Of a stretch of 43,628 nucleotides of DNA, positions 1 through 43,628 are shown in pieces. The DNA is from an uncultured Bacilli bacterium. Lineage in GTDB: Bacteria; Bacillota_I; Bacilli_A; RF39; UBA660. The stretch covers positions 1 to 43,628 of the forward strand of contig CANQFJ010000012.1 in NCBI GenBank assembly GCA_947598485.1, given 5' to 3'. The notes under the pieces were generated by a model. The model was not told the origin of the DNA. It saw only the letters and a program-made list of their open reading frames with translations, and did no database searches. The stretch's first letter is position 1, and each line of letters starts with the position of its first letter. Made by a program: the position numbers and the translations under genes.

Positions 1-35
1 AGGAAACATAAAACATATTATAATCACTCTTATTT

Positions 36-56
36 CAGTTTTAAACTATAAAACTG
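36..56. repeat. Short inverted repeat at left edge
   Basis: An 8-bp perfect inverted repeat (CAGTTTTA, loop AACTA, TAAAACTG) lies before the tRNA promoter. It has no clear T-run on either side, so it could be the tail of a terminator for a gene outside the window or nothing. I see no gene in bases 1-100. Confidence 0.3.
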
Positions 57-103
57 ACTTCCAAAAGAAAATCAATATATGTAGCAAAAACATCTTTTAT
101 CTA

Positions 104-131
104 TTGAATTTATATTAAAATATGTTATAAT
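104..131 (+). promoter_or_regulatory. Promoter of tRNA-Gly
   Basis: TTGAAT (104-109) and TATAAT (126-131) are separated by 16 bp, with the tRNA 5' end 11 nt past the -10 box. This is a near-consensus housekeeping promoter. Confidence 0.75.
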
Positions 132-142
132 TAATACCAGTT

Positions 143-216
143 GCAGGTGTAGTTTAGTGGCAGAATAATAGCCTTCCAAGCTACTGATGGGAGTTCGATT
201 CTCCTCACCTGCTCCA
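143..216 (+). tRNA. tRNA-Gly (anticodon TCC)
   Basis: The cloverleaf is complete. The acceptor stem is GCAGGTG/CACCTGC, the D-arm begins GTAGTTTAGTGGCAGAA, the anticodon TCC is at 175-177, and the T-loop is GTTCGATTC. The discriminator T and CCA are encoded at 213-216. It decodes GGA/GGG codons and, by wobble, other glycine codons. It stands alone with its own promoter and terminator. A near-perfect inverted copy of its anticodon-to-variable region lies 70 bp downstream (261-280). Confidence 0.97.
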
Positions 217-227
217 TTTTAAGAATT

Positions 228-257
228 AACTAGTCTTAGAAATAGACTAGTTTTTTT
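228..257 (+). terminator. Rho-independent terminator after tRNA-Gly
   Basis: A perfect 9-bp stem (AACTAGTCT/AGACTAGTT) with a 7-nt loop is followed by a run of seven T. Confidence 0.9.
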
Positions 258-260
258 AAG

Positions 261-280
261 CCCATCAGTAGCATGGAAGG
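261..280 (-). repeat. Inverted tRNA-Gly fragment
   Basis: Read on the minus strand, these 20 bases match tRNA-Gly positions 172-191 (anticodon loop, 3' anticodon stem, variable region) at 19 of 20 positions. The difference is one T for A next to the anticodon. The fragment sits between the tRNA terminator and the stop codon of the minus-strand gene that follows. It could be a recombination scar, an integrase site remnant or a tRNA-like tail on the minus-strand transcript. Confidence 0.85.
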
Positions 281-282
281 TA

Positions 283-1047
283 TCAAGAAATCTTCCGTCT
301 ACTTTCATTTTTTAAATACATATTTTCTATAATATCATCAAAAACACTATACCATTTGATTTGAACGCAGAACCTATCCTTTTCATATAAAGGATTATGG
401 TTTAGGCATCTATTTTTGGGTTGTACGGTCAGGACGCTAAAATGTACTGTAGAAGAATAATTATCTTTTTTAGACATTATTATTTTTATAATATCTTCCT
501 TTGTTATAAAAACAAAATCATCTACTTCACCATAAATTAATGCAGAAATAGGATACATTGAATTAGTGCCTTTAAGAATAAATCTTTCAATAGCTTTTTT
601 CAATAAATCTTCATTTTTTAACTCACTATTAATCCTATCTATGCTTTTTTGATTTTCCTTTTTATATTCTTCTGTAGATATTCTTGTTAGCCCTTTGCCA
701 TTTGTTGTTCCATCTGCATAGTGAAATTTTAAATAATCTATTATGCAATCGCGAGATATGTTATTCTTTATTAAAAAACTAATAAACTCACTGATAGGTT
801 CAACATGAACAGAATTTTTAATTCCTTTTTTGATGCTAATACCTCGAATTTTTTTATTTATCCTAACTAAAATATCGGCTTTTTGCTTAAAATGATTAAG
901 CCAACATTTTATAATAGAATCCTCTTGTTCGCCCGGAAATAAGCTATCAATCAAATCTCTAAACAAAGGAGGCAATTCCTTGATCGTCTTATTATTTAGT
1001 CCTAACACAAAATTAAATTCATTATTATATCCATTTATAGAGCTCAT
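283..1047 (-). CDS. Hypothetical protein, possible PD-(D/E)XK-type nuclease
   Basis: This is a 254-residue soluble protein that I do not recognise as a named family. Around residues 57-83 it reads KADILVRINKKIRGISIKKG and then KNSVHVE. An Asp followed about 15 residues later by a beta-strand ending in (S)IKKG is the spacing of the D...(D/E)XK core of restriction-type endonucleases, so a DNA nuclease is a reasonable but unproven guess. It has no signal peptide or membrane segment. A GTG three codons upstream is possible, but it lies inside the AGAGGTG ribosome site, which sits 6 nt before the ATG at 1047; I therefore chose ATG. The gene points at tRNA-Gly and ends just before an inverted tRNA fragment, so it may be accessory. 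No methyltransferase partner is present nearby. Confidence 0.65.
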   Translation of the reverse strand: MSSINGYNNEFNFVLGLNNKTIKELPPLFRDLIDSLFPGEQEDSIIKCWLNHFKQKADILVRINKKIRGISIKKGIKNSVHVEPISEFISFLIKNNISRDCIIDYLKFHYADGTTNGKGLTRISTEEYKKENQKSIDRINSELKNEDLLKKAIERFILKGTNSMYPISALIYGEVDDFVFITKEDIIKIIMSKKDNYSSTVHFSVLTVQPKNRCLNHNPLYEKDRFCVQIKWYSVFDDIIENMYLKNESRRKIS

Positions 1048-1178
1048 TTCTTTCACCTCTTAATAATATATATACCCGATAAATGGCCAATTTCCTTTTT
1101 TTAAAGTATTTTTTTGTTATAAAATTTTAGCAAAGGCTTTTAAATAGACTAATACTAGGCTGTTTAATAAGCACATGA

Positions 1179-1184
1179 TATAAT
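1179..1184 (+). promoter_or_regulatory. -10 box before zinc-ribbon gene
   Basis: A TATAAT hexamer lies 28 bp before the ATG at 1212. No convincing -35 box is seen at the proper spacing. Confidence 0.45.
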
Positions 1185-1211
1185 AAGTATGTTAGGAAAG
1201 ATTGTGATGTT

Positions 1212-1799
1212 ATGTCAGTAGTAAAATGTAAGAATTGTAGGAAAGAGATAAGTAAAAAAACAAGTATATGTCCTCATTGTGGTGTTAAAACACATCCTAT
1301 AAAAGATATAGTAAAAGTAGTTATAATCGTATTAGTAGTTCTTATAATTTTAGCTTTGGTTCGTTTTATGTTAAGTGGCAGTTTGACTAGTGCAATTAAA
1401 GAAAATTTAGAAAAATCTAAATATAAAAAATATATTGGCAATTTTGAATTGGTAGGTACTATTGAAGATTATGAAAATGCTTTTAGTGGGAATGTATATT
1501 TAAATGATGGTTCTAAAATGAATAAATCTTACAAAATAGAAGATATAAGGAAAACATTAAATTTAGAAAACGAAGAAACTGATTTTTATAAATATACTTT
1601 TTTGCTTGATTATGAGTTTGTATATAATACAAAACAAGATTATGCAATTTTAAATGTTGGCAGTATTAGTGATGAAAGTGTTTATGCCTGTTTTAAAGTT
1701 GATAAAAATAATTTAAAGCAAACAAATTGCGTCGCCGAATTTACAAATGGCTTGCCATATATTGAAAATATAGGCTTGAAATATAAAAAACTAAATTAG
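1212..1799 (+). CDS. Zinc-ribbon, single-pass membrane protein
   Basis: The protein has 195 residues. The N-terminus is a zinc ribbon with two Cys pairs (CKNC at 6-9 and CPHC at 20-23). A strong hydrophobic helix follows at about 33-55, and then an extracytoplasmic or cytoplasmic domain of about 140 residues without recognisable motifs. Zinc-ribbon plus transmembrane proteins of this layout are common in Bacillota and mostly have no assigned role. The C-terminal domain resembles short beta-rich lipoprotein-like domains only in general character. AGGAAAG at 1194-1200 is a plausible ribosome site. The gene stands alone between two minus-strand genes. Confidence 0.8.
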   Translation: MSVVKCKNCRKEISKKTSICPHCGVKTHPIKDIVKVVIIVLVVLIILALVRFMLSGSLTSAIKENLEKSKYKKYIGNFELVGTIEDYENAFSGNVYLNDGSKMNKSYKIEDIRKTLNLENEETDFYKYTFLLDYEFVYNTKQDYAILNVGSISDESVYACFKVDKNNLKQTNCVAEFTNGLPYIENIGLKYKKLN

Positions 1800-1837
1800 G
1801 ATATAAATTTGGACTAAGACCTATTAGAACACTAGTA

Positions 1838-1855
1838 TTTTAAAGCGTTTTAAAA
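1838..1855. terminator. Weak hairpin between convergent genes
   Basis: TTTTAAA and TTTAAAA can pair around a 4-nt loop (GCGT) between the convergent genes ending at 1799 and 1883. The stem is A/T only, so this is a weak terminator at best. Confidence 0.25.
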
Positions 1856-1882
1856 GACTTTATTGTTTTGCTTATTAAATAG

Positions 1883-2773
1883 TTATAGTGTTTTGTTTAA
1901 ATATCTTTTTCTTAATTGAGGAAATTCCTCTAAGGATTCTTCAGGATATTGCAATAAAGAAATAATTCTTTTTACTACTAAAAGATCTCTTTGGCTTCCG
2001 CTTTTTTCATTATAATACTGCTCTAACAATTCATCTGTTATAACTCTATCTTCATCTAGACCATAACAAGCATGATTTTGATAAAATCTTGCATTATAAA
2101 CAAATAATGTTTCATTAAGTTTTGGAATTCTTTCATTATTTTTTATTTTGTTTTGAAGTTCTTGTATTACTTCTTCAATAGATTTACAACCAAGTGGCAA
2201 TGTTGAAACAACACCATCCTGAGATTGAATATCAGCATAAAAATTAATAGCCTCTAACATTGATTTTTCGGAGTTCATACCAGGATAAGTATCATTTAGA
2301 TATTTTATGCCATTTATAATTGCAAATCTTTCAGCATCAAGTTCGTATTTTACATTTCCTTTATTAAGTAAATAATATGCATCAAAGAAATAGCGAATAT
2401 ATAACATTAGTTCTGAATTAAAAACGTCATTTTGAGTATATCCATCAATTTCTTGGCCTTCATAAATAACTCTTCCTTGCAAAAAGTGCCTAAACTCATG
2501 ACCAGTACACAAGGCTATAAAAGCATAAAAGCTATCATAATCCATTATTCCCTTTTCTAAAGCGAATTGGGCATATAACATGTTAGGTACATTAATAAAT
2601 ATTTTATGTTGATCACCAACATGTTGATACCAACCTACATTATTTCGACGTGATTCTTCATCCTTATGAGTAAGTATGAAATCATTACTTCGACTATCAA
2701 TTCTTTTATAATAATTTAATAACTTATCAACAAAGTTTACAGCGCTTTGTTCATTAATTTCTTTAAAGTACAT
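1883..2773 (-). CDS. Putative zinc metallopeptidase (HExxH)
   Basis: The protein has 296 residues, with no signal peptide and no membrane helix. It contains HEFRH near residue 92, a typical HExxH zinc site, and about 55 residues later ELDAERFA, which supplies a possible third Glu ligand. This order (HExxH, then a Glu in a helix) is that of gluzincin-type peptidases, including the IrrE/ImmA group, but the rest of the sequence does not let me place it in a named family. The start is well supported: AAGGGGTGAG lies 7 nt upstream of the ATG. It is a monocistronic gene divergent from the lipid operon at 2958. Confidence 0.65.
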   Translation of the reverse strand: MYFKEINEQSAVNFVDKLLNYYKRIDSRSNDFILTHKDEESRRNNVGWYQHVGDQHKIFINVPNMLYAQFALEKGIMDYDSFYAFIALCTGHEFRHFLQGRVIYEGQEIDGYTQNDVFNSELMLYIRYFFDAYYLLNKGNVKYELDAERFAIINGIKYLNDTYPGMNSEKSMLEAINFYADIQSQDGVVSTLPLGCKSIEEVIQELQNKIKNNERIPKLNETLFVYNARFYQNHACYGLDEDRVITDELLEQYYNEKSGSQRDLLVVKRIISLLQYPEESLEEFPQLRKRYLNKTL

Positions 2774-2835
2774 TTGTTACTCACCCCTTGAAATAGATTA
2801 GGTTATATTATAACACAAAAGTTTTTAATTTATAG

Positions 2836-2870
2836 TTTTTACTACATATATGTTTTTTTACTACATATAT
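2836..2870 (+). repeat. Tandem 16-bp direct repeat upstream of lipid operon
   Basis: TTTTTACTACATATAT occurs at 2836-2851 and again at 2855-2870, offset by 19 bp (about two helical turns). The copies lie in the divergent intergenic region and just upstream of the probable promoter of the gene at 2958, a layout that fits a pair of regulator binding sites. Each copy contains the palindromic core ACATATAT. Confidence 0.5.
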
Positions 2871-2890
2871 ATAATGTAAAACTAGTAATG

Positions 2891-2919
2891 TTGTTAAAAA
2901 AGCTATAGTATGATAAAAT
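2891..2919 (+). promoter_or_regulatory. Probable promoter of acyltransferase/ligase operon
   Basis: TTGTTA (2891-2896) and TAAAAT (2914-2919) are spaced by 17 bp, 39 bp before the start of the first gene. A TATAAT at 2870-2875 is an alternative -10 box. Confidence 0.5.
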
Positions 2920-2957
2920 TTATATATGTGTATATTTCGTTAGTGAGGAGATAATGA

Positions 2958-3848
2958 TTGGTGACAAAAGAGTATAAAAGACGATTTGGTGATCGAAAAT
3001 ATGCCAGAAGAGTAAGAAACTTAAAGGGAATGGAACAAATAAACATAGATTTAAAACCTAACAGATCTGTAAGCTATGTTTATATAAACCAAAAGATGGA
3101 TGTTACTAATTTAGCAAAATACTTAGAAAAGAAAAAAGCTGAAGGAATACATATAACATATTTCCACGCTTTCTTAGCAGCCATAGGAAGAACTTACCAC
3201 TTAAGGCCAAGACTTAATTACTTTATTTCAAATCATCATCTTTATGAGCATAATGAAGTAGCTATATCATTTGTTGCTAAAGTTGCATTTAATGAACATT
3301 CTGAAGAAATGATGACGATTATTCCTATAGAAGAAAAAGATAACATATTCACTATAAGTGAGAAAGTCACTAATATGGTATCTCAATTTAGAGATAAAAA
3401 AATTGAAAAAGAAGGAGCAAATTCCGCGATTGATATAGTTGGTAAACTACCTAATATTATCAGAGTACCTTTAGTAAACTTTCTTAAGTTCTTAGATAAG
3501 AAGGGACATTTACCATCATCATTAATAAAAGATAATCTTTACTATAGCAGTATCATTGTATCAAACCTAGGCTCTATAAAATGTGGAGCTATTCATCATA
3601 ATATGAATGACTTTGGTTGCTGCTCAGCAATTGCTACTATGGGTGAAGTTAAAGATGAAGAAATAATTGACGAAAAAGGGGAAAAACATATAAGAAAAAT
3701 TTGTGAATTTGGTATTAATTTAGATGAAAGAATAGGCGATGGCTATTATTTTTCTAAATCAATACATTTATTACAATATTTATTTGATAACCCTGAGTTA
3801 TTAGAGGAGGATTCTAATGCGCAAGTCAAAATTGAAGAAATTAGATAA
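2958..3848 (+). CDS. E2-like acyltransferase (2-oxoacid dehydrogenase catalytic-domain family)
   Basis: The protein has 296 residues. The fold family is that of E2 catalytic domains and chloramphenicol acetyltransferase, recognised from HAFLAAIGRTYHLRPRLNYF (about 74-93), IIVSNLGSI (about 197-205) and the C-terminal DERIGDG (256-262). There is no lipoyl domain and no E1/E3-binding domain, so it is not a subunit of a pyruvate dehydrogenase complex. In the family motif DHRxxDG the His is the general base; here the matching residue is Glu257. It is the first gene of an operon and its end overlaps the downstream ligase by 32 bp, so an acyl-transfer role linked to the ligase and the PlsC enzymes is likely. 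The start is a TTG (or the GTG next to it): GAGGAG lies 7 nt upstream, and the nearby ATG at 2954 is in another frame and stops quickly. Confidence 0.75.
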   Translation: MVTKEYKRRFGDRKYARRVRNLKGMEQINIDLKPNRSVSYVYINQKMDVTNLAKYLEKKKAEGIHITYFHAFLAAIGRTYHLRPRLNYFISNHHLYEHNEVAISFVAKVAFNEHSEEMMTIIPIEEKDNIFTISEKVTNMVSQFRDKKIEKEGANSAIDIVGKLPNIIRVPLVNFLKFLDKKGHLPSSLIKDNLYYSSIIVSNLGSIKCGAIHHNMNDFGCCSAIATMGEVKDEEIIDEKGEKHIRKICEFGINLDERIGDGYYFSKSIHLLQYLFDNPELLEEDSNAQVKIEEIR

Positions 3849-5562
3849 AGAATTAAGACCTTGGTTAGATTATTACAAAGAAGATGGCATAGAGGCTAAT
3901 CTAGAATATCCCGAATATTCTCTTTCCGATATGCTTTTTGAAGCCGCGGAAAAGTATCCTAACAACATGGCTTTTTATTACTATGGAAAAAGAGTTAATT
4001 TCCATGATTTTGCTGAAAAAATAAAAATGGCTGCAAAGGCTTTAAAAAACTATGGTGTTAAAGAAAATGATAAAATAACTGTATGTATGCCTAATACGCC
4101 TGAAGCTATTATTATTTTTTATGCCATAAATATGGTTGGAGCTATAGCTAATATGGTTCATCCCCTTTCTAGTGAAAAAGAGCTTGAATATTACGTTAAT
4201 TTAGTTGATAGTAAATATATCTTTGTTATCGATGCTGTTTTTGAAAAAGTATACAAGTTAAAAGACAGCACTAATTTGAAAAAAATAATTGTGGCTAGAG
4301 TGTCGGAAGAAATGAATGTCGTTTTATCCGGAGGATATTGGCTTTCTAAAGGAAGAAAGATAACTATTCCTAAAAATGATCCTAAAGTAGTTATGTGGAG
4401 TGAATTTATTTATAATTCACGTAATTATCAAGGTGATATTAAAGAAAATAGAACCGCTTATGACCCTGCTGTTATTCTTTATAGTGGTGGTACTACAGGA
4501 AATCCTAAGGGAATACTTCTTTCTAATTTAGCATTTAATGCAATGGGGATGGGCGCCAAGGCAATGATTAAGCAAATTGTTCCGGGGGCTACGGCTTTAT
4601 CTATACTTCCCGTCTTTCATGGCTTTGGCCTAGCAGTTAACATTCATACACCTTTAGTTAATGGCATGGGATGTGTATTAGTACCACAATTTGAAAAGAA
4701 AAAATTTGGCGATTTAATAAGAAAAACTCAACCTTCGTTTATAATTGGTGTTCCAACATTATACGAAGCTTTAATAAGTGCCAAATTTGGCCCTAGAGAT
4801 CTTGAGTGTGTTAAAGCTACTATTTGTGGAGGAGATGCTCTTAATAAAACATTAAGGGATAAAGTCAATGCCTTTTTAGAAGAACATGGCTCTGATGCGC
4901 GCATTAGGGTAGGCTATGGTCTTACAGAAGCTACAGCAGCTTGTTGCTTAAGCCCTGAAAATGCTTTTGATGATGGTATTATTGGTGCACCATTTCCTGA
5001 TGATTATATTAAGATTGTTAAACCAGGTACTCATGAAAGAGCCGAAGTAGGCGAAGATGGCGAAATATGTGTAAGTGGACCTTCGGTTATGATGGGCTAT
5101 TACAATAATGATAAAGAAACTATGCAAACATTAAGATATCATGAAGATGGTAAACTATGGCTTCATACAGGTGATGTTGGTGTTTTAAAGGAAGATGGTT
5201 TCTTCTATTTCTCACAAAGAATTAAGAGAATGATTATCTCAAGTGGTTATAATGTATATCCAACTTATATCGAAGGAATAATAAATTCCCATTATGCGGT
5301 TTTAACTTCTACCGTTATAGGAATACCTCATCCTTATAAAGGACAAGTAGCTAAGGCTTTTATCGTTTTAAAGGAAGGATTTAAACCTACAAAACAAATT
5401 GAAAAAGAAATAAAAGAACTATGTATTCAAAATGTTGCTGTTTATGCTCTACCACATGAATATGAGTTTAGAGATAAACTACCTCAAACATTAGTAGGTA
5501 AAGTAGCATTTAGAGAACTTGAAAAGGAAGAAAAAGCTAAACGTGAAAAGAAGCAAAAGTAA
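3817..5562 (+). CDS. AMP-dependent acyl ligase (long-chain acyl-CoA/acyl-AMP ligase family)
   Basis: The enzyme has 581 residues and belongs to the adenylate-forming superfamily. It activates a carboxylic acid with ATP to an acyl-AMP and normally passes it to CoA or a carrier. Motifs in order are YSGGTTGNPKG (P-loop, about residue 222), GYGLTEA (A5), HTGDVGVLKEDGFFYF (A7), RIKRMIISSGYNVYP (A8) and the catalytic Lys in GKVAFREL near the C-terminus. Length and motif set are full. The start ATG has AGAGGAGG 8 nt upstream, within the end of the previous gene. It is a close paralogue of the ligase at 36841. The flanking PlsC genes suggest a fatty acid substrate destined for a lipid; the exact acid cannot be told from sequence. 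Confidence 0.9.
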   Translation: MRKSKLKKLDKELRPWLDYYKEDGIEANLEYPEYSLSDMLFEAAEKYPNNMAFYYYGKRVNFHDFAEKIKMAAKALKNYGVKENDKITVCMPNTPEAIIIFYAINMVGAIANMVHPLSSEKELEYYVNLVDSKYIFVIDAVFEKVYKLKDSTNLKKIIVARVSEEMNVVLSGGYWLSKGRKITIPKNDPKVVMWSEFIYNSRNYQGDIKENRTAYDPAVILYSGGTTGNPKGILLSNLAFNAMGMGAKAMIKQIVPGATALSILPVFHGFGLAVNIHTPLVNGMGCVLVPQFEKKKFGDLIRKTQPSFIIGVPTLYEALISAKFGPRDLECVKATICGGDALNKTLRDKVNAFLEEHGSDARIRVGYGLTEATAACCLSPENAFDDGIIGAPFPDDYIKIVKPGTHERAEVGEDGEICVSGPSVMMGYYNNDKETMQTLRYHEDGKLWLHTGDVGVLKEDGFFYFSQRIKRMIISSGYNVYPTYIEGIINSHYAVLTSTVIGIPHPYKGQVAKAFIVLKEGFKPTKQIEKEIKELCIQNVAVYALPHEYEFRDKLPQTLVGKVAFRELEKEEKAKREKKQK

Positions 5563-6163
5563 AGATTGGGTAGTTCCTGATATAGGTTATTTAATATTAA
5601 GACCTATACTACGTTTATACGTTTTTATTACGATGCATCCTAAACTAATTAATAAAGATAATATTCCCAAAAAAGGGGGTGTTATTTTAGCAGGTACGCA
5701 TACTTCTAAAAATGATTTTATGGTAGTAGGCTCAGGAACCTTACGTGCTGTCCATTTTTTAACTAAAAAAGAGCTTATGGATATAAAGGGATTAAAATGG
5801 CTATTTAGATTTGCGGGCTTAATTAGAGTAGATCGTTCACGTAGCAATCCTGAAGCTAAAAAAGAAGCCATAGATGCTCTTAATGCCGATAAAGTTGTAT
5901 GTGTATTTCCTGAGGGAACTATCAATAAAACAGATGATCCTATTATGAAATTTAAAGCGGGTGCTGTTTATTTTGCTATTCAAACGGGCAAACCTATAGT
6001 TCCTTTTGCTATCACTGGTAAGCCTAAAGCATTTAAATATGGTAGCAAGATAATATATGGTAAACCATATTACGTAAAAACCGATGATGTTGAAAAAGAA
6101 GTTAAAGTCTTAGAGGACAAAGTAGTTGAGTTAATTAAGGAGATTAGTAGTAATGAAAAGTAA
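5543..6163 (+). CDS. plsC: PlsC-family 1-acylglycerol-3-phosphate acyltransferase (copy 1)
   Basis: The protein has about 206 residues. It has the acyltransferase HX4D motif (His53-Asp58, within GTHTSKNDF) and the glycerophosphate-binding FPEGT (from residue 122), followed by KFKAGAVYFA. Enzymes of this family move an acyl group to lysophosphatidic acid at the inner membrane face. The start is uncertain. I prefer GTG at 5543, with GGAAG 13 nt upstream. A TTG at 5519 would extend it by 8 residues but has no ribosome site. It overlaps the ligase by 20 bp and the next gene by 11 bp, so the four genes are co-transcribed. Confidence 0.88.
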   Translation: MKRSKSKDWVVPDIGYLILRPILRLYVFITMHPKLINKDNIPKKGGVILAGTHTSKNDFMVVGSGTLRAVHFLTKKELMDIKGLKWLFRFAGLIRVDRSRSNPEAKKEAIDALNADKVVCVFPEGTINKTDDPIMKFKAGAVYFAIQTGKPIVPFAITGKPKAFKYGSKIIYGKPYYVKTDDVEKEVKVLEDKVVELIKEISSNEK

Positions 6164-6755
6164 GCAAAAAGAACCACATAAAGGTGCATATGTCTTTTTT
6201 AAGTCTATTTTAGGGGTAATATTTAAGATATATTATCGACCTAAATTTGTTAATAAAAACCTTATTCCTAAAGAAGGACCCATAATAGTATGTGGAAATC
6301 ATATTCATATTTTAGATCAATGTTTTCCCATTTTATGCACTAAGAGAATGCTTCATTATATGGCTAAAAAAGAGTATTTTGAAGGAAAATTTGCTTGGTT
6401 TTTCAAATCAGTTGGCTGCATAAGTGTAAACCGTAGTATTCATGATCAAGATGCGAAGGATGCTGCCCTAGAAGTACTACAAAACGGCTATGCTTTAGGG
6501 ATATTTCCTGAAGGTACAAGAAATAAAACCGATGAACCTTTGCTTCCTTTTAAAATGGGCGCTGTATCCTTAGCTCAAAAAACTGGAGCTACAATCGTGC
6601 CTTATGCTTTAACAGGTAAATATAAGTTTTGGAACGGGCATTTAAAAGCTACTTTTTTAGAGCCGTTTAAAGTTGGACCTAATGATGATTTAGAAAAGGC
6701 TAATGAGCATCTTCGTAATTTAATTTTGAGTGAATTACAAAAAAAAGAAGATTAG
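6153..6755 (+). CDS. plsC: PlsC-family acyltransferase (copy 2)
   Basis: The protein has 200 residues and is a diverged paralogue of the preceding gene. The HX4D motif is His50 to Asp55 (GNHIHILDQC), and FPEGTRNKT begins at residue 118. AAGGAGA is placed 8 nt before the ATG inside the end of copy 1. Two PlsC enzymes in a row with a ligase could act on different acyl chains, or one may use a non-phosphatidic acceptor. The gene ends 4 bp into the convergent murE-like gene (shared bases 6752-6755), leaving no room for a separate terminator. Confidence 0.9.
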   Translation: MKSKQKEPHKGAYVFFKSILGVIFKIYYRPKFVNKNLIPKEGPIIVCGNHIHILDQCFPILCTKRMLHYMAKKEYFEGKFAWFFKSVGCISVNRSIHDQDAKDAALEVLQNGYALGIFPEGTRNKTDEPLLPFKMGAVSLAQKTGATIVPYALTGKYKFWNGHLKATFLEPFKVGPNDDLEKANEHLRNLILSELQKKED

Positions 6756-8098
6756 CTTAAATATTTAAGTGCTTCTTCTTTATCATCAAAATGATATTTT
6801 TTATTATTTATTATTTGATAATCTTCATGGCCTTTGCCAAGAATTAATAAGTAATCATTTTTCTTAAGGAGTTTAACTCCTTTTTTTATGGCATTAGCTC
6901 GATCTTCGATTATTTCAAAGTTTTTATTTGTTAAGTCCTTAGTAATATCATTTAATATTTCTTTTGGGTCTTCATCCCGGGGGTTATCACTTGTAAATAT
7001 AACGTAATCAGAATTTTTTACTGCAATTTCACCCATGATAGGTCGCTTACTTTTATCACGATTACCTCCACAGCCTATGATAGTTATAATTCTATTTTTT
7101 TTAAGCTCATTATATGTTATTAAGGTTTCTTTAACTGACTCAGGGCTATGGGCATAATCAATTACAATATATCCTTTGGAAGATTTAATAAGTTCATTTC
7201 TTCCTTTAATAGGCTTTATTAAATTAGTAATATTAATTAATTCATGTAAATCAAAACCAAGACTAAGCATTATACCTAAAGCCATTAAATAATTATAAAT
7301 GTTGTATTTACCTACTAAAGGAATCGATACAGTATAATGTGAATAATTGTATGTGAAGTTAATAATCATACTCGATGCATATAAAGTATAGTCAAATAAA
7401 TCTAAATCTCCTTTAGTTCCCACGGTTAAATAATAGTTAGCCTTTTTCTTAAAACTTTTGACTCCATCACTATCATTATTTAGGACAATTGGGCCTTTTA
7501 AATATTTTAAAATCTTTAACTTTGTATTTAAATAATTTGTCATAGTTTTATGGAAATCTAAATGATCTTGTGAAAGGTTAGTAAAAGCCGCGACACTAAA
7601 AGTTAACCCTTTAATTCTTTTAAGAGCTATTGAATGAGAAGAAACTTCCATTACTATATGAGTAATGCCTTCTTGCTTTAAGAGTTTAAATATTTTATTT
7701 AACGTAACTATATCGGGAGTGGTATTATCTAGTTTTAAAACTTGATTATTATAATATAATCCCAACGTGCCAATATAAGCACATTGTACTTTGAGCAAGC
7801 AAAGCATTTGATATACTAATAGGGCAGTAGTAGACTTCCCTTTAGTACCGGTTATACCTATAATTGTAAAATCTTTGGTTAATTTCTTATTTTCTTTGCC
7901 AACTTTATTAATTAAATACTTATAAGAATCTTTAACACATTTATAATTTTTTATCTTAAGTTTTTTTTGACCTATAACTTTACTAGCACCTTTATTAATA
8001 GCATCTTCAATAAAGTCATGGCCATCATAATATTTTCCTTTAAGAGCTACAAAGATATCACCGACTTTAACTTTCTGCGAATTGGTTTCATAATTCAT
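6752..8098 (-). CDS. murE: Mur ligase, MurE-type (DNPR motif)
   Basis: The ligase has 448 residues and adds the third amino acid to UDP-MurNAc-L-Ala-D-Glu in the cytoplasm. It has the N-terminal UDP-binding domain (KGKYYDGHDFI), the ATP loop GITGTKGKSTT, the middle-domain VMEVSSHSIALKRI and NLSQDHLDFH, and the C-terminal substrate motif DNPRDEDP at residues 371-378, followed by LGKGHEDYQ. DNPR at this place is the signature of meso-diaminopimelate-adding enzymes. AGAGGTG lies 6 nt before the ATG. It follows the paralogue at 9494 with a gap of 37 bp, so both are probably one transcript. The ATP loop has Lys where most MurE proteins have Asn (GTNGKTT). Confidence 0.88.
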   Translation of the reverse strand: MNYETNSQKVKVGDIFVALKGKYYDGHDFIEDAINKGASKVIGQKKLKIKNYKCVKDSYKYLINKVGKENKKLTKDFTIIGITGTKGKSTTALLVYQMLCLLKVQCAYIGTLGLYYNNQVLKLDNTTPDIVTLNKIFKLLKQEGITHIVMEVSSHSIALKRIKGLTFSVAAFTNLSQDHLDFHKTMTNYLNTKLKILKYLKGPIVLNNDSDGVKSFKKKANYYLTVGTKGDLDLFDYTLYASSMIINFTYNYSHYTVSIPLVGKYNIYNYLMALGIMLSLGFDLHELINITNLIKPIKGRNELIKSSKGYIVIDYAHSPESVKETLITYNELKKNRIITIIGCGGNRDKSKRPIMGEIAVKNSDYVIFTSDNPRDEDPKEILNDITKDLTNKNFEIIEDRANAIKKGVKLLKKNDYLLILGKGHEDYQIINNKKYHFDDKEEALKYLS

Positions 8099-8135
8099 AA
8101 AAAAACACCTCTTATTTAAAGGTATTTTTAAAGTT

Positions 8136-9494
8136 TTATTTTATGCTTTTATTTATTAACTCTTGGACAAAATTTAAATCATTATGTTTAATTCTTTTGT
8201 CTTTAATAATTATTTCATTTTCATGTCCTTTTCCCAAAATAAGAAGTGTATCGTTTTCTTTTAACATTCCAAAAGCTTTAGTTATAGCTTTTTTTCGATC
8301 TATTATAACTTCATATTTATCTGTAGTGATTCCCTTTAATGTATCGTTAATAATTTGCATTTCATCTTCATCATGGGGATCATCGTCTGTGAGAATAAAA
8401 TAATCAGCATACTTTTGGGCCATTTTTCCCATGATAGGTCTTTTTTGTCGATCACGATTACCCGGACAGCCAAAGACCACGTATTTTTTTCCCTTAGTAA
8501 TGTGTGCGGCAGATGTTAGGACCTGTTTCATTCCATCTGGTGTATGGGCATAGTCAATAATTATTTTATTAGTTTTATAGTCTAAAATATTAATTCTACC
8601 GTTGGGTTTCTCTAAATCAGCATAATTATTATTAATATCATCTATTTTAATTCCTAAGGATATAAGTATTCCTATGGATGCCATAATGTTATAAATATTA
8701 TATTTTCCAAATAAATGCGACTTTAAATTATATTCTTTATTTTGATAAGTATATGTAAAACATGTAAACATTTCATCTGTTTTAGTACATTTTATATCGC
8801 TATTTGTAAAGCCATATGTAATGTTATTTTTAGTTAGGAAATTCTTACTATATTTATCATCTATATTAACAATACTTACGCCATTTTCTTTTAAATTTTT
8901 AAATAAAATTTGTTTAGCTTCCATATATTTAGTCATTGTTTTATGATAGTCCAAGTGATCATGCGTAAGATTAGTAAATACGGCGATATCAAACTTGAGG
9001 CCTGCTAAACGATTTTCTACTAAACCAATACTACTTGCTTCAACAATAACTATTTGACATTTATTATCAATAGCCTTTAGCAAATAATTATATAGGCTTA
9101 AAACATCAGGCGTCGTATTAAGTGTTTTTTCAAAGTTGTCATTATAGTAAAAACCAATAGTGCCAATATATGCACAATTTATGTTAAGTTTACGAAGTAG
9201 TTCATAAGTCATATATGCCGTAGTGGTTTTACCATTTGTTCCCGTTATAGCTACTAATTTAATTTTGTTTATTTTTTCCGCATATTCTTGCACTAATAAG
9301 TTTTCTAAATATTCATTAGTATCTTTAACATTAATAGTTTTAACACTATAAGTTTTGTTATTTGAACAAATTATACATGATGCTCCATTTTCTATAGCTT
9401 TATCGATATAGTCATGCCCATCTACAGTATGACCTTTGATTGCTATAAATGTATCACCTTTTTGAACAAAACGCGAGTCAGTTTTAATATTCAT
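8136..9494 (-). CDS. murE: Mur ligase, MurE-type (DDPH motif)
   Basis: The protein has 452 residues with the chosen start and is the upstream member of a tandem MurE pair. It shows KGHTVDGHDYI, AITGTNGKTTT, IVEASSIGLVENRL, NLTHDHLDYH and LGKGHENE. The substrate-pocket motif at residues 371-374 is DDPH rather than DNPR, so the Arg that reads meso-diaminopimelate is missing. Such a change fits an L-lysine-type or other diamino acid substrate. I set the start at ATG 9494 because AAGAAAGG precedes it, its N-terminus lines up with that of the paralogue, and the probable -10 box at 9520-9525 overlaps the ATG at 9521, which would leave that codon outside the mRNA. Confidence 0.88.
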   Translation of the reverse strand: MNIKTDSRFVQKGDTFIAIKGHTVDGHDYIDKAIENGASCIICSNNKTYSVKTINVKDTNEYLENLLVQEYAEKINKIKLVAITGTNGKTTTAYMTYELLRKLNINCAYIGTIGFYYNDNFEKTLNTTPDVLSLYNYLLKAIDNKCQIVIVEASSIGLVENRLAGLKFDIAVFTNLTHDHLDYHKTMTKYMEAKQILFKNLKENGVSIVNIDDKYSKNFLTKNNITYGFTNSDIKCTKTDEMFTCFTYTYQNKEYNLKSHLFGKYNIYNIMASIGILISLGIKIDDINNNYADLEKPNGRINILDYKTNKIIIDYAHTPDGMKQVLTSAAHITKGKKYVVFGCPGNRDRQKRPIMGKMAQKYADYFILTDDDPHDEDEMQIINDTLKGITTDKYEVIIDRKKAITKAFGMLKENDTLLILGKGHENEIIIKDKRIKHNDLNFVQELINKSIK

Positions 9495-9519
9495 ATTAAG
9501 GTCGCCTTTCTTGCAATTC

Positions 9520-9548
9520 ATTATATATTATAATTTTGTAAAATTCAA
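9520..9548 (-). promoter_or_regulatory. Promoter of the murE pair
   Basis: On the minus strand TTGAAT (9543-9548) and TATAAT (9520-9525) are separated by exactly 17 bp. Transcription would begin near 9513, which supports the downstream start at 9494. Confidence 0.75.
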
Positions 9549-9614
9549 CTTTTCCAGGGTGCTAATAATATGTAAAATAGGCAATATTTATAATGTATAA
9601 ATAGTGTTTTAAGG

Positions 9615-9620
9615 TATAAT
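9615..9620 (+). promoter_or_regulatory. -10 box of mraY
   Basis: TATAAT lies 22 bp before the mraY ATG. A good -35 box is not seen. Confidence 0.5.
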
Positions 9621-9641
9621 AACAATGAAGGCGGTGCTTAT

Positions 9642-10634
9642 ATGTTAATTCTAGCCAAAGCTATGATGGCACTATTAATAGGTTTTATTTCTGCCATAAT
9701 ATGTGGAGCAATATTAATACCTCTTTTAAAAAAATTTCATGTAGGGCAAATTGTAAATAATCTCATTTCGCAAAGACATCAAAAAAAAGAGGGAACTCCT
9801 ACCATGGGAGGCTTCATCTTTATTCTTCCCGTCATAGCATCCCTAGTCGTCTTATATTTAATGGATAGTATTGATATAAGTTATAATTTAATAATCTTAG
9901 TATTTGTCTTCCTTTCTTATGCTCTTCTTGGCTTTGTTGATGATTTTATGAAAGTTAAACGCAAAAGGAATGACGGACTTTCAACAGCTACTAAATTTTT
10001 ATGCCAAATGCTCATCGCTTTAATATTTTTTATCCTTTATAAAGAAAGTGGAGGAGTATCAACTTTAGAATTTAGTTTCTTGCATTTGGAAATAAATCTT
10101 GGTTGGTGCTATGGTATTTTTATTTTCCTTCTTTTAGTAGGTACAACAAATGCTGTTAATATTACTGATGGTCTTGATGGCTTATGCGGAGGACTTTCTA
10201 CGATAGCTTATCTTGCTTATGGTATTATTGCCTGGAATTGCAGCTGGCTTGTAGGCTACCAAGAAATTGCTATATTTTGCTTTGTTTTATCGGGAGCATT
10301 ACTTGGCTTTTTAATGTTTAATGGCCATCCTGCCAAAGTTTTTATGGGGGATTTAGGTTCTTTAGCTTTAGGAGGAGCTCTTGCTACCATTGCTATTTTA
10401 ACAAGACATGAAATGTCTTTAGCCATCATCGGGGGAGTATTTGTCATTGAAGTTTTATCTAGTTTAATTCAAATTGTAGCTATTCGGAGATTTAATCGTA
10501 AGGTTTTCCTTAAAGCTCCGTTACATCACCATTTTGAGGAATTAAAGTGGCCAGAGACGGATATTGTTAGACTTTTCTATACTGTTGGTATTATTCTAGC
10601 GTTACTTGCTATTACATATGGCGTTTGGTTATAA
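9642..10634 (+). CDS. mraY: Phospho-N-acetylmuramoyl-pentapeptide transferase MraY
   Basis: The integral membrane enzyme has 330 residues. It transfers phospho-MurNAc-pentapeptide from UDP to undecaprenyl phosphate, giving lipid I. Family motifs are all present: GTPTMGGFIF, the Asp pair in GFVDDFMKVKRKRNDG, NITDGLDGLCGG, FMGDLGSLALGG and the His-rich loop APLHHHFEE. About ten hydrophobic helices can be counted, as usual. AAGGCGGTG is the ribosome site. It is divergent from the murE pair and stands as a single gene, not in a dcw cluster, which is unusual for Bacillota but seen in reduced lineages. Confidence 0.97.
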   Translation: MLILAKAMMALLIGFISAIICGAILIPLLKKFHVGQIVNNLISQRHQKKEGTPTMGGFIFILPVIASLVVLYLMDSIDISYNLIILVFVFLSYALLGFVDDFMKVKRKRNDGLSTATKFLCQMLIALIFFILYKESGGVSTLEFSFLHLEINLGWCYGIFIFLLLVGTTNAVNITDGLDGLCGGLSTIAYLAYGIIAWNCSWLVGYQEIAIFCFVLSGALLGFLMFNGHPAKVFMGDLGSLALGGALATIAILTRHEMSLAIIGGVFVIEVLSSLIQIVAIRRFNRKVFLKAPLHHHFEELKWPETDIVRLFYTVGIILALLAITYGVWL

Positions 10635-10646
10635 AACCATTGTTAA

Positions 10647-10675
10647 CAGAGCATTAATAAATGCTTTGTTTTTTT
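10647..10675 (+). terminator. Terminator after mraY
   Basis: A 9-bp stem (CAGAGCATT/AATGCTTTG, one G-T pair) with loop AATA is followed by a T-run. Confidence 0.85.
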
Positions 10676-10725
10676 ATAACTAACATAATTATGGGAGAAA
10701 CATAAAAGAGTTTCTTTATTTTAAA

Positions 10726-10754
10726 TTGAACTATTTATCTTTTAATGATAAACT
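10726..10754 (+). promoter_or_regulatory. Promoter of lipoprotein-yjjX operon
   Basis: TTGAAC (10726-10731) and TAAACT (10749-10754) are spaced by 17 bp. The start of transcription would lie only about 9 nt before the ATG, so the leader is just the AGAGG ribosome site. Confidence 0.5.
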
Positions 10755-10769
10755 TGTAAAAGAGGTAGT

Positions 10770-11144
10770 ATGAAAAAGATAATTTTATTAATAATGATTC
10801 TTTTATTTTGCACTAGTTGTAATAAAAGTGTTACTTGTAAAGATAAATCGACGAATAATAATTATAAAATAACTGTAACTGATGATGATAAAATTAAGAA
10901 AATTGTTTTAACTTATATTGTAAATGAAAGTACAGAAAGACAAGCTATAAAAGCTGCCGAAGATTTAAAAACGCAATTTGGCGATGCCGAAAATTTTAGC
11001 CATGTAAAAGTTAAAAGAAATGGAAAAGAAGTTACTTTAATAGCAGATGTTGATTATAGCTTTTTCTTTAGTTCTAATCATAAAAGTATTGAGGAAGTAA
11101 AAGATTATTTTCAAAAAGAACTTGATATGAAGTGTTATGAATAA
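10770..11144 (+). CDS. Small lipoprotein
   Basis: The protein has 124 residues. It has a lipoprotein signal peptide (MKKIILLIMILLFCTSC), with Cys17 as the likely lipidated residue; the residue at -3 is Cys rather than the usual Leu. The mature part is a small domain of mixed helices and strands with a second Cys pair (residues 23 and 122). I do not recognise the family, although it has the general look of small secreted YehR/DUF1307-like lipoproteins. Its end overlaps the next gene by 8 bp. Confidence 0.8.
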   Translation: MKKIILLIMILLFCTSCNKSVTCKDKSTNNNYKITVTDDDKIKKIVLTYIVNESTERQAIKAAEDLKTQFGDAENFSHVKVKRNGKEVTLIADVDYSFFFSSNHKSIEEVKDYFQKELDMKCYE

Positions 11145-11673
11145 AATAAATATATTAATAGCAAGTGAAAATCCCAGCAAAATTGAGGCAGTATCTTTAG
11201 CTTTTTCTAAGTTTTATGAAGATTTTGATATAAATGGTATCGCGGTGCCTTCGAATGTTCCTAAACAACCTGTAAATCAAGAAATTTATCAAGGAGCTAT
11301 AAATAGATGTCATAATCTTCGAAAATATGCTTTAGCTAATAATCTTAAAGCAGATTATTATGTAGGTGTTGAAGCGGGGATAACCAATCTTTTAGGACCA
11401 TGGGTTAATTTGAACTTAGTTTATATAGAAAATGATCAAGGTGAAAATTCCACGGGTATTAGTCAGGGCTATCCATTTCCTGAAAAATATTTAGATGAAA
11501 TTATAAACGATGAATTTGGTAAGGTTATGGATAAACATTATAATCTAATTAATTCGGGCCAAGGCAAAAGTGTGGAGTATCTTTTCTCCAAAGGTAATAT
11601 TTCACGAATAGATCTTGTTGAGGATGCCACAATTCTTGCCCTTACTAAATTTATAAACAAAGATATTTGGTAA
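11137..11673 (+). CDS. yjjX: Inosine/xanthosine triphosphatase-like protein (YjjX/DUF84)
   Basis: The protein has 178 residues. The N-terminus INILIASENPSKIEAVSLAF and the central YYVGVEAGI with PWVNLNLVYIEN match the YjjX family. These enzymes hydrolyse non-canonical purine nucleoside triphosphates (ITP, XTP) and so clean the nucleotide pool. Length is normal for the family. The gene overlaps the lipoprotein gene and is translated from within it. Confidence 0.88.
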   Translation: MNKINILIASENPSKIEAVSLAFSKFYEDFDINGIAVPSNVPKQPVNQEIYQGAINRCHNLRKYALANNLKADYYVGVEAGITNLLGPWVNLNLVYIENDQGENSTGISQGYPFPEKYLDEIINDEFGKVMDKHYNLINSGQGKSVEYLFSKGNISRIDLVEDATILALTKFINKDIW

Positions 11674-11675
11674 TA

Positions 11676-11700
11676 AAAAAAGGAATTTTACTTTCCTTTT
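11676..11700. terminator. Bidirectional terminator between yjjX and femX-like gene
   Basis: AAAAGGAA pairs with TTTCCTTTT around a short loop, with A-run and T-run flanks. It lies between two convergent genes and overlaps the 3' end of the minus-strand gene. Confidence 0.65.
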
Positions 11701-12929
11701 AACTTTCTTCGCCATTTTAGAAACGTTGGTAAAAATTTATACCAAAGTTTTTTATTTATAATATCAAATTCGCCAATAAAGCAAGTATAGGTGCCTCCGA
11801 GTTTTCTTTTATATTCATGTAAAGCCGCATAGTTCTTATCAGGTGTATGGGGCTCTCCACATGTGCCAAATAAATCAAGAAAATCAAAGCCTTTTTCTAT
11901 CGCATATTTAATAGCTTCATAGTAAGCTCTATTAACTGCGAAAGTATAAGTTGCTAAGCTATTATTACCAATGTATAATGTCCACATAGCTCTATCAGTA
12001 TAAGGACAAATAAGTATAAGCGATATTAAACCATCTGGGTATTTACCTTCATATGGAGCAAATGTTTCAATATCTTTTTGATATCTTGCTATTTGATTTT
12101 GGGTATCGGCCATGTGCTTAGGAAGTACTTTGCCTTCATCAAGCTCTTTTTGTAGTTTATCAAGAGCTTCTTTTGCTTTAGCTAATTCTTTATCAGGATA
12201 TATTTTAACAGAAATATACTTAACGGAATTAGTTTTAGTAAATTCTTCATCAAATTTTTGAAAAAAGTTTTTAGGATTACCATTAAATCCATTTTTGGCA
12301 GCAATATTTTTCATTAAATCATAGAAAGTATCAGTATCATAGTAATCAGATATTTCTAAATCATAGTTATAACTTCTTTTAATTGTTTTAAGATATGTTT
12401 TATTCATATCTTTTTCGATGTCTTCAAGAGATCTTTTGGTATTTATTCTAAAAGTATATCTTGGTTGATTACGCGTAAATAAAGTCGTAAATCCGCGATG
12501 AGTATAACCGAGTTTAACTAAATCTTCGTATACTTTATGATTATTCTTTCCGCCTTCGATAGGTCTTGCTTCTTCATCGATTTCTTCATAAACAACTCCT
12601 GGGTCTAAACGAAAATATACGGCGTTTTGCTCTTTTAAATATTTCTTTAGTTCTCTAGTCCAGCATTCTAATAATTCATAATTGTCATAATCTATAACGG
12701 GACCACGAGGTGCATAAAAATAAGTCATATGAAAAGGTATATCTTTACGCATGGCAAGGCATGCTGCAACAATATTACCATTATCGTCTTTAAGACCTAA
12801 ATATACGGGAGTTTGAACCCTTACTGTACACGTTTGCCCCCAGGCATAGCTTTGTAAAAAGTGATTATATTTACTTTTTTTGAAAAATTGTTCATATTCT
12901 TCTTGAGTTAAATTATCTACTAGTTTCAA
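11688..12929 (-). CDS. FemABX-family aminoacyltransferase
   Basis: The protein has about 413 residues. It has the two GNAT-like halves of FemA/FemB/FemX enzymes (QSYAWGQ near the start, VYFRLDPGV, FLDLFGTCGEPHTPDKNYAALHEYKRKLGG near the end) and a helical hairpin insertion of about 60 residues (ELAKAKEALDKLQKELDEG), as in FemA. These enzymes use aminoacyl-tRNA to build the interpeptide bridge on lipid II. This suggests a branched peptidoglycan, which is usual for Lys-type walls and relevant to the two MurE types here. The start is uncertain: the AGGTG site overlaps a GTG at 12938 and abuts the ATG at 12935, whereas TTG at 12929 has 6-nt spacing, so I use that. Confidence 0.9.
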   Translation of the reverse strand: MKLVDNLTQEEYEQFFKKSKYNHFLQSYAWGQTCTVRVQTPVYLGLKDDNGNIVAACLAMRKDIPFHMTYFYAPRGPVIDYDNYELLECWTRELKKYLKEQNAVYFRLDPGVVYEEIDEEARPIEGGKNNHKVYEDLVKLGYTHRGFTTLFTRNQPRYTFRINTKRSLEDIEKDMNKTYLKTIKRSYNYDLEISDYYDTDTFYDLMKNIAAKNGFNGNPKNFFQKFDEEFTKTNSVKYISVKIYPDKELAKAKEALDKLQKELDEGKVLPKHMADTQNQIARYQKDIETFAPYEGKYPDGLISLILICPYTDRAMWTLYIGNNSLATYTFAVNRAYYEAIKYAIEKGFDFLDLFGTCGEPHTPDKNYAALHEYKRKLGGTYTCFIGEFDIINKKLWYKFLPTFLKWRRKLKGK

Positions 12930-12973
12930 AATCATCACCTGTGAATATTATAGCATTATTTTATAAAATAATA

Positions 12974-12979
12974 TATAAT
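12974..12979 (+). promoter_or_regulatory. -10 box of trpS
   Basis: TATAAT here overlaps an in-frame ATG at 12978. Transcripts beginning near 12986 could not use that codon, which supports the later start at 13005. Confidence 0.55.
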
Positions 12980-13004
12980 GATTCTATGGAGAAACGAGGT
13001 ATAT

Positions 13005-14090
13005 ATGGGTAAAATTATTTTAACGGGTGATAGACCTACAGGCAAACTTCATATTGGGCATTATATAGGTTCTTTAAGAAATAGAGTTAAACTCCAAGAT
13101 GAGGGTGACTATGATAAATTTTTTATTGAAATAGCAGATGCTCAAGCATTAACTGATAACTTTGCTAATCCTAAAAAAATTCGCGATAATGTTATTGAAG
13201 TGGTACTTGATTATCTTTCAGTAGGTATTGATCCTAAAAAAGTAAATATTTTTATTCAAAGTGAAGTACCGGCGTTAACAGAATTAACTTTCTATTATAT
13301 GAACTTAGTTACTGTAGCTAGACTTATGCGTAATCCTACGGTTAAAAGTGAAATAGGTTTAAGAGGCTTTGAGAATAATATCCCTAGTGGTTTTTTAAAT
13401 TATCCTGTATCTCAAGCCGCGGATATTACTGCTTTCAAAGCTAACTGCGTGCCAGTCGGAAATGATCAACTTCCGATGATTGAACAAGCTAATGAAATTG
13501 TCCATAGGTTTAATTCTATCTATGGCGATGTGTTAGTTCACGCTGATGCTATAGTTCCGGAAAGCTCTATGGCCGCAAGAGTTCCGGGCATTGATGGAAA
13601 AGCTAAAATGAGTAAGTCGCTGGATAACTGTATTTATTTATCGGATTCTTCTGAAGAAGTAAAAAGAAAAGTAATGATGATGTATACTGATCCAAACCAT
13701 ATTAAAGTTGAAGACCCTGGTAAGATCGAGGGTAATATGGTATTTACTTATTTGGAATTATTCGTAACACCAGAGCACTTTAAAAAGTTTTTACCTGATT
13801 ACCAAAATTTAGATGAGCTAAAAAGCCATTACCAAAGAGGTGGCCTTGGGGATGTCAAAATCAAAAGATTTCTATATGACGTTCTTGAGGATACTTTATC
13901 AGAATTTAGAACTCGTCGTAAATATTATGAAGAACATATTGAAGAAGTATATAACATAATTAAAGATGGTACTAAAGCCGCGAATGAAACAGCAAATGAA
14001 ACTTTAAAAGAAGTAAAACGCGCAATAGGCATTGATTATTTTGATGATAGTTTTTTAAATGAAATTACAAAACAATATAGTAGAGATTGA
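13005..14090 (+). CDS. trpS: Tryptophan-tRNA ligase
   Basis: This is a class I synthetase of 361 residues. The HIGH motif is in TGKLHIGHYIGS, and the KMSKS motif appears intact in GKAKMSKSLDN. The Rossmann-fold part, with FIEIADAQALTDN and LMRNPTVKSE, is typical. It charges tRNA-Trp with tryptophan. The start has GAGAAACGAGG upstream. No T-box is seen before it, unlike leuS in this window. Confidence 0.96.
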   Translation: MGKIILTGDRPTGKLHIGHYIGSLRNRVKLQDEGDYDKFFIEIADAQALTDNFANPKKIRDNVIEVVLDYLSVGIDPKKVNIFIQSEVPALTELTFYYMNLVTVARLMRNPTVKSEIGLRGFENNIPSGFLNYPVSQAADITAFKANCVPVGNDQLPMIEQANEIVHRFNSIYGDVLVHADAIVPESSMAARVPGIDGKAKMSKSLDNCIYLSDSSEEVKRKVMMMYTDPNHIKVEDPGKIEGNMVFTYLELFVTPEHFKKFLPDYQNLDELKSHYQRGGLGDVKIKRFLYDVLEDTLSEFRTRRKYYEEHIEEVYNIIKDGTKAANETANETLKEVKRAIGIDYFDDSFLNEITKQYSRD

Positions 14091-14108
14091 TATATATCAG
14101 TCTTTTTT
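14084..14108 (+). terminator. Terminator of trpS
   Basis: An 8-bp stem (AGATTGAT/ATCAGTCT, one G-T pair) with loop ATAT is followed by six T. The stem includes the trpS stop codon. Confidence 0.8.
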
Positions 14109-14109
14109 A

Positions 14110-14138
14110 TTGTGTTTTTTAACAAAGTATTTTATATT
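14110..14138 (+). promoter_or_regulatory. Promoter of ABC transporter operon
   Basis: TTGTGT (14110-14115) and TATATT (14133-14138) are spaced by 17 bp, directly behind the trpS terminator. Confidence 0.5.
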
Positions 14139-14163
14139 TAATATTAGTATAGGTGAAAAGTAT

Positions 14164-15048
14164 ATGAAATTATTTCTTAAAAAAAATTATTTGTTCATTA
14201 TTAGCTTTTTAATATTACTTATTATGCTGTCTATATCATTTTTTAAATATATTAATGAACAAAAAGATGTCAAAGAACATATGCAAGTTGTTTATAATGA
14301 AATTTGTGCCAATGTTGATTATGTTGGTACAGAGCAAGAAGAATTTTGCCTTAATGTTTTAAGTGATAATAAGGATTTTTTTTATACTTTTGATGAAGTA
14401 ATGCATAAAAGCTATTTTAGAATAGCTTCTGAATTATTTTTATTTATAACAGTCCCTTGTTTATACTTTATTTGTAAATACTTATCCAGTAAAGTTATAA
14501 AGAATGATTTAACTAGGATGAACTATAAAAAAGTTAAACTTAAATTATTTAAGGAGGCTTATAAGTCAACTTTGATATTGCCCGTAATTACTATTATAGC
14601 TATCATTATTTGCTTTATTTATTGTGGTTCAATTACGCCAAATGCGGAAGGCATTTTGTGGTCGGCAGAAACTTTAAGTAGACCTTATTTATTTTTAATT
14701 GTATATGTTTTAAATATGTTTTTCCATAGCATTATTTATGTTAATGTTTGTTTATGTGTAGCCCGAAAATACCATAATTATTTTATAGCTTTAATATTAT
14801 CTTTTTTATCTATTTTTGGCTTAGAAATTTTTTTGGAAATATTTTTGGGAGGAATACTTTTCGGCGTAATATTAAATAAAAAAGGTGGAGTGTTATTTAG
14901 CATTATGAATATGATAACCTTTAATGATACTTTAGGAATACTTCCTGTTATTGCATTTTCCTTGATATTAGCTTTGATAACAACTATTTTAGTAGTTCTT
15001 TTATATCGCAATAAAGAAAAATTAGTAATTGACTGTGAAGCTAATTAG
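14164..15048 (+). CDS. ABC-2-type permease subunit
   Basis: The membrane protein has 294 residues and about six to seven hydrophobic helices. A long external loop between helix 1 and helix 2 (about residues 30-85) carries two Cys. It precedes an ABC ATPase and a second permease, so it is best read as one of two unlike membrane subunits of an exporter. The start at 14164 has AGGTGAAAAG upstream. The reading frame is open back to 14059, but that part contains the trpS terminator and cannot be the natural start. It has no sequence hallmark that tells the substrate. Confidence 0.8.
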   Translation: MKLFLKKNYLFIISFLILLIMLSISFFKYINEQKDVKEHMQVVYNEICANVDYVGTEQEEFCLNVLSDNKDFFYTFDEVMHKSYFRIASELFLFITVPCLYFICKYLSSKVIKNDLTRMNYKKVKLKLFKEAYKSTLILPVITIIAIIICFIYCGSITPNAEGILWSAETLSRPYLFLIVYVLNMFFHSIIYVNVCLCVARKYHNYFIALILSFLSIFGLEIFLEIFLGGILFGVILNKKGGVLFSIMNMITFNDTLGILPVIAFSLILALITTILVVLLYRNKEKLVIDCEAN

Positions 15049-15062
15049 AAAGGGTAGTAAAG

Positions 15063-15704
15063 ATGAAATTAGAACTTATTAACGTTAATAAAAATTTTAA
15101 AAAAATCCCCATAATTAAAAATGTTAATTATACTTTTACGGGAGGTAAAATATACGGTTTATTTGGGAGAAACGGCTCAGGTAAAAGCGTTTTATTAAAA
15201 CTTATATGTGGCTTTTATACGCCCACATCAGGTTCGATATTATTTGATGGTAATGACTATAATAAAATTTTAGAATTTCCTAAAAGCTTAAGAGCCTTAA
15301 TTGAAAGCCCATCTTTTTTCCCTGACTTAACAGGCTATGAAAATTTAAAAATTTTAGCTAAAATTCAAAATAAAATTGGCGATAAAGAAATTAAAGAGGC
15401 TCTGGACATAGTTAATTTAACTTCAGAAATGAATAAAAAATATCGAAAATATTCCTTAGGAATGAAGCAAAAACTAGGCATAGCTCAGGCTATAATGGAA
15501 GATGCTGATGTTTTAATTTTAGATGAACCATTTAATGGCATCGAAGATATTTCTGTTCAAAAAATAATGAATTATTTATTAGAACTTAAGAAAAAAGGAA
15601 AATTAATAATTATTAGTTCTCATATTAAAGAAGATTTAGTAAAACTAGCAGATGAATTAATCAAGATGGATGCTGGAGAGCTTAGTGTAGCACAAAACTT
15701 ATAA
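15063..15704 (+). CDS. ABC transporter ATP-binding protein, LanF/BcrA-like (E-loop)
   Basis: The ATPase has 213 residues. Walker A is GRNGSGKS (35-42), the signature SLGMK is at 131-135, Walker B is VLILDEP ending at 156, and the H-loop is IISSHI. In place of the usual Q-loop Gln it has Glu81 in ALIESPSFFPDLTGYENL. A Glu here is the E-loop known for LanF-type ATPases, which drive self-immunity exporters against lantibiotics and relatives such as BcrA for bacitracin. The flanking permeases on both sides complete a LanFEG-like set. No bacteriocin precursor or modification enzyme is visible, so the role may be resistance to an antibiotic peptide. Confidence 0.9.
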   Translation: MKLELINVNKNFKKIPIIKNVNYTFTGGKIYGLFGRNGSGKSVLLKLICGFYTPTSGSILFDGNDYNKILEFPKSLRALIESPSFFPDLTGYENLKILAKIQNKIGDKEIKEALDIVNLTSEMNKKYRKYSLGMKQKLGIAQAIMEDADVLILDEPFNGIEDISVQKIMNYLLELKKKGKLIIISSHIKEDLVKLADELIKMDAGELSVAQNL

Positions 15705-15727
15705 TTATTAAAAAGAAAGGATATTGG

Positions 15728-16351
15728 ATGAAATTACAAAGTAATATTTTGCTTTTAGTTATAAATAAATATAAGTATTGGTTATTAAGCTTTTTGTTTC
15801 TATTTATTATTTCATATATACTAGTAATTATTAGTCCTAGTATAACAAACTATCAAAATGACTTTTTAAGCTTAATAGCATATCCAAAACAAAATATATC
15901 TTTAATATCTATTTATCAAATTATATTGTATTTCTTTTTAATTAATAGGTTTTTATTTTATGATATGACTTATGCATATGATTATGTTCTTTTAAGAGCA
16001 AATGATAAAAGATGGTTAAAAAATAAAATGATAATAGCTCTTTTAGGAACAATAATATTTAAAAGTATTTATATTGGTATAACTTATTTTTTATTTTCTA
16101 ATGAATTAAATTTTGAGCTTATTTATCTATTATATCCTAATATTTTTTTATTAGTTATTTTGTTTTTGCAAATTTTTAATCTTAATTTTCCTAAAATAAT
16201 AGGATATGTTCTTATTGCAATAGAAAGCCCTTTACTAATATATCTTTTTCTAAATTTTAGCTTAAAATTATTAATTATTTTTCTATTTATAAGTTTTATT
16301 TTAATTATCTTTACAGTTTTTAATTTTAAATTTAAAAAAGTTATAAGATAA
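15728..16351 (+). CDS. ABC transporter membrane subunit
   Basis: The protein has 207 residues with five to six hydrophobic helices and almost no soluble parts. It is the third gene of the exporter cassette, with AAAGG before the ATG and a 23-bp gap to the ATPase. It is unlike the first permease in length and loop structure, as expected for the E and G subunits of LanFEG transporters. It is very rich in A+T-coded Ile, Leu, Phe and Lys. Confidence 0.75.
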   Translation: MKLQSNILLLVINKYKYWLLSFLFLFIISYILVIISPSITNYQNDFLSLIAYPKQNISLISIYQIILYFFLINRFLFYDMTYAYDYVLLRANDKRWLKNKMIIALLGTIIFKSIYIGITYFLFSNELNFELIYLLYPNIFLLVILFLQIFNLNFPKIIGYVLIAIESPLLIYLFLNFSLKLLIIFLFISFILIIFTVFNFKFKKVIR

Positions 16352-16356
16352 AGTAA

Positions 16357-16385
16357 TTGAACGTGTTTTAAAAATGTGTTACTAT
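16357..16385 (+). promoter_or_regulatory. Promoter of GH31 operon
   Basis: TTGAAC (16357-16362) and TACTAT (16380-16385) are spaced by 17 bp. Transcription would start about 16392, so the in-frame ATG at 16376 is upstream of the mRNA. Confidence 0.6.
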
Positions 16386-16411
16386 TATTAATAATAGGAA
16401 AGGGTTGCACA

Positions 16412-18832
16412 ATGGCCAGTTTTGGAAAGCATTTTGTTGTTGATGAAAAAAGTTGTAGTAGTCAAGAAGCTGCCATTAAAAAAGGTACTTTTTATAGAAT
16501 TACAGTTTTAACTGATCGGCTTGTAAGACTTGAGTATTCTAGGGGTGGTAACTTTAATGATCAACCTACCGATTTAGTAATAAATCGAAATTTTCCTGTG
16601 CCTAAATTTAAAATTGAAGAAGATGAAAGATATTTAGTAATTACTACTAAATATTTTGTTCTTCAATATATGAAAGAAAAGCCTTTTACCGGTCCAAGTT
16701 TTGCGCCTGATGCTAATTTGAAAGTAAAGTTATTAAATACGGATAAGGTATGGTATTACAATCATCCTGAGGCTCGTAACTTTAAAGGCTCCGCTTTTAG
16801 CTTAGATGACTTTAAGGGAGGCAGCAAAAAACTTGATAAAGGATTGTATTCAACTGATGGCTTTGTTGCAATTGAAGATTCTTGCCCCTTGGTAATAAAT
16901 GAACAAGGTGTAATTGTTTCTGAAGTTAATGATAATAAAGATATTTACCTCTTTATGTATAAAAGAGATTTTGGTTTATGTTTAAAGGATTACTTTGCTT
17001 TAACAGGAAAGCCTTTACTTATACCAAGATATGCCTTAGGAATATGGTGGTTTAGGGACCGCATATATTCAATGGATGATACGAAAAAACTTGTTAAGAA
17101 ATTTATGGTAAATGATATTCCTATTAACGTTCTTCTTTTAGGAGAATTCTGGCATACAAAGGAAGTTCAAAATATTAATTTAAGAAAAACAGGATTTACA
17201 TTTAATAAGCAGTTATTTCCTAATCCACCCGAATTTGTTAAAACGATGCATGAGATGGGTGTAAGAGTAGGTATTAATATTGATCCTGATGAAGGAATTA
17301 GGTCTGATGAACCTGCCTTTCAAGGCTATGCTAAAGAAATAGGGTATGTTCCTCAGGAAACAATTCCGTTTAATGCCTTTGATAAAATGTTCATGCTTGT
17401 TTATTTTGAATACATCATTAATCCATTGGTGCAATGTAATATAGACTTCTTTTGGATAGATTATAAAAGAGATGTCCGAAATTTAAGAGCATTAGTTAAT
17501 TATCATATTCGTGATTTTAATCGTTCTGAAGAAAAAAGACCAATGCTTCTTACCCGAAACCCTGGTGTAGCAGCTCATCGAGATGGTGTTTTATACTCTG
17601 GTGAAACAATTGTAAGTTGGGATACTTTAAAATACTTACCATTTTACAATTCTAATGCTAGTAATATAGGCCTTTCGTGGTGGAGCCATGATGTTGGAGG
17701 CTATAAAGAAGGAACCGAAGATGAAGAGTTATATTTAAGACATGTTGAACTTGCAACCTTTAGTCCTATTTTTCGCTTTAGTGCTAAACGAGGTATTTAC
17801 TATAAGAGAGAACCTTGGCTTTGGGATTATAAAACATATAATATTGTTAAAAGCTATACCCAATTAAGATTAAGTTTGATACCATATCTTTACACCGAAG
17901 CATATACTTATTTTGCTACAGGAATGCCTTTAGTACAGCCTCTTTATTACTCTTATCCCGAGCTTTATGATGAACCAGAATATAAAAATGAATATTTCTT
18001 TGGTAGTGAATTATTTGTTTGTCCAATAACAACTCCTAAAGATAAAGTTATGAATAGAACAATTCAAAGATTATTTCTTCCTAAGGGAACTTGGTATGAA
18101 TTTAAGGGTGGAAAAAAATATATTGGCGATAAAAGATATGTGACTTTTTATAAGGATGAAGATTATCCAGTCTTTGCTAAAGCAGGGGCTATTATTCCTC
18201 TTGCTAATTTAAATGAAGAAACGTATAATTCTTGTGATAATCCTAGTCGCTTAGAGGTGCATATTTTCCCTGGTCGAAGTAATACCTATGTCATGTATGA
18301 AGATGATGGAATTACCAAAATGTATGAAGAAGGGTACTATATAAAAACGGCTATTGATTATAACTACATGGAAAATAATTATACTGTTATTATCCATCCT
18401 GTTGAAGGTAAAACGAAGATAATACCAGAAAAAAGAGATTATAAAATAGTTTTTAGAAACACTAAGCAAGCTGACAAAGTTGAGGCTTATATTGATAGTG
18501 AGAAAATTGAAAAGAATATCTTTTATGAAGAGAAAAACAATGATTTTATCGTTAAAATAAATGATGTGTCTACAACAAGACAACTCACAATAAATTGTAG
18601 TGGTAAAGATATTGAAATTGATGCTGTAAGAATTCTTAATGAAGATATTAATTCAATTATAACTGATTTGAAAATTCCTACAGTTCTTAAAGAAAATTTA
18701 TCAAGAATTTGCTTTAGTAGCTTAGATGTAAAAAAGAAAAGAATTGCTATACGGAAGCTAAGGCGTAAAGGATTAGACTACGTATTCATAAAGATGTTCA
18801 TGAAGCTATATGATTATATAGCAGAATTTTAG
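16412..18832 (+). CDS. Glycoside hydrolase family 31 (alpha-glucosidase-like)
   Basis: The enzyme has 806 residues with an N-terminal beta-sandwich, a (beta/alpha)8 barrel (WWFRDRIYS, VGINIDPDEGI) and C-terminal beta domains. The nucleophile is Asp350 in FFWIDYKRDV. The acid/base region reads YSGETIVSW, with Glu398 where GH31 enzymes have Asp, followed by SNIGLSWWSHDVGGY. It lacks a signal peptide, so it should act on alpha-glucosides taken into the cell. An extra basic tail of about 60 residues (from about 745) is predicted helical and unlike the rest. AGGAAAGGG is the ribosome site. The next gene follows 17 bp later. Confidence 0.9.
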   Translation: MASFGKHFVVDEKSCSSQEAAIKKGTFYRITVLTDRLVRLEYSRGGNFNDQPTDLVINRNFPVPKFKIEEDERYLVITTKYFVLQYMKEKPFTGPSFAPDANLKVKLLNTDKVWYYNHPEARNFKGSAFSLDDFKGGSKKLDKGLYSTDGFVAIEDSCPLVINEQGVIVSEVNDNKDIYLFMYKRDFGLCLKDYFALTGKPLLIPRYALGIWWFRDRIYSMDDTKKLVKKFMVNDIPINVLLLGEFWHTKEVQNINLRKTGFTFNKQLFPNPPEFVKTMHEMGVRVGINIDPDEGIRSDEPAFQGYAKEIGYVPQETIPFNAFDKMFMLVYFEYIINPLVQCNIDFFWIDYKRDVRNLRALVNYHIRDFNRSEEKRPMLLTRNPGVAAHRDGVLYSGETIVSWDTLKYLPFYNSNASNIGLSWWSHDVGGYKEGTEDEELYLRHVELATFSPIFRFSAKRGIYYKREPWLWDYKTYNIVKSYTQLRLSLIPYLYTEAYTYFATGMPLVQPLYYSYPELYDEPEYKNEYFFGSELFVCPITTPKDKVMNRTIQRLFLPKGTWYEFKGGKKYIGDKRYVTFYKDEDYPVFAKAGAIIPLANLNEETYNSCDNPSRLEVHIFPGRSNTYVMYEDDGITKMYEEGYYIKTAIDYNYMENNYTVIIHPVEGKTKIIPEKRDYKIVFRNTKQADKVEAYIDSEKIEKNIFYEEKNNDFIVKINDVSTTRQLTINCSGKDIEIDAVRILNEDINSIITDLKIPTVLKENLSRICFSSLDVKKKRIAIRKLRRKGLDYVFIKMFMKLYDYIAEF

Positions 18833-18849
18833 AAAGAAGGAAGTAAAGT

Positions 18850-20640
18850 ATGAATAATGAACAACCAAATAATCTAAACAATTTCCCCCAAGAAAATTCT
18901 CCAAGTGTTGAGCCTGCAGGCATGCCTGTTAATGATCTAGGCTCAGTAGAAAAGGTGCCAAATCCTACGCCTCAAGAACCCGCACCATCTTTTGGAGCAC
19001 CAATTATGGAGCCTCCGATTGTACCAAATCCTACTTCACAAACTACAGAACCTAAAAAGAAAAAAGGCATTAATAAAGGATTATTAATTGCTATTATAGC
19101 TATTCTTGTTGTCATGATTGCAGTTGGTGGCTATGCAGTCTATCTATTTTTTGGCGTAAGTCCTAAAAGTGTGCATGATAAAGTTATAGATGATCTTTTT
19201 GCTAGTACTTATGAGTTTGCCAATCAATTAGCAATAAATAATAAAGATATTAAAACATTTAAACAACATGCAGAATTAAGTTTTGATACTAATATTGATG
19301 AAATTAGTATGTTAAATGATTATTCTCTTAAAACGGATCTTCAAGAGGATTTAGTTGAAAACTATGTAAATTATAAATATTCATTTTTAGAAAAAAATAA
19401 AAATTTACTTGAGACTAATATCTATCAATTAAACGATAAATTATATTTGGATTCCAAACAACTTTATGATCAAGTAATTGAGCTTGGAAATATCGGCATC
19501 AACCTTAGTACTAGTAGTTTATTTGATGCCGAAGATATAACTTATTTATTAGATACATTAAAAAAAGGGATTAAAGACTCCTTTGCTAAAGGCAAATTTA
19601 CGAGAAACTTAGAAACTGTTAAATTAAATGGTAAGTCTATTAAAGCTTTCAATAACTCATATGTTATTGATGAAGCAGGTTACTATTCTATGTTGAGGAG
19701 TATTTTAAGTACTTTTAAAGATGATGAAAAGTCATTACAAATAATCGCAGACTTTGTAAATAATATTGAGTCAAGCACTTTAGTTGATTCTATGATGACT
19801 GTCAATACAATGGAAGATACACAAAGAAAAGAAATAACTGTAGATGATGTTAAAAAATCACTTGATTCATTGATAGCTGAATTAGAAAATACTGAATTAT
19901 CCGATCCAACAGCTAAAATATATTTTAATGTTTATACTAATATGATTACTAATCAACCAATTGGCATTAAGCTAATTTCCAAAAATGGTGAAGAAAGTAC
20001 GGATTTATTAGAATATTATGAAGAAGAAAAAAATAGTAGCTTAAAGATATACACTGATTATAAAAAGACTTCTAGTTTTGAATTAAATACTAAAGATACT
20101 AATGCTGAATTTAAATTTATTAATGAGGGAGAAACAATATTAACAGGTACATTAGAAAATACTGATACTAAATCTGAATTAATAGTAAATATTCATAGCC
20201 AAAATGAACAAATAATACCAGACATTACTTTAGGAATGCGTGCGGAAGTAGTCGATGATACTACTAAAATGCAAATTAAGGTAGCTTTCGATCAAGATGG
20301 AAAAACTAATGAAATAGCCGTTAACATGAATTTTAAAACTACTTTTGACGAAGATTTAACTAAACCTGATGTATCAAATGCTATACCTACTGAAAATGTT
20401 GATGCTGAATTATTTACTAATAATTTAATGACAGCTTTAGAAGACTCTAATTTATATTCTATTATTTCTGAATATCTTGAACCAAGCTATGGCCTTGAGG
20501 ATTACGAAGACGATATAATTTATTCAGAACATTGTGATGAAGCCTCAAACTGCAAATGTAGTGGACTTTCTTGTACGTGTCACTATTTAAATGATGATTT
20601 TGAATATGAAGATATAGTTTGTCCTAGCCCAAATATTTAG
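18850..20640 (+). CDS. Membrane-anchored protein with Pro-rich N-terminus and Cys-rich tail
   Basis: The protein has 596 residues and I do not recognise it as a named family. Residues 1-72 are Pro/Asn/Gln-rich and end in a KKKKG stretch. One transmembrane helix lies at about 78-102, followed by an external region of about 490 residues made of lipoprotein-like beta domains (many short strands, repeated K/D/N-rich segments). The last 40 residues contain six Cys within 31 residues (HCDEASNCKCSGLSCTC and a final VC), which suggests disulfide or metal binding outside the cell. Topology by the positive-inside rule is N-in. It lies 17 bp behind the GH31 gene. Confidence 0.75.
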   Translation: MNNEQPNNLNNFPQENSPSVEPAGMPVNDLGSVEKVPNPTPQEPAPSFGAPIMEPPIVPNPTSQTTEPKKKKGINKGLLIAIIAILVVMIAVGGYAVYLFFGVSPKSVHDKVIDDLFASTYEFANQLAINNKDIKTFKQHAELSFDTNIDEISMLNDYSLKTDLQEDLVENYVNYKYSFLEKNKNLLETNIYQLNDKLYLDSKQLYDQVIELGNIGINLSTSSLFDAEDITYLLDTLKKGIKDSFAKGKFTRNLETVKLNGKSIKAFNNSYVIDEAGYYSMLRSILSTFKDDEKSLQIIADFVNNIESSTLVDSMMTVNTMEDTQRKEITVDDVKKSLDSLIAELENTELSDPTAKIYFNVYTNMITNQPIGIKLISKNGEESTDLLEYYEEEKNSSLKIYTDYKKTSSFELNTKDTNAEFKFINEGETILTGTLENTDTKSELIVNIHSQNEQIIPDITLGMRAEVVDDTTKMQIKVAFDQDGKTNEIAVNMNFKTTFDEDLTKPDVSNAIPTENVDAELFTNNLMTALEDSNLYSIISEYLEPSYGLEDYEDDIIYSEHCDEASNCKCSGLSCTCHYLNDDFEYEDIVCPSPNI

Positions 20641-20669
20641 TTGTTTTTGCCAAAAGTTTGTTGTATAAT
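20641..20669 (+). promoter_or_regulatory. Promoter of leuS operon
   Basis: TTGTTT (20641-20646) begins at the base after the preceding stop codon; TATAAT (20664-20669) follows after 17 bp. Confidence 0.75.
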
Positions 20670-20674
20670 CTTGC

Positions 20675-20861
20675 TTAAGCAGATGAAGAAAGAGTAGTAG
20701 AAAATTAGATATTTAAAAGAGAATTAACGGATGGTGTAAGTTAATATTATCTATTTTTGAACTTGCTTTTGGATGTGTTGGGGTAGTTCCCTTATCGATT
20801 TAAAGTTATAAATAAAGGTGGTACCGCGGATTTATTCGCCCTTTGGTGCTACCTTTTTTTT
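20675..20861 (+). promoter_or_regulatory. T-box riboswitch (leucine)
   Basis: A complete T-box leader. Stem I begins GCAGATGAAGAAAGAGTAG, with an apical part around GGATGGTGTAAG. The specifier loop reads GAA-CTT-GC, so the specifier codon is CTT (Leu) at 20762-20764. The conserved T-box AAAGGTGGTACCGCGG is at 20814-20829. A terminator stem closes with GCTACC and a run of T (20853-20861). Uncharged tRNA-Leu pairs with specifier and T-box and stops the terminator from forming. The downstream leuS confirms the amino acid. Confidence 0.95.
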
Positions 20862-20873
20862 GGAGGTAAATAT

Positions 20874-21239
20874 ATGGATACCCAAATGATTATTAATATA
20901 GTAGTGTCACTCGTGGCCTTTGTAATTGTCTTCTTATTCTTTTATATAAGAGATATAAGAAGATTAAAAGCCAAAAAAAAGAAAAAAGTGATTGCTGAAG
21001 TTAAGTATTTAATGCTGAGAAATAATATTAAAGAAGAATATTTACTTAATAAAAAATTTTTAGCTTTAACATCTTTCATAAATGCTTTTATAATATCTTT
21101 TGTTTTCTTCATTATAGAGCTTTTTAACTGGCATATCATCTTCAAATTAATGATAGGATTTATATTAACACTTGCCCTTATATATAGTATTTATGGAATA
21201 TTGGGAAATATATTAGAAAAGAGGAGTAATAAGAAATGA
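20874..21239 (+). CDS. Small membrane protein in leuS operon
   Basis: The protein has 121 residues, with one hydrophobic helix at the N-terminus (about 5-25), a strongly basic cytoplasmic loop (RDIRRLKAKKKKK) and two further helices at about 65-85 and 90-112. No family is recognised. It lies directly after the T-box with GGAGG 6 nt before its ATG, and its stop overlaps the leuS start (ATGA). It is therefore made under leucine-starvation control together with leuS. Confidence 0.75.
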   Translation: MDTQMIINIVVSLVAFVIVFLFFYIRDIRRLKAKKKKKVIAEVKYLMLRNNIKEEYLLNKKFLALTSFINAFIISFVFFIIELFNWHIIFKLMIGFILTLALIYSIYGILGNILEKRSNKK

Positions 21240-24052
21240 ATTTTAAAGAAATAGAAACAAAATGGCAACAATATTGGGATAACAATAAAGTATTTAAGGC
21301 TGTAACTGGTGATAATTCTAAAAAGCCTTATTATATTTTAGTAGAGTTCCCTTATCCAAGTGGTGCTGGTCTTCACGTTGGTCACGTCAGAAGTTATACT
21401 GCTCAAGATGCTATTGCCCGTATGAAAAGAATGCAAGGATATAATGTCTTATACCCAATGGGATGGGATGCTTTTGGTGCTCCTGCTGAGCAATATGCTA
21501 TTAAAAACCATATTCATCCCAAAGAAGCCGTTAAAGAAAATATAAAGACTTTCAAAGGCCAAATGAAATCATTAGGTTTTTCATTTGACTGGGATCGAGA
21601 ATTTTCTACTACTGATCCTGAGTATTATAAATGGACGCAATGGCAATTCTTACAGTTCTATAAACATAATATGGCTTATAAAGCTTGTGTGCCTGTAAAC
21701 TGGTGCCCGACATGTAAAAGTGTTCTTTCTAATGAAGATGCTGCAGGAGGAGTATGCGAAAGATGTGGCTCTAAAGTAGTTCAAAAAGAAAAATCACAAT
21801 GGATGCTTAGAATGAGTGACTATGCTGAAGATTTACTTAATGGTCTTGAGGATACACATTTTGCTGAGAAAGTAAAATTAGGACAAATAAACTGGATTGG
21901 TAAAAGTGAAGGAGCCAATGTTACTTTTAAAGTAGCAAATACAGACTATGACTTTGTGGTATATACAACTCGTCCCGATACTTTATTTGGCGTAACTTAC
22001 TGTGTCCTTTCTCCTGAACATGAGCTTGTTCCTAAGATTACTACTAAAGATCATGAACAAGAAGTAAAGAAATATCAAGAAGAGTGTTCTTTAAAAAATG
22101 AAATGGAAAGAACGGAACTTAATAAAGAAAAAACTGGAGTATTCACGGGAGCCTATGCTATTAATCCTGTTAATAGTAAAGAAATACCTATTTATATTTC
22201 CGATTATGTTTTAGCAAGTTATGGCACGGGAGCTATTATGGCTGTCCCTGCTCATGATGAAAGAGACTATGACTTTGCTAAGAAGTTTAACATCCCAATT
22301 ATTCAAGTTCTTGAAGAAGTAACAGGAACACCACATGAAAATGAATTTAAGAAAAATAGTATCGTGGCTATTGTTTATGATGAAGCAAATGATAAATATT
22401 TAACTATCAATTGGCATGAAAAGGGTGGAAGATTATTTATCGGAGGCACTATTAAAGATGGTGAAATACCTCTTGAATGTGCTTTACGAGAAGTCAAAGA
22501 AGAGACAGGTTATAGTAATATTGAACTTGTTTGTGAAACACCAAAAATAAATCATCATTATTATGCCTTTAATAAAGATAAATACTTTAATATCGAGTGC
22601 ACAGGTTTTATGTTTAAGTTAAAAGATGATGCTAAAGAAAGACAAAATCTTGATGATGATGAAGCCTTTGATGTTGAATGGGTAGACCATAATACACTTA
22701 GCGAAATTAAAGATGAATTACACGCGAAAACACTTGAGTATGCTTTAAATCCTGGTGCTATGGTAGGCGATGGCATTCATATTAATTCAGGCTTCTTAGA
22801 TGGTCTTAATAAAAAAGATGCTATCGATACTATTATCAAATGGCTTTCTGATAACAAAATGGGCGAAAGAAAAGTCAATTATAAAATGCGTGACTGGATT
22901 TTCTCTCGTCAAAGATTCTGGGGTGAACCAATCCCAATGATTAACTGTCCTAAATGTGGCTGGGTACCAATGGATGAAAAAGATTTACCACTTCTTCTTC
23001 CGGATGTAGCAGAATATGAACCTACCGATAATGGGGAAAGTCCACTTGCAAAAATAGATTCATTTGTTCATACTACTTGCCCTAAATGTGGTGGACCTGC
23101 AATGCGTGAAACAGATACAATGCCTAACTGGGCTGGCTCAAGCTGGTATTTCTTAAGATTTATGGATGCCCATAATGATCATGAATTTGCTAGTATGGAT
23201 GCTATGAAATACTGGAATAAAGTTAACTGGTACAATGGAGGTATGGAGCATACGGCTAGACACTTATTATATGCTAGATTCTGGGTTCAATTCTTATATA
23301 ATATTGGTTTAGTACCTAATAAAGAAATGATAGACGTAAGAGTTAGTCATGGTATGGTACTTGGCTCTAATAATGAAAAGATGAGTAAGAGTAAGGGTAA
23401 TGTTATTAACCCTGATGATATCGTTAAAGAATATGGGGCAGATACTTTAAGAGTCTATGAGTTATTCATGGGGGATTATGAACAAGATGCTCCATGGAAT
23501 ACTGATTCTTTAAAAGGATGTAAGAGATTCATTGATCGAGTAATTCGTCTTAAAGATAAAGTTGATTTAAATAATAAAGAGTATTCACCAAAACTTGAAA
23601 GCCTAATTCATAAAAGCATTAAAAAAGTTGAAAATGACTTAAATACCATGGGTTATAACACAGCAGTATCAACGCTTATGATTTTACTTAATGCATATGA
23701 AGATGAAGAAACAATATCAAGAAAAGATTATGAAACACTTCTTACATTGTTAAATCCTATGGCTCCGCATATTACGGAAGAGTTAAATGAAAGCTTAGGA
23801 AATGACCCTATTTGCTTAAATAAGTGGCCAGAATATGATGAAGCAAAAACTATTGATGATGAAAAAACTATCGCGGTGCAAATAAATGGTAAGCTTCGAG
23901 GATCTATTACTACAACTTCAAGTGATAGTGAAGAAGATATATTGCAAAAGGCTAAAGATAACGAAAATGTTAAAAAATATATCGAGGGCAAAGAAATAAT
24001 TAAAACAATTGTTATTCCTGGTAAGATTGTTAATATCGTTATCAAAGGTTAA
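21236..24052 (+). CDS. leuS: Leucine-tRNA ligase with inserted Nudix domain
   Basis: The protein has 938 residues, about 130 more than usual. The HIGH-type motif is PSGAGLHVGHVRSY, a zinc knuckle has CPTC/CERC, and the KMSKS motif is NEKMSKSKGNV. The editing domain keeps the TTRPDTLFG Thr-rich segment and the Asp in AVPAHDERDYDFA. At about residues 364-508, where LeuRS normally has a short loop before GDGxHxNS, a Nudix hydrolase domain is inserted. Its Nudix box fits GX5EX7REUXEEXGU without a gap (Gly404 to Tyr426, with REVKEETGY). Reading frame and codon style are continuous, so this is a real fusion. Nudix domains hydrolyse nucleoside diphosphate derivatives; its substrate here is unknown. 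The gene is under Leu T-box control. Confidence 0.97.
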   Translation: MNFKEIETKWQQYWDNNKVFKAVTGDNSKKPYYILVEFPYPSGAGLHVGHVRSYTAQDAIARMKRMQGYNVLYPMGWDAFGAPAEQYAIKNHIHPKEAVKENIKTFKGQMKSLGFSFDWDREFSTTDPEYYKWTQWQFLQFYKHNMAYKACVPVNWCPTCKSVLSNEDAAGGVCERCGSKVVQKEKSQWMLRMSDYAEDLLNGLEDTHFAEKVKLGQINWIGKSEGANVTFKVANTDYDFVVYTTRPDTLFGVTYCVLSPEHELVPKITTKDHEQEVKKYQEECSLKNEMERTELNKEKTGVFTGAYAINPVNSKEIPIYISDYVLASYGTGAIMAVPAHDERDYDFAKKFNIPIIQVLEEVTGTPHENEFKKNSIVAIVYDEANDKYLTINWHEKGGRLFIGGTIKDGEIPLECALREVKEETGYSNIELVCETPKINHHYYAFNKDKYFNIECTGFMFKLKDDAKERQNLDDDEAFDVEWVDHNTLSEIKDELHAKTLEYALNPGAMVGDGIHINSGFLDGLNKKDAIDTIIKWLSDNKMGERKVNYKMRDWIFSRQRFWGEPIPMINCPKCGWVPMDEKDLPLLLPDVAEYEPTDNGESPLAKIDSFVHTTCPKCGGPAMRETDTMPNWAGSSWYFLRFMDAHNDHEFASMDAMKYWNKVNWYNGGMEHTARHLLYARFWVQFLYNIGLVPNKEMIDVRVSHGMVLGSNNEKMSKSKGNVINPDDIVKEYGADTLRVYELFMGDYEQDAPWNTDSLKGCKRFIDRVIRLKDKVDLNNKEYSPKLESLIHKSIKKVENDLNTMGYNTAVSTLMILLNAYEDEETISRKDYETLLTLLNPMAPHITEELNESLGNDPICLNKWPEYDEAKTIDDEKTIAVQINGKLRGSITTTSSDSEEDILQKAKDNENVKKYIEGKEIIKTIVIPGKIVNIVIKG

Positions 24053-24060
24053 TAATAAGT

Positions 24061-24094
24061 AGCAAGATTTTAAATGAAAAATCTTGCTTTTTTT
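24061..24094 (+). terminator. Terminator of leuS operon
   Basis: A perfect 11-bp stem (AGCAAGATTTT/AAAATCTTGCT) with a 6-nt loop is followed by seven T. Confidence 0.9.
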
Positions 24095-24110
24095 AGTCAA
24101 AAATAATTAT

Positions 24111-24151
24111 AACTCCAAAAAAATCAATTATTTTAGTATTTTTTTGGAGTT
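24111..24151. repeat. Perfect 14-bp inverted repeat
   Basis: AACTCC plus seven A and T pairs with A, seven T and GGAGTT, around a 13-nt loop. It follows the leuS terminator by 17 bp. It could be a second terminator or a processed RNA end; there is no T-run after it on the plus strand. Confidence 0.6.
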
Positions 24152-24189
24152 ATACAGTATTTTTAAAAATATGTGCGTGTTTTCTTGCC

Positions 24190-24218
24190 TTGCAATATAA
24201 TATGTTTTTTTGTAAAAT
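24190..24218 (+). promoter_or_regulatory. Promoter of pseudouridine synthase gene
   Basis: TTGCAA (24190-24195) and TAAAAT (24213-24218) are spaced by 17 bp. This would start transcription at or next to the ATG at 24225, giving a leaderless mRNA. An alternative -10, TATAAT at 24196-24201, leaves a 17-nt leader without a ribosome site. Confidence 0.45.
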
Positions 24219-24224
24219 GAGCTT

Positions 24225-24890
24225 ATGAAAAAAGAAAAACTTAAAATATTATATGAAGATAAATTCATAATCGTGGTATATAAGAAGGCCAACCTTTTAA
24301 CAATAGGCACCGATAAAGAAAGAGAAAAAACGTTATTTCATGAAGTATTAGAATACGAGAAAAAGAAAAATAAGAATAATAAAATATTTGTAATTCATCG
24401 TTTAGACAAAGATACCGAAGGACTAGTAATGTTTGCCAAAGATTTAAAAACTAAAAATATAATGCAAAATAATTGGGATAATGTGATAAGAAAATATGTA
24501 GCATTAGTTCATGGTCATGTTAATAGAAAAAGTGAAACATTAACAAATTTGTTAACCGAGTCTAAAACTTACGAAGTATATATTACAAATAATACTAAAA
24601 TAGGTAAAAAAGCTATAACTTCTTATGATGTTATAACCCAAAATAAAGGTTATACGCTCCTAAGTATCGATATTAAAACAGGTAAAAAACATCAAATAAG
24701 AGTTCAACTGGCAAGTATTAACCATCCTATCGTGGGAGATAAGAAATATAATAAGAAAAAGGATGGTTTTAGAAATTTATGCTTATGTGCAAATTATCTT
24801 AAGTTTAATCATCCTGTTACCAATAAAGAAGTTGAAATAAAAGTTGAGTATCCTAAAATTTATGATGAAATCATTAAAAAAAGTATCTAA
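24225..24890 (+). CDS. RluA-family pseudouridine synthase
   Basis: The protein has 221 residues. The catalytic motif is HRLDKDTEGLVMFAKD, with the essential Asp in HRLD (near residue 60). YVALVHG and TGKKHQIRVQLASINHPIVGD are also typical. These enzymes isomerise uridine to pseudouridine in rRNA or tRNA. It is short and lacks an S4 domain, like RluA itself and several YhcT/YjbO-like proteins, so the target RNA cannot be named. No ribosome site is visible before the ATG. Confidence 0.9.
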   Translation: MKKEKLKILYEDKFIIVVYKKANLLTIGTDKEREKTLFHEVLEYEKKKNKNNKIFVIHRLDKDTEGLVMFAKDLKTKNIMQNNWDNVIRKYVALVHGHVNRKSETLTNLLTESKTYEVYITNNTKIGKKAITSYDVITQNKGYTLLSIDIKTGKKHQIRVQLASINHPIVGDKKYNKKKDGFRNLCLCANYLKFNHPVTNKEVEIKVEYPKIYDEIIKKSI

Positions 24891-24901
24891 AAAAGATACT
24901 T
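24881..24901. terminator. Hairpin at end of pseudouridine synthase gene
   Basis: AAGTATCT and AGATACTT form a perfect 8-bp stem around five A. The T-run needed for termination is on the minus strand (bases 24876-24882 are A), so it is better as a terminator for minus-strand transcripts coming from 25401 than for the plus-strand gene. Confidence 0.5.
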
Positions 24902-24907
24902 CAAAAA

Positions 24908-24935
24908 ATGACAAAAAATTTAAGTACGATATGAT
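24908..24935 (+). promoter_or_regulatory. Promoter of Cse60-like gene
   Basis: ATGACA (24908-24913, one mismatch to TTGACA) and TATGAT (24930-24935) are spaced by 16 bp. Confidence 0.45.
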
Positions 24936-24955
24936 AGATTAATCATGGTGATAAT

Positions 24956-25126
24956 ATGAAAGTAAAAATTTTTGATGAATCCCATGAAAAAGATTTAGAA
25001 AATGACATTAATGAATTTTTATCATCTGGGTCTTATGATATAATAGAGATTAAGTTTCAAGTTGCTATAGGTGTATGTGGAGAAGATCAACTTTATTGTT
25101 TTAGTGCCATGGTTATCTATAATTAA
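24956..25126 (+). CDS. Cse60-like small protein
   Basis: This is a 56-residue protein. It begins MKVKIFDESHEKDLENDINE and ends with YCFSAMVIYN. Both ends match the small Cse60/DUF2758 family, first described as a mother-cell sporulation protein in Bacillus but also present in non-sporulating relatives. GGTGAT lies 6 nt before the ATG. It converges with, and overlaps by 4 bp, the minus-strand gene at 25123. The function is unknown. Confidence 0.75.
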   Translation: MKVKIFDESHEKDLENDINEFLSSGSYDIIEIKFQVAIGVCGEDQLYCFSAMVIYN

Positions 25127-25401
25127 AGCATATACATGTTATTAGTACTAGATTCAAAATCATCAGTTGATTTAACATTTAATCCTTCGAGTTTGGATAT
25201 TCTGGCATCAAGTCTTTGAATAGATCTTTCCATCTTAGCAAGTCTTTCTTCAATATCTTGACCTCCGGCCATATTATTCATCATGGGATTAGGTCCTGAG
25301 TAAAATGAAGAGTAGTTATTAGCTTGAAAACCCATAGGACCAGGATTAAATCCAGCCATAGAACCATTATTTTCAAAAAAGGCACCTCGGTTTTTACGCA
25401 T
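25123..25401 (-). CDS. Small Asn/Gly-rich coiled-coil protein
   Basis: The protein has 92 residues. The N-terminus is rich in Asn, Gly, Met and Phe (GAFFENNGSMAGFNPGP). A short coiled coil follows (IEERLAKMERSIQRLDARI), and the end is MYML. Many Bacillota have small proteins of this layout, several tied to spore coats, but I cannot assign one by name. The start is clear: AGGAGGA is 6 nt before ATG 25401. The open frame reaches 25533, but that part overlaps trmB and has no ribosome site. The neighbouring Cse60-like gene makes a shared sporulation-type context possible. Confidence 0.75.
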   Translation of the reverse strand: MRKNRGAFFENNGSMAGFNPGPMGFQANNYSSFYSGPNPMMNNMAGGQDIEERLAKMERSIQRLDARISKLEGLNVKSTDDFESSTNNMYML

Positions 25402-25453
25402 AGTTATTCCTCCTATACTGATAATATATGCTATAGAAAGAAGTTGTTTACAA

Positions 25454-26053
25454 GTGAGAATGAGAAACCCTAAAGATAAAGATGAAGTTATAAATAGTTG
25501 CGATTTCTTTGTTACAGAAAGTTTATTTAACAATAATAATCCTATTTATATGGAAATTGGTATGGGTAAAGGTGACTTCATTTTAAATATGGCTTTAGCT
25601 AATCCTAATATTAACTTTATAGGTGTAGAAAAATATTCGTCAGTCGCTAGCATAGCTATTAAAAAAATTAAAGAATATGAACTTAGTAATCTTAAAATTA
25701 TGATTATGGATATAAAAGATGTTCCAGAATATCTATATCATAAGATTAGTAAAATATACCTAAATTTTTCTGATCCATGGCCTAAAGCTAGACACGCTAA
25801 AAGAAGACTAACTCATGAAAATCAGCTTAAAGTTTATGATAATTTATTTAAAGATAAAAAGATTATTGAAATGAAAACGGATAATGACGACTTATTTGCT
25901 TTTTCTTTAGAAAGCTTACAAAACTATGGCTATAAAATTATTAAATTAAGCTATGATTTGCATAAGGAAAATATCCCAAATATTATGACTGAATATGAAG
26001 TTAAATTCTCCCAAAAAGGCACTAAAATAAAATATGTTAAGGTAGAAAAATAA
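25454..26053 (+). CDS. trmB: tRNA (guanine-N7-)-methyltransferase
   Basis: The protein has 199 residues and makes m7G46 in tRNA using S-adenosylmethionine. Motifs are YMEIGMGKGDFIL (SAM binding), FIGVEKYSSVA, NFSDPWPKARHAKRRLTH (the SDPWPKxRHxKRR signature) and TEYEVKFSQKGTKI at the end. It starts at GTG (VRMRN; homologues begin with a similar MRxRN); the ATG two codons on is an alternative. It is divergent from the coiled-coil gene at 25401. Confidence 0.95.
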   Translation: MRMRNPKDKDEVINSCDFFVTESLFNNNNPIYMEIGMGKGDFILNMALANPNINFIGVEKYSSVASIAIKKIKEYELSNLKIMIMDIKDVPEYLYHKISKIYLNFSDPWPKARHAKRRLTHENQLKVYDNLFKDKKIIEMKTDNDDLFAFSLESLQNYGYKIIKLSYDLHKENIPNIMTEYEVKFSQKGTKIKYVKVEK

Positions 26054-26065
26054 TCTTGTTAATGA

Positions 26066-26071
26066 TATAAT
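26066..26071 (+). promoter_or_regulatory. -10 box before lipoprotein gene
   Basis: TATAAT lies 18 bp before the ATG at 26089. No good -35 box is seen at the right spacing. Confidence 0.4.
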
Positions 26072-26088
26072 TATAAATAGGTGTATTT

Positions 26089-26730
26089 ATGAAAATAAAA
26101 TATATTTTATTAATAGCCGTTTTGCTTTTTTTAACTGGTTGTGAAAATGTTAGAAATGAAAGCATTGAAAATATAATAGCGATGGTTGGCACACCAACTT
26201 CTAAATATAATACATATAATAAGGGATTTAAATACTATATTCCCATGGGGATGGCTAAAAAAACCGAAAATTTATATAATGCCATTTTGTCATCAAGCAA
26301 ATATGATTATTACCTTTATGTTGATGTAATTAGTTATAATAGTAAAACTCCATTAAAATATGAAGTTAACTCTAAGGCATATTATTCTCGTATTTTATCG
26401 GAAAATGGTCATGAAGGATATGTCGAGATTAATTTACAAGAAAATGACCAATATTTGATTGAAATTATGTTTAATTATGCTAAAATAGAAGTAATGGTAG
26501 ATTATGAGGATATCAATCTAGCATTGGATAATGCTGTATCAATATTGCGAAGTATTACATATAATGATGTAGTTATAGCTTCCTTAGTTTCAGATGATAT
26601 TTTAAACTTTGATGGGGAAATTTATGATATTTTTGATAAAGCAAATAACGATAGTAATTATATTCAGGTATCAACTGAAGATACTTCAAAAACTGAAGAA
26701 GAGTATAAAGATCCTGATTTAATTAATTAG
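26089..26730 (+). CDS. Lipoprotein of unknown function
   Basis: The protein has 213 residues. The signal peptide ends in a good lipobox, LTGC, with Cys18 as the lipid anchor. The mature protein has alternating strands and helices (KYYIPMGM, YYLYVDVISY, IMFNYAKIEVMVDYEDI) and an acidic tail. It begins a run of four envelope-linked genes in the same direction up to 28450, with a gap of only 12 bp to the next one. Confidence 0.8.
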   Translation: MKIKYILLIAVLLFLTGCENVRNESIENIIAMVGTPTSKYNTYNKGFKYYIPMGMAKKTENLYNAILSSSKYDYYLYVDVISYNSKTPLKYEVNSKAYYSRILSENGHEGYVEINLQENDQYLIEIMFNYAKIEVMVDYEDINLALDNAVSILRSITYNDVVIASLVSDDILNFDGEIYDIFDKANNDSNYIQVSTEDTSKTEEEYKDPDLIN

Positions 26731-26742
26731 GAGGGTGAAGTC

Positions 26743-27726
26743 ATGGGAATATTAAAAAAATTAAAAGATATATTATTTGATGAGGAAGAATATACAGAAC
26801 AGATAAAAATAACTCCTGAAATGCGTAATGAAGAAACTCCAGCAAAAGTTAAAGAAGAAAAAAAGCCTACACCAGTTAAGATGGAAGAACAACGGGAAGA
26901 TGGTGTTAAGAAAGAACCTGTTAGACGTCCTGAAATGCCTAGGGTGCAAACCGAAGAAACTCATACAGAAAGAGTTGTAAAAAATGCTGCTGCCAATTCA
27001 TTAAGCGAAAGAGAATTATATAAATCAGAAAGAACCTTCCCCTTTGTTGATTTTGATGAAGATAAATTTGAAAAACAAATTGATCCAATGCGTGTAACCT
27101 CTTCGGTATCACTTGGTAAAGCTGCTGAGCCTAAGAGAAGTACTAATGTTTTTGAATATGAAAGACGTAAAAAAATTGAAAAGCGTACAGATTATGGCCA
27201 TTTTGAAAAAATAGAATCAACAGAAACTATTGAAAAGAAGAAATTTAAGCCTTCACCTATAATATCTCCTGTATATGGTATTTTAAATAAAGATTATCAA
27301 AAAGAAGATATTATTCAAAAAGATGATGCTAAAGAACGTAATATTGACTTAAAAGAAGTTAGAGAAAAAGCTTTTGGTGAAAGAAAGAATAATATAAAAC
27401 CAAAAGAAGATAAAAGTAATTATTATGAAGAAGAAAAAACAGTTACTTTAACTCCTTTAGAGGAAAAACAACGTAAAGTTAAAACCATAGACGAGCTTTT
27501 AGAGGATACTTCTGATGTTATAGTAAATGTTGATAAAGATTTAGACGATGAAATTGATGATGTTTTACCTAGATTAGATGATAGAAAACATAGTAGAAGA
27601 GAATTTAAGGAAGATAAAGAAGATACCAAAGAAATGAAGATTTCCGAAAAAGAGGATAATACTCTTGAAAATGATTTATTTGATCTTATTGATTCTATGT
27701 ATGATAATAAAGAGGATGGTGAATAA
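26743..27726 (+). CDS. Highly charged, mostly disordered protein
   Basis: The protein has 327 residues, is dominated by Lys and Glu, and is predicted largely disordered. It has no signal peptide or membrane helix. The only part that looks conserved is in the middle, KFKPSPIISPVYGILNKDYQ (about 167-186), a short motif I associate with hypothetical proteins in this part of Bacillota. A second ordered patch is KTIDELLEDTSDV. It may be a linker or scaffold of the envelope or division machinery, judging by its neighbours. GGAGGG is the ribosome site. The next gene follows after 2 bp. Confidence 0.7.
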   Translation: MGILKKLKDILFDEEEYTEQIKITPEMRNEETPAKVKEEKKPTPVKMEEQREDGVKKEPVRRPEMPRVQTEETHTERVVKNAAANSLSERELYKSERTFPFVDFDEDKFEKQIDPMRVTSSVSLGKAAEPKRSTNVFEYERRKKIEKRTDYGHFEKIESTETIEKKKFKPSPIISPVYGILNKDYQKEDIIQKDDAKERNIDLKEVREKAFGERKNNIKPKEDKSNYYEEEKTVTLTPLEEKQRKVKTIDELLEDTSDVIVNVDKDLDDEIDDVLPRLDDRKHSRREFKEDKEDTKEMKISEKEDNTLENDLFDLIDSMYDNKEDGE

Positions 27727-27728
27727 TT

Positions 27729-28022
27729 GTGGATTTCTTAAGCGAATTTTTACCGATAGTTATTTATATATTATTAATAGCTTTAATTATTGTAGGTATA
27801 GTTTTGGGAGTTAAATTAATAATAACAATTGATAAAGCCCAAAGAGTTATTGATGATGCTAAAAATAAGATAGATAGTTTTAATGGCTTTTTCAATATAT
27901 TAGAAAATACTTCTGGAAAAATATATTATGTATATGAAAAAATATCTGATGCATTTGGCAAAGTAGTTAATAAAGTTTTTTCAAGAAACAAAGATAAAAA
28001 TATAGAAAGGAATGATGATTGA
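27729..28022 (+). CDS. Small membrane protein (YtxG/DUF948-like)
   Basis: The protein has 97 residues. A single N-terminal transmembrane helix (about 8-30) is followed by an amphipathic helical part and a basic tail. Its place directly before a YtxH gene and its layout fit the DUF948 partner YtxG, but the match is by architecture. It starts at GTG with GAGGATGGTG upstream, inside the end of the previous gene. Its stop TGA shares a base with the next ATG. Confidence 0.65.
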   Translation: MDFLSEFLPIVIYILLIALIIVGIVLGVKLIITIDKAQRVIDDAKNKIDSFNGFFNILENTSGKIYYVYEKISDAFGKVVNKVFSRNKDKNIERNDD

Positions 28023-28450
28023 TGGGAAAGAAAGGTAATTTTATTTTAGGCGCAGGTCTTGGACTTGGACTTGGTATGTTATTTGCTCCTCAAAGTGGAG
28101 AAAAAACTAGAAAAGAATTAAAGAAGAAATTAAATGAATTATTAGAAAAAGCAAAAGATATTGATCCTGAAGAAGTTGTTAATAACATTTCTAGCAAAGT
28201 TATTGAACTTAAAGAAGAATTAGCTAGTTTAGATAAGGAAAAGGCAACTGCTATCGTAAAAGAAAAAGCGGAGAACATAAAAACAAAAGCTGATGAACTT
28301 GTTAAACTTGCTGTTGAAAAAGGTACTCCTGCAGTTCAAAAAGCAGCTAAGGAAGTAAGAAGTGCTACTGCTCAATTCCTAAGTGACTTAGCAGACAAAA
28401 TTTCTACTGAGAATAATACTAAGAAAATTAAAGAGAAAAGTGCAAAATAG
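28022..28450 (+). CDS. YtxH-domain protein
   Basis: The protein has 142 residues. The N-terminus is a Gly-rich membrane helix (NFILGAGLGLGLGMLFAPQSG) followed by KTRKELKKKL, the YtxH signature. The rest is a long amphipathic helix region rich in Lys, Glu and Ala. YtxH proteins are general-stress-associated and probably organise at the membrane. GAAAGG is upstream. A TTG one codon before is possible. Confidence 0.9.
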   Translation: MGKKGNFILGAGLGLGLGMLFAPQSGEKTRKELKKKLNELLEKAKDIDPEEVVNNISSKVIELKEELASLDKEKATAIVKEKAENIKTKADELVKLAVEKGTPAVQKAAKEVRSATAQFLSDLADKISTENNTKKIKEKSAK

Positions 28451-28459
28451 CACTTTTTT
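28436..28459 (+). terminator. Terminator after ytxH-like gene
   Basis: AAAAGTGC/GCACTTTT, an 8-bp perfect stem with loop AAAATA, is followed by a T-run. The stop codon lies within the hairpin. Confidence 0.85.
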
Positions 28460-28474
28460 ATTTGTAAAAATGAC

Positions 28475-28491
28475 TTCACATTTATTTCATA
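28475..28491 (+). promoter_or_regulatory. Possible OmpR-type direct repeat before two-component genes
   Basis: TTCACA (28475-28480) and TTCATA (28486-28491) are separated by 5 bp (11-bp period), the pattern bound by PhoP/PhoB-type response regulators. This would allow autoregulation. TTCACA may also serve as -35 box to a TTTAAT at 28499-28504. Confidence 0.35.
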
Positions 28492-28524
28492 ATTATGTTT
28501 TAATATTTATGTGGTGATGTTTTT

Positions 28525-29196
28525 TTGAAAGTTCTTATTGTAGATGATGAAAAATTAATTAGAGATGTCATAATTGAGTATTTAAAAAATGAAGAAATGG
28601 ATTATATTGAAGCTGAAGATGGCCAAAAAGCTGTAGATATTGTAAGTGAAAATGATGATATATCAATTATTGTTATGGATATTATGATGCCTAATATGGA
28701 TGGTTATACAGCATATAAAGAGATAAGTAAAATAAGAAATATTCCTTGCATTATGCTAAGTGCTAGAACACAGGAGTATGATAAACTCGCAGGATTTGAT
28801 ATTGGTGTCGATGATTATTTAACAAAACCTTTTAGTCCTAAAGAGTTGATAGCTAGAATTAAAGCTATTATGAAAAGAGTATATTTTGATGCTGATGAGA
28901 TTGAATGTCAAGGCATAAAACTAGATAACTTAGCTCATGAAGTATATGTAGATAACAAAAAGATTGAACTTACGCCTAAAGAGTATGATTTATTAAAATA
29001 TTTTATGCAAAATAAAAACATTGCTTTATCCAGAGATAATTTGCTAAACCATATATGGGGTTATGATTTTTATGGTGATGCGCGAACTATTGATACGCAC
29101 GTTAAAACGCTTAGAAATCATTTAGGTAAGAAAAGAAATCTTATTAAGACAGTAAGAGGAATGGGATATAAATTTGAAGCCAAAGTGGAAAAGTAG
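28525..29196 (+). CDS. OmpR-family response regulator
   Basis: The protein has 223 residues. The receiver domain (1-120) has the acidic pair Asp7-Asp8, the phosphorylation site Asp52 (VMDIMMPNMDG), Ser79 in MLSAR and Lys101 in LTKPFSP. The C-terminal winged helix (about 128-220) has ELTPKEYDLL and a typical recognition part RTIDTHVKTLRNHLG ending GMGYKFE. It starts at TTG, 6 nt behind GGTGAT. It is paired with the histidine kinase that overlaps its end by 23 bp. The signal is unknown; uppP lies just downstream on the other strand. Confidence 0.93.
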   Translation: MKVLIVDDEKLIRDVIIEYLKNEEMDYIEAEDGQKAVDIVSENDDISIIVMDIMMPNMDGYTAYKEISKIRNIPCIMLSARTQEYDKLAGFDIGVDDYLTKPFSPKELIARIKAIMKRVYFDADEIECQGIKLDNLAHEVYVDNKKIELTPKEYDLLKYFMQNKNIALSRDNLLNHIWGYDFYGDARTIDTHVKTLRNHLGKKRNLIKTVRGMGYKFEAKVEK

Positions 29197-30574
29197 TATT
29201 TTTGTTAAAACCCAAATTTACTTAGGGGTTTTTTGTGCTGTACTATTGTTGACTGTATGGCTTTTTGAACTTGCTTTTTTTTCTATTAGCTATAAGAATT
29301 ATCAAAAGAAACTAGTTACTTCAATTGCGGATAAGATCCAAGATAGTAATAATTTATCTTCTGATGAAGTTGAGTTAATGGCTTACGAAAATAACATATG
29401 TATTACTATTTTTGATACTTTCGGTGACATTAAAGAATATAATACCAAAATGAATGGTTGTATGCTAAATAGTAGTAATACTAATGATGTAGTATATAGC
29501 TTTTTAAATTCTCAAAATAAAAAAATATCTAAAATCATTAAAAGTGATAAAGACAATATTGGCTATATGTATGGTGTTAAGAATAAAGGCTTAGACATTT
29601 TTATTTATACCCCTTTAAAAGATCATAGTGTTGTAAATACGGTTATGAAAGACCAATTAGTGTATCTTATTATAATAGCTATCTTTATATCTTGTGCGGT
29701 ATCTTTGTTTATTTCCAATCTTATTACTAAACCTATTAGAAATATTACTAATAATGCCATTAATATTGGTAAAGAAATATATGATACTAGCTTTAATGAA
29801 ACGGGAATAAAAGAAATTGATGATTTACAGACTGCGTTAAATACTGCGCAAAAAGAATTAAGCAAAGTTCAAGCCTATCAAAAAGATTTAATAGCTAATG
29901 TATCTCATGACTTAAAAACTCCTCTTACAATGATAAGAGCATATGCGGAGAAGATTAAAGATATTTCATATAAAAATAAAGATACTTTGGATAGTGATGT
30001 TAATATCATTACCGATGAAGTTGATAGGTTAACTCTCTTAGTTAATGATATTTTAGATTTATCGAAAATAGAAAATAATGTTGATACCTTAGCTATTGAA
30101 GAATATGATATTGTTCCCCAAATAAAAGAAATACTAAAAAAATATGATATTATTAAGGATGCTGAAGATTACACCTTTATAACGGATTTACCAACATCGG
30201 TTCTTATCAATGCTGACAAGAGTAAAATTGGCCAAGTAATTTATAATTTAATTAATAATGCCATAAATTATACTGGGGATGATAAAAAAGTTTATATAAG
30301 TTTAAAAAAAGAAAATAAGTCCTATATTTTTAAAGTGACAGATACGGGTAAAGGTATTAAAGAAGATGAAATTAAAAATATCTGGACAAAGTATTATAAA
30401 AACGATAAAAATCATCGAAGAAATGTTATATCCACGGGTATTGGTTTGTCAATTGTAAAAGAAGTTTTAGAAAAACATAAATTTGATTATGGTGTAGAAT
30501 CTAAGTTAAACGAAGGATCTACCTTCTACTTTAAGTTTAAAGAAAGCAAGGCTAATAATAAAAAGTCGCATTAA
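29174..30574 (+). CDS. Sensor histidine kinase
   Basis: The protein has 466 residues. A first membrane helix lies at about 13-37 and a second at about 165-188, enclosing an extracytoplasmic sensor domain of about 125 residues with two Cys. A HAMP region follows. The phosphorylated His is in NVSHDLKTPLTMIRAYAEKI. The ATP-binding part has INNAINYTG (N box), DTGKGI (G1) and STGIGLSIVKEVLEKH (G2). It starts at TTG, overlapping the response regulator gene, so translation is coupled. Confidence 0.92.
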   Translation: MKPKWKSSIFVKTQIYLGVFCAVLLLTVWLFELAFFSISYKNYQKKLVTSIADKIQDSNNLSSDEVELMAYENNICITIFDTFGDIKEYNTKMNGCMLNSSNTNDVVYSFLNSQNKKISKIIKSDKDNIGYMYGVKNKGLDIFIYTPLKDHSVVNTVMKDQLVYLIIIAIFISCAVSLFISNLITKPIRNITNNAINIGKEIYDTSFNETGIKEIDDLQTALNTAQKELSKVQAYQKDLIANVSHDLKTPLTMIRAYAEKIKDISYKNKDTLDSDVNIITDEVDRLTLLVNDILDLSKIENNVDTLAIEEYDIVPQIKEILKKYDIIKDAEDYTFITDLPTSVLINADKSKIGQVIYNLINNAINYTGDDKKVYISLKKENKSYIFKVTDTGKGIKEDEIKNIWTKYYKNDKNHRRNVISTGIGLSIVKEVLEKHKFDYGVESKLNEGSTFYFKFKESKANNKKSH

Positions 30575-30585
30575 GCGGCTTTTTT
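30561..30585. terminator. Terminator between kinase gene and uppP
   Basis: AAAAGTCGC and GCGGCTTTT form a 9-bp stem (one G-T pair) with a 5-nt loop and T-run. With A on the other side it can serve both converging transcripts. Confidence 0.8.
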
Positions 30586-30588
30586 AAG

Positions 30589-31407
30589 TTAACGAAAATA
30601 GATAAAGATAAACGCCGATAAGATAATACAATAGATAGAAAAGTAGGCAAGTTTACCTCTTTTAACCCAATTAGAAAGCCATTCATATGAGAAGTAGGTA
30701 ATGACTCCTGCGATGACCATACCAATTGCATAAGGCAAAAGTAAGCTAGATAGATCTGGGCTATTAATTAGATCGGATACTCCTAGAATCATCGCCCCAA
30801 TACTCACAGGAAAGTATAATATAAAAGTATATCTTAAAGCACTATCTCTTTTTAGTTTACATAAAAGACACGCTACTAAAACGGTACCACTACGACTAAT
30901 GCCAGGGATAATAGTTACCGCTTGAAACAAACCAATTATAATAGCATCTAACAAAGTAATATCATTATCATCTTTAACACCCTTGAATTTTCTGACTAAA
31001 AATAAAGATAGAGCTGTGATTAAAAACATAAAGCCCATGATTATAACTTTGCCACCCAATAAGGATTCAATTTTATCCTTAAATAAAAGGCCTGTTATGG
31101 TTACGGGTATAGTACTTACAACGACATATAAGCAATACCAAAAATCTTTTTTATATTTACTTCTTTCTTTTTTATTAAAGATAAATTTAAAAAAAGATGT
31201 TACATATTTTTTTATATCTTGACGGAATATAAATAATATAGCTATAAATGAACCGAAGTTACAAATTATTTCAAAGTTTAAATCCTTAGTAAACATATTA
31301 GTATTAAAAAGGTTTTTAAATAGCATCATATGACCACTGGAAGATATTGGTAAAGGTTCAGTAATCCCCTGAATAATTGCTAAAATAATATATTGTATTA
31401 AGCTCAT
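30589..31407 (-). CDS. uppP: Undecaprenyl-diphosphatase UppP (BacA)
   Basis: The membrane enzyme has 272 residues. It hydrolyses undecaprenyl diphosphate to the monophosphate carrier used for cell wall and glycan export. The signature motifs EPLPISSSGH (about 17-26) and PGISRSGTVL (about 168-177) are complete. Seven or more hydrophobic helices are present. AGGTGAT precedes the ATG. Extra copies give bacitracin resistance in many species. With MraY and the Mur ligases it supports a working peptidoglycan pathway. Confidence 0.97.
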   Translation of the reverse strand: MSLIQYIILAIIQGITEPLPISSSGHMMLFKNLFNTNMFTKDLNFEIICNFGSFIAILFIFRQDIKKYVTSFFKFIFNKKERSKYKKDFWYCLYVVVSTIPVTITGLLFKDKIESLLGGKVIIMGFMFLITALSLFLVRKFKGVKDDNDITLLDAIIIGLFQAVTIIPGISRSGTVLVACLLCKLKRDSALRYTFILYFPVSIGAMILGVSDLINSPDLSSLLLPYAIGMVIAGVITYFSYEWLSNWVKRGKLAYFSIYCIILSAFIFIYFR

Positions 31408-31463
31408 TTTATCACCTAGTTAATTATATAATAATTTTATAATTTTATAAATAAATTTATATT

Positions 31464-31658
31464 ATGAGATTAATATTTTGGTACATTTTGGGAATAATAT
31501 TATCTGTATGGGGGTTATTCTTTATTTTGCTTAATTTAAATCTATTAGTTATAGGTTATAATTTTTGGCAATATATGCTTTATACTTTTACGCACATTGA
31601 ATGTTTGTGCTTTTATATTGGCATTTTAATAATAATTATTTTTTATGAAAGGGGATAA
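31464..31658 (+). CDS. Short two-helix membrane protein
   Basis: The protein has 64 residues, almost all hydrophobic, with two membrane helices (about 4-30 and 40-60). No ribosome site is seen before the ATG; TATAAT at 31427-31432 is a possible -10 box. Its last codons contain the ribosome site of the next gene. It may be a real small membrane protein, but the evidence is only the open frame and the tight join. Confidence 0.5.
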   Translation: MRLIFWYILGIILSVWGLFFILLNLNLLVIGYNFWQYMLYTFTHIECLCFYIGILIIIIFYERG

Positions 31659-31662
31659 TATT

Positions 31663-32229
31663 TTGCACTATAGTTTTAAATTAAATTTTCAAGATAAGTA
31701 TTATGCATTTTATGATTGGTTTGCTACGGATGATATTAAGGAATATCATAATATAAAGTATTATAAAGTAGATACTAAAACACTTAATGATTTAATAAAT
31801 TATAACGTTAGAATGGATTTAGCTAATGATCAAGTCTATATTTTTTCCGATACTTTTTCATATATTGCCATTATTTTCCAAGATAATATATCTTATAAAG
31901 TAAGTAGAGTAATGCTTAATGATGAATATAAGCTAAAGAAAATATTTATGGATTTAAAATATACTAATATAGATTATGAAAAACTAGATAAAAGAGCCAA
32001 AAATGAAGATTTACGGTATATGGATGTAATTAAGAAAGCTTTACTAGATGAAGTAAACTTATTTAATGAAAATGATGAAGATAAAATAAAATATTTATAT
32101 TATGAGTGGTTCGATAAAAAGGAAAGTAATATTGACTTAATTAAGAAAAGAATGCTTAATAAATTACAAAAACCTATAACCTTTAAAGAAAAATATATTT
32201 ATGAATTAATTTTAGCTAGTAAAAAATAG
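31663..32229 (+). CDS. DUF3603-like cytoplasmic protein
   Basis: The protein has 188 residues. It has the pattern YAFYDWFATDD, then IKYYKVDTKTLNDLI and a central VYIFSDTFSYIAIIFQ followed by SRVMLNDEYKL. This looks like the DUF3603 family of Bacillota, whose function is not known. The start is TTG 31663: AAAGGGGAT lies 9 nt upstream and the open frame to 31645 overlaps the previous gene. It has no signal peptide. Confidence 0.6.
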   Translation: MHYSFKLNFQDKYYAFYDWFATDDIKEYHNIKYYKVDTKTLNDLINYNVRMDLANDQVYIFSDTFSYIAIIFQDNISYKVSRVMLNDEYKLKKIFMDLKYTNIDYEKLDKRAKNEDLRYMDVIKKALLDEVNLFNENDEDKIKYLYYEWFDKKESNIDLIKKRMLNKLQKPITFKEKYIYELILASKK

Positions 32230-32274
32230 TATATTTCCCCTTATTTTGGTTAAATTATTAATAATGGAGGAAAT

Positions 32275-32817
32275 ATGAAAAAGGTACTAAGTGTTATTCT
32301 GGGAGCTTTATTTATAATGGCCTTAGCAGGTTGTGGTAATAGTGCTACTAAAGCAGTTGAAGATTATTTGAATGAGTATAATTCTCTTAGTGATAATGTC
32401 ATAAGTGATATGATGGATGTTGTTAAGGATGAAGATATAACTGATGATCAAAAGGGTATCTATCAAGATATTTTTAAAAAACAATATCAAGATTTAACTT
32501 ACACAATTGATAAAGAAGAATACGATGGAGACGAAGCCACAATTACTGTTACTATTAAAGTATATGATTTATATAAGGCACAAAAGGATGCTAGCGATTA
32601 TCTAAAGGATCATCAAGATGAATTTAATAATGATGATGGTGAGTATGATATTGCTAAATTCATGGATTATAAGCTAGAACAAATGAAAGATATGACAGAT
32701 AAAGTTGAATATACAATTGAATTTTATGTAGTTAAAACCACTGATGGCTGGGTAGTAAGTTCACTTTCAAATTCTGATTTAGAAAAAATACATGGTATTT
32801 ATGACTATGAATCCTAA
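32275..32817 (+). CDS. Small lipoprotein
   Basis: The protein has 180 residues. Signal peptide MKKVLSVILGALFIMALAGC has lipobox LAGC and Cys20. The mature part is very acidic (many Asp, Glu, Lys) and matches the general form of lipoproteins annotated as DUF4878/NTF2-like (NSDLEKIHG near the end, TIEFYVVKTTDGWVVSSLS). The function is unknown. GGAGG lies 5 nt before the ATG. Confidence 0.82.
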   Translation: MKKVLSVILGALFIMALAGCGNSATKAVEDYLNEYNSLSDNVISDMMDVVKDEDITDDQKGIYQDIFKKQYQDLTYTIDKEEYDGDEATITVTIKVYDLYKAQKDASDYLKDHQDEFNNDDGEYDIAKFMDYKLEQMKDMTDKVEYTIEFYVVKTTDGWVVSSLSNSDLEKIHGIYDYES

Positions 32818-32832
32818 TCTTAGGATTTTTTT
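32810..32832 (+). terminator. Terminator of lipoprotein gene
   Basis: AATCCTAA/TTAGGATT stem with a tight loop, followed by a T-run; overlaps the stop codon. Confidence 0.8.
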
Positions 32833-32836
32833 ATGC

Positions 32837-32865
32837 TTTACTATTTATCCTTTTTCTACTATAAT
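32837..32865 (+). promoter_or_regulatory. Promoter of genes at 32912-34259
   Basis: TTTACT (32837-32842) and TATAAT (32860-32865), spacing 17 bp. Confidence 0.5.
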
Positions 32866-32911
32866 AGTGATAGTATAAATGGTTGTTTATATAAAAGAGA
32901 GGTATGATTAG

Positions 32912-33265
32912 ATGAATAAGGGGAAGGTAGCATTAATCATAGTAGCCGCAGCTCTAGCCCTATTAGCGATTTTTTTATTTTGGAATTTAAATTCTAAAGG
33001 TAAGGTTTTTAAAGAATTAAAAATTACTTACCAAGGTGAGGACCAAGAATATACGAATTTAGAGGTAGATACAACAATTTTAAATGTTAATAATGTTAGT
33101 TTTCAAGTTGTATCTAAGACTAATGATTCGATTGTACTTGCCACTGCTGATTCATTATATAATGAAGATGGTAAAGATATTGGAACTGAATATAAAGTTG
33201 AATTAGAAAAATTTACAACGGTGTGTTTTGAAACATCCAATTGTGCATACTTAACCTTAGAGTAA
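32912..33265 (+). CDS. Small membrane-anchored protein
   Basis: The protein has 117 residues. One N-terminal helix (about 5-26) anchors an external beta-rich domain of about 85 residues with two Cys near the end (VCFETSNCAY), perhaps in a disulfide. The family is not recognised. AGAGG is the ribosome site. It is followed after 13 bp by the next membrane protein and probably shares its transcript. Confidence 0.65.
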   Translation: MNKGKVALIIVAAALALLAIFLFWNLNSKGKVFKELKITYQGEDQEYTNLEVDTTILNVNNVSFQVVSKTNDSIVLATADSLYNEDGKDIGTEYKVELEKFTTVCFETSNCAYLTLE

Positions 33266-33278
33266 TAAAAGGAGTTAT

Positions 33279-34259
33279 ATGATAATTAAAGGTGCAATTT
33301 GTGTTGTTACATCAGTATTTTTCGTCATAATAAATACAATAATATTATTCTTAAAACCCCAATTTTCTTATGCTAAAAATGATCAGGAAAATTTTTGTGT
33401 TTATTTTCAAAAATGGGTTGGAACCCTATTATATATGGGTACCATTATTGTCAGTTTATTATGTATTTATTTTTCAGTTGAACTTAGTTTATATGTATCT
33501 TATTCTTTTTTAGTAATTGAATGTATCCTTTTAGTGGCATATGCTTTGTGCAAGTACAAATGTGTTACCGTAAATGGTGATAATATAAAAGTAGAAAGAT
33601 TATTTAAAAAAGAATTAAATACAACTTTTAGTGCCATTGAAAGAGTAACGTATATTCCTAATGCTAAACTGGTATTTAAACTAAAGAAAAAAGAACAATT
33701 TGATGTATCTTTTAATTCAGAAAATTTTCGAAGATTATATCGAACCCTTTTAAAGCATGATTTGAAATTTAAAACGGGTAGAATTCCTGAAGACGAAAAT
33801 CATGTTTATATAGCTAAATATAATATAACTATTGATTTTCCTAAAACGATGTTTAGGGAATATTACCAAAATGATACTTATTTAAAAAATAGTAAATATT
33901 TATTTTCAGCACGTAGTTTAGAAAAACATGAATATCTTGAAGGCTATTCTAAAGAAAGCCCTTTAAGTATTAAAGAATTTTGTGAACTTATTAAAAAAGA
34001 CATGAATCATGATGGCTTTAAGTATAGTAAATCGACGGAAGCAAAATTTGATGGTTTAGATTTTTTAGTTTTAAAAAGTATTGGTAAGAAAGATGATAGT
34101 ATCGCAAGACTTGCTTATATTTATCACTCTAATGAAGAGTACTTTGTTATGTATGCCGATATTCTGACTAAAGATGAAGAAAGCTTTAACAAAAAGATGA
34201 GTAACTCTATACGTAAATCTTTATATGAAGATGGTAAGTCAAGACTTGCAAGAATATAG
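33279..34259 (+). CDS. Membrane protein with PH-like domain
   Basis: The protein has 326 residues. Three hydrophobic helices lie in the first 90 residues. A short PH-like beta region follows (about 95-155: KCVTVNGDNIKVERLFKK, IERVTYIPNAKLVFKL), and then a soluble C-terminal half with mixed helix and strand. I do not recognise a named family. AAAGGAG is upstream. The helix pair followed by VTVNGDNIKV-like strands is what leads me to a bacterial PH-type membrane protein. Confidence 0.6.
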   Translation: MIIKGAICVVTSVFFVIINTIILFLKPQFSYAKNDQENFCVYFQKWVGTLLYMGTIIVSLLCIYFSVELSLYVSYSFLVIECILLVAYALCKYKCVTVNGDNIKVERLFKKELNTTFSAIERVTYIPNAKLVFKLKKKEQFDVSFNSENFRRLYRTLLKHDLKFKTGRIPEDENHVYIAKYNITIDFPKTMFREYYQNDTYLKNSKYLFSARSLEKHEYLEGYSKESPLSIKEFCELIKKDMNHDGFKYSKSTEAKFDGLDFLVLKSIGKKDDSIARLAYIYHSNEEYFVMYADILTKDEESFNKKMSNSIRKSLYEDGKSRLARI

Positions 34260-34285
34260 GATATTTTAGGGCATTTCTACTTGAT

Positions 34286-34311
34286 AATTTTATCTTATTT
34301 ATGATAAAATT
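34286..34311 (+). promoter_or_regulatory. Inverted repeat in promoter of surface protein gene
   Basis: AATTTTATC and GATAAAATT form a perfect 9-bp inverted repeat spaced by 8 bp. It overlaps a TTGATA (34281-34286) and lies just before TATAAT (34314-34319), so it could be an operator or a short terminator of the upstream gene. Confidence 0.4.
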
Positions 34312-34335
34312 AATATAATAGAAAGGAGTAAGAAC

Positions 34336-35199
34336 ATGAAAGGATTAAAAGCTGTATTATGTTTAGTTGTAGCTGCTGTAGTTTCAATGGTTATGGCTGT
34401 AACTGTAAATGCTGCAGAAAAAATCAATGTAAGAGTAATTGATACTCAAAATAATACTGACTTTAGTTATGTAATTGAAGCTGGTATGACTTTAAATGAA
34501 CTTAAAGAAGAAAGCTATGCAAGCGCATTAAAAAAGGTTATCGATGACACAACTCATACAACATATCTTGCACTTATTGATGTTGCAACAGGCAGAGAAG
34601 TTGATTTAGATGAAAAACTTACTGCTGATATAACTATTAAAGCTATAAGTGAAGCTGATACAATCAAGATAACTGTTGCTAATACTGGAAACTCTTTTAC
34701 TGGTATTACAGCTGGTATGACAATAAAGAACTTTGCTAAGCAAAGTTATGCAAGCCAAGTTGCTGGCTTAATGACTGATGATTTTGCTATGTTTGTTGAT
34801 GCTAAAACTGGTGAAGAAATTGATCTTGATGAACCACTTTATGTAGATACAACTATTAAAGCAATTTATTATATTACAGTTACTATTGATGACACAGAGC
34901 ATAAAGTATTAGAAACTGCTACTTTAGAGGACTTATATGAATTTGTCGAAGAAAAAGAAGGCTATGAGTTCACAGGCTTAGTTGATGAAGAAGGAAATGC
35001 TGTAACAGATGATGATGTAGTTGATAAAGCTGTATTTAAAACTACATACAAGAGTCTTGTTTCAGAAGTAACTCCAGATCCTACACCTGAAGCTCCTAAT
35101 ACTTTAGATAACATTATGGCTTATGTAGTTGTTGGTTTAACATCTACTTTTGGTTTATTAGCATTAGGCTATTCAATTAAAAGAAAATTAAATAGCTAA
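34336..35199 (+). CDS. Secreted modular surface protein with C-terminal anchor (1)
   Basis: The protein has 287 residues. It has a signal peptide (about 1-27, ending NAA-EK). Two related repeats of about 65-70 residues follow (about 29-99 and 103-165), sharing AGMT, SYAS and DLDE...DTTIKAI. Then comes a domain also found in the protein at 39647 (KEGYEFTGLVDEEGNAVTD and DDVVDKAVFKTTYKSL). The tail is PNTLDNIM, a hydrophobic stretch and SIKRKLNS. This end recurs in two other proteins here and has the form of a cell-wall sorting signal or membrane anchor. GAAAGGAG is the ribosome site. Confidence 0.85.
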   Translation: MKGLKAVLCLVVAAVVSMVMAVTVNAAEKINVRVIDTQNNTDFSYVIEAGMTLNELKEESYASALKKVIDDTTHTTYLALIDVATGREVDLDEKLTADITIKAISEADTIKITVANTGNSFTGITAGMTIKNFAKQSYASQVAGLMTDDFAMFVDAKTGEEIDLDEPLYVDTTIKAIYYITVTIDDTEHKVLETATLEDLYEFVEEKEGYEFTGLVDEEGNAVTDDDVVDKAVFKTTYKSLVSEVTPDPTPEAPNTLDNIMAYVVVGLTSTFGLLALGYSIKRKLNS

Positions 35200-35219
35200 A
35201 TATTAATAACATAAGTTTT

Positions 35220-35257
35220 AAACCCTAATTGAGTTTTATACTCGATTAGGGTTTTAT
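35220..35257 (+). terminator. Terminator of surface protein gene 1
   Basis: A 14-bp stem (AAACCCTAATTGAG/CTCGATTAGGGTTT, one G-T pair) with a 7-nt loop ending in a short T-run. Confidence 0.85.
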
Positions 35258-35331
35258 ATTTATACCATAATAGATTTGGCTTTTGTGTTATAATGATAAA
35301 GAATGTTAATAGCTAGAAAGTCGGTGAATTT

Positions 35332-36084
35332 ATGGATATAAGTAAAATAAAAAAAGAATTAATTAAACAAAAAAAGTCTAAATTCGAGGGCAATATTTAT
35401 CATTATTCCCAAATAACTTATGCTTATAATTCAAATAAAATCGAAGGCAGTAGATTAACCAGTGAGCAAACGGAAGCAATATTTGATACATCTTCTTTTA
35501 TTCCTAAAAGTGATGATTTAATTAAATTGGATGATTTAATAGAGGTAAAAAATCACTTTAAGCTATTTGATTATATATTAGATCATGTAGATGAATTATT
35601 AACTAAAGATATGATAATTGAAATGAATAAGATATTAAAAAGAAATACTAGTGATGAGGATGATCCTCGATATAATGTCGGAGGATTTAAAGTTGTTCCA
35701 AACATTATAGGTGTTGTTAGTGTAATTGATACTACGGCACCAGAGAATGTGGAAAAAGAGATTGATGAATTATTAAAAGCATATAATTCTAAGATTAATA
35801 TCTCTTTAGAGGATATTGTTGATTTTCACTTTAAATTTGAAAGAATTCATCCTTTTGGCGATGGAAATGGGCGTATAGGAAGAATAATAATGTTTAAAGA
35901 ATGTTTAAGAAATAATATTATGCCCTTCATTGTATTAGATATTGATAAGCCTTATTATATGCGAGGCTTAAAAGAATATAAGAATGATCAAATGTTTTTA
36001 ATTGATACAATAAAACATGAACAAGACTTATATGAACAAATCTGTGAAAAATTATTAAATTTTGAAGTTAAAGAAAATGATTAG
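35332..36084 (+). CDS. Fic-domain protein (AMPylator), probably self-inhibited
   Basis: The protein has 250 residues. The Fic motif HPFGDGNGRIGR begins at His173 with all catalytic residues present. An N-terminal helix has SNKIEG (34-39), which fits the inhibitory motif (S/T)xxxE(G/N) that blocks ATP binding in self-inhibited Fic proteins. In known members Fic moves AMP from ATP onto a hydroxyl side chain of a target protein; the target here is unknown. No antitoxin gene is next to it, which agrees with built-in inhibition. A TATAAT lies at 35289-35294. The ATG start has GGTGAA upstream. Confidence 0.92.
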   Translation: MDISKIKKELIKQKKSKFEGNIYHYSQITYAYNSNKIEGSRLTSEQTEAIFDTSSFIPKSDDLIKLDDLIEVKNHFKLFDYILDHVDELLTKDMIIEMNKILKRNTSDEDDPRYNVGGFKVVPNIIGVVSVIDTTAPENVEKEIDELLKAYNSKINISLEDIVDFHFKFERIHPFGDGNGRIGRIIMFKECLRNNIMPFIVLDIDKPYYMRGLKEYKNDQMFLIDTIKHEQDLYEQICEKLLNFEVKEND

Positions 36085-36133
36085 CAAAATTATCTTATAA
36101 TAGGTTAAACTTATTATTCAAGGTGTAATTTTG

Positions 36134-36697
36134 CTATCTTTTTTTATATATAAAGCGATTGGTTCCCGAATAAGCTAGCTCTGCTATTATATTAGCTATT
36201 TCATCGACGCTTTTATCAAAATCATTTAGTATCCAATAATTAATAATCCCTAAGGCTCCATTAAAAATATAACTTGCAGCATATTCTACATCTTCATCAG
36301 ATAAATTAGGAATGTCTTTTTGCCATTTAGCTTTACATTTTTCATATGCTATGGTCATAATATCATTTAGAAAGTATATGGTGTTATTATTGGTATAAAA
36401 TAAAACTTTAGCTAAATCTTTATTTTTGGTAAATGCTAAAAGCAAATCTCGAGCAAATGTTGCAACAGTATAGTCACAATCATTAGCAGAGGCCATTTTT
36501 AGCTCGTTTACGAACTCTTCTTGGATTTTATCGAGTAAATCATAAACATCCAAATAATAACGGTAAAAAGTAGCTCTATTGATATCTGCCTTTTCACATA
36601 TTTCACTAACCGTTATTTTTTTTATGTCTTTTGTTTCTAATAAATCTAAAAAAGTATCTTTAATTACTTTCTGAGTATATTTAGTTCTTCGGTCCAT
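36134..36697 (-). CDS. TetR-family transcriptional regulator
   Basis: The protein has 187 residues. The N-terminal DNA-binding part reads YTQKVIKDTFLDLLETKDI, KITVSEICEKADINRATFYRYY and DVYDLLDKI, a clear TetR helix-turn-helix. The C-terminal ligand domain is helical and typical of AcrR-like members (TetR_C). The start is ATG 36697 with AAAGGA upstream; the open frame to 36748 has no ribosome site. It is divergent from an acyl ligase gene, and a perfect inverted repeat overlaps that gene's promoter, so it most likely represses it with acyl-CoA or a fatty acid as signal. Confidence 0.93.
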   Translation of the reverse strand: MDRRTKYTQKVIKDTFLDLLETKDIKKITVSEICEKADINRATFYRYYLDVYDLLDKIQEEFVNELKMASANDCDYTVATFARDLLLAFTKNKDLAKVLFYTNNNTIYFLNDIMTIAYEKCKAKWQKDIPNLSDEDVEYAASYIFNGALGIINYWILNDFDKSVDEIANIIAELAYSGTNRFIYKKR

Positions 36698-36767
36698 ATT
36701 TAATCCTTTATTAAACAGTCTGATATCAATTTGTTTAATATCTAACAATTTTAACTTTTATTGCTGA

Positions 36768-36796
36768 TTGAATGACTGCTTACTCCATTATATAAT
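36768..36796 (+). promoter_or_regulatory. Promoter of acyl ligase gene 2
   Basis: TTGAAT (36768-36773) and TATAAT (36791-36796) are spaced by exactly 17 bp. Confidence 0.8.
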
Positions 36797-36824
36797 ACAT
36801 TTGTAATTTGTGCAACAAATGTAT
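36795..36824. promoter_or_regulatory. Probable TetR operator
   Basis: ATACATTTGT (36795-36804) and ACAAATGTAT (36815-36824) form a perfect 10-bp inverted repeat with a 10-nt spacer. It covers the end of the -10 box and the transcription start, so a bound repressor would stop initiation. Confidence 0.75.
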
Positions 36825-36840
36825 AAAAAGGAGAATGATT

Positions 36841-38565
36841 ATGAAATCACTTACAAATATATTTAGAAAAGCTAAGAAAGAATCTTTATGGCATAAATAT
36901 TATCCTAAAGATAAAGACAATATAGTGGTACCCAATATATCTATTTATGAATATCTTGACTCCGAAGTTAAAAACAGAAATAGTATTGCCATAAATTATT
37001 TTAATTACAAGATATCCTATAGTGATCTTTTCAGGGAAATTGATATATGTGCTAAATCTCTTCGTAGCCAAGGCATAAGACCTGGTGATGTTGTAACAAT
37101 ATGTATGCCTAATACTCCTGAAGCGGTAATAAGTTTTTATGCTGTTAATAAAATCGGAGCTATAGCTAATATGATTCACCCTTTATCCGCGGAAGAAGAG
37201 ATTAAACAATCTTTAATCAGTACTAAAAGTGTTTTAGTTATAACCATTAATTTAGCCTATGATAAGATGAAAAATATATTAAGCCAAACTGCTGTTTACA
37301 AAGTAGTAATTGTCTCAGCCTCAGATTCAATGCCCAAGCTACTTAAAATAGGCTATAACCTTACCCAAGGAAGAAAAATAGCCACCCCAAGGAAAAATGA
37401 AGAATTTATCTATTGGCATGAATTCATGGAAAAGGGCAAGAAATATTATGAAGATGTTTTAGTTAAAACAACTAAAGATCAAGATGCGGTTATTCTTCAT
37501 AGTGGAGGTACAACGGGAACCCCAAAGAATATTGTTTTAACCAATGGTAATGTTAATGCTGTTGTTGAGCAAGTTAAGATAATGGTTCCTAATATTACCA
37601 TAGATGATAAAATGTTATCTATTTTGCCTTTGTTTCACTGTTTTGGCCTTGTAGTGTGTGTTCATTGTCCTCTTTCTTTAAATGCTACGGCTATCTTAAT
37701 TCCCCAATTTGATGCTAAACGTTTTGATAAATTATTAGTAAAATATAATCCTACAGTTCTCCCTGGAGTTCCAACTTTATTTGAAGCTTTAGTTACTAAT
37801 AGTCATATGAATAATGTTAGTCTTAAAAATCTTAAATATGTTATATCGGGAGGCGATACTTTGCCACCTGCCAAAAATGAAATGGTTAATAAGTTTTTAC
37901 AAGAACATGGTTGTAATACTCATGTTATCCAAGGTTATGGCATGACCGAAACTACGGGACCGGTTACTTTAAGTGCGTTGGGAGCCGATGTATCAGGAAG
38001 TGTTGGGATTCCTTTACCCGGAAATAATGTTAAGATAATTGATGTTGATACTAAAGAAGAGTGTGAAATAGGTAAAACAGGCGAAATCTGTATAAGTGGT
38101 CCTACGGTTATGAAAGGATATCTTGATAATGTTAAAGAAACTAATGAAATGTTAGCTAAAGATAAAGAGGGCAATATCTGGATTCATACTGGTGATTTAG
38201 GTTATATTAATGAAGATGGAATTCTTTTCTTTGCTCAAAGACTTAAAAGAATGCTTATTGTATCAGGCTATAATGTCTATCCTTCACATATTGAAGATGT
38301 TTTATTAAAGCATCCTTATGTCTTAAACTGTGGGGTAATTGGTGTACCACATCCCTATAAAGTACAAGTTCCTAAAGCTTATATTGTTTTAAGCCCTGAG
38401 ATTAAAGACTGTGCTAAAGTAAGAAATGAAATTAAAGAATATTGTGAAAAAAATTTAGCTAAATATATGCTTCCCAAAGAATATGTATATAGAGAGTCAC
38501 TTCCTAAAACGATGATTGGTAAAGTTAACTATCGGGAACTGGAAGAAGAAAATAAGACTAACTAA
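36841..38565 (+). CDS. AMP-dependent acyl ligase (paralogue 2)
   Basis: The enzyme has 574 residues and is a clear paralogue of the ligase at 3817 (shared VCMPNTPEA-like segment, GAIANMIHPLSAEEE, HSGGTTGTPK, GYGMTETTGP, HTGDLGYINEDG, RLKRMLIVSGYNVYPSHIE and a C-terminal GKVNYREL with the catalytic Lys). It activates a carboxylic acid to its acyl-AMP and then to a thioester. The start ATG 36841 has AAAAGGAG at 7-8 nt; upstream in-frame codons lie in the operator. It is probably under the divergent TetR. In contrast to the first ligase locus, no acyltransferase gene follows. Confidence 0.9.
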   Translation: MKSLTNIFRKAKKESLWHKYYPKDKDNIVVPNISIYEYLDSEVKNRNSIAINYFNYKISYSDLFREIDICAKSLRSQGIRPGDVVTICMPNTPEAVISFYAVNKIGAIANMIHPLSAEEEIKQSLISTKSVLVITINLAYDKMKNILSQTAVYKVVIVSASDSMPKLLKIGYNLTQGRKIATPRKNEEFIYWHEFMEKGKKYYEDVLVKTTKDQDAVILHSGGTTGTPKNIVLTNGNVNAVVEQVKIMVPNITIDDKMLSILPLFHCFGLVVCVHCPLSLNATAILIPQFDAKRFDKLLVKYNPTVLPGVPTLFEALVTNSHMNNVSLKNLKYVISGGDTLPPAKNEMVNKFLQEHGCNTHVIQGYGMTETTGPVTLSALGADVSGSVGIPLPGNNVKIIDVDTKEECEIGKTGEICISGPTVMKGYLDNVKETNEMLAKDKEGNIWIHTGDLGYINEDGILFFAQRLKRMLIVSGYNVYPSHIEDVLLKHPYVLNCGVIGVPHPYKVQVPKAYIVLSPEIKDCAKVRNEIKEYCEKNLAKYMLPKEYVYRESLPKTMIGKVNYRELEEENKTN

Positions 38566-38581
38566 TTAATAAGGATTTTAA

Positions 38582-38624
38582 ATACCTCATATACTATATT
38601 GACTATTATTAGTCATGGAGGTAT
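38582..38624 (+). promoter_or_regulatory. Hairpin that covers the ribosome site
   Basis: ATACCTC-AT (38582-38590) pairs with AT-G-GAGGTAT (38615-38624), including the GGAGGT ribosome site of the next gene. An inner stem GACTA/TAGTC (38601-38605 and 38610-38614) stabilises it. The paired form would close the start of the gene at 38625. Confidence 0.5.
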
Positions 38625-39455
38625 ATGAAATTTTTATTATTTCCTAAAAGAACATATTTTTTAACTCAAGCTTATGGTCCACTTTCTTATTCTCATCAAG
38701 GTAGATTTGCAATTGATGTATCCGCAGCCGGCGGAGGCTCAAGAGCAGTATATGCACCCTTTGATGGCTATGTAGGCCAAGTTTACGTAAGTCCATCAGA
38801 AGCATATACTATATGGCTTGTTTCAAGTGAAAAAGTATTATGTGCCGACAATAAACCATATTATGTTGTAATGCAAATAACTCATCCTGTTGAGATAGCT
38901 AATTTTAAAGTAGGTGATACTTTTAAACAAAAAGATTTTCTTATGAATGATGGAAGTACAGGTTTTGCTACGGGTGAACATATTGATATAGAAATAGCCC
39001 TATATGATCGTAAAGAAGATATTAAGACCGGTTTTTATCAAACTAGTTATGGTACCTTTGGTTTAGTAAATGCGGTAGCTCCTACTAAGTATTTAGTTTT
39101 ATCAAATGATACTAAAGTATTAAATGATGTATACGATGGAATAAAATATCCTATTAAGACAGAAAGTGAAGTTATTAATATTGAATATAATACAGGTGTT
39201 TATAGGACCCTAGATAATATTAGAGTTAGAACCGGTCCAGGAGTTAATTATCCCCAAAAAAGAGTAAAAGCTTTAACAGCTGATGGCAAGAAAAATGCTA
39301 CAAGCACTAATCCTGATGCATTAGCCTACTATAAAAAAGGAACTTTGTTTGATGCTATAGAAATATTTATTATGGATGATGAAGTATGGGCTAAAACTTA
39401 CAGTGGATTTGTTAATATAATTTATAAAAATGAAGTAAATTGTGAAAAAGTTTAA
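38625..39455 (+). CDS. M23-like peptidase with SH3 domain (endolysin-like)
   Basis: The protein has 276 residues with no signal peptide. The N-terminal half looks like an M23/LytM fold: SHQGRFAIDVSAAGG (about 26-40), VYAPFDGYVGQVYV and ATGEHIDIEIALYD. The second zinc motif HxH of active M23 enzymes appears here as HID, so catalysis is doubtful. The C-terminal part (about 185-270) is an SH3b domain (YRTLDNIRVRTGPGVNYP), usual for binding cell wall. The combination resembles phage or cell-wall hydrolases, but no phage genes surround it. Its ribosome site is inside a hairpin. Confidence 0.7.
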   Translation: MKFLLFPKRTYFLTQAYGPLSYSHQGRFAIDVSAAGGGSRAVYAPFDGYVGQVYVSPSEAYTIWLVSSEKVLCADNKPYYVVMQITHPVEIANFKVGDTFKQKDFLMNDGSTGFATGEHIDIEIALYDRKEDIKTGFYQTSYGTFGLVNAVAPTKYLVLSNDTKVLNDVYDGIKYPIKTESEVINIEYNTGVYRTLDNIRVRTGPGVNYPQKRVKALTADGKKNATSTNPDALAYYKKGTLFDAIEIFIMDDEVWAKTYSGFVNIIYKNEVNCEKV

Positions 39456-39463
39456 CTTTTTTT

Positions 39464-39497
39464 AAAGTCATTTCTTTTGTAAAGAAATGGCTTTTTT
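39464..39497 (+). terminator. Terminator before phase-variable surface locus
   Basis: A 14-bp stem (AAAGTCATTTCTTT/AAAGAAATGGCTTT, one G-T pair) with loop TGT and a T-run. Confidence 0.9.
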
Positions 39498-39535
39498 ATG
39501 ACTGTTTACATAGGTAAAATAGAGCCCAAAACCCC

Positions 39536-39566
39536 TTGACAATATATATATATATATATATATAAT
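39536..39566 (+). promoter_or_regulatory. Promoter with (TA)11 spacer (surface gene 2)
   Basis: A perfect TTGACA (39536-39541) and a perfect TATAAT (39561-39566) enclose a 19-bp spacer made of (TA)n; the TA tract runs 39543-39564 (11 units). Gain or loss of one unit would change the spacing to 21 or 17 bp and so the promoter strength. A 5' leader of about 75 nt with two GGAGG-like sites follows (39582-39592 and about 39631-39637). Confidence 0.9.
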
Positions 39567-39646
39567 GGACTTATAAAATAAAGGAAGGAGGATATTTTCC
39601 AAACAAATATTTTAATCAAATATTTTAAGAAAGGGAGATTGATAAT

Positions 39647-41176
39647 ATGAAGAAAATAATTTTTACATTTATAACAGTATTAACTGCATTATTTTTAGTA
39701 CCAAATGTAATTAGCGCAGAAAGCGTTGCTGAGCCATCTGTAAGTTTAACACCTAATAAATCAATTAATAAGGACAGTGAAGTAACTCTTGAAGTTGATT
39801 ATGGAAGTGAAGTAACATCAATGTATTTTGATGTTGAAAAATTAGGATTCTGTACTTTATTTGATTGTAAAGATATTGTAGAACATCCTAGAGACCATAT
39901 AACAATAGATGGAAATGATATAGATGTACATGAAAAAGCAGTAAGTGTGGCTAGAGAAAGCGGTACTAATAATTTGCAAATTAGCATTTCAGATACTTAT
40001 GGTAGTACTAAATTTAAAACTGTTCAAATTAAAACTAAAGCAACAAGTAATGTAACAAGAACAACTATAAATGTTTTAAATATAAGAAAGATTAATTGGC
40101 CTCAAGTCCAAGTTAAATCTGCTTCAGTAAAGATAGAGGATGTATTTAACTTCAATTTAGAAAATAATGGAGAAAAAGTAAATTTATCTATACCTAGATG
40201 GACAACATTAAAAGAGATATTAGATAATAAATACTATGCAAATGTTGAAGAAGTAAAAAGCATAAATGAAGTAATAAATAATGAAAAATTTGCTAAATTC
40301 ATTAATACAGAAACTGGGGAAGACTATAATACAGCTGATACAATTGATTCTGATATTACAGTTAAAGCGGTTTATTACATTAGTATAACTATCGACGGAA
40401 AAAAATATGATGATATTCTTGATAATAGCAAGCTAGCTGATCTATATGAACTTGTTCCGGAAAAAGAAGGATATAAGTTTACGGGATTAGTTAAGGAAGA
40501 CGGAAAAGCTGCAACTGATGCTGATGTAGTTGATAATGCCGTATTTAAAGCTACATACAGAAGTCTTCTTGCAGGAATAACTCCTGAAATCCCTAGTGAG
40601 GATAATGTTGTAACAACTGATTCTGGAACATATGATGTATTACAAGAATCATTACTTAATACTACTGATGAAACATTAAAAAATTTAATTGAAGACAATG
40701 ATGTAATTGTTACTCTTGAGGCTAAAGATACTACAGTAACAGATAATGAAAAGAAAAAATTTGCTGATGCTTTACCAAACGCAACAATATCTAAATACTT
40801 AGATATTAGTGTTTTAGTAAAATCTGGAAATGAAACATATAATTTACATGAATTAGATGAAGAAATAACTCTTACAGTTAAAATACCTAAAGATTTACCT
40901 GAATTAAAAGAAGGGTATACAAGAGTATATTACATTTTAAGAGAACATGATGGTAAAGTTGAAAGACTTGAAACATTATTATCTGAAGATGGAACAGAAT
41001 TAAGCTTTGCTACTGATAAATTCTCTACTTATGCACTTGCATATGAAGATCAAGCAAATGCTGGAACTAATCCTGATACATTAGATAATATTGCTAGTTA
41101 TTTAATGATAAGTGCTATTGCATGTACTGGTTTAGTAGCCTTAGGCTATTCAATTAAAAAGAAACTTGAAAATTAG
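39647..41176 (+). CDS. Secreted modular surface protein with C-terminal anchor (2)
   Basis: The protein has 509 residues. The signal peptide is about 1-24 (ends ISA-ES). Residues 25-165 form a first domain with a possible disulfide pair (FCTLFDC), beta-rich and not assignable with certainty. Residues 170-315 carry the repeat and domain also found in the protein at 34336 (KEGYKFTGLVKEDGKAATD and DADVVDNAVFKATYRSL). The last 160 residues (VTLEAKDTTVTDNEKKKFA to the end) are almost the same as in the protein at 41395. The anchor is NPDTLDNIASYLMI, then a hydrophobic stretch and SIKKKLEN. Expression is probably phase variable through the TA tract upstream. Confidence 0.88.
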   Translation: MKKIIFTFITVLTALFLVPNVISAESVAEPSVSLTPNKSINKDSEVTLEVDYGSEVTSMYFDVEKLGFCTLFDCKDIVEHPRDHITIDGNDIDVHEKAVSVARESGTNNLQISISDTYGSTKFKTVQIKTKATSNVTRTTINVLNIRKINWPQVQVKSASVKIEDVFNFNLENNGEKVNLSIPRWTTLKEILDNKYYANVEEVKSINEVINNEKFAKFINTETGEDYNTADTIDSDITVKAVYYISITIDGKKYDDILDNSKLADLYELVPEKEGYKFTGLVKEDGKAATDADVVDNAVFKATYRSLLAGITPEIPSEDNVVTTDSGTYDVLQESLLNTTDETLKNLIEDNDVIVTLEAKDTTVTDNEKKKFADALPNATISKYLDISVLVKSGNETYNLHELDEEITLTVKIPKDLPELKEGYTRVYYILREHDGKVERLETLLSEDGTELSFATDKFSTYALAYEDQANAGTNPDTLDNIASYLMISAIACTGLVALGYSIKKKLEN

Positions 41177-41203
41177 ATTTTTTATCCTTTTCCTTTTATT
41201 TAA

Positions 41204-41233
41204 CCCATTTCTTATTAAGAGATGGGATTTTTT
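41204..41233 (+). terminator. Terminator of surface gene 2
   Basis: A 10-bp stem (CCCATTTCTT/AAGAGATGGG, one G-T pair) with a 3-nt loop and T-run. The sequence before it (ATCCTTTTCCTTTTATTT) is repeated after the next gene. Confidence 0.85.
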
Positions 41234-41293
41234 ATTTCAAAAATTTTATGCTTTTTGACTAATAGCAACAGTAGAAATAACTTCAAAAACCCC

Positions 41294-41324
41294 TTGACAA
41301 TATATATATATATATATATATAAT
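41294..41324 (+). promoter_or_regulatory. Promoter with (TA)11 spacer (surface gene 3)
   Basis: TTGACA (41294-41299) and TATAAT (41319-41324) enclose a 19-bp spacer of (TA)n, 11 units from 41301 to 41322. The region from CCCCTTGAC to GGAAGGAGGA is identical to that at 39532-39592. The leader after it contains a small hairpin (AATTGTT/AAACAATT) and a second ribosome site. Confidence 0.9.
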
Positions 41325-41394
41325 GGACTTATAAAATAAAGGAAGGAGGACAAATTGTTAGAACAAACAATTTTAAGAAAGGAAGAATGAAGTT

Positions 41395-43302
41395 ATGAAA
41401 AAATTAAAATTATTTGCTATAGGCATGCTTGTTGTTTTTGCCGCAGTTGGTGGTGTTAGTGCTGCTGAAAGACCTACATATGCTGATAAAGCTCGAAATT
41501 GTAAAGTAGATAATGTAAATGATTTAGAGGCTGCCATTTCTGCTAAGTGGGTTGATGGGGATGGTTATGCATCTTGTGAAGAAATAATAATTAAGCCCAA
41601 CTCTAATATTACTCTTGATAGAGATCTTACATTTAATGGTGAAAGTAATCTTAATGCTAAGAGTGGAAATATTGTATTAGATTTAAATGGTCACACAATA
41701 ACATTTACTGATTACAATAATTTTGCCATATGGAATAAGGCTAATGTTTTACTAAAAAATGGTAATATTGTACAAAAGTCTAATGGATGGAGTGCAATTG
41801 ATGTGATGAATAACGCAAGCTTAGAAACATCTGCTTTGAATGTTACAGTTTCTGGCAACGTTGATTACGATGAAGATGATAAAACTTACACATATCCTTA
41901 TGCTTTTGATGTTAGTGGACTTGATGAAGGAGAGGAAGCTACACTAGTAGTTAGCGCAGATACTGTTGTTAACGTACCAAATGGTAATGGATTAAAATTG
42001 GAAAGTTATGCAAAAGTTGTATTAGATGGTACTTGGAATACATACGGATCACTTGTAGTAGATGATAATGGTGCTACAAATACAACATATGTTAAATTTT
42101 TAGGAGGAAATTATAATGCGGAACATGGTGTTACAGTTCCTATAACAAGAGGTAATTGGACATTTGATGGTGGTACATTCACATCTAATGATACAGTTGC
42201 TATTTATATACAAAAACCTGTTAAGAAAAATGGCCAAGCTGCAGCCAAAAAAGCACAAAGTGTAAAAATAAATGGTGGTTTTTTTGAAACTAAAAATCGT
42301 TTAAGCAAAACTATACTTGCTGCTGAATTAACTAAGTTTGTTACAGGAGGAGTATTTAAAGCACCAATTATAAGTGATGAGCTAGCTTCAAAATATGTAG
42401 CTGCTAATGTTAAAACTGTAGTTGAAAACGGTGTTACATATGTTGGCAATGAATACACAATAACTGTTACTGACAGCACAAATGGTAAAGTTAAAGCTGA
42501 CAAAGCTAAAGCTATCTCAGGACAAGTAGTTACACTAACTGCTCTAGCAGATAATGACTATGTGCTTGATGCATTTACTGTTACTGATGAAAAAGGAAAT
42601 GCTATTGAAGTAGTAGATGGCAAATTCGTAATGCCAGGTAGTAATGTAACTGTTAAAGCAACATTTAAATCAGTTGCTGCTGAATCAACAAAAATAACTA
42701 CTGAAATTCCTAGTGCTGATGATGTTGTAACAACTGATGAAAAAACTTCTAATGTATTAACAGAAACATTAAAAAATACTAAAGATGAAAAGTTAAAAAA
42801 ATTATTAGAAAACCAAGATGTAACTGTTGCTCTTGAAGCTAAAGATACTACAGTAACAAATGATGAAATGAAAAAATTTGCTGAAGTTTTGCCAAATGCA
42901 ACAATCTCTAAATATTTAGATATCAATGTTTTAGTAAAAGCTGGTGAAACAACACTTAACTTACATGAATTAGATGAAGAGATAACTCTTACAGTTAAAA
43001 TACCTGAAAATTTACCTGAGGTAAAAGAAGGTTATACAAGAGTATATTACATTTTAAGAGAACATGATGGTAAAGTTGAAAAACTTAAAACAGTATTATC
43101 TGAAGACGGAACAGAATTAAGCTTTGCTACTGACAAATTCTCTACTTATGTACTTGCATATGAAGATCAAGCAAATGCTGGAAATACTCCTGAAAACCCT
43201 GATACATTAGATAATATTGGCAGTTATTTAATGATAAGCGCTATTGCTTGTACTGGTTTAGTAGCTTTAGGCTATTCAATTAAAAAGAAACTTGAAAATT
43301 AA
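41395..43302 (+). CDS. Secreted modular surface protein with C-terminal anchor (3)
   Basis: The protein has 635 residues. The signal peptide is about 1-23 (VSA-AE). Residues 30-320 look like a right-handed beta-helix (GNIVLDLNGHTITF, VLLKNGNIVQ, VKINGGFFETKN), a fold common in adhesins and carbohydrate-binding surface proteins. Residues 350-425 resemble a B-repeat of internalin type (YTITVTDSTNGKVKAD up to MPGSNVTVKATFK). The last 160 residues and the anchor (NPDTLDNIGSYLMI, hydrophobic, SIKKKLEN) are shared with the protein at 39647. The start follows GAAAGGAAG. It is the second of two tandem paralogues whose ectodomains differ and whose ends are kept the same. Confidence 0.9.
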   Translation: MKKLKLFAIGMLVVFAAVGGVSAAERPTYADKARNCKVDNVNDLEAAISAKWVDGDGYASCEEIIIKPNSNITLDRDLTFNGESNLNAKSGNIVLDLNGHTITFTDYNNFAIWNKANVLLKNGNIVQKSNGWSAIDVMNNASLETSALNVTVSGNVDYDEDDKTYTYPYAFDVSGLDEGEEATLVVSADTVVNVPNGNGLKLESYAKVVLDGTWNTYGSLVVDDNGATNTTYVKFLGGNYNAEHGVTVPITRGNWTFDGGTFTSNDTVAIYIQKPVKKNGQAAAKKAQSVKINGGFFETKNRLSKTILAAELTKFVTGGVFKAPIISDELASKYVAANVKTVVENGVTYVGNEYTITVTDSTNGKVKADKAKAISGQVVTLTALADNDYVLDAFTVTDEKGNAIEVVDGKFVMPGSNVTVKATFKSVAAESTKITTEIPSADDVVTTDEKTSNVLTETLKNTKDEKLKKLLENQDVTVALEAKDTTVTNDEMKKFAEVLPNATISKYLDINVLVKAGETTLNLHELDEEITLTVKIPENLPEVKEGYTRVYYILREHDGKVEKLKTVLSEDGTELSFATDKFSTYVLAYEDQANAGNTPENPDTLDNIGSYLMISAIACTGLVALGYSIKKKLEN

Positions 43303-43333
43303 TATTTCGAAGTAATCCTTTTCCTTTTATTTG

Positions 43334-43365
43334 ACCTATTTCTCTAACAAGAGGAATAGGTTTTT
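43334..43365 (+). terminator. Terminator of surface gene 3
   Basis: An 11-bp stem (ACCTATTTCTC/GAGGAATAGGT, one G-T pair), loop TAACAA and five T. A group II intron begins 3 bp behind the T-run. Confidence 0.88.
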
Positions 43366-43368
43366 ATG

Positions 43369-43628
43369 GTGTGACACGCATGTGTTAAAACTAGGGCACG
43401 AAAGTTGCCTGTGGGCTTGGTAGCAGGAACCACTAGCTGAAAACAAGGGTGTCCATCGTGAGGTGGAATCTGAAAGAAGTTGGAGGCAAAGTCTTGGCTC
43501 GACGGACAGAAATCACATATTAAGGCTATATAAGCTGGACGAGGTTGCCATACAAACTGAAGTCCGATACTACACGAGGTTTATATAGTAAATGTGGCGA
43601 GTATATGAGATGAAAGTGTTAACACTTA
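43369..43628 (+). mobile_element. Group II intron, 5' part (probably class C), cut by window edge
   Basis: It begins with the conserved 5' end GUGUG (GTGTGACACGCATG). Domain I elements follow: CTAGGGCACGAAAGTTGCC, ACAAGGGTGTCC, TGGAATCTGAAAGAAG, ACGGACAGAAATCACATA and AAGTCCGATACT. This order matches bacterial group II introns, and its CAAGGGTGTCC/GGAATCTGAA core is like class C introns. It lies directly behind a terminator hairpin, which is the preferred target of class C. No reverse transcriptase is seen because the window ends in domain I. Confidence 0.9.

What the first reader, a model, noticed from the sequence alone, without database searches (positions are those of the whole stretch)
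2958..6755. Acyl-lipid operon: E2-like acyltransferase without its His, acyl ligase and two PlsC enzymes
All four genes overlap or nearly overlap. The E2-like protein has DERIGDG where the E2/CAT family has DHRxxDG, so the general base His is Glu257, and it has no lipoyl domain. It may use a different mechanism, serve as an acyl-binding partner, or take acyl groups from the ligase. The set could make an unusual membrane lipid or modify an envelope molecule.
Basis: partly seen in the sequence, partly recalled or inferred. Interest (0 to 1): 0.68.

Follow-up and report, generated by a model that had tools for sequence, protein, structure and literature searches.

The report
Histidine-less acyltransferase-like protein in lipid operon
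A gut bacterium carries a four-gene operon that probably activates fatty acids and builds membrane phospholipids by a route that replaces the usual one for its relatives, and its first gene belongs to an overlooked protein family in which the classic catalytic histidine has been replaced, without exception, by glutamate.

Summary
Four overlapping genes at 2958-6755 encode an E2/CAT-fold protein (E2L), an acyl-CoA-type ligase and two PlsC-type acyltransferases. The Glu in DERxxDG is not a chance mutation: it is Glu in all 69 distinct E2L sequences examined, down to about 25% identity. A His at a new position (His214) is also invariant, while true E2s of the same class keep DHRxxDG. E2L is a stand-alone family with a roughly 40-residue helical insertion, no lipoyl domain, and a confident E2/CAT-like model. 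The full four-gene order is kept only in the genus. The E2L-ligase pair reaches other genera and two more families. A ligase plus two diverged PlsC paralogues recurs without E2L.

The larger finding lies in the genomes: all 37 sampled members of this bacterial family lack detectable FakA, PlsX and PlsY, which nearly all other sampled members of the class have. Best reading: the operon makes phosphatidic acid from ligase-made acyl-CoA, replacing Fak-PlsX-PlsY, and E2L is an acyltransferase with Glu257 as its base. The acceptor of E2L is unknown, and a non-catalytic acyl-binding role is not excluded. No activity has been shown for any part.

The parts
2958..3848 (+). E2L: stand-alone E2/CAT-fold protein, 296 aa, DERIGDG in place of DHRxxDG
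   Evidence: ORF; PF00198 48 bits, no other domain; AlphaFold2 pLDDT 90.7; VIA Z 21 to E2 cores and Z 18 to CAT
3726..3728 (+). codon of Glu257, which aligns with the catalytic His of E2/CAT
   Evidence: Glu in all 69 distinct relatives; aligned with His of E2s
3597..3599 (+). codon of His214, the invariant new histidine, 12 residues after Ser202
   Evidence: invariant in the 43-row alignment and present in all 69 distinct relatives
3393..3545 (+). insertion absent from E2s (about residues 146-196), two helices 154-162 and 166-181, conserved LP...LD
   Evidence: alignment and DSSP of the model; helix composition
3817..5562 (+). fatty acid-CoA ligase-like AMP-binding enzyme, 581 aa
   Evidence: PF00501+PF13193; long-chain-fatty-acid-CoA ligase models are the best NCBIfam hits, below their cut-offs; belongs to the E2L-linked ligase clade
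5519..6163 (+). PlsC-type acyltransferase, group B, 214 aa
   Evidence: PF01553 93 bits; HX4D (THTSKND) and FPEGT; outside the canonical PlsC clade
6153..6755 (+). PlsC-type acyltransferase, group A, 200 aa
   Evidence: PF01553 85 bits; HX4D (NHIHILD) and FPEGT; group A clade, support 99/98

Best explanation
The operon is an acyl-CoA-based phospholipid-assembly unit in a bacterial family that has lost the usual Fak-PlsX-PlsY route. (1) The ligase activates fatty acids to acyl-CoA (inferred from family; in relatives without a detectable ACP, CoA is the obvious carrier). (2) The two diverged PlsC-type enzymes acylate the two positions of glycerol 3-phosphate in turn and give phosphatidic acid (inferred from their intact motifs, their pairing and the absence of PlsY; which one does which step is unknown). 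(3) E2L is a peripheral, probably trimeric CAT/E2-fold acyltransferase whose general base is Glu257 instead of His, with invariant His214 contributed to the same inter-subunit site. It moves an acyl group from a thioester (here ligase-made acyl-CoA, elsewhere another carrier) to an unidentified lipid or envelope acceptor (inferred). Shown here: the conservation of Glu257 and His214, the predicted fold, the gene linkages and the gene absences. Not shown: any activity.
For: FakA 0 of 37, PlsX 0 of 37 and PlsY 0 of 37 in this bacterial family, against 22, 21 and 22 of 23 other genomes of the class (Fisher p below 1e-13 each). CdsA is kept in 31 of 37, so phosphatidic acid should still be consumed. 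Ligase next to a PlsC gene in 18 of 37 family genomes, 11 of them with two PlsCs, where about 1.2 would be expected by chance. Every two-PlsC operon placed in the tree has one group A and one group B member, both apart from the canonical PlsC clade. ACP undetected in 24 of 37. For E2L: Glu257 and His214 in 69 of 69; E2 and CAT fold; position of Ser202 equals the E2o Thr323/CAT Ser148 position (Ser or Thr in 40 of 43). In S. aureus CAT the residue 12 after the catalytic serine (Leu154 after Ser142) lines the pocket that faces the catalytic His of the next protomer (PMC12549896). A published CAT study reports a general-base role for Glu at this very position (Lewendon 1994, known here by title from the reference lists of PMC5986005 and PMC12549896). 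In E. coli E2o the His is dispensable (His375Trp keeps 59%; PMC5986005).
Against: E2L is absent from many genomes of the same bacterial family that keep the ligase-PlsC unit, and it occurs in other families that have FakA, PlsX and PlsY and no AMP-binding ligase, so it is not a required step of phosphatidic acid synthesis. Ten of 37 family genomes have neither PlsC nor PlsX/PlsY, so some other source of phosphatidic acid exists in the family. The own genome also has a fatty acid synthesis cluster with its own ligase, and several other ligases and PlsCs, so the donor need not be exogenous fatty acid. Catalysis, trimer formation and the placing of His214 in the active site are inferred; the stretch from Ser202 to Gly229 is a few residues longer than in E2/CAT, so register is uncertain. 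Absence of genes rests on HMM searches of draft genomes.
Confidence: 0.5

Rival explanations
1. E2L is a pseudoenzyme: it keeps the E2/CAT trimer and channel to bind acyl-CoA or an acyl chain and hand it to the PlsC enzymes or hold the ligase at the membrane, without doing chemistry.
For: The classic base is gone; coupled translation with the ligase; hydrophobic helical insertion; the residue at the catalytic Ser position is Val in 3 of 43. His-less E2 relatives such as E3BP act as structural parts (own knowledge).
Against: Glu257 and His214 are invariant in 69 of 69 sequences, stricter than the structural Asp of DG (which is Thr or Glu in 3), which is unusual for a dead site; Glu can serve as base at this position in CAT (title of Lewendon 1994).
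Confidence: 0.25
2. The operon makes or remodels a special envelope lipid: E2L and the PlsCs put ligase-made acyl groups on a glycolipid, lipoteichoic acid or lysophospholipid rather than making bulk phosphatidic acid.
For: The own genome has further PlsCs and ligases that could serve bulk synthesis, including a cluster with ACP, GT8 glycosyltransferases and PlsC. E2L is not tied to phosphatidic acid synthesis across families. Some relatives place E2L near a diacylglycerol-kinase-like gene or opposite a PAP2 gene.
Against: The ligase plus A+B PlsC unit recurs across the family where FakA, PlsX and PlsY are all missing.
Confidence: 0.2
3. E2L is a thioester-exchange enzyme (acyl-CoA to another thiol carrier), the E2 chemistry without the lipoyl arm.
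For: Nearest fold and sequence relatives do transthioesterification.
Against: E2L occurs in genomes with no detectable ACP (G008, G021, G026, G028), and no lipoyl domain is encoded next to it.
Confidence: 0.1

Closest known systems
2-oxoacid dehydrogenase E2 catalytic domain (PF00198)
   Same: Sequence family and fold (48 bits; VIA Z about 21, 2.4-2.8 A over about 200 residues); Ser/Thr at the oxyanion position; DxRxxDG frame; C-terminal NP.LL helix
   Different: His replaced by invariant Glu; invariant His214; about 40-residue helical insertion; no lipoyl or subunit-binding domain; no PDH-type genes beside it; only PF00198 gene in its genome
Chloramphenicol acetyltransferase (CAT)
   Same: Fold (1q23, Z 18.2); single small domain without lipoyl arm; active-site Ser
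   Different: His195 is Glu; only 2 of 43 members touch the Pfam CAT model, weakly; substrate unknown
PlsC (1-acyl-G3P acyltransferase, PF01553)
   Same: HX4D and FPEG motifs, size
   Different: Two groups A and B that lie outside the canonical PlsC clade of the class (99/100) and come in pairs with a ligase
Fak-PlsX-PlsY route of Firmicutes, suggested for RF39 gut Bacilli without fatty acid synthesis (PMC6784871)
   Same: Same job proposed: putting exogenous fatty acids into phospholipid
   Different: FakA, PlsX and PlsY are not detected in any of the 37 genomes; whether this family is RF39 was not tested

Membership tests
2-oxoacid dehydrogenase E2 | PF00198 homology and CAT/E2 fold | tested here: met
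   48.4 bits over cut-off 23; 43 of 43 members
2-oxoacid dehydrogenase E2 | catalytic His in DHRxxDG | tested here: not met
   Glu in all 69 distinct sequences; true E2s found in the same search (L126, L127) have DHRIIDG
2-oxoacid dehydrogenase E2 | lipoyl and subunit-binding domains | tested here: not met
   only PF00198 found, 296 aa
2-oxoacid dehydrogenase E2 | encoded with E1/E3 of a dehydrogenase complex | tested here: inconclusive
   none recognised beside E2L in the neighbourhood survey and no other PF00198 gene in the own genome; E1 and E3 were not searched genome-wide
Chloramphenicol acetyltransferase | HHxxxDG catalytic His | tested here: not met
   DERxxDG
Chloramphenicol acetyltransferase | CAT trimeric fold | tested here: inconclusive
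   monomer fold matches, Z 18; trimer not modelled
PlsC-type acyltransferase | HX4D and FPEG motifs in a PF01553 domain | tested here: met
PlsC-type acyltransferase | orthology with canonical PlsC of the class | tested here: not met
   both proteins fall outside the canonical clade
PlsC-type acyltransferase | acylates 1-acyl-G3P | not testable with these tools
   needs assay
Long-chain acyl-CoA ligase | AMP-binding domain with C-terminal domain | tested here: met
   PF00501 250 bits and PF13193 58 bits; no NCBIfam equivalog reaches its cut-off among those shown
Fak-PlsX-PlsY pathway | FakA, PlsX and PlsY encoded | tested here: not met
   0 of 37 family genomes for each; controls and other families ring

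The most novel reading that the evidence does not exclude
E2L is a new catalytic class within the CAT/E2 superfamily, in which the active site has been rebuilt around an invariant Glu at the old His position and an invariant His on the facing protomer. In this bacterial family it works in an acyl-CoA-dependent lipid-assembly operon that has replaced the FakA/PlsX/PlsY route that is nearly universal in the rest of the class.
Probability: 0.35. Interest if true: 0.78.

Novelty: new variant of a known kind. Interest (0 to 1): 0.6.

Why it matters
If true, it gives a natural case of the His-to-Glu exchange that was made artificially in CAT, and tests what the superfamily's histidine is needed for. 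It also answers, for one large group of uncultured gut bacteria mostly without fatty acid synthesis, how fatty acids could reach the membrane. The published suggestion for such Bacilli (a Fak-type route, made for the order RF39) does not fit this bacterial family, because FakA, PlsX and PlsY are all missing. The ligase plus two-PlsC unit is a compact, testable replacement.

Tried and rejected
Chance mutation of the His: rejected (69 of 69 Glu). Remnant of a PDH complex: rejected (no lipoyl domain, no other E2, no E1/E3 recognised nearby). E2L as the missing G3P acyltransferase: rejected as a general role, since it is absent from most family genomes that lack PlsY and present in others that have it. 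ACP as the partner of E2L: unlikely (genomes with E2L but no detectable ACP). Donor always from the ligase: rejected (E2L genomes without any AMP-binding ligase). A promoter upstream was looked for; matches are at chance level. Paper searches found no description of this family or of a lineage without Fak/PlsX/PlsY, but the library is partial.
Full report
What is there. Four + strand genes at 2958-6755 overlap by 32, 44 and 11 nt. They encode an E2/CAT-like protein of 296 aa (E2L), an AMP-binding ligase of 581 aa, and two PF01553 acyltransferases of 214 and 200 aa. The operon lies between a divergent gene and a convergent Mur-ligase gene. The genome is a 1.26 Mb draft (97% complete), and E2L is its only PF00198 protein. 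Record titles of close relatives call them uncultured Bacilli from rabbit and rumen.

The Glu is real and fixed. Relatives were found in 17 of 60 close genomes, 74 of 296 class genomes (a few of these by weak, partial matches) and a Clostridia plasmid-like replicon. Among 43 aligned sequences the invariant residues are Asn87, Asp180, His214, Asp256, Glu257, Asp261, Gly262, Tyr264 and Pro279. Over all 69 distinct sequences held, the motif is DE[RG]: 65 DER..DG, one DEG..DG, one DER..TG (Vescimonas), and two that read DERIAEG and DERIGEG. His214 is present in all 69. Two true E2s picked up in the same search read DHRIIDG. So the Asp of DG, structural in E2 and CAT, varies more than the Glu does.

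Structure. AlphaFold2 from the alignment gives mean pLDDT 90.7, pTM 0.89. The best solved matches are E2 cores (Z 21, 2.4-2.8 A over about 200 residues), followed by CAT (1q23, Z 18.2). Against E2s, E2L has about 40 more residues between residues 146 and 196, modelled as two helices with a conserved LP...LD pattern. Helical moments are moderate (0.2-0.5), compatible with a membrane or acyl-chain contact but not proof of one.

What the active site might do. Ser202 (Ser/Thr in 40 of 43) sits at the oxyanion residue position of E2o Thr323 and CAT Ser148. In S. aureus CAT the pocket is made by Ser142, Leu154 and others of one protomer facing the catalytic His of the next (PMC12549896). Leu154 is 12 residues after Ser142, as His214 is 12 after Ser202. 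That suggests His214 faces Glu257 of the neighbour, though the stretch after Ser202 is a few residues longer in E2L and the register is uncertain. [quoted passage not shown] coli E2o work in which His375Trp keeps 59% of activity and an acid-base role of the His is ruled out (PMC5986005). So a His-less site need not be dead.

Gene order. E2L, ligase and the PlsC genes stand together only in this genus; some members have one PlsC instead of two. E2L is next to a ligase in 17 of 28 loci of its own bacterial family, mostly with overlapping frames, and in one locus each of two other families. Sixteen of the E2L-linked ligases of this bacterial family, with one unlinked ligase (G010), form a clade (99/97), apart from the ligases of E2L-free PlsC operons; one more E2L-linked ligase (L027) pairs with one of the latter. 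In the remaining families E2L stands among housekeeping genes or ABC transporters, several in genomes without any AMP-binding ligase.

The genome context. Across 37 genomes of this bacterial family (own included), PlsY, PlsX and FakA were found in none, whereas 22, 21 and 22 of 23 other class genomes have them (p below 1e-13 each). FabF is present in 5 of 37 (own among them) and ACP in 13 of 37. CdsA is kept in 31 of 37. Ligase-PlsC neighbours occur in 18 of 37, eleven with two PlsCs, against about one expected by chance. The PlsCs of these operons fall in two groups, A (one clade, 99/98) and B (2 changes on the tree), and both lie outside the canonical PlsC clade of the class (99/100). Each two-PlsC operon in the tree holds one of each. 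Group labels were given from motifs before the tree was built.

Reading. The simplest account of the ligase and PlsC pair is a stand-in for Fak-PlsX-PlsY-PlsC: fatty acid to acyl-CoA, then two acylations of glycerol 3-phosphate to phosphatidic acid. A 2019 study noted that RF39, an order of gut Bacilli, lacks fatty acid synthesis and suggested a Fak-type route (PMC6784871). The present family resembles that description but its identity with RF39 was not tested. E2L is best read as an acyltransferase with Glu257 as base, tied to the ligase in this lineage, with an unknown acceptor. A non-catalytic acyl-binding role remains possible. E2L cannot be an essential step of phosphatidic acid synthesis, since most family members lack it.

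Limits. Nothing here shows activity. Gene absences rest on profile searches of drafts, though they hold across 37 genomes while the same searches succeed in other families. Ten family genomes lack PlsC too and still mostly keep CdsA, which the account does not explain. The spread of E2L outside the phylum was hardly sampled.

Noticed in passing
window 6752-8098 (-) and 8136-9521 (-): Two tandem MurE-like Mur ligase paralogues next to the operon, kept beside it in other genomes of the genus.
   Followed up: no
window 36808-38565 (+): A second fatty acid-CoA ligase-like gene (585 aa) beside a TetR-like gene, in a separate ligase clade; the 1.26 Mb genome has about eight AMP-binding matches.
   Followed up: partly
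L188 (G000:C1:64000-83000): The own genome has a fatty acid synthesis cluster (AccA/D-, AccC-, FabH-, FabD-, FabF-like) ending in a ligase, a glycosyltransferase and a sulfatase-fold protein, although most relatives lack FabF.
   Followed up: partly
L189 (G000:C16:18000-36000): Cluster with a carrier protein, ACPS-type transferase, AMP-binding ligase, two GT8 glycosyltransferases and a PlsC-type protein; looks like a glycolipid or polymer acylation locus.
   Followed up: partly
genomes G004, G010, G011, G013, G014, G015, G026, G029, G035, G036: No PlsC, PlsX, PlsY or FakA found, yet eight of ten keep CdsA: the source of their phosphatidic acid is unknown.
   Followed up: no
L025:2146-2766 (+): A CAT-like protein with an intact HHGFCDG motif lies directly downstream of an E2L gene in one relative.
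   Followed up: no
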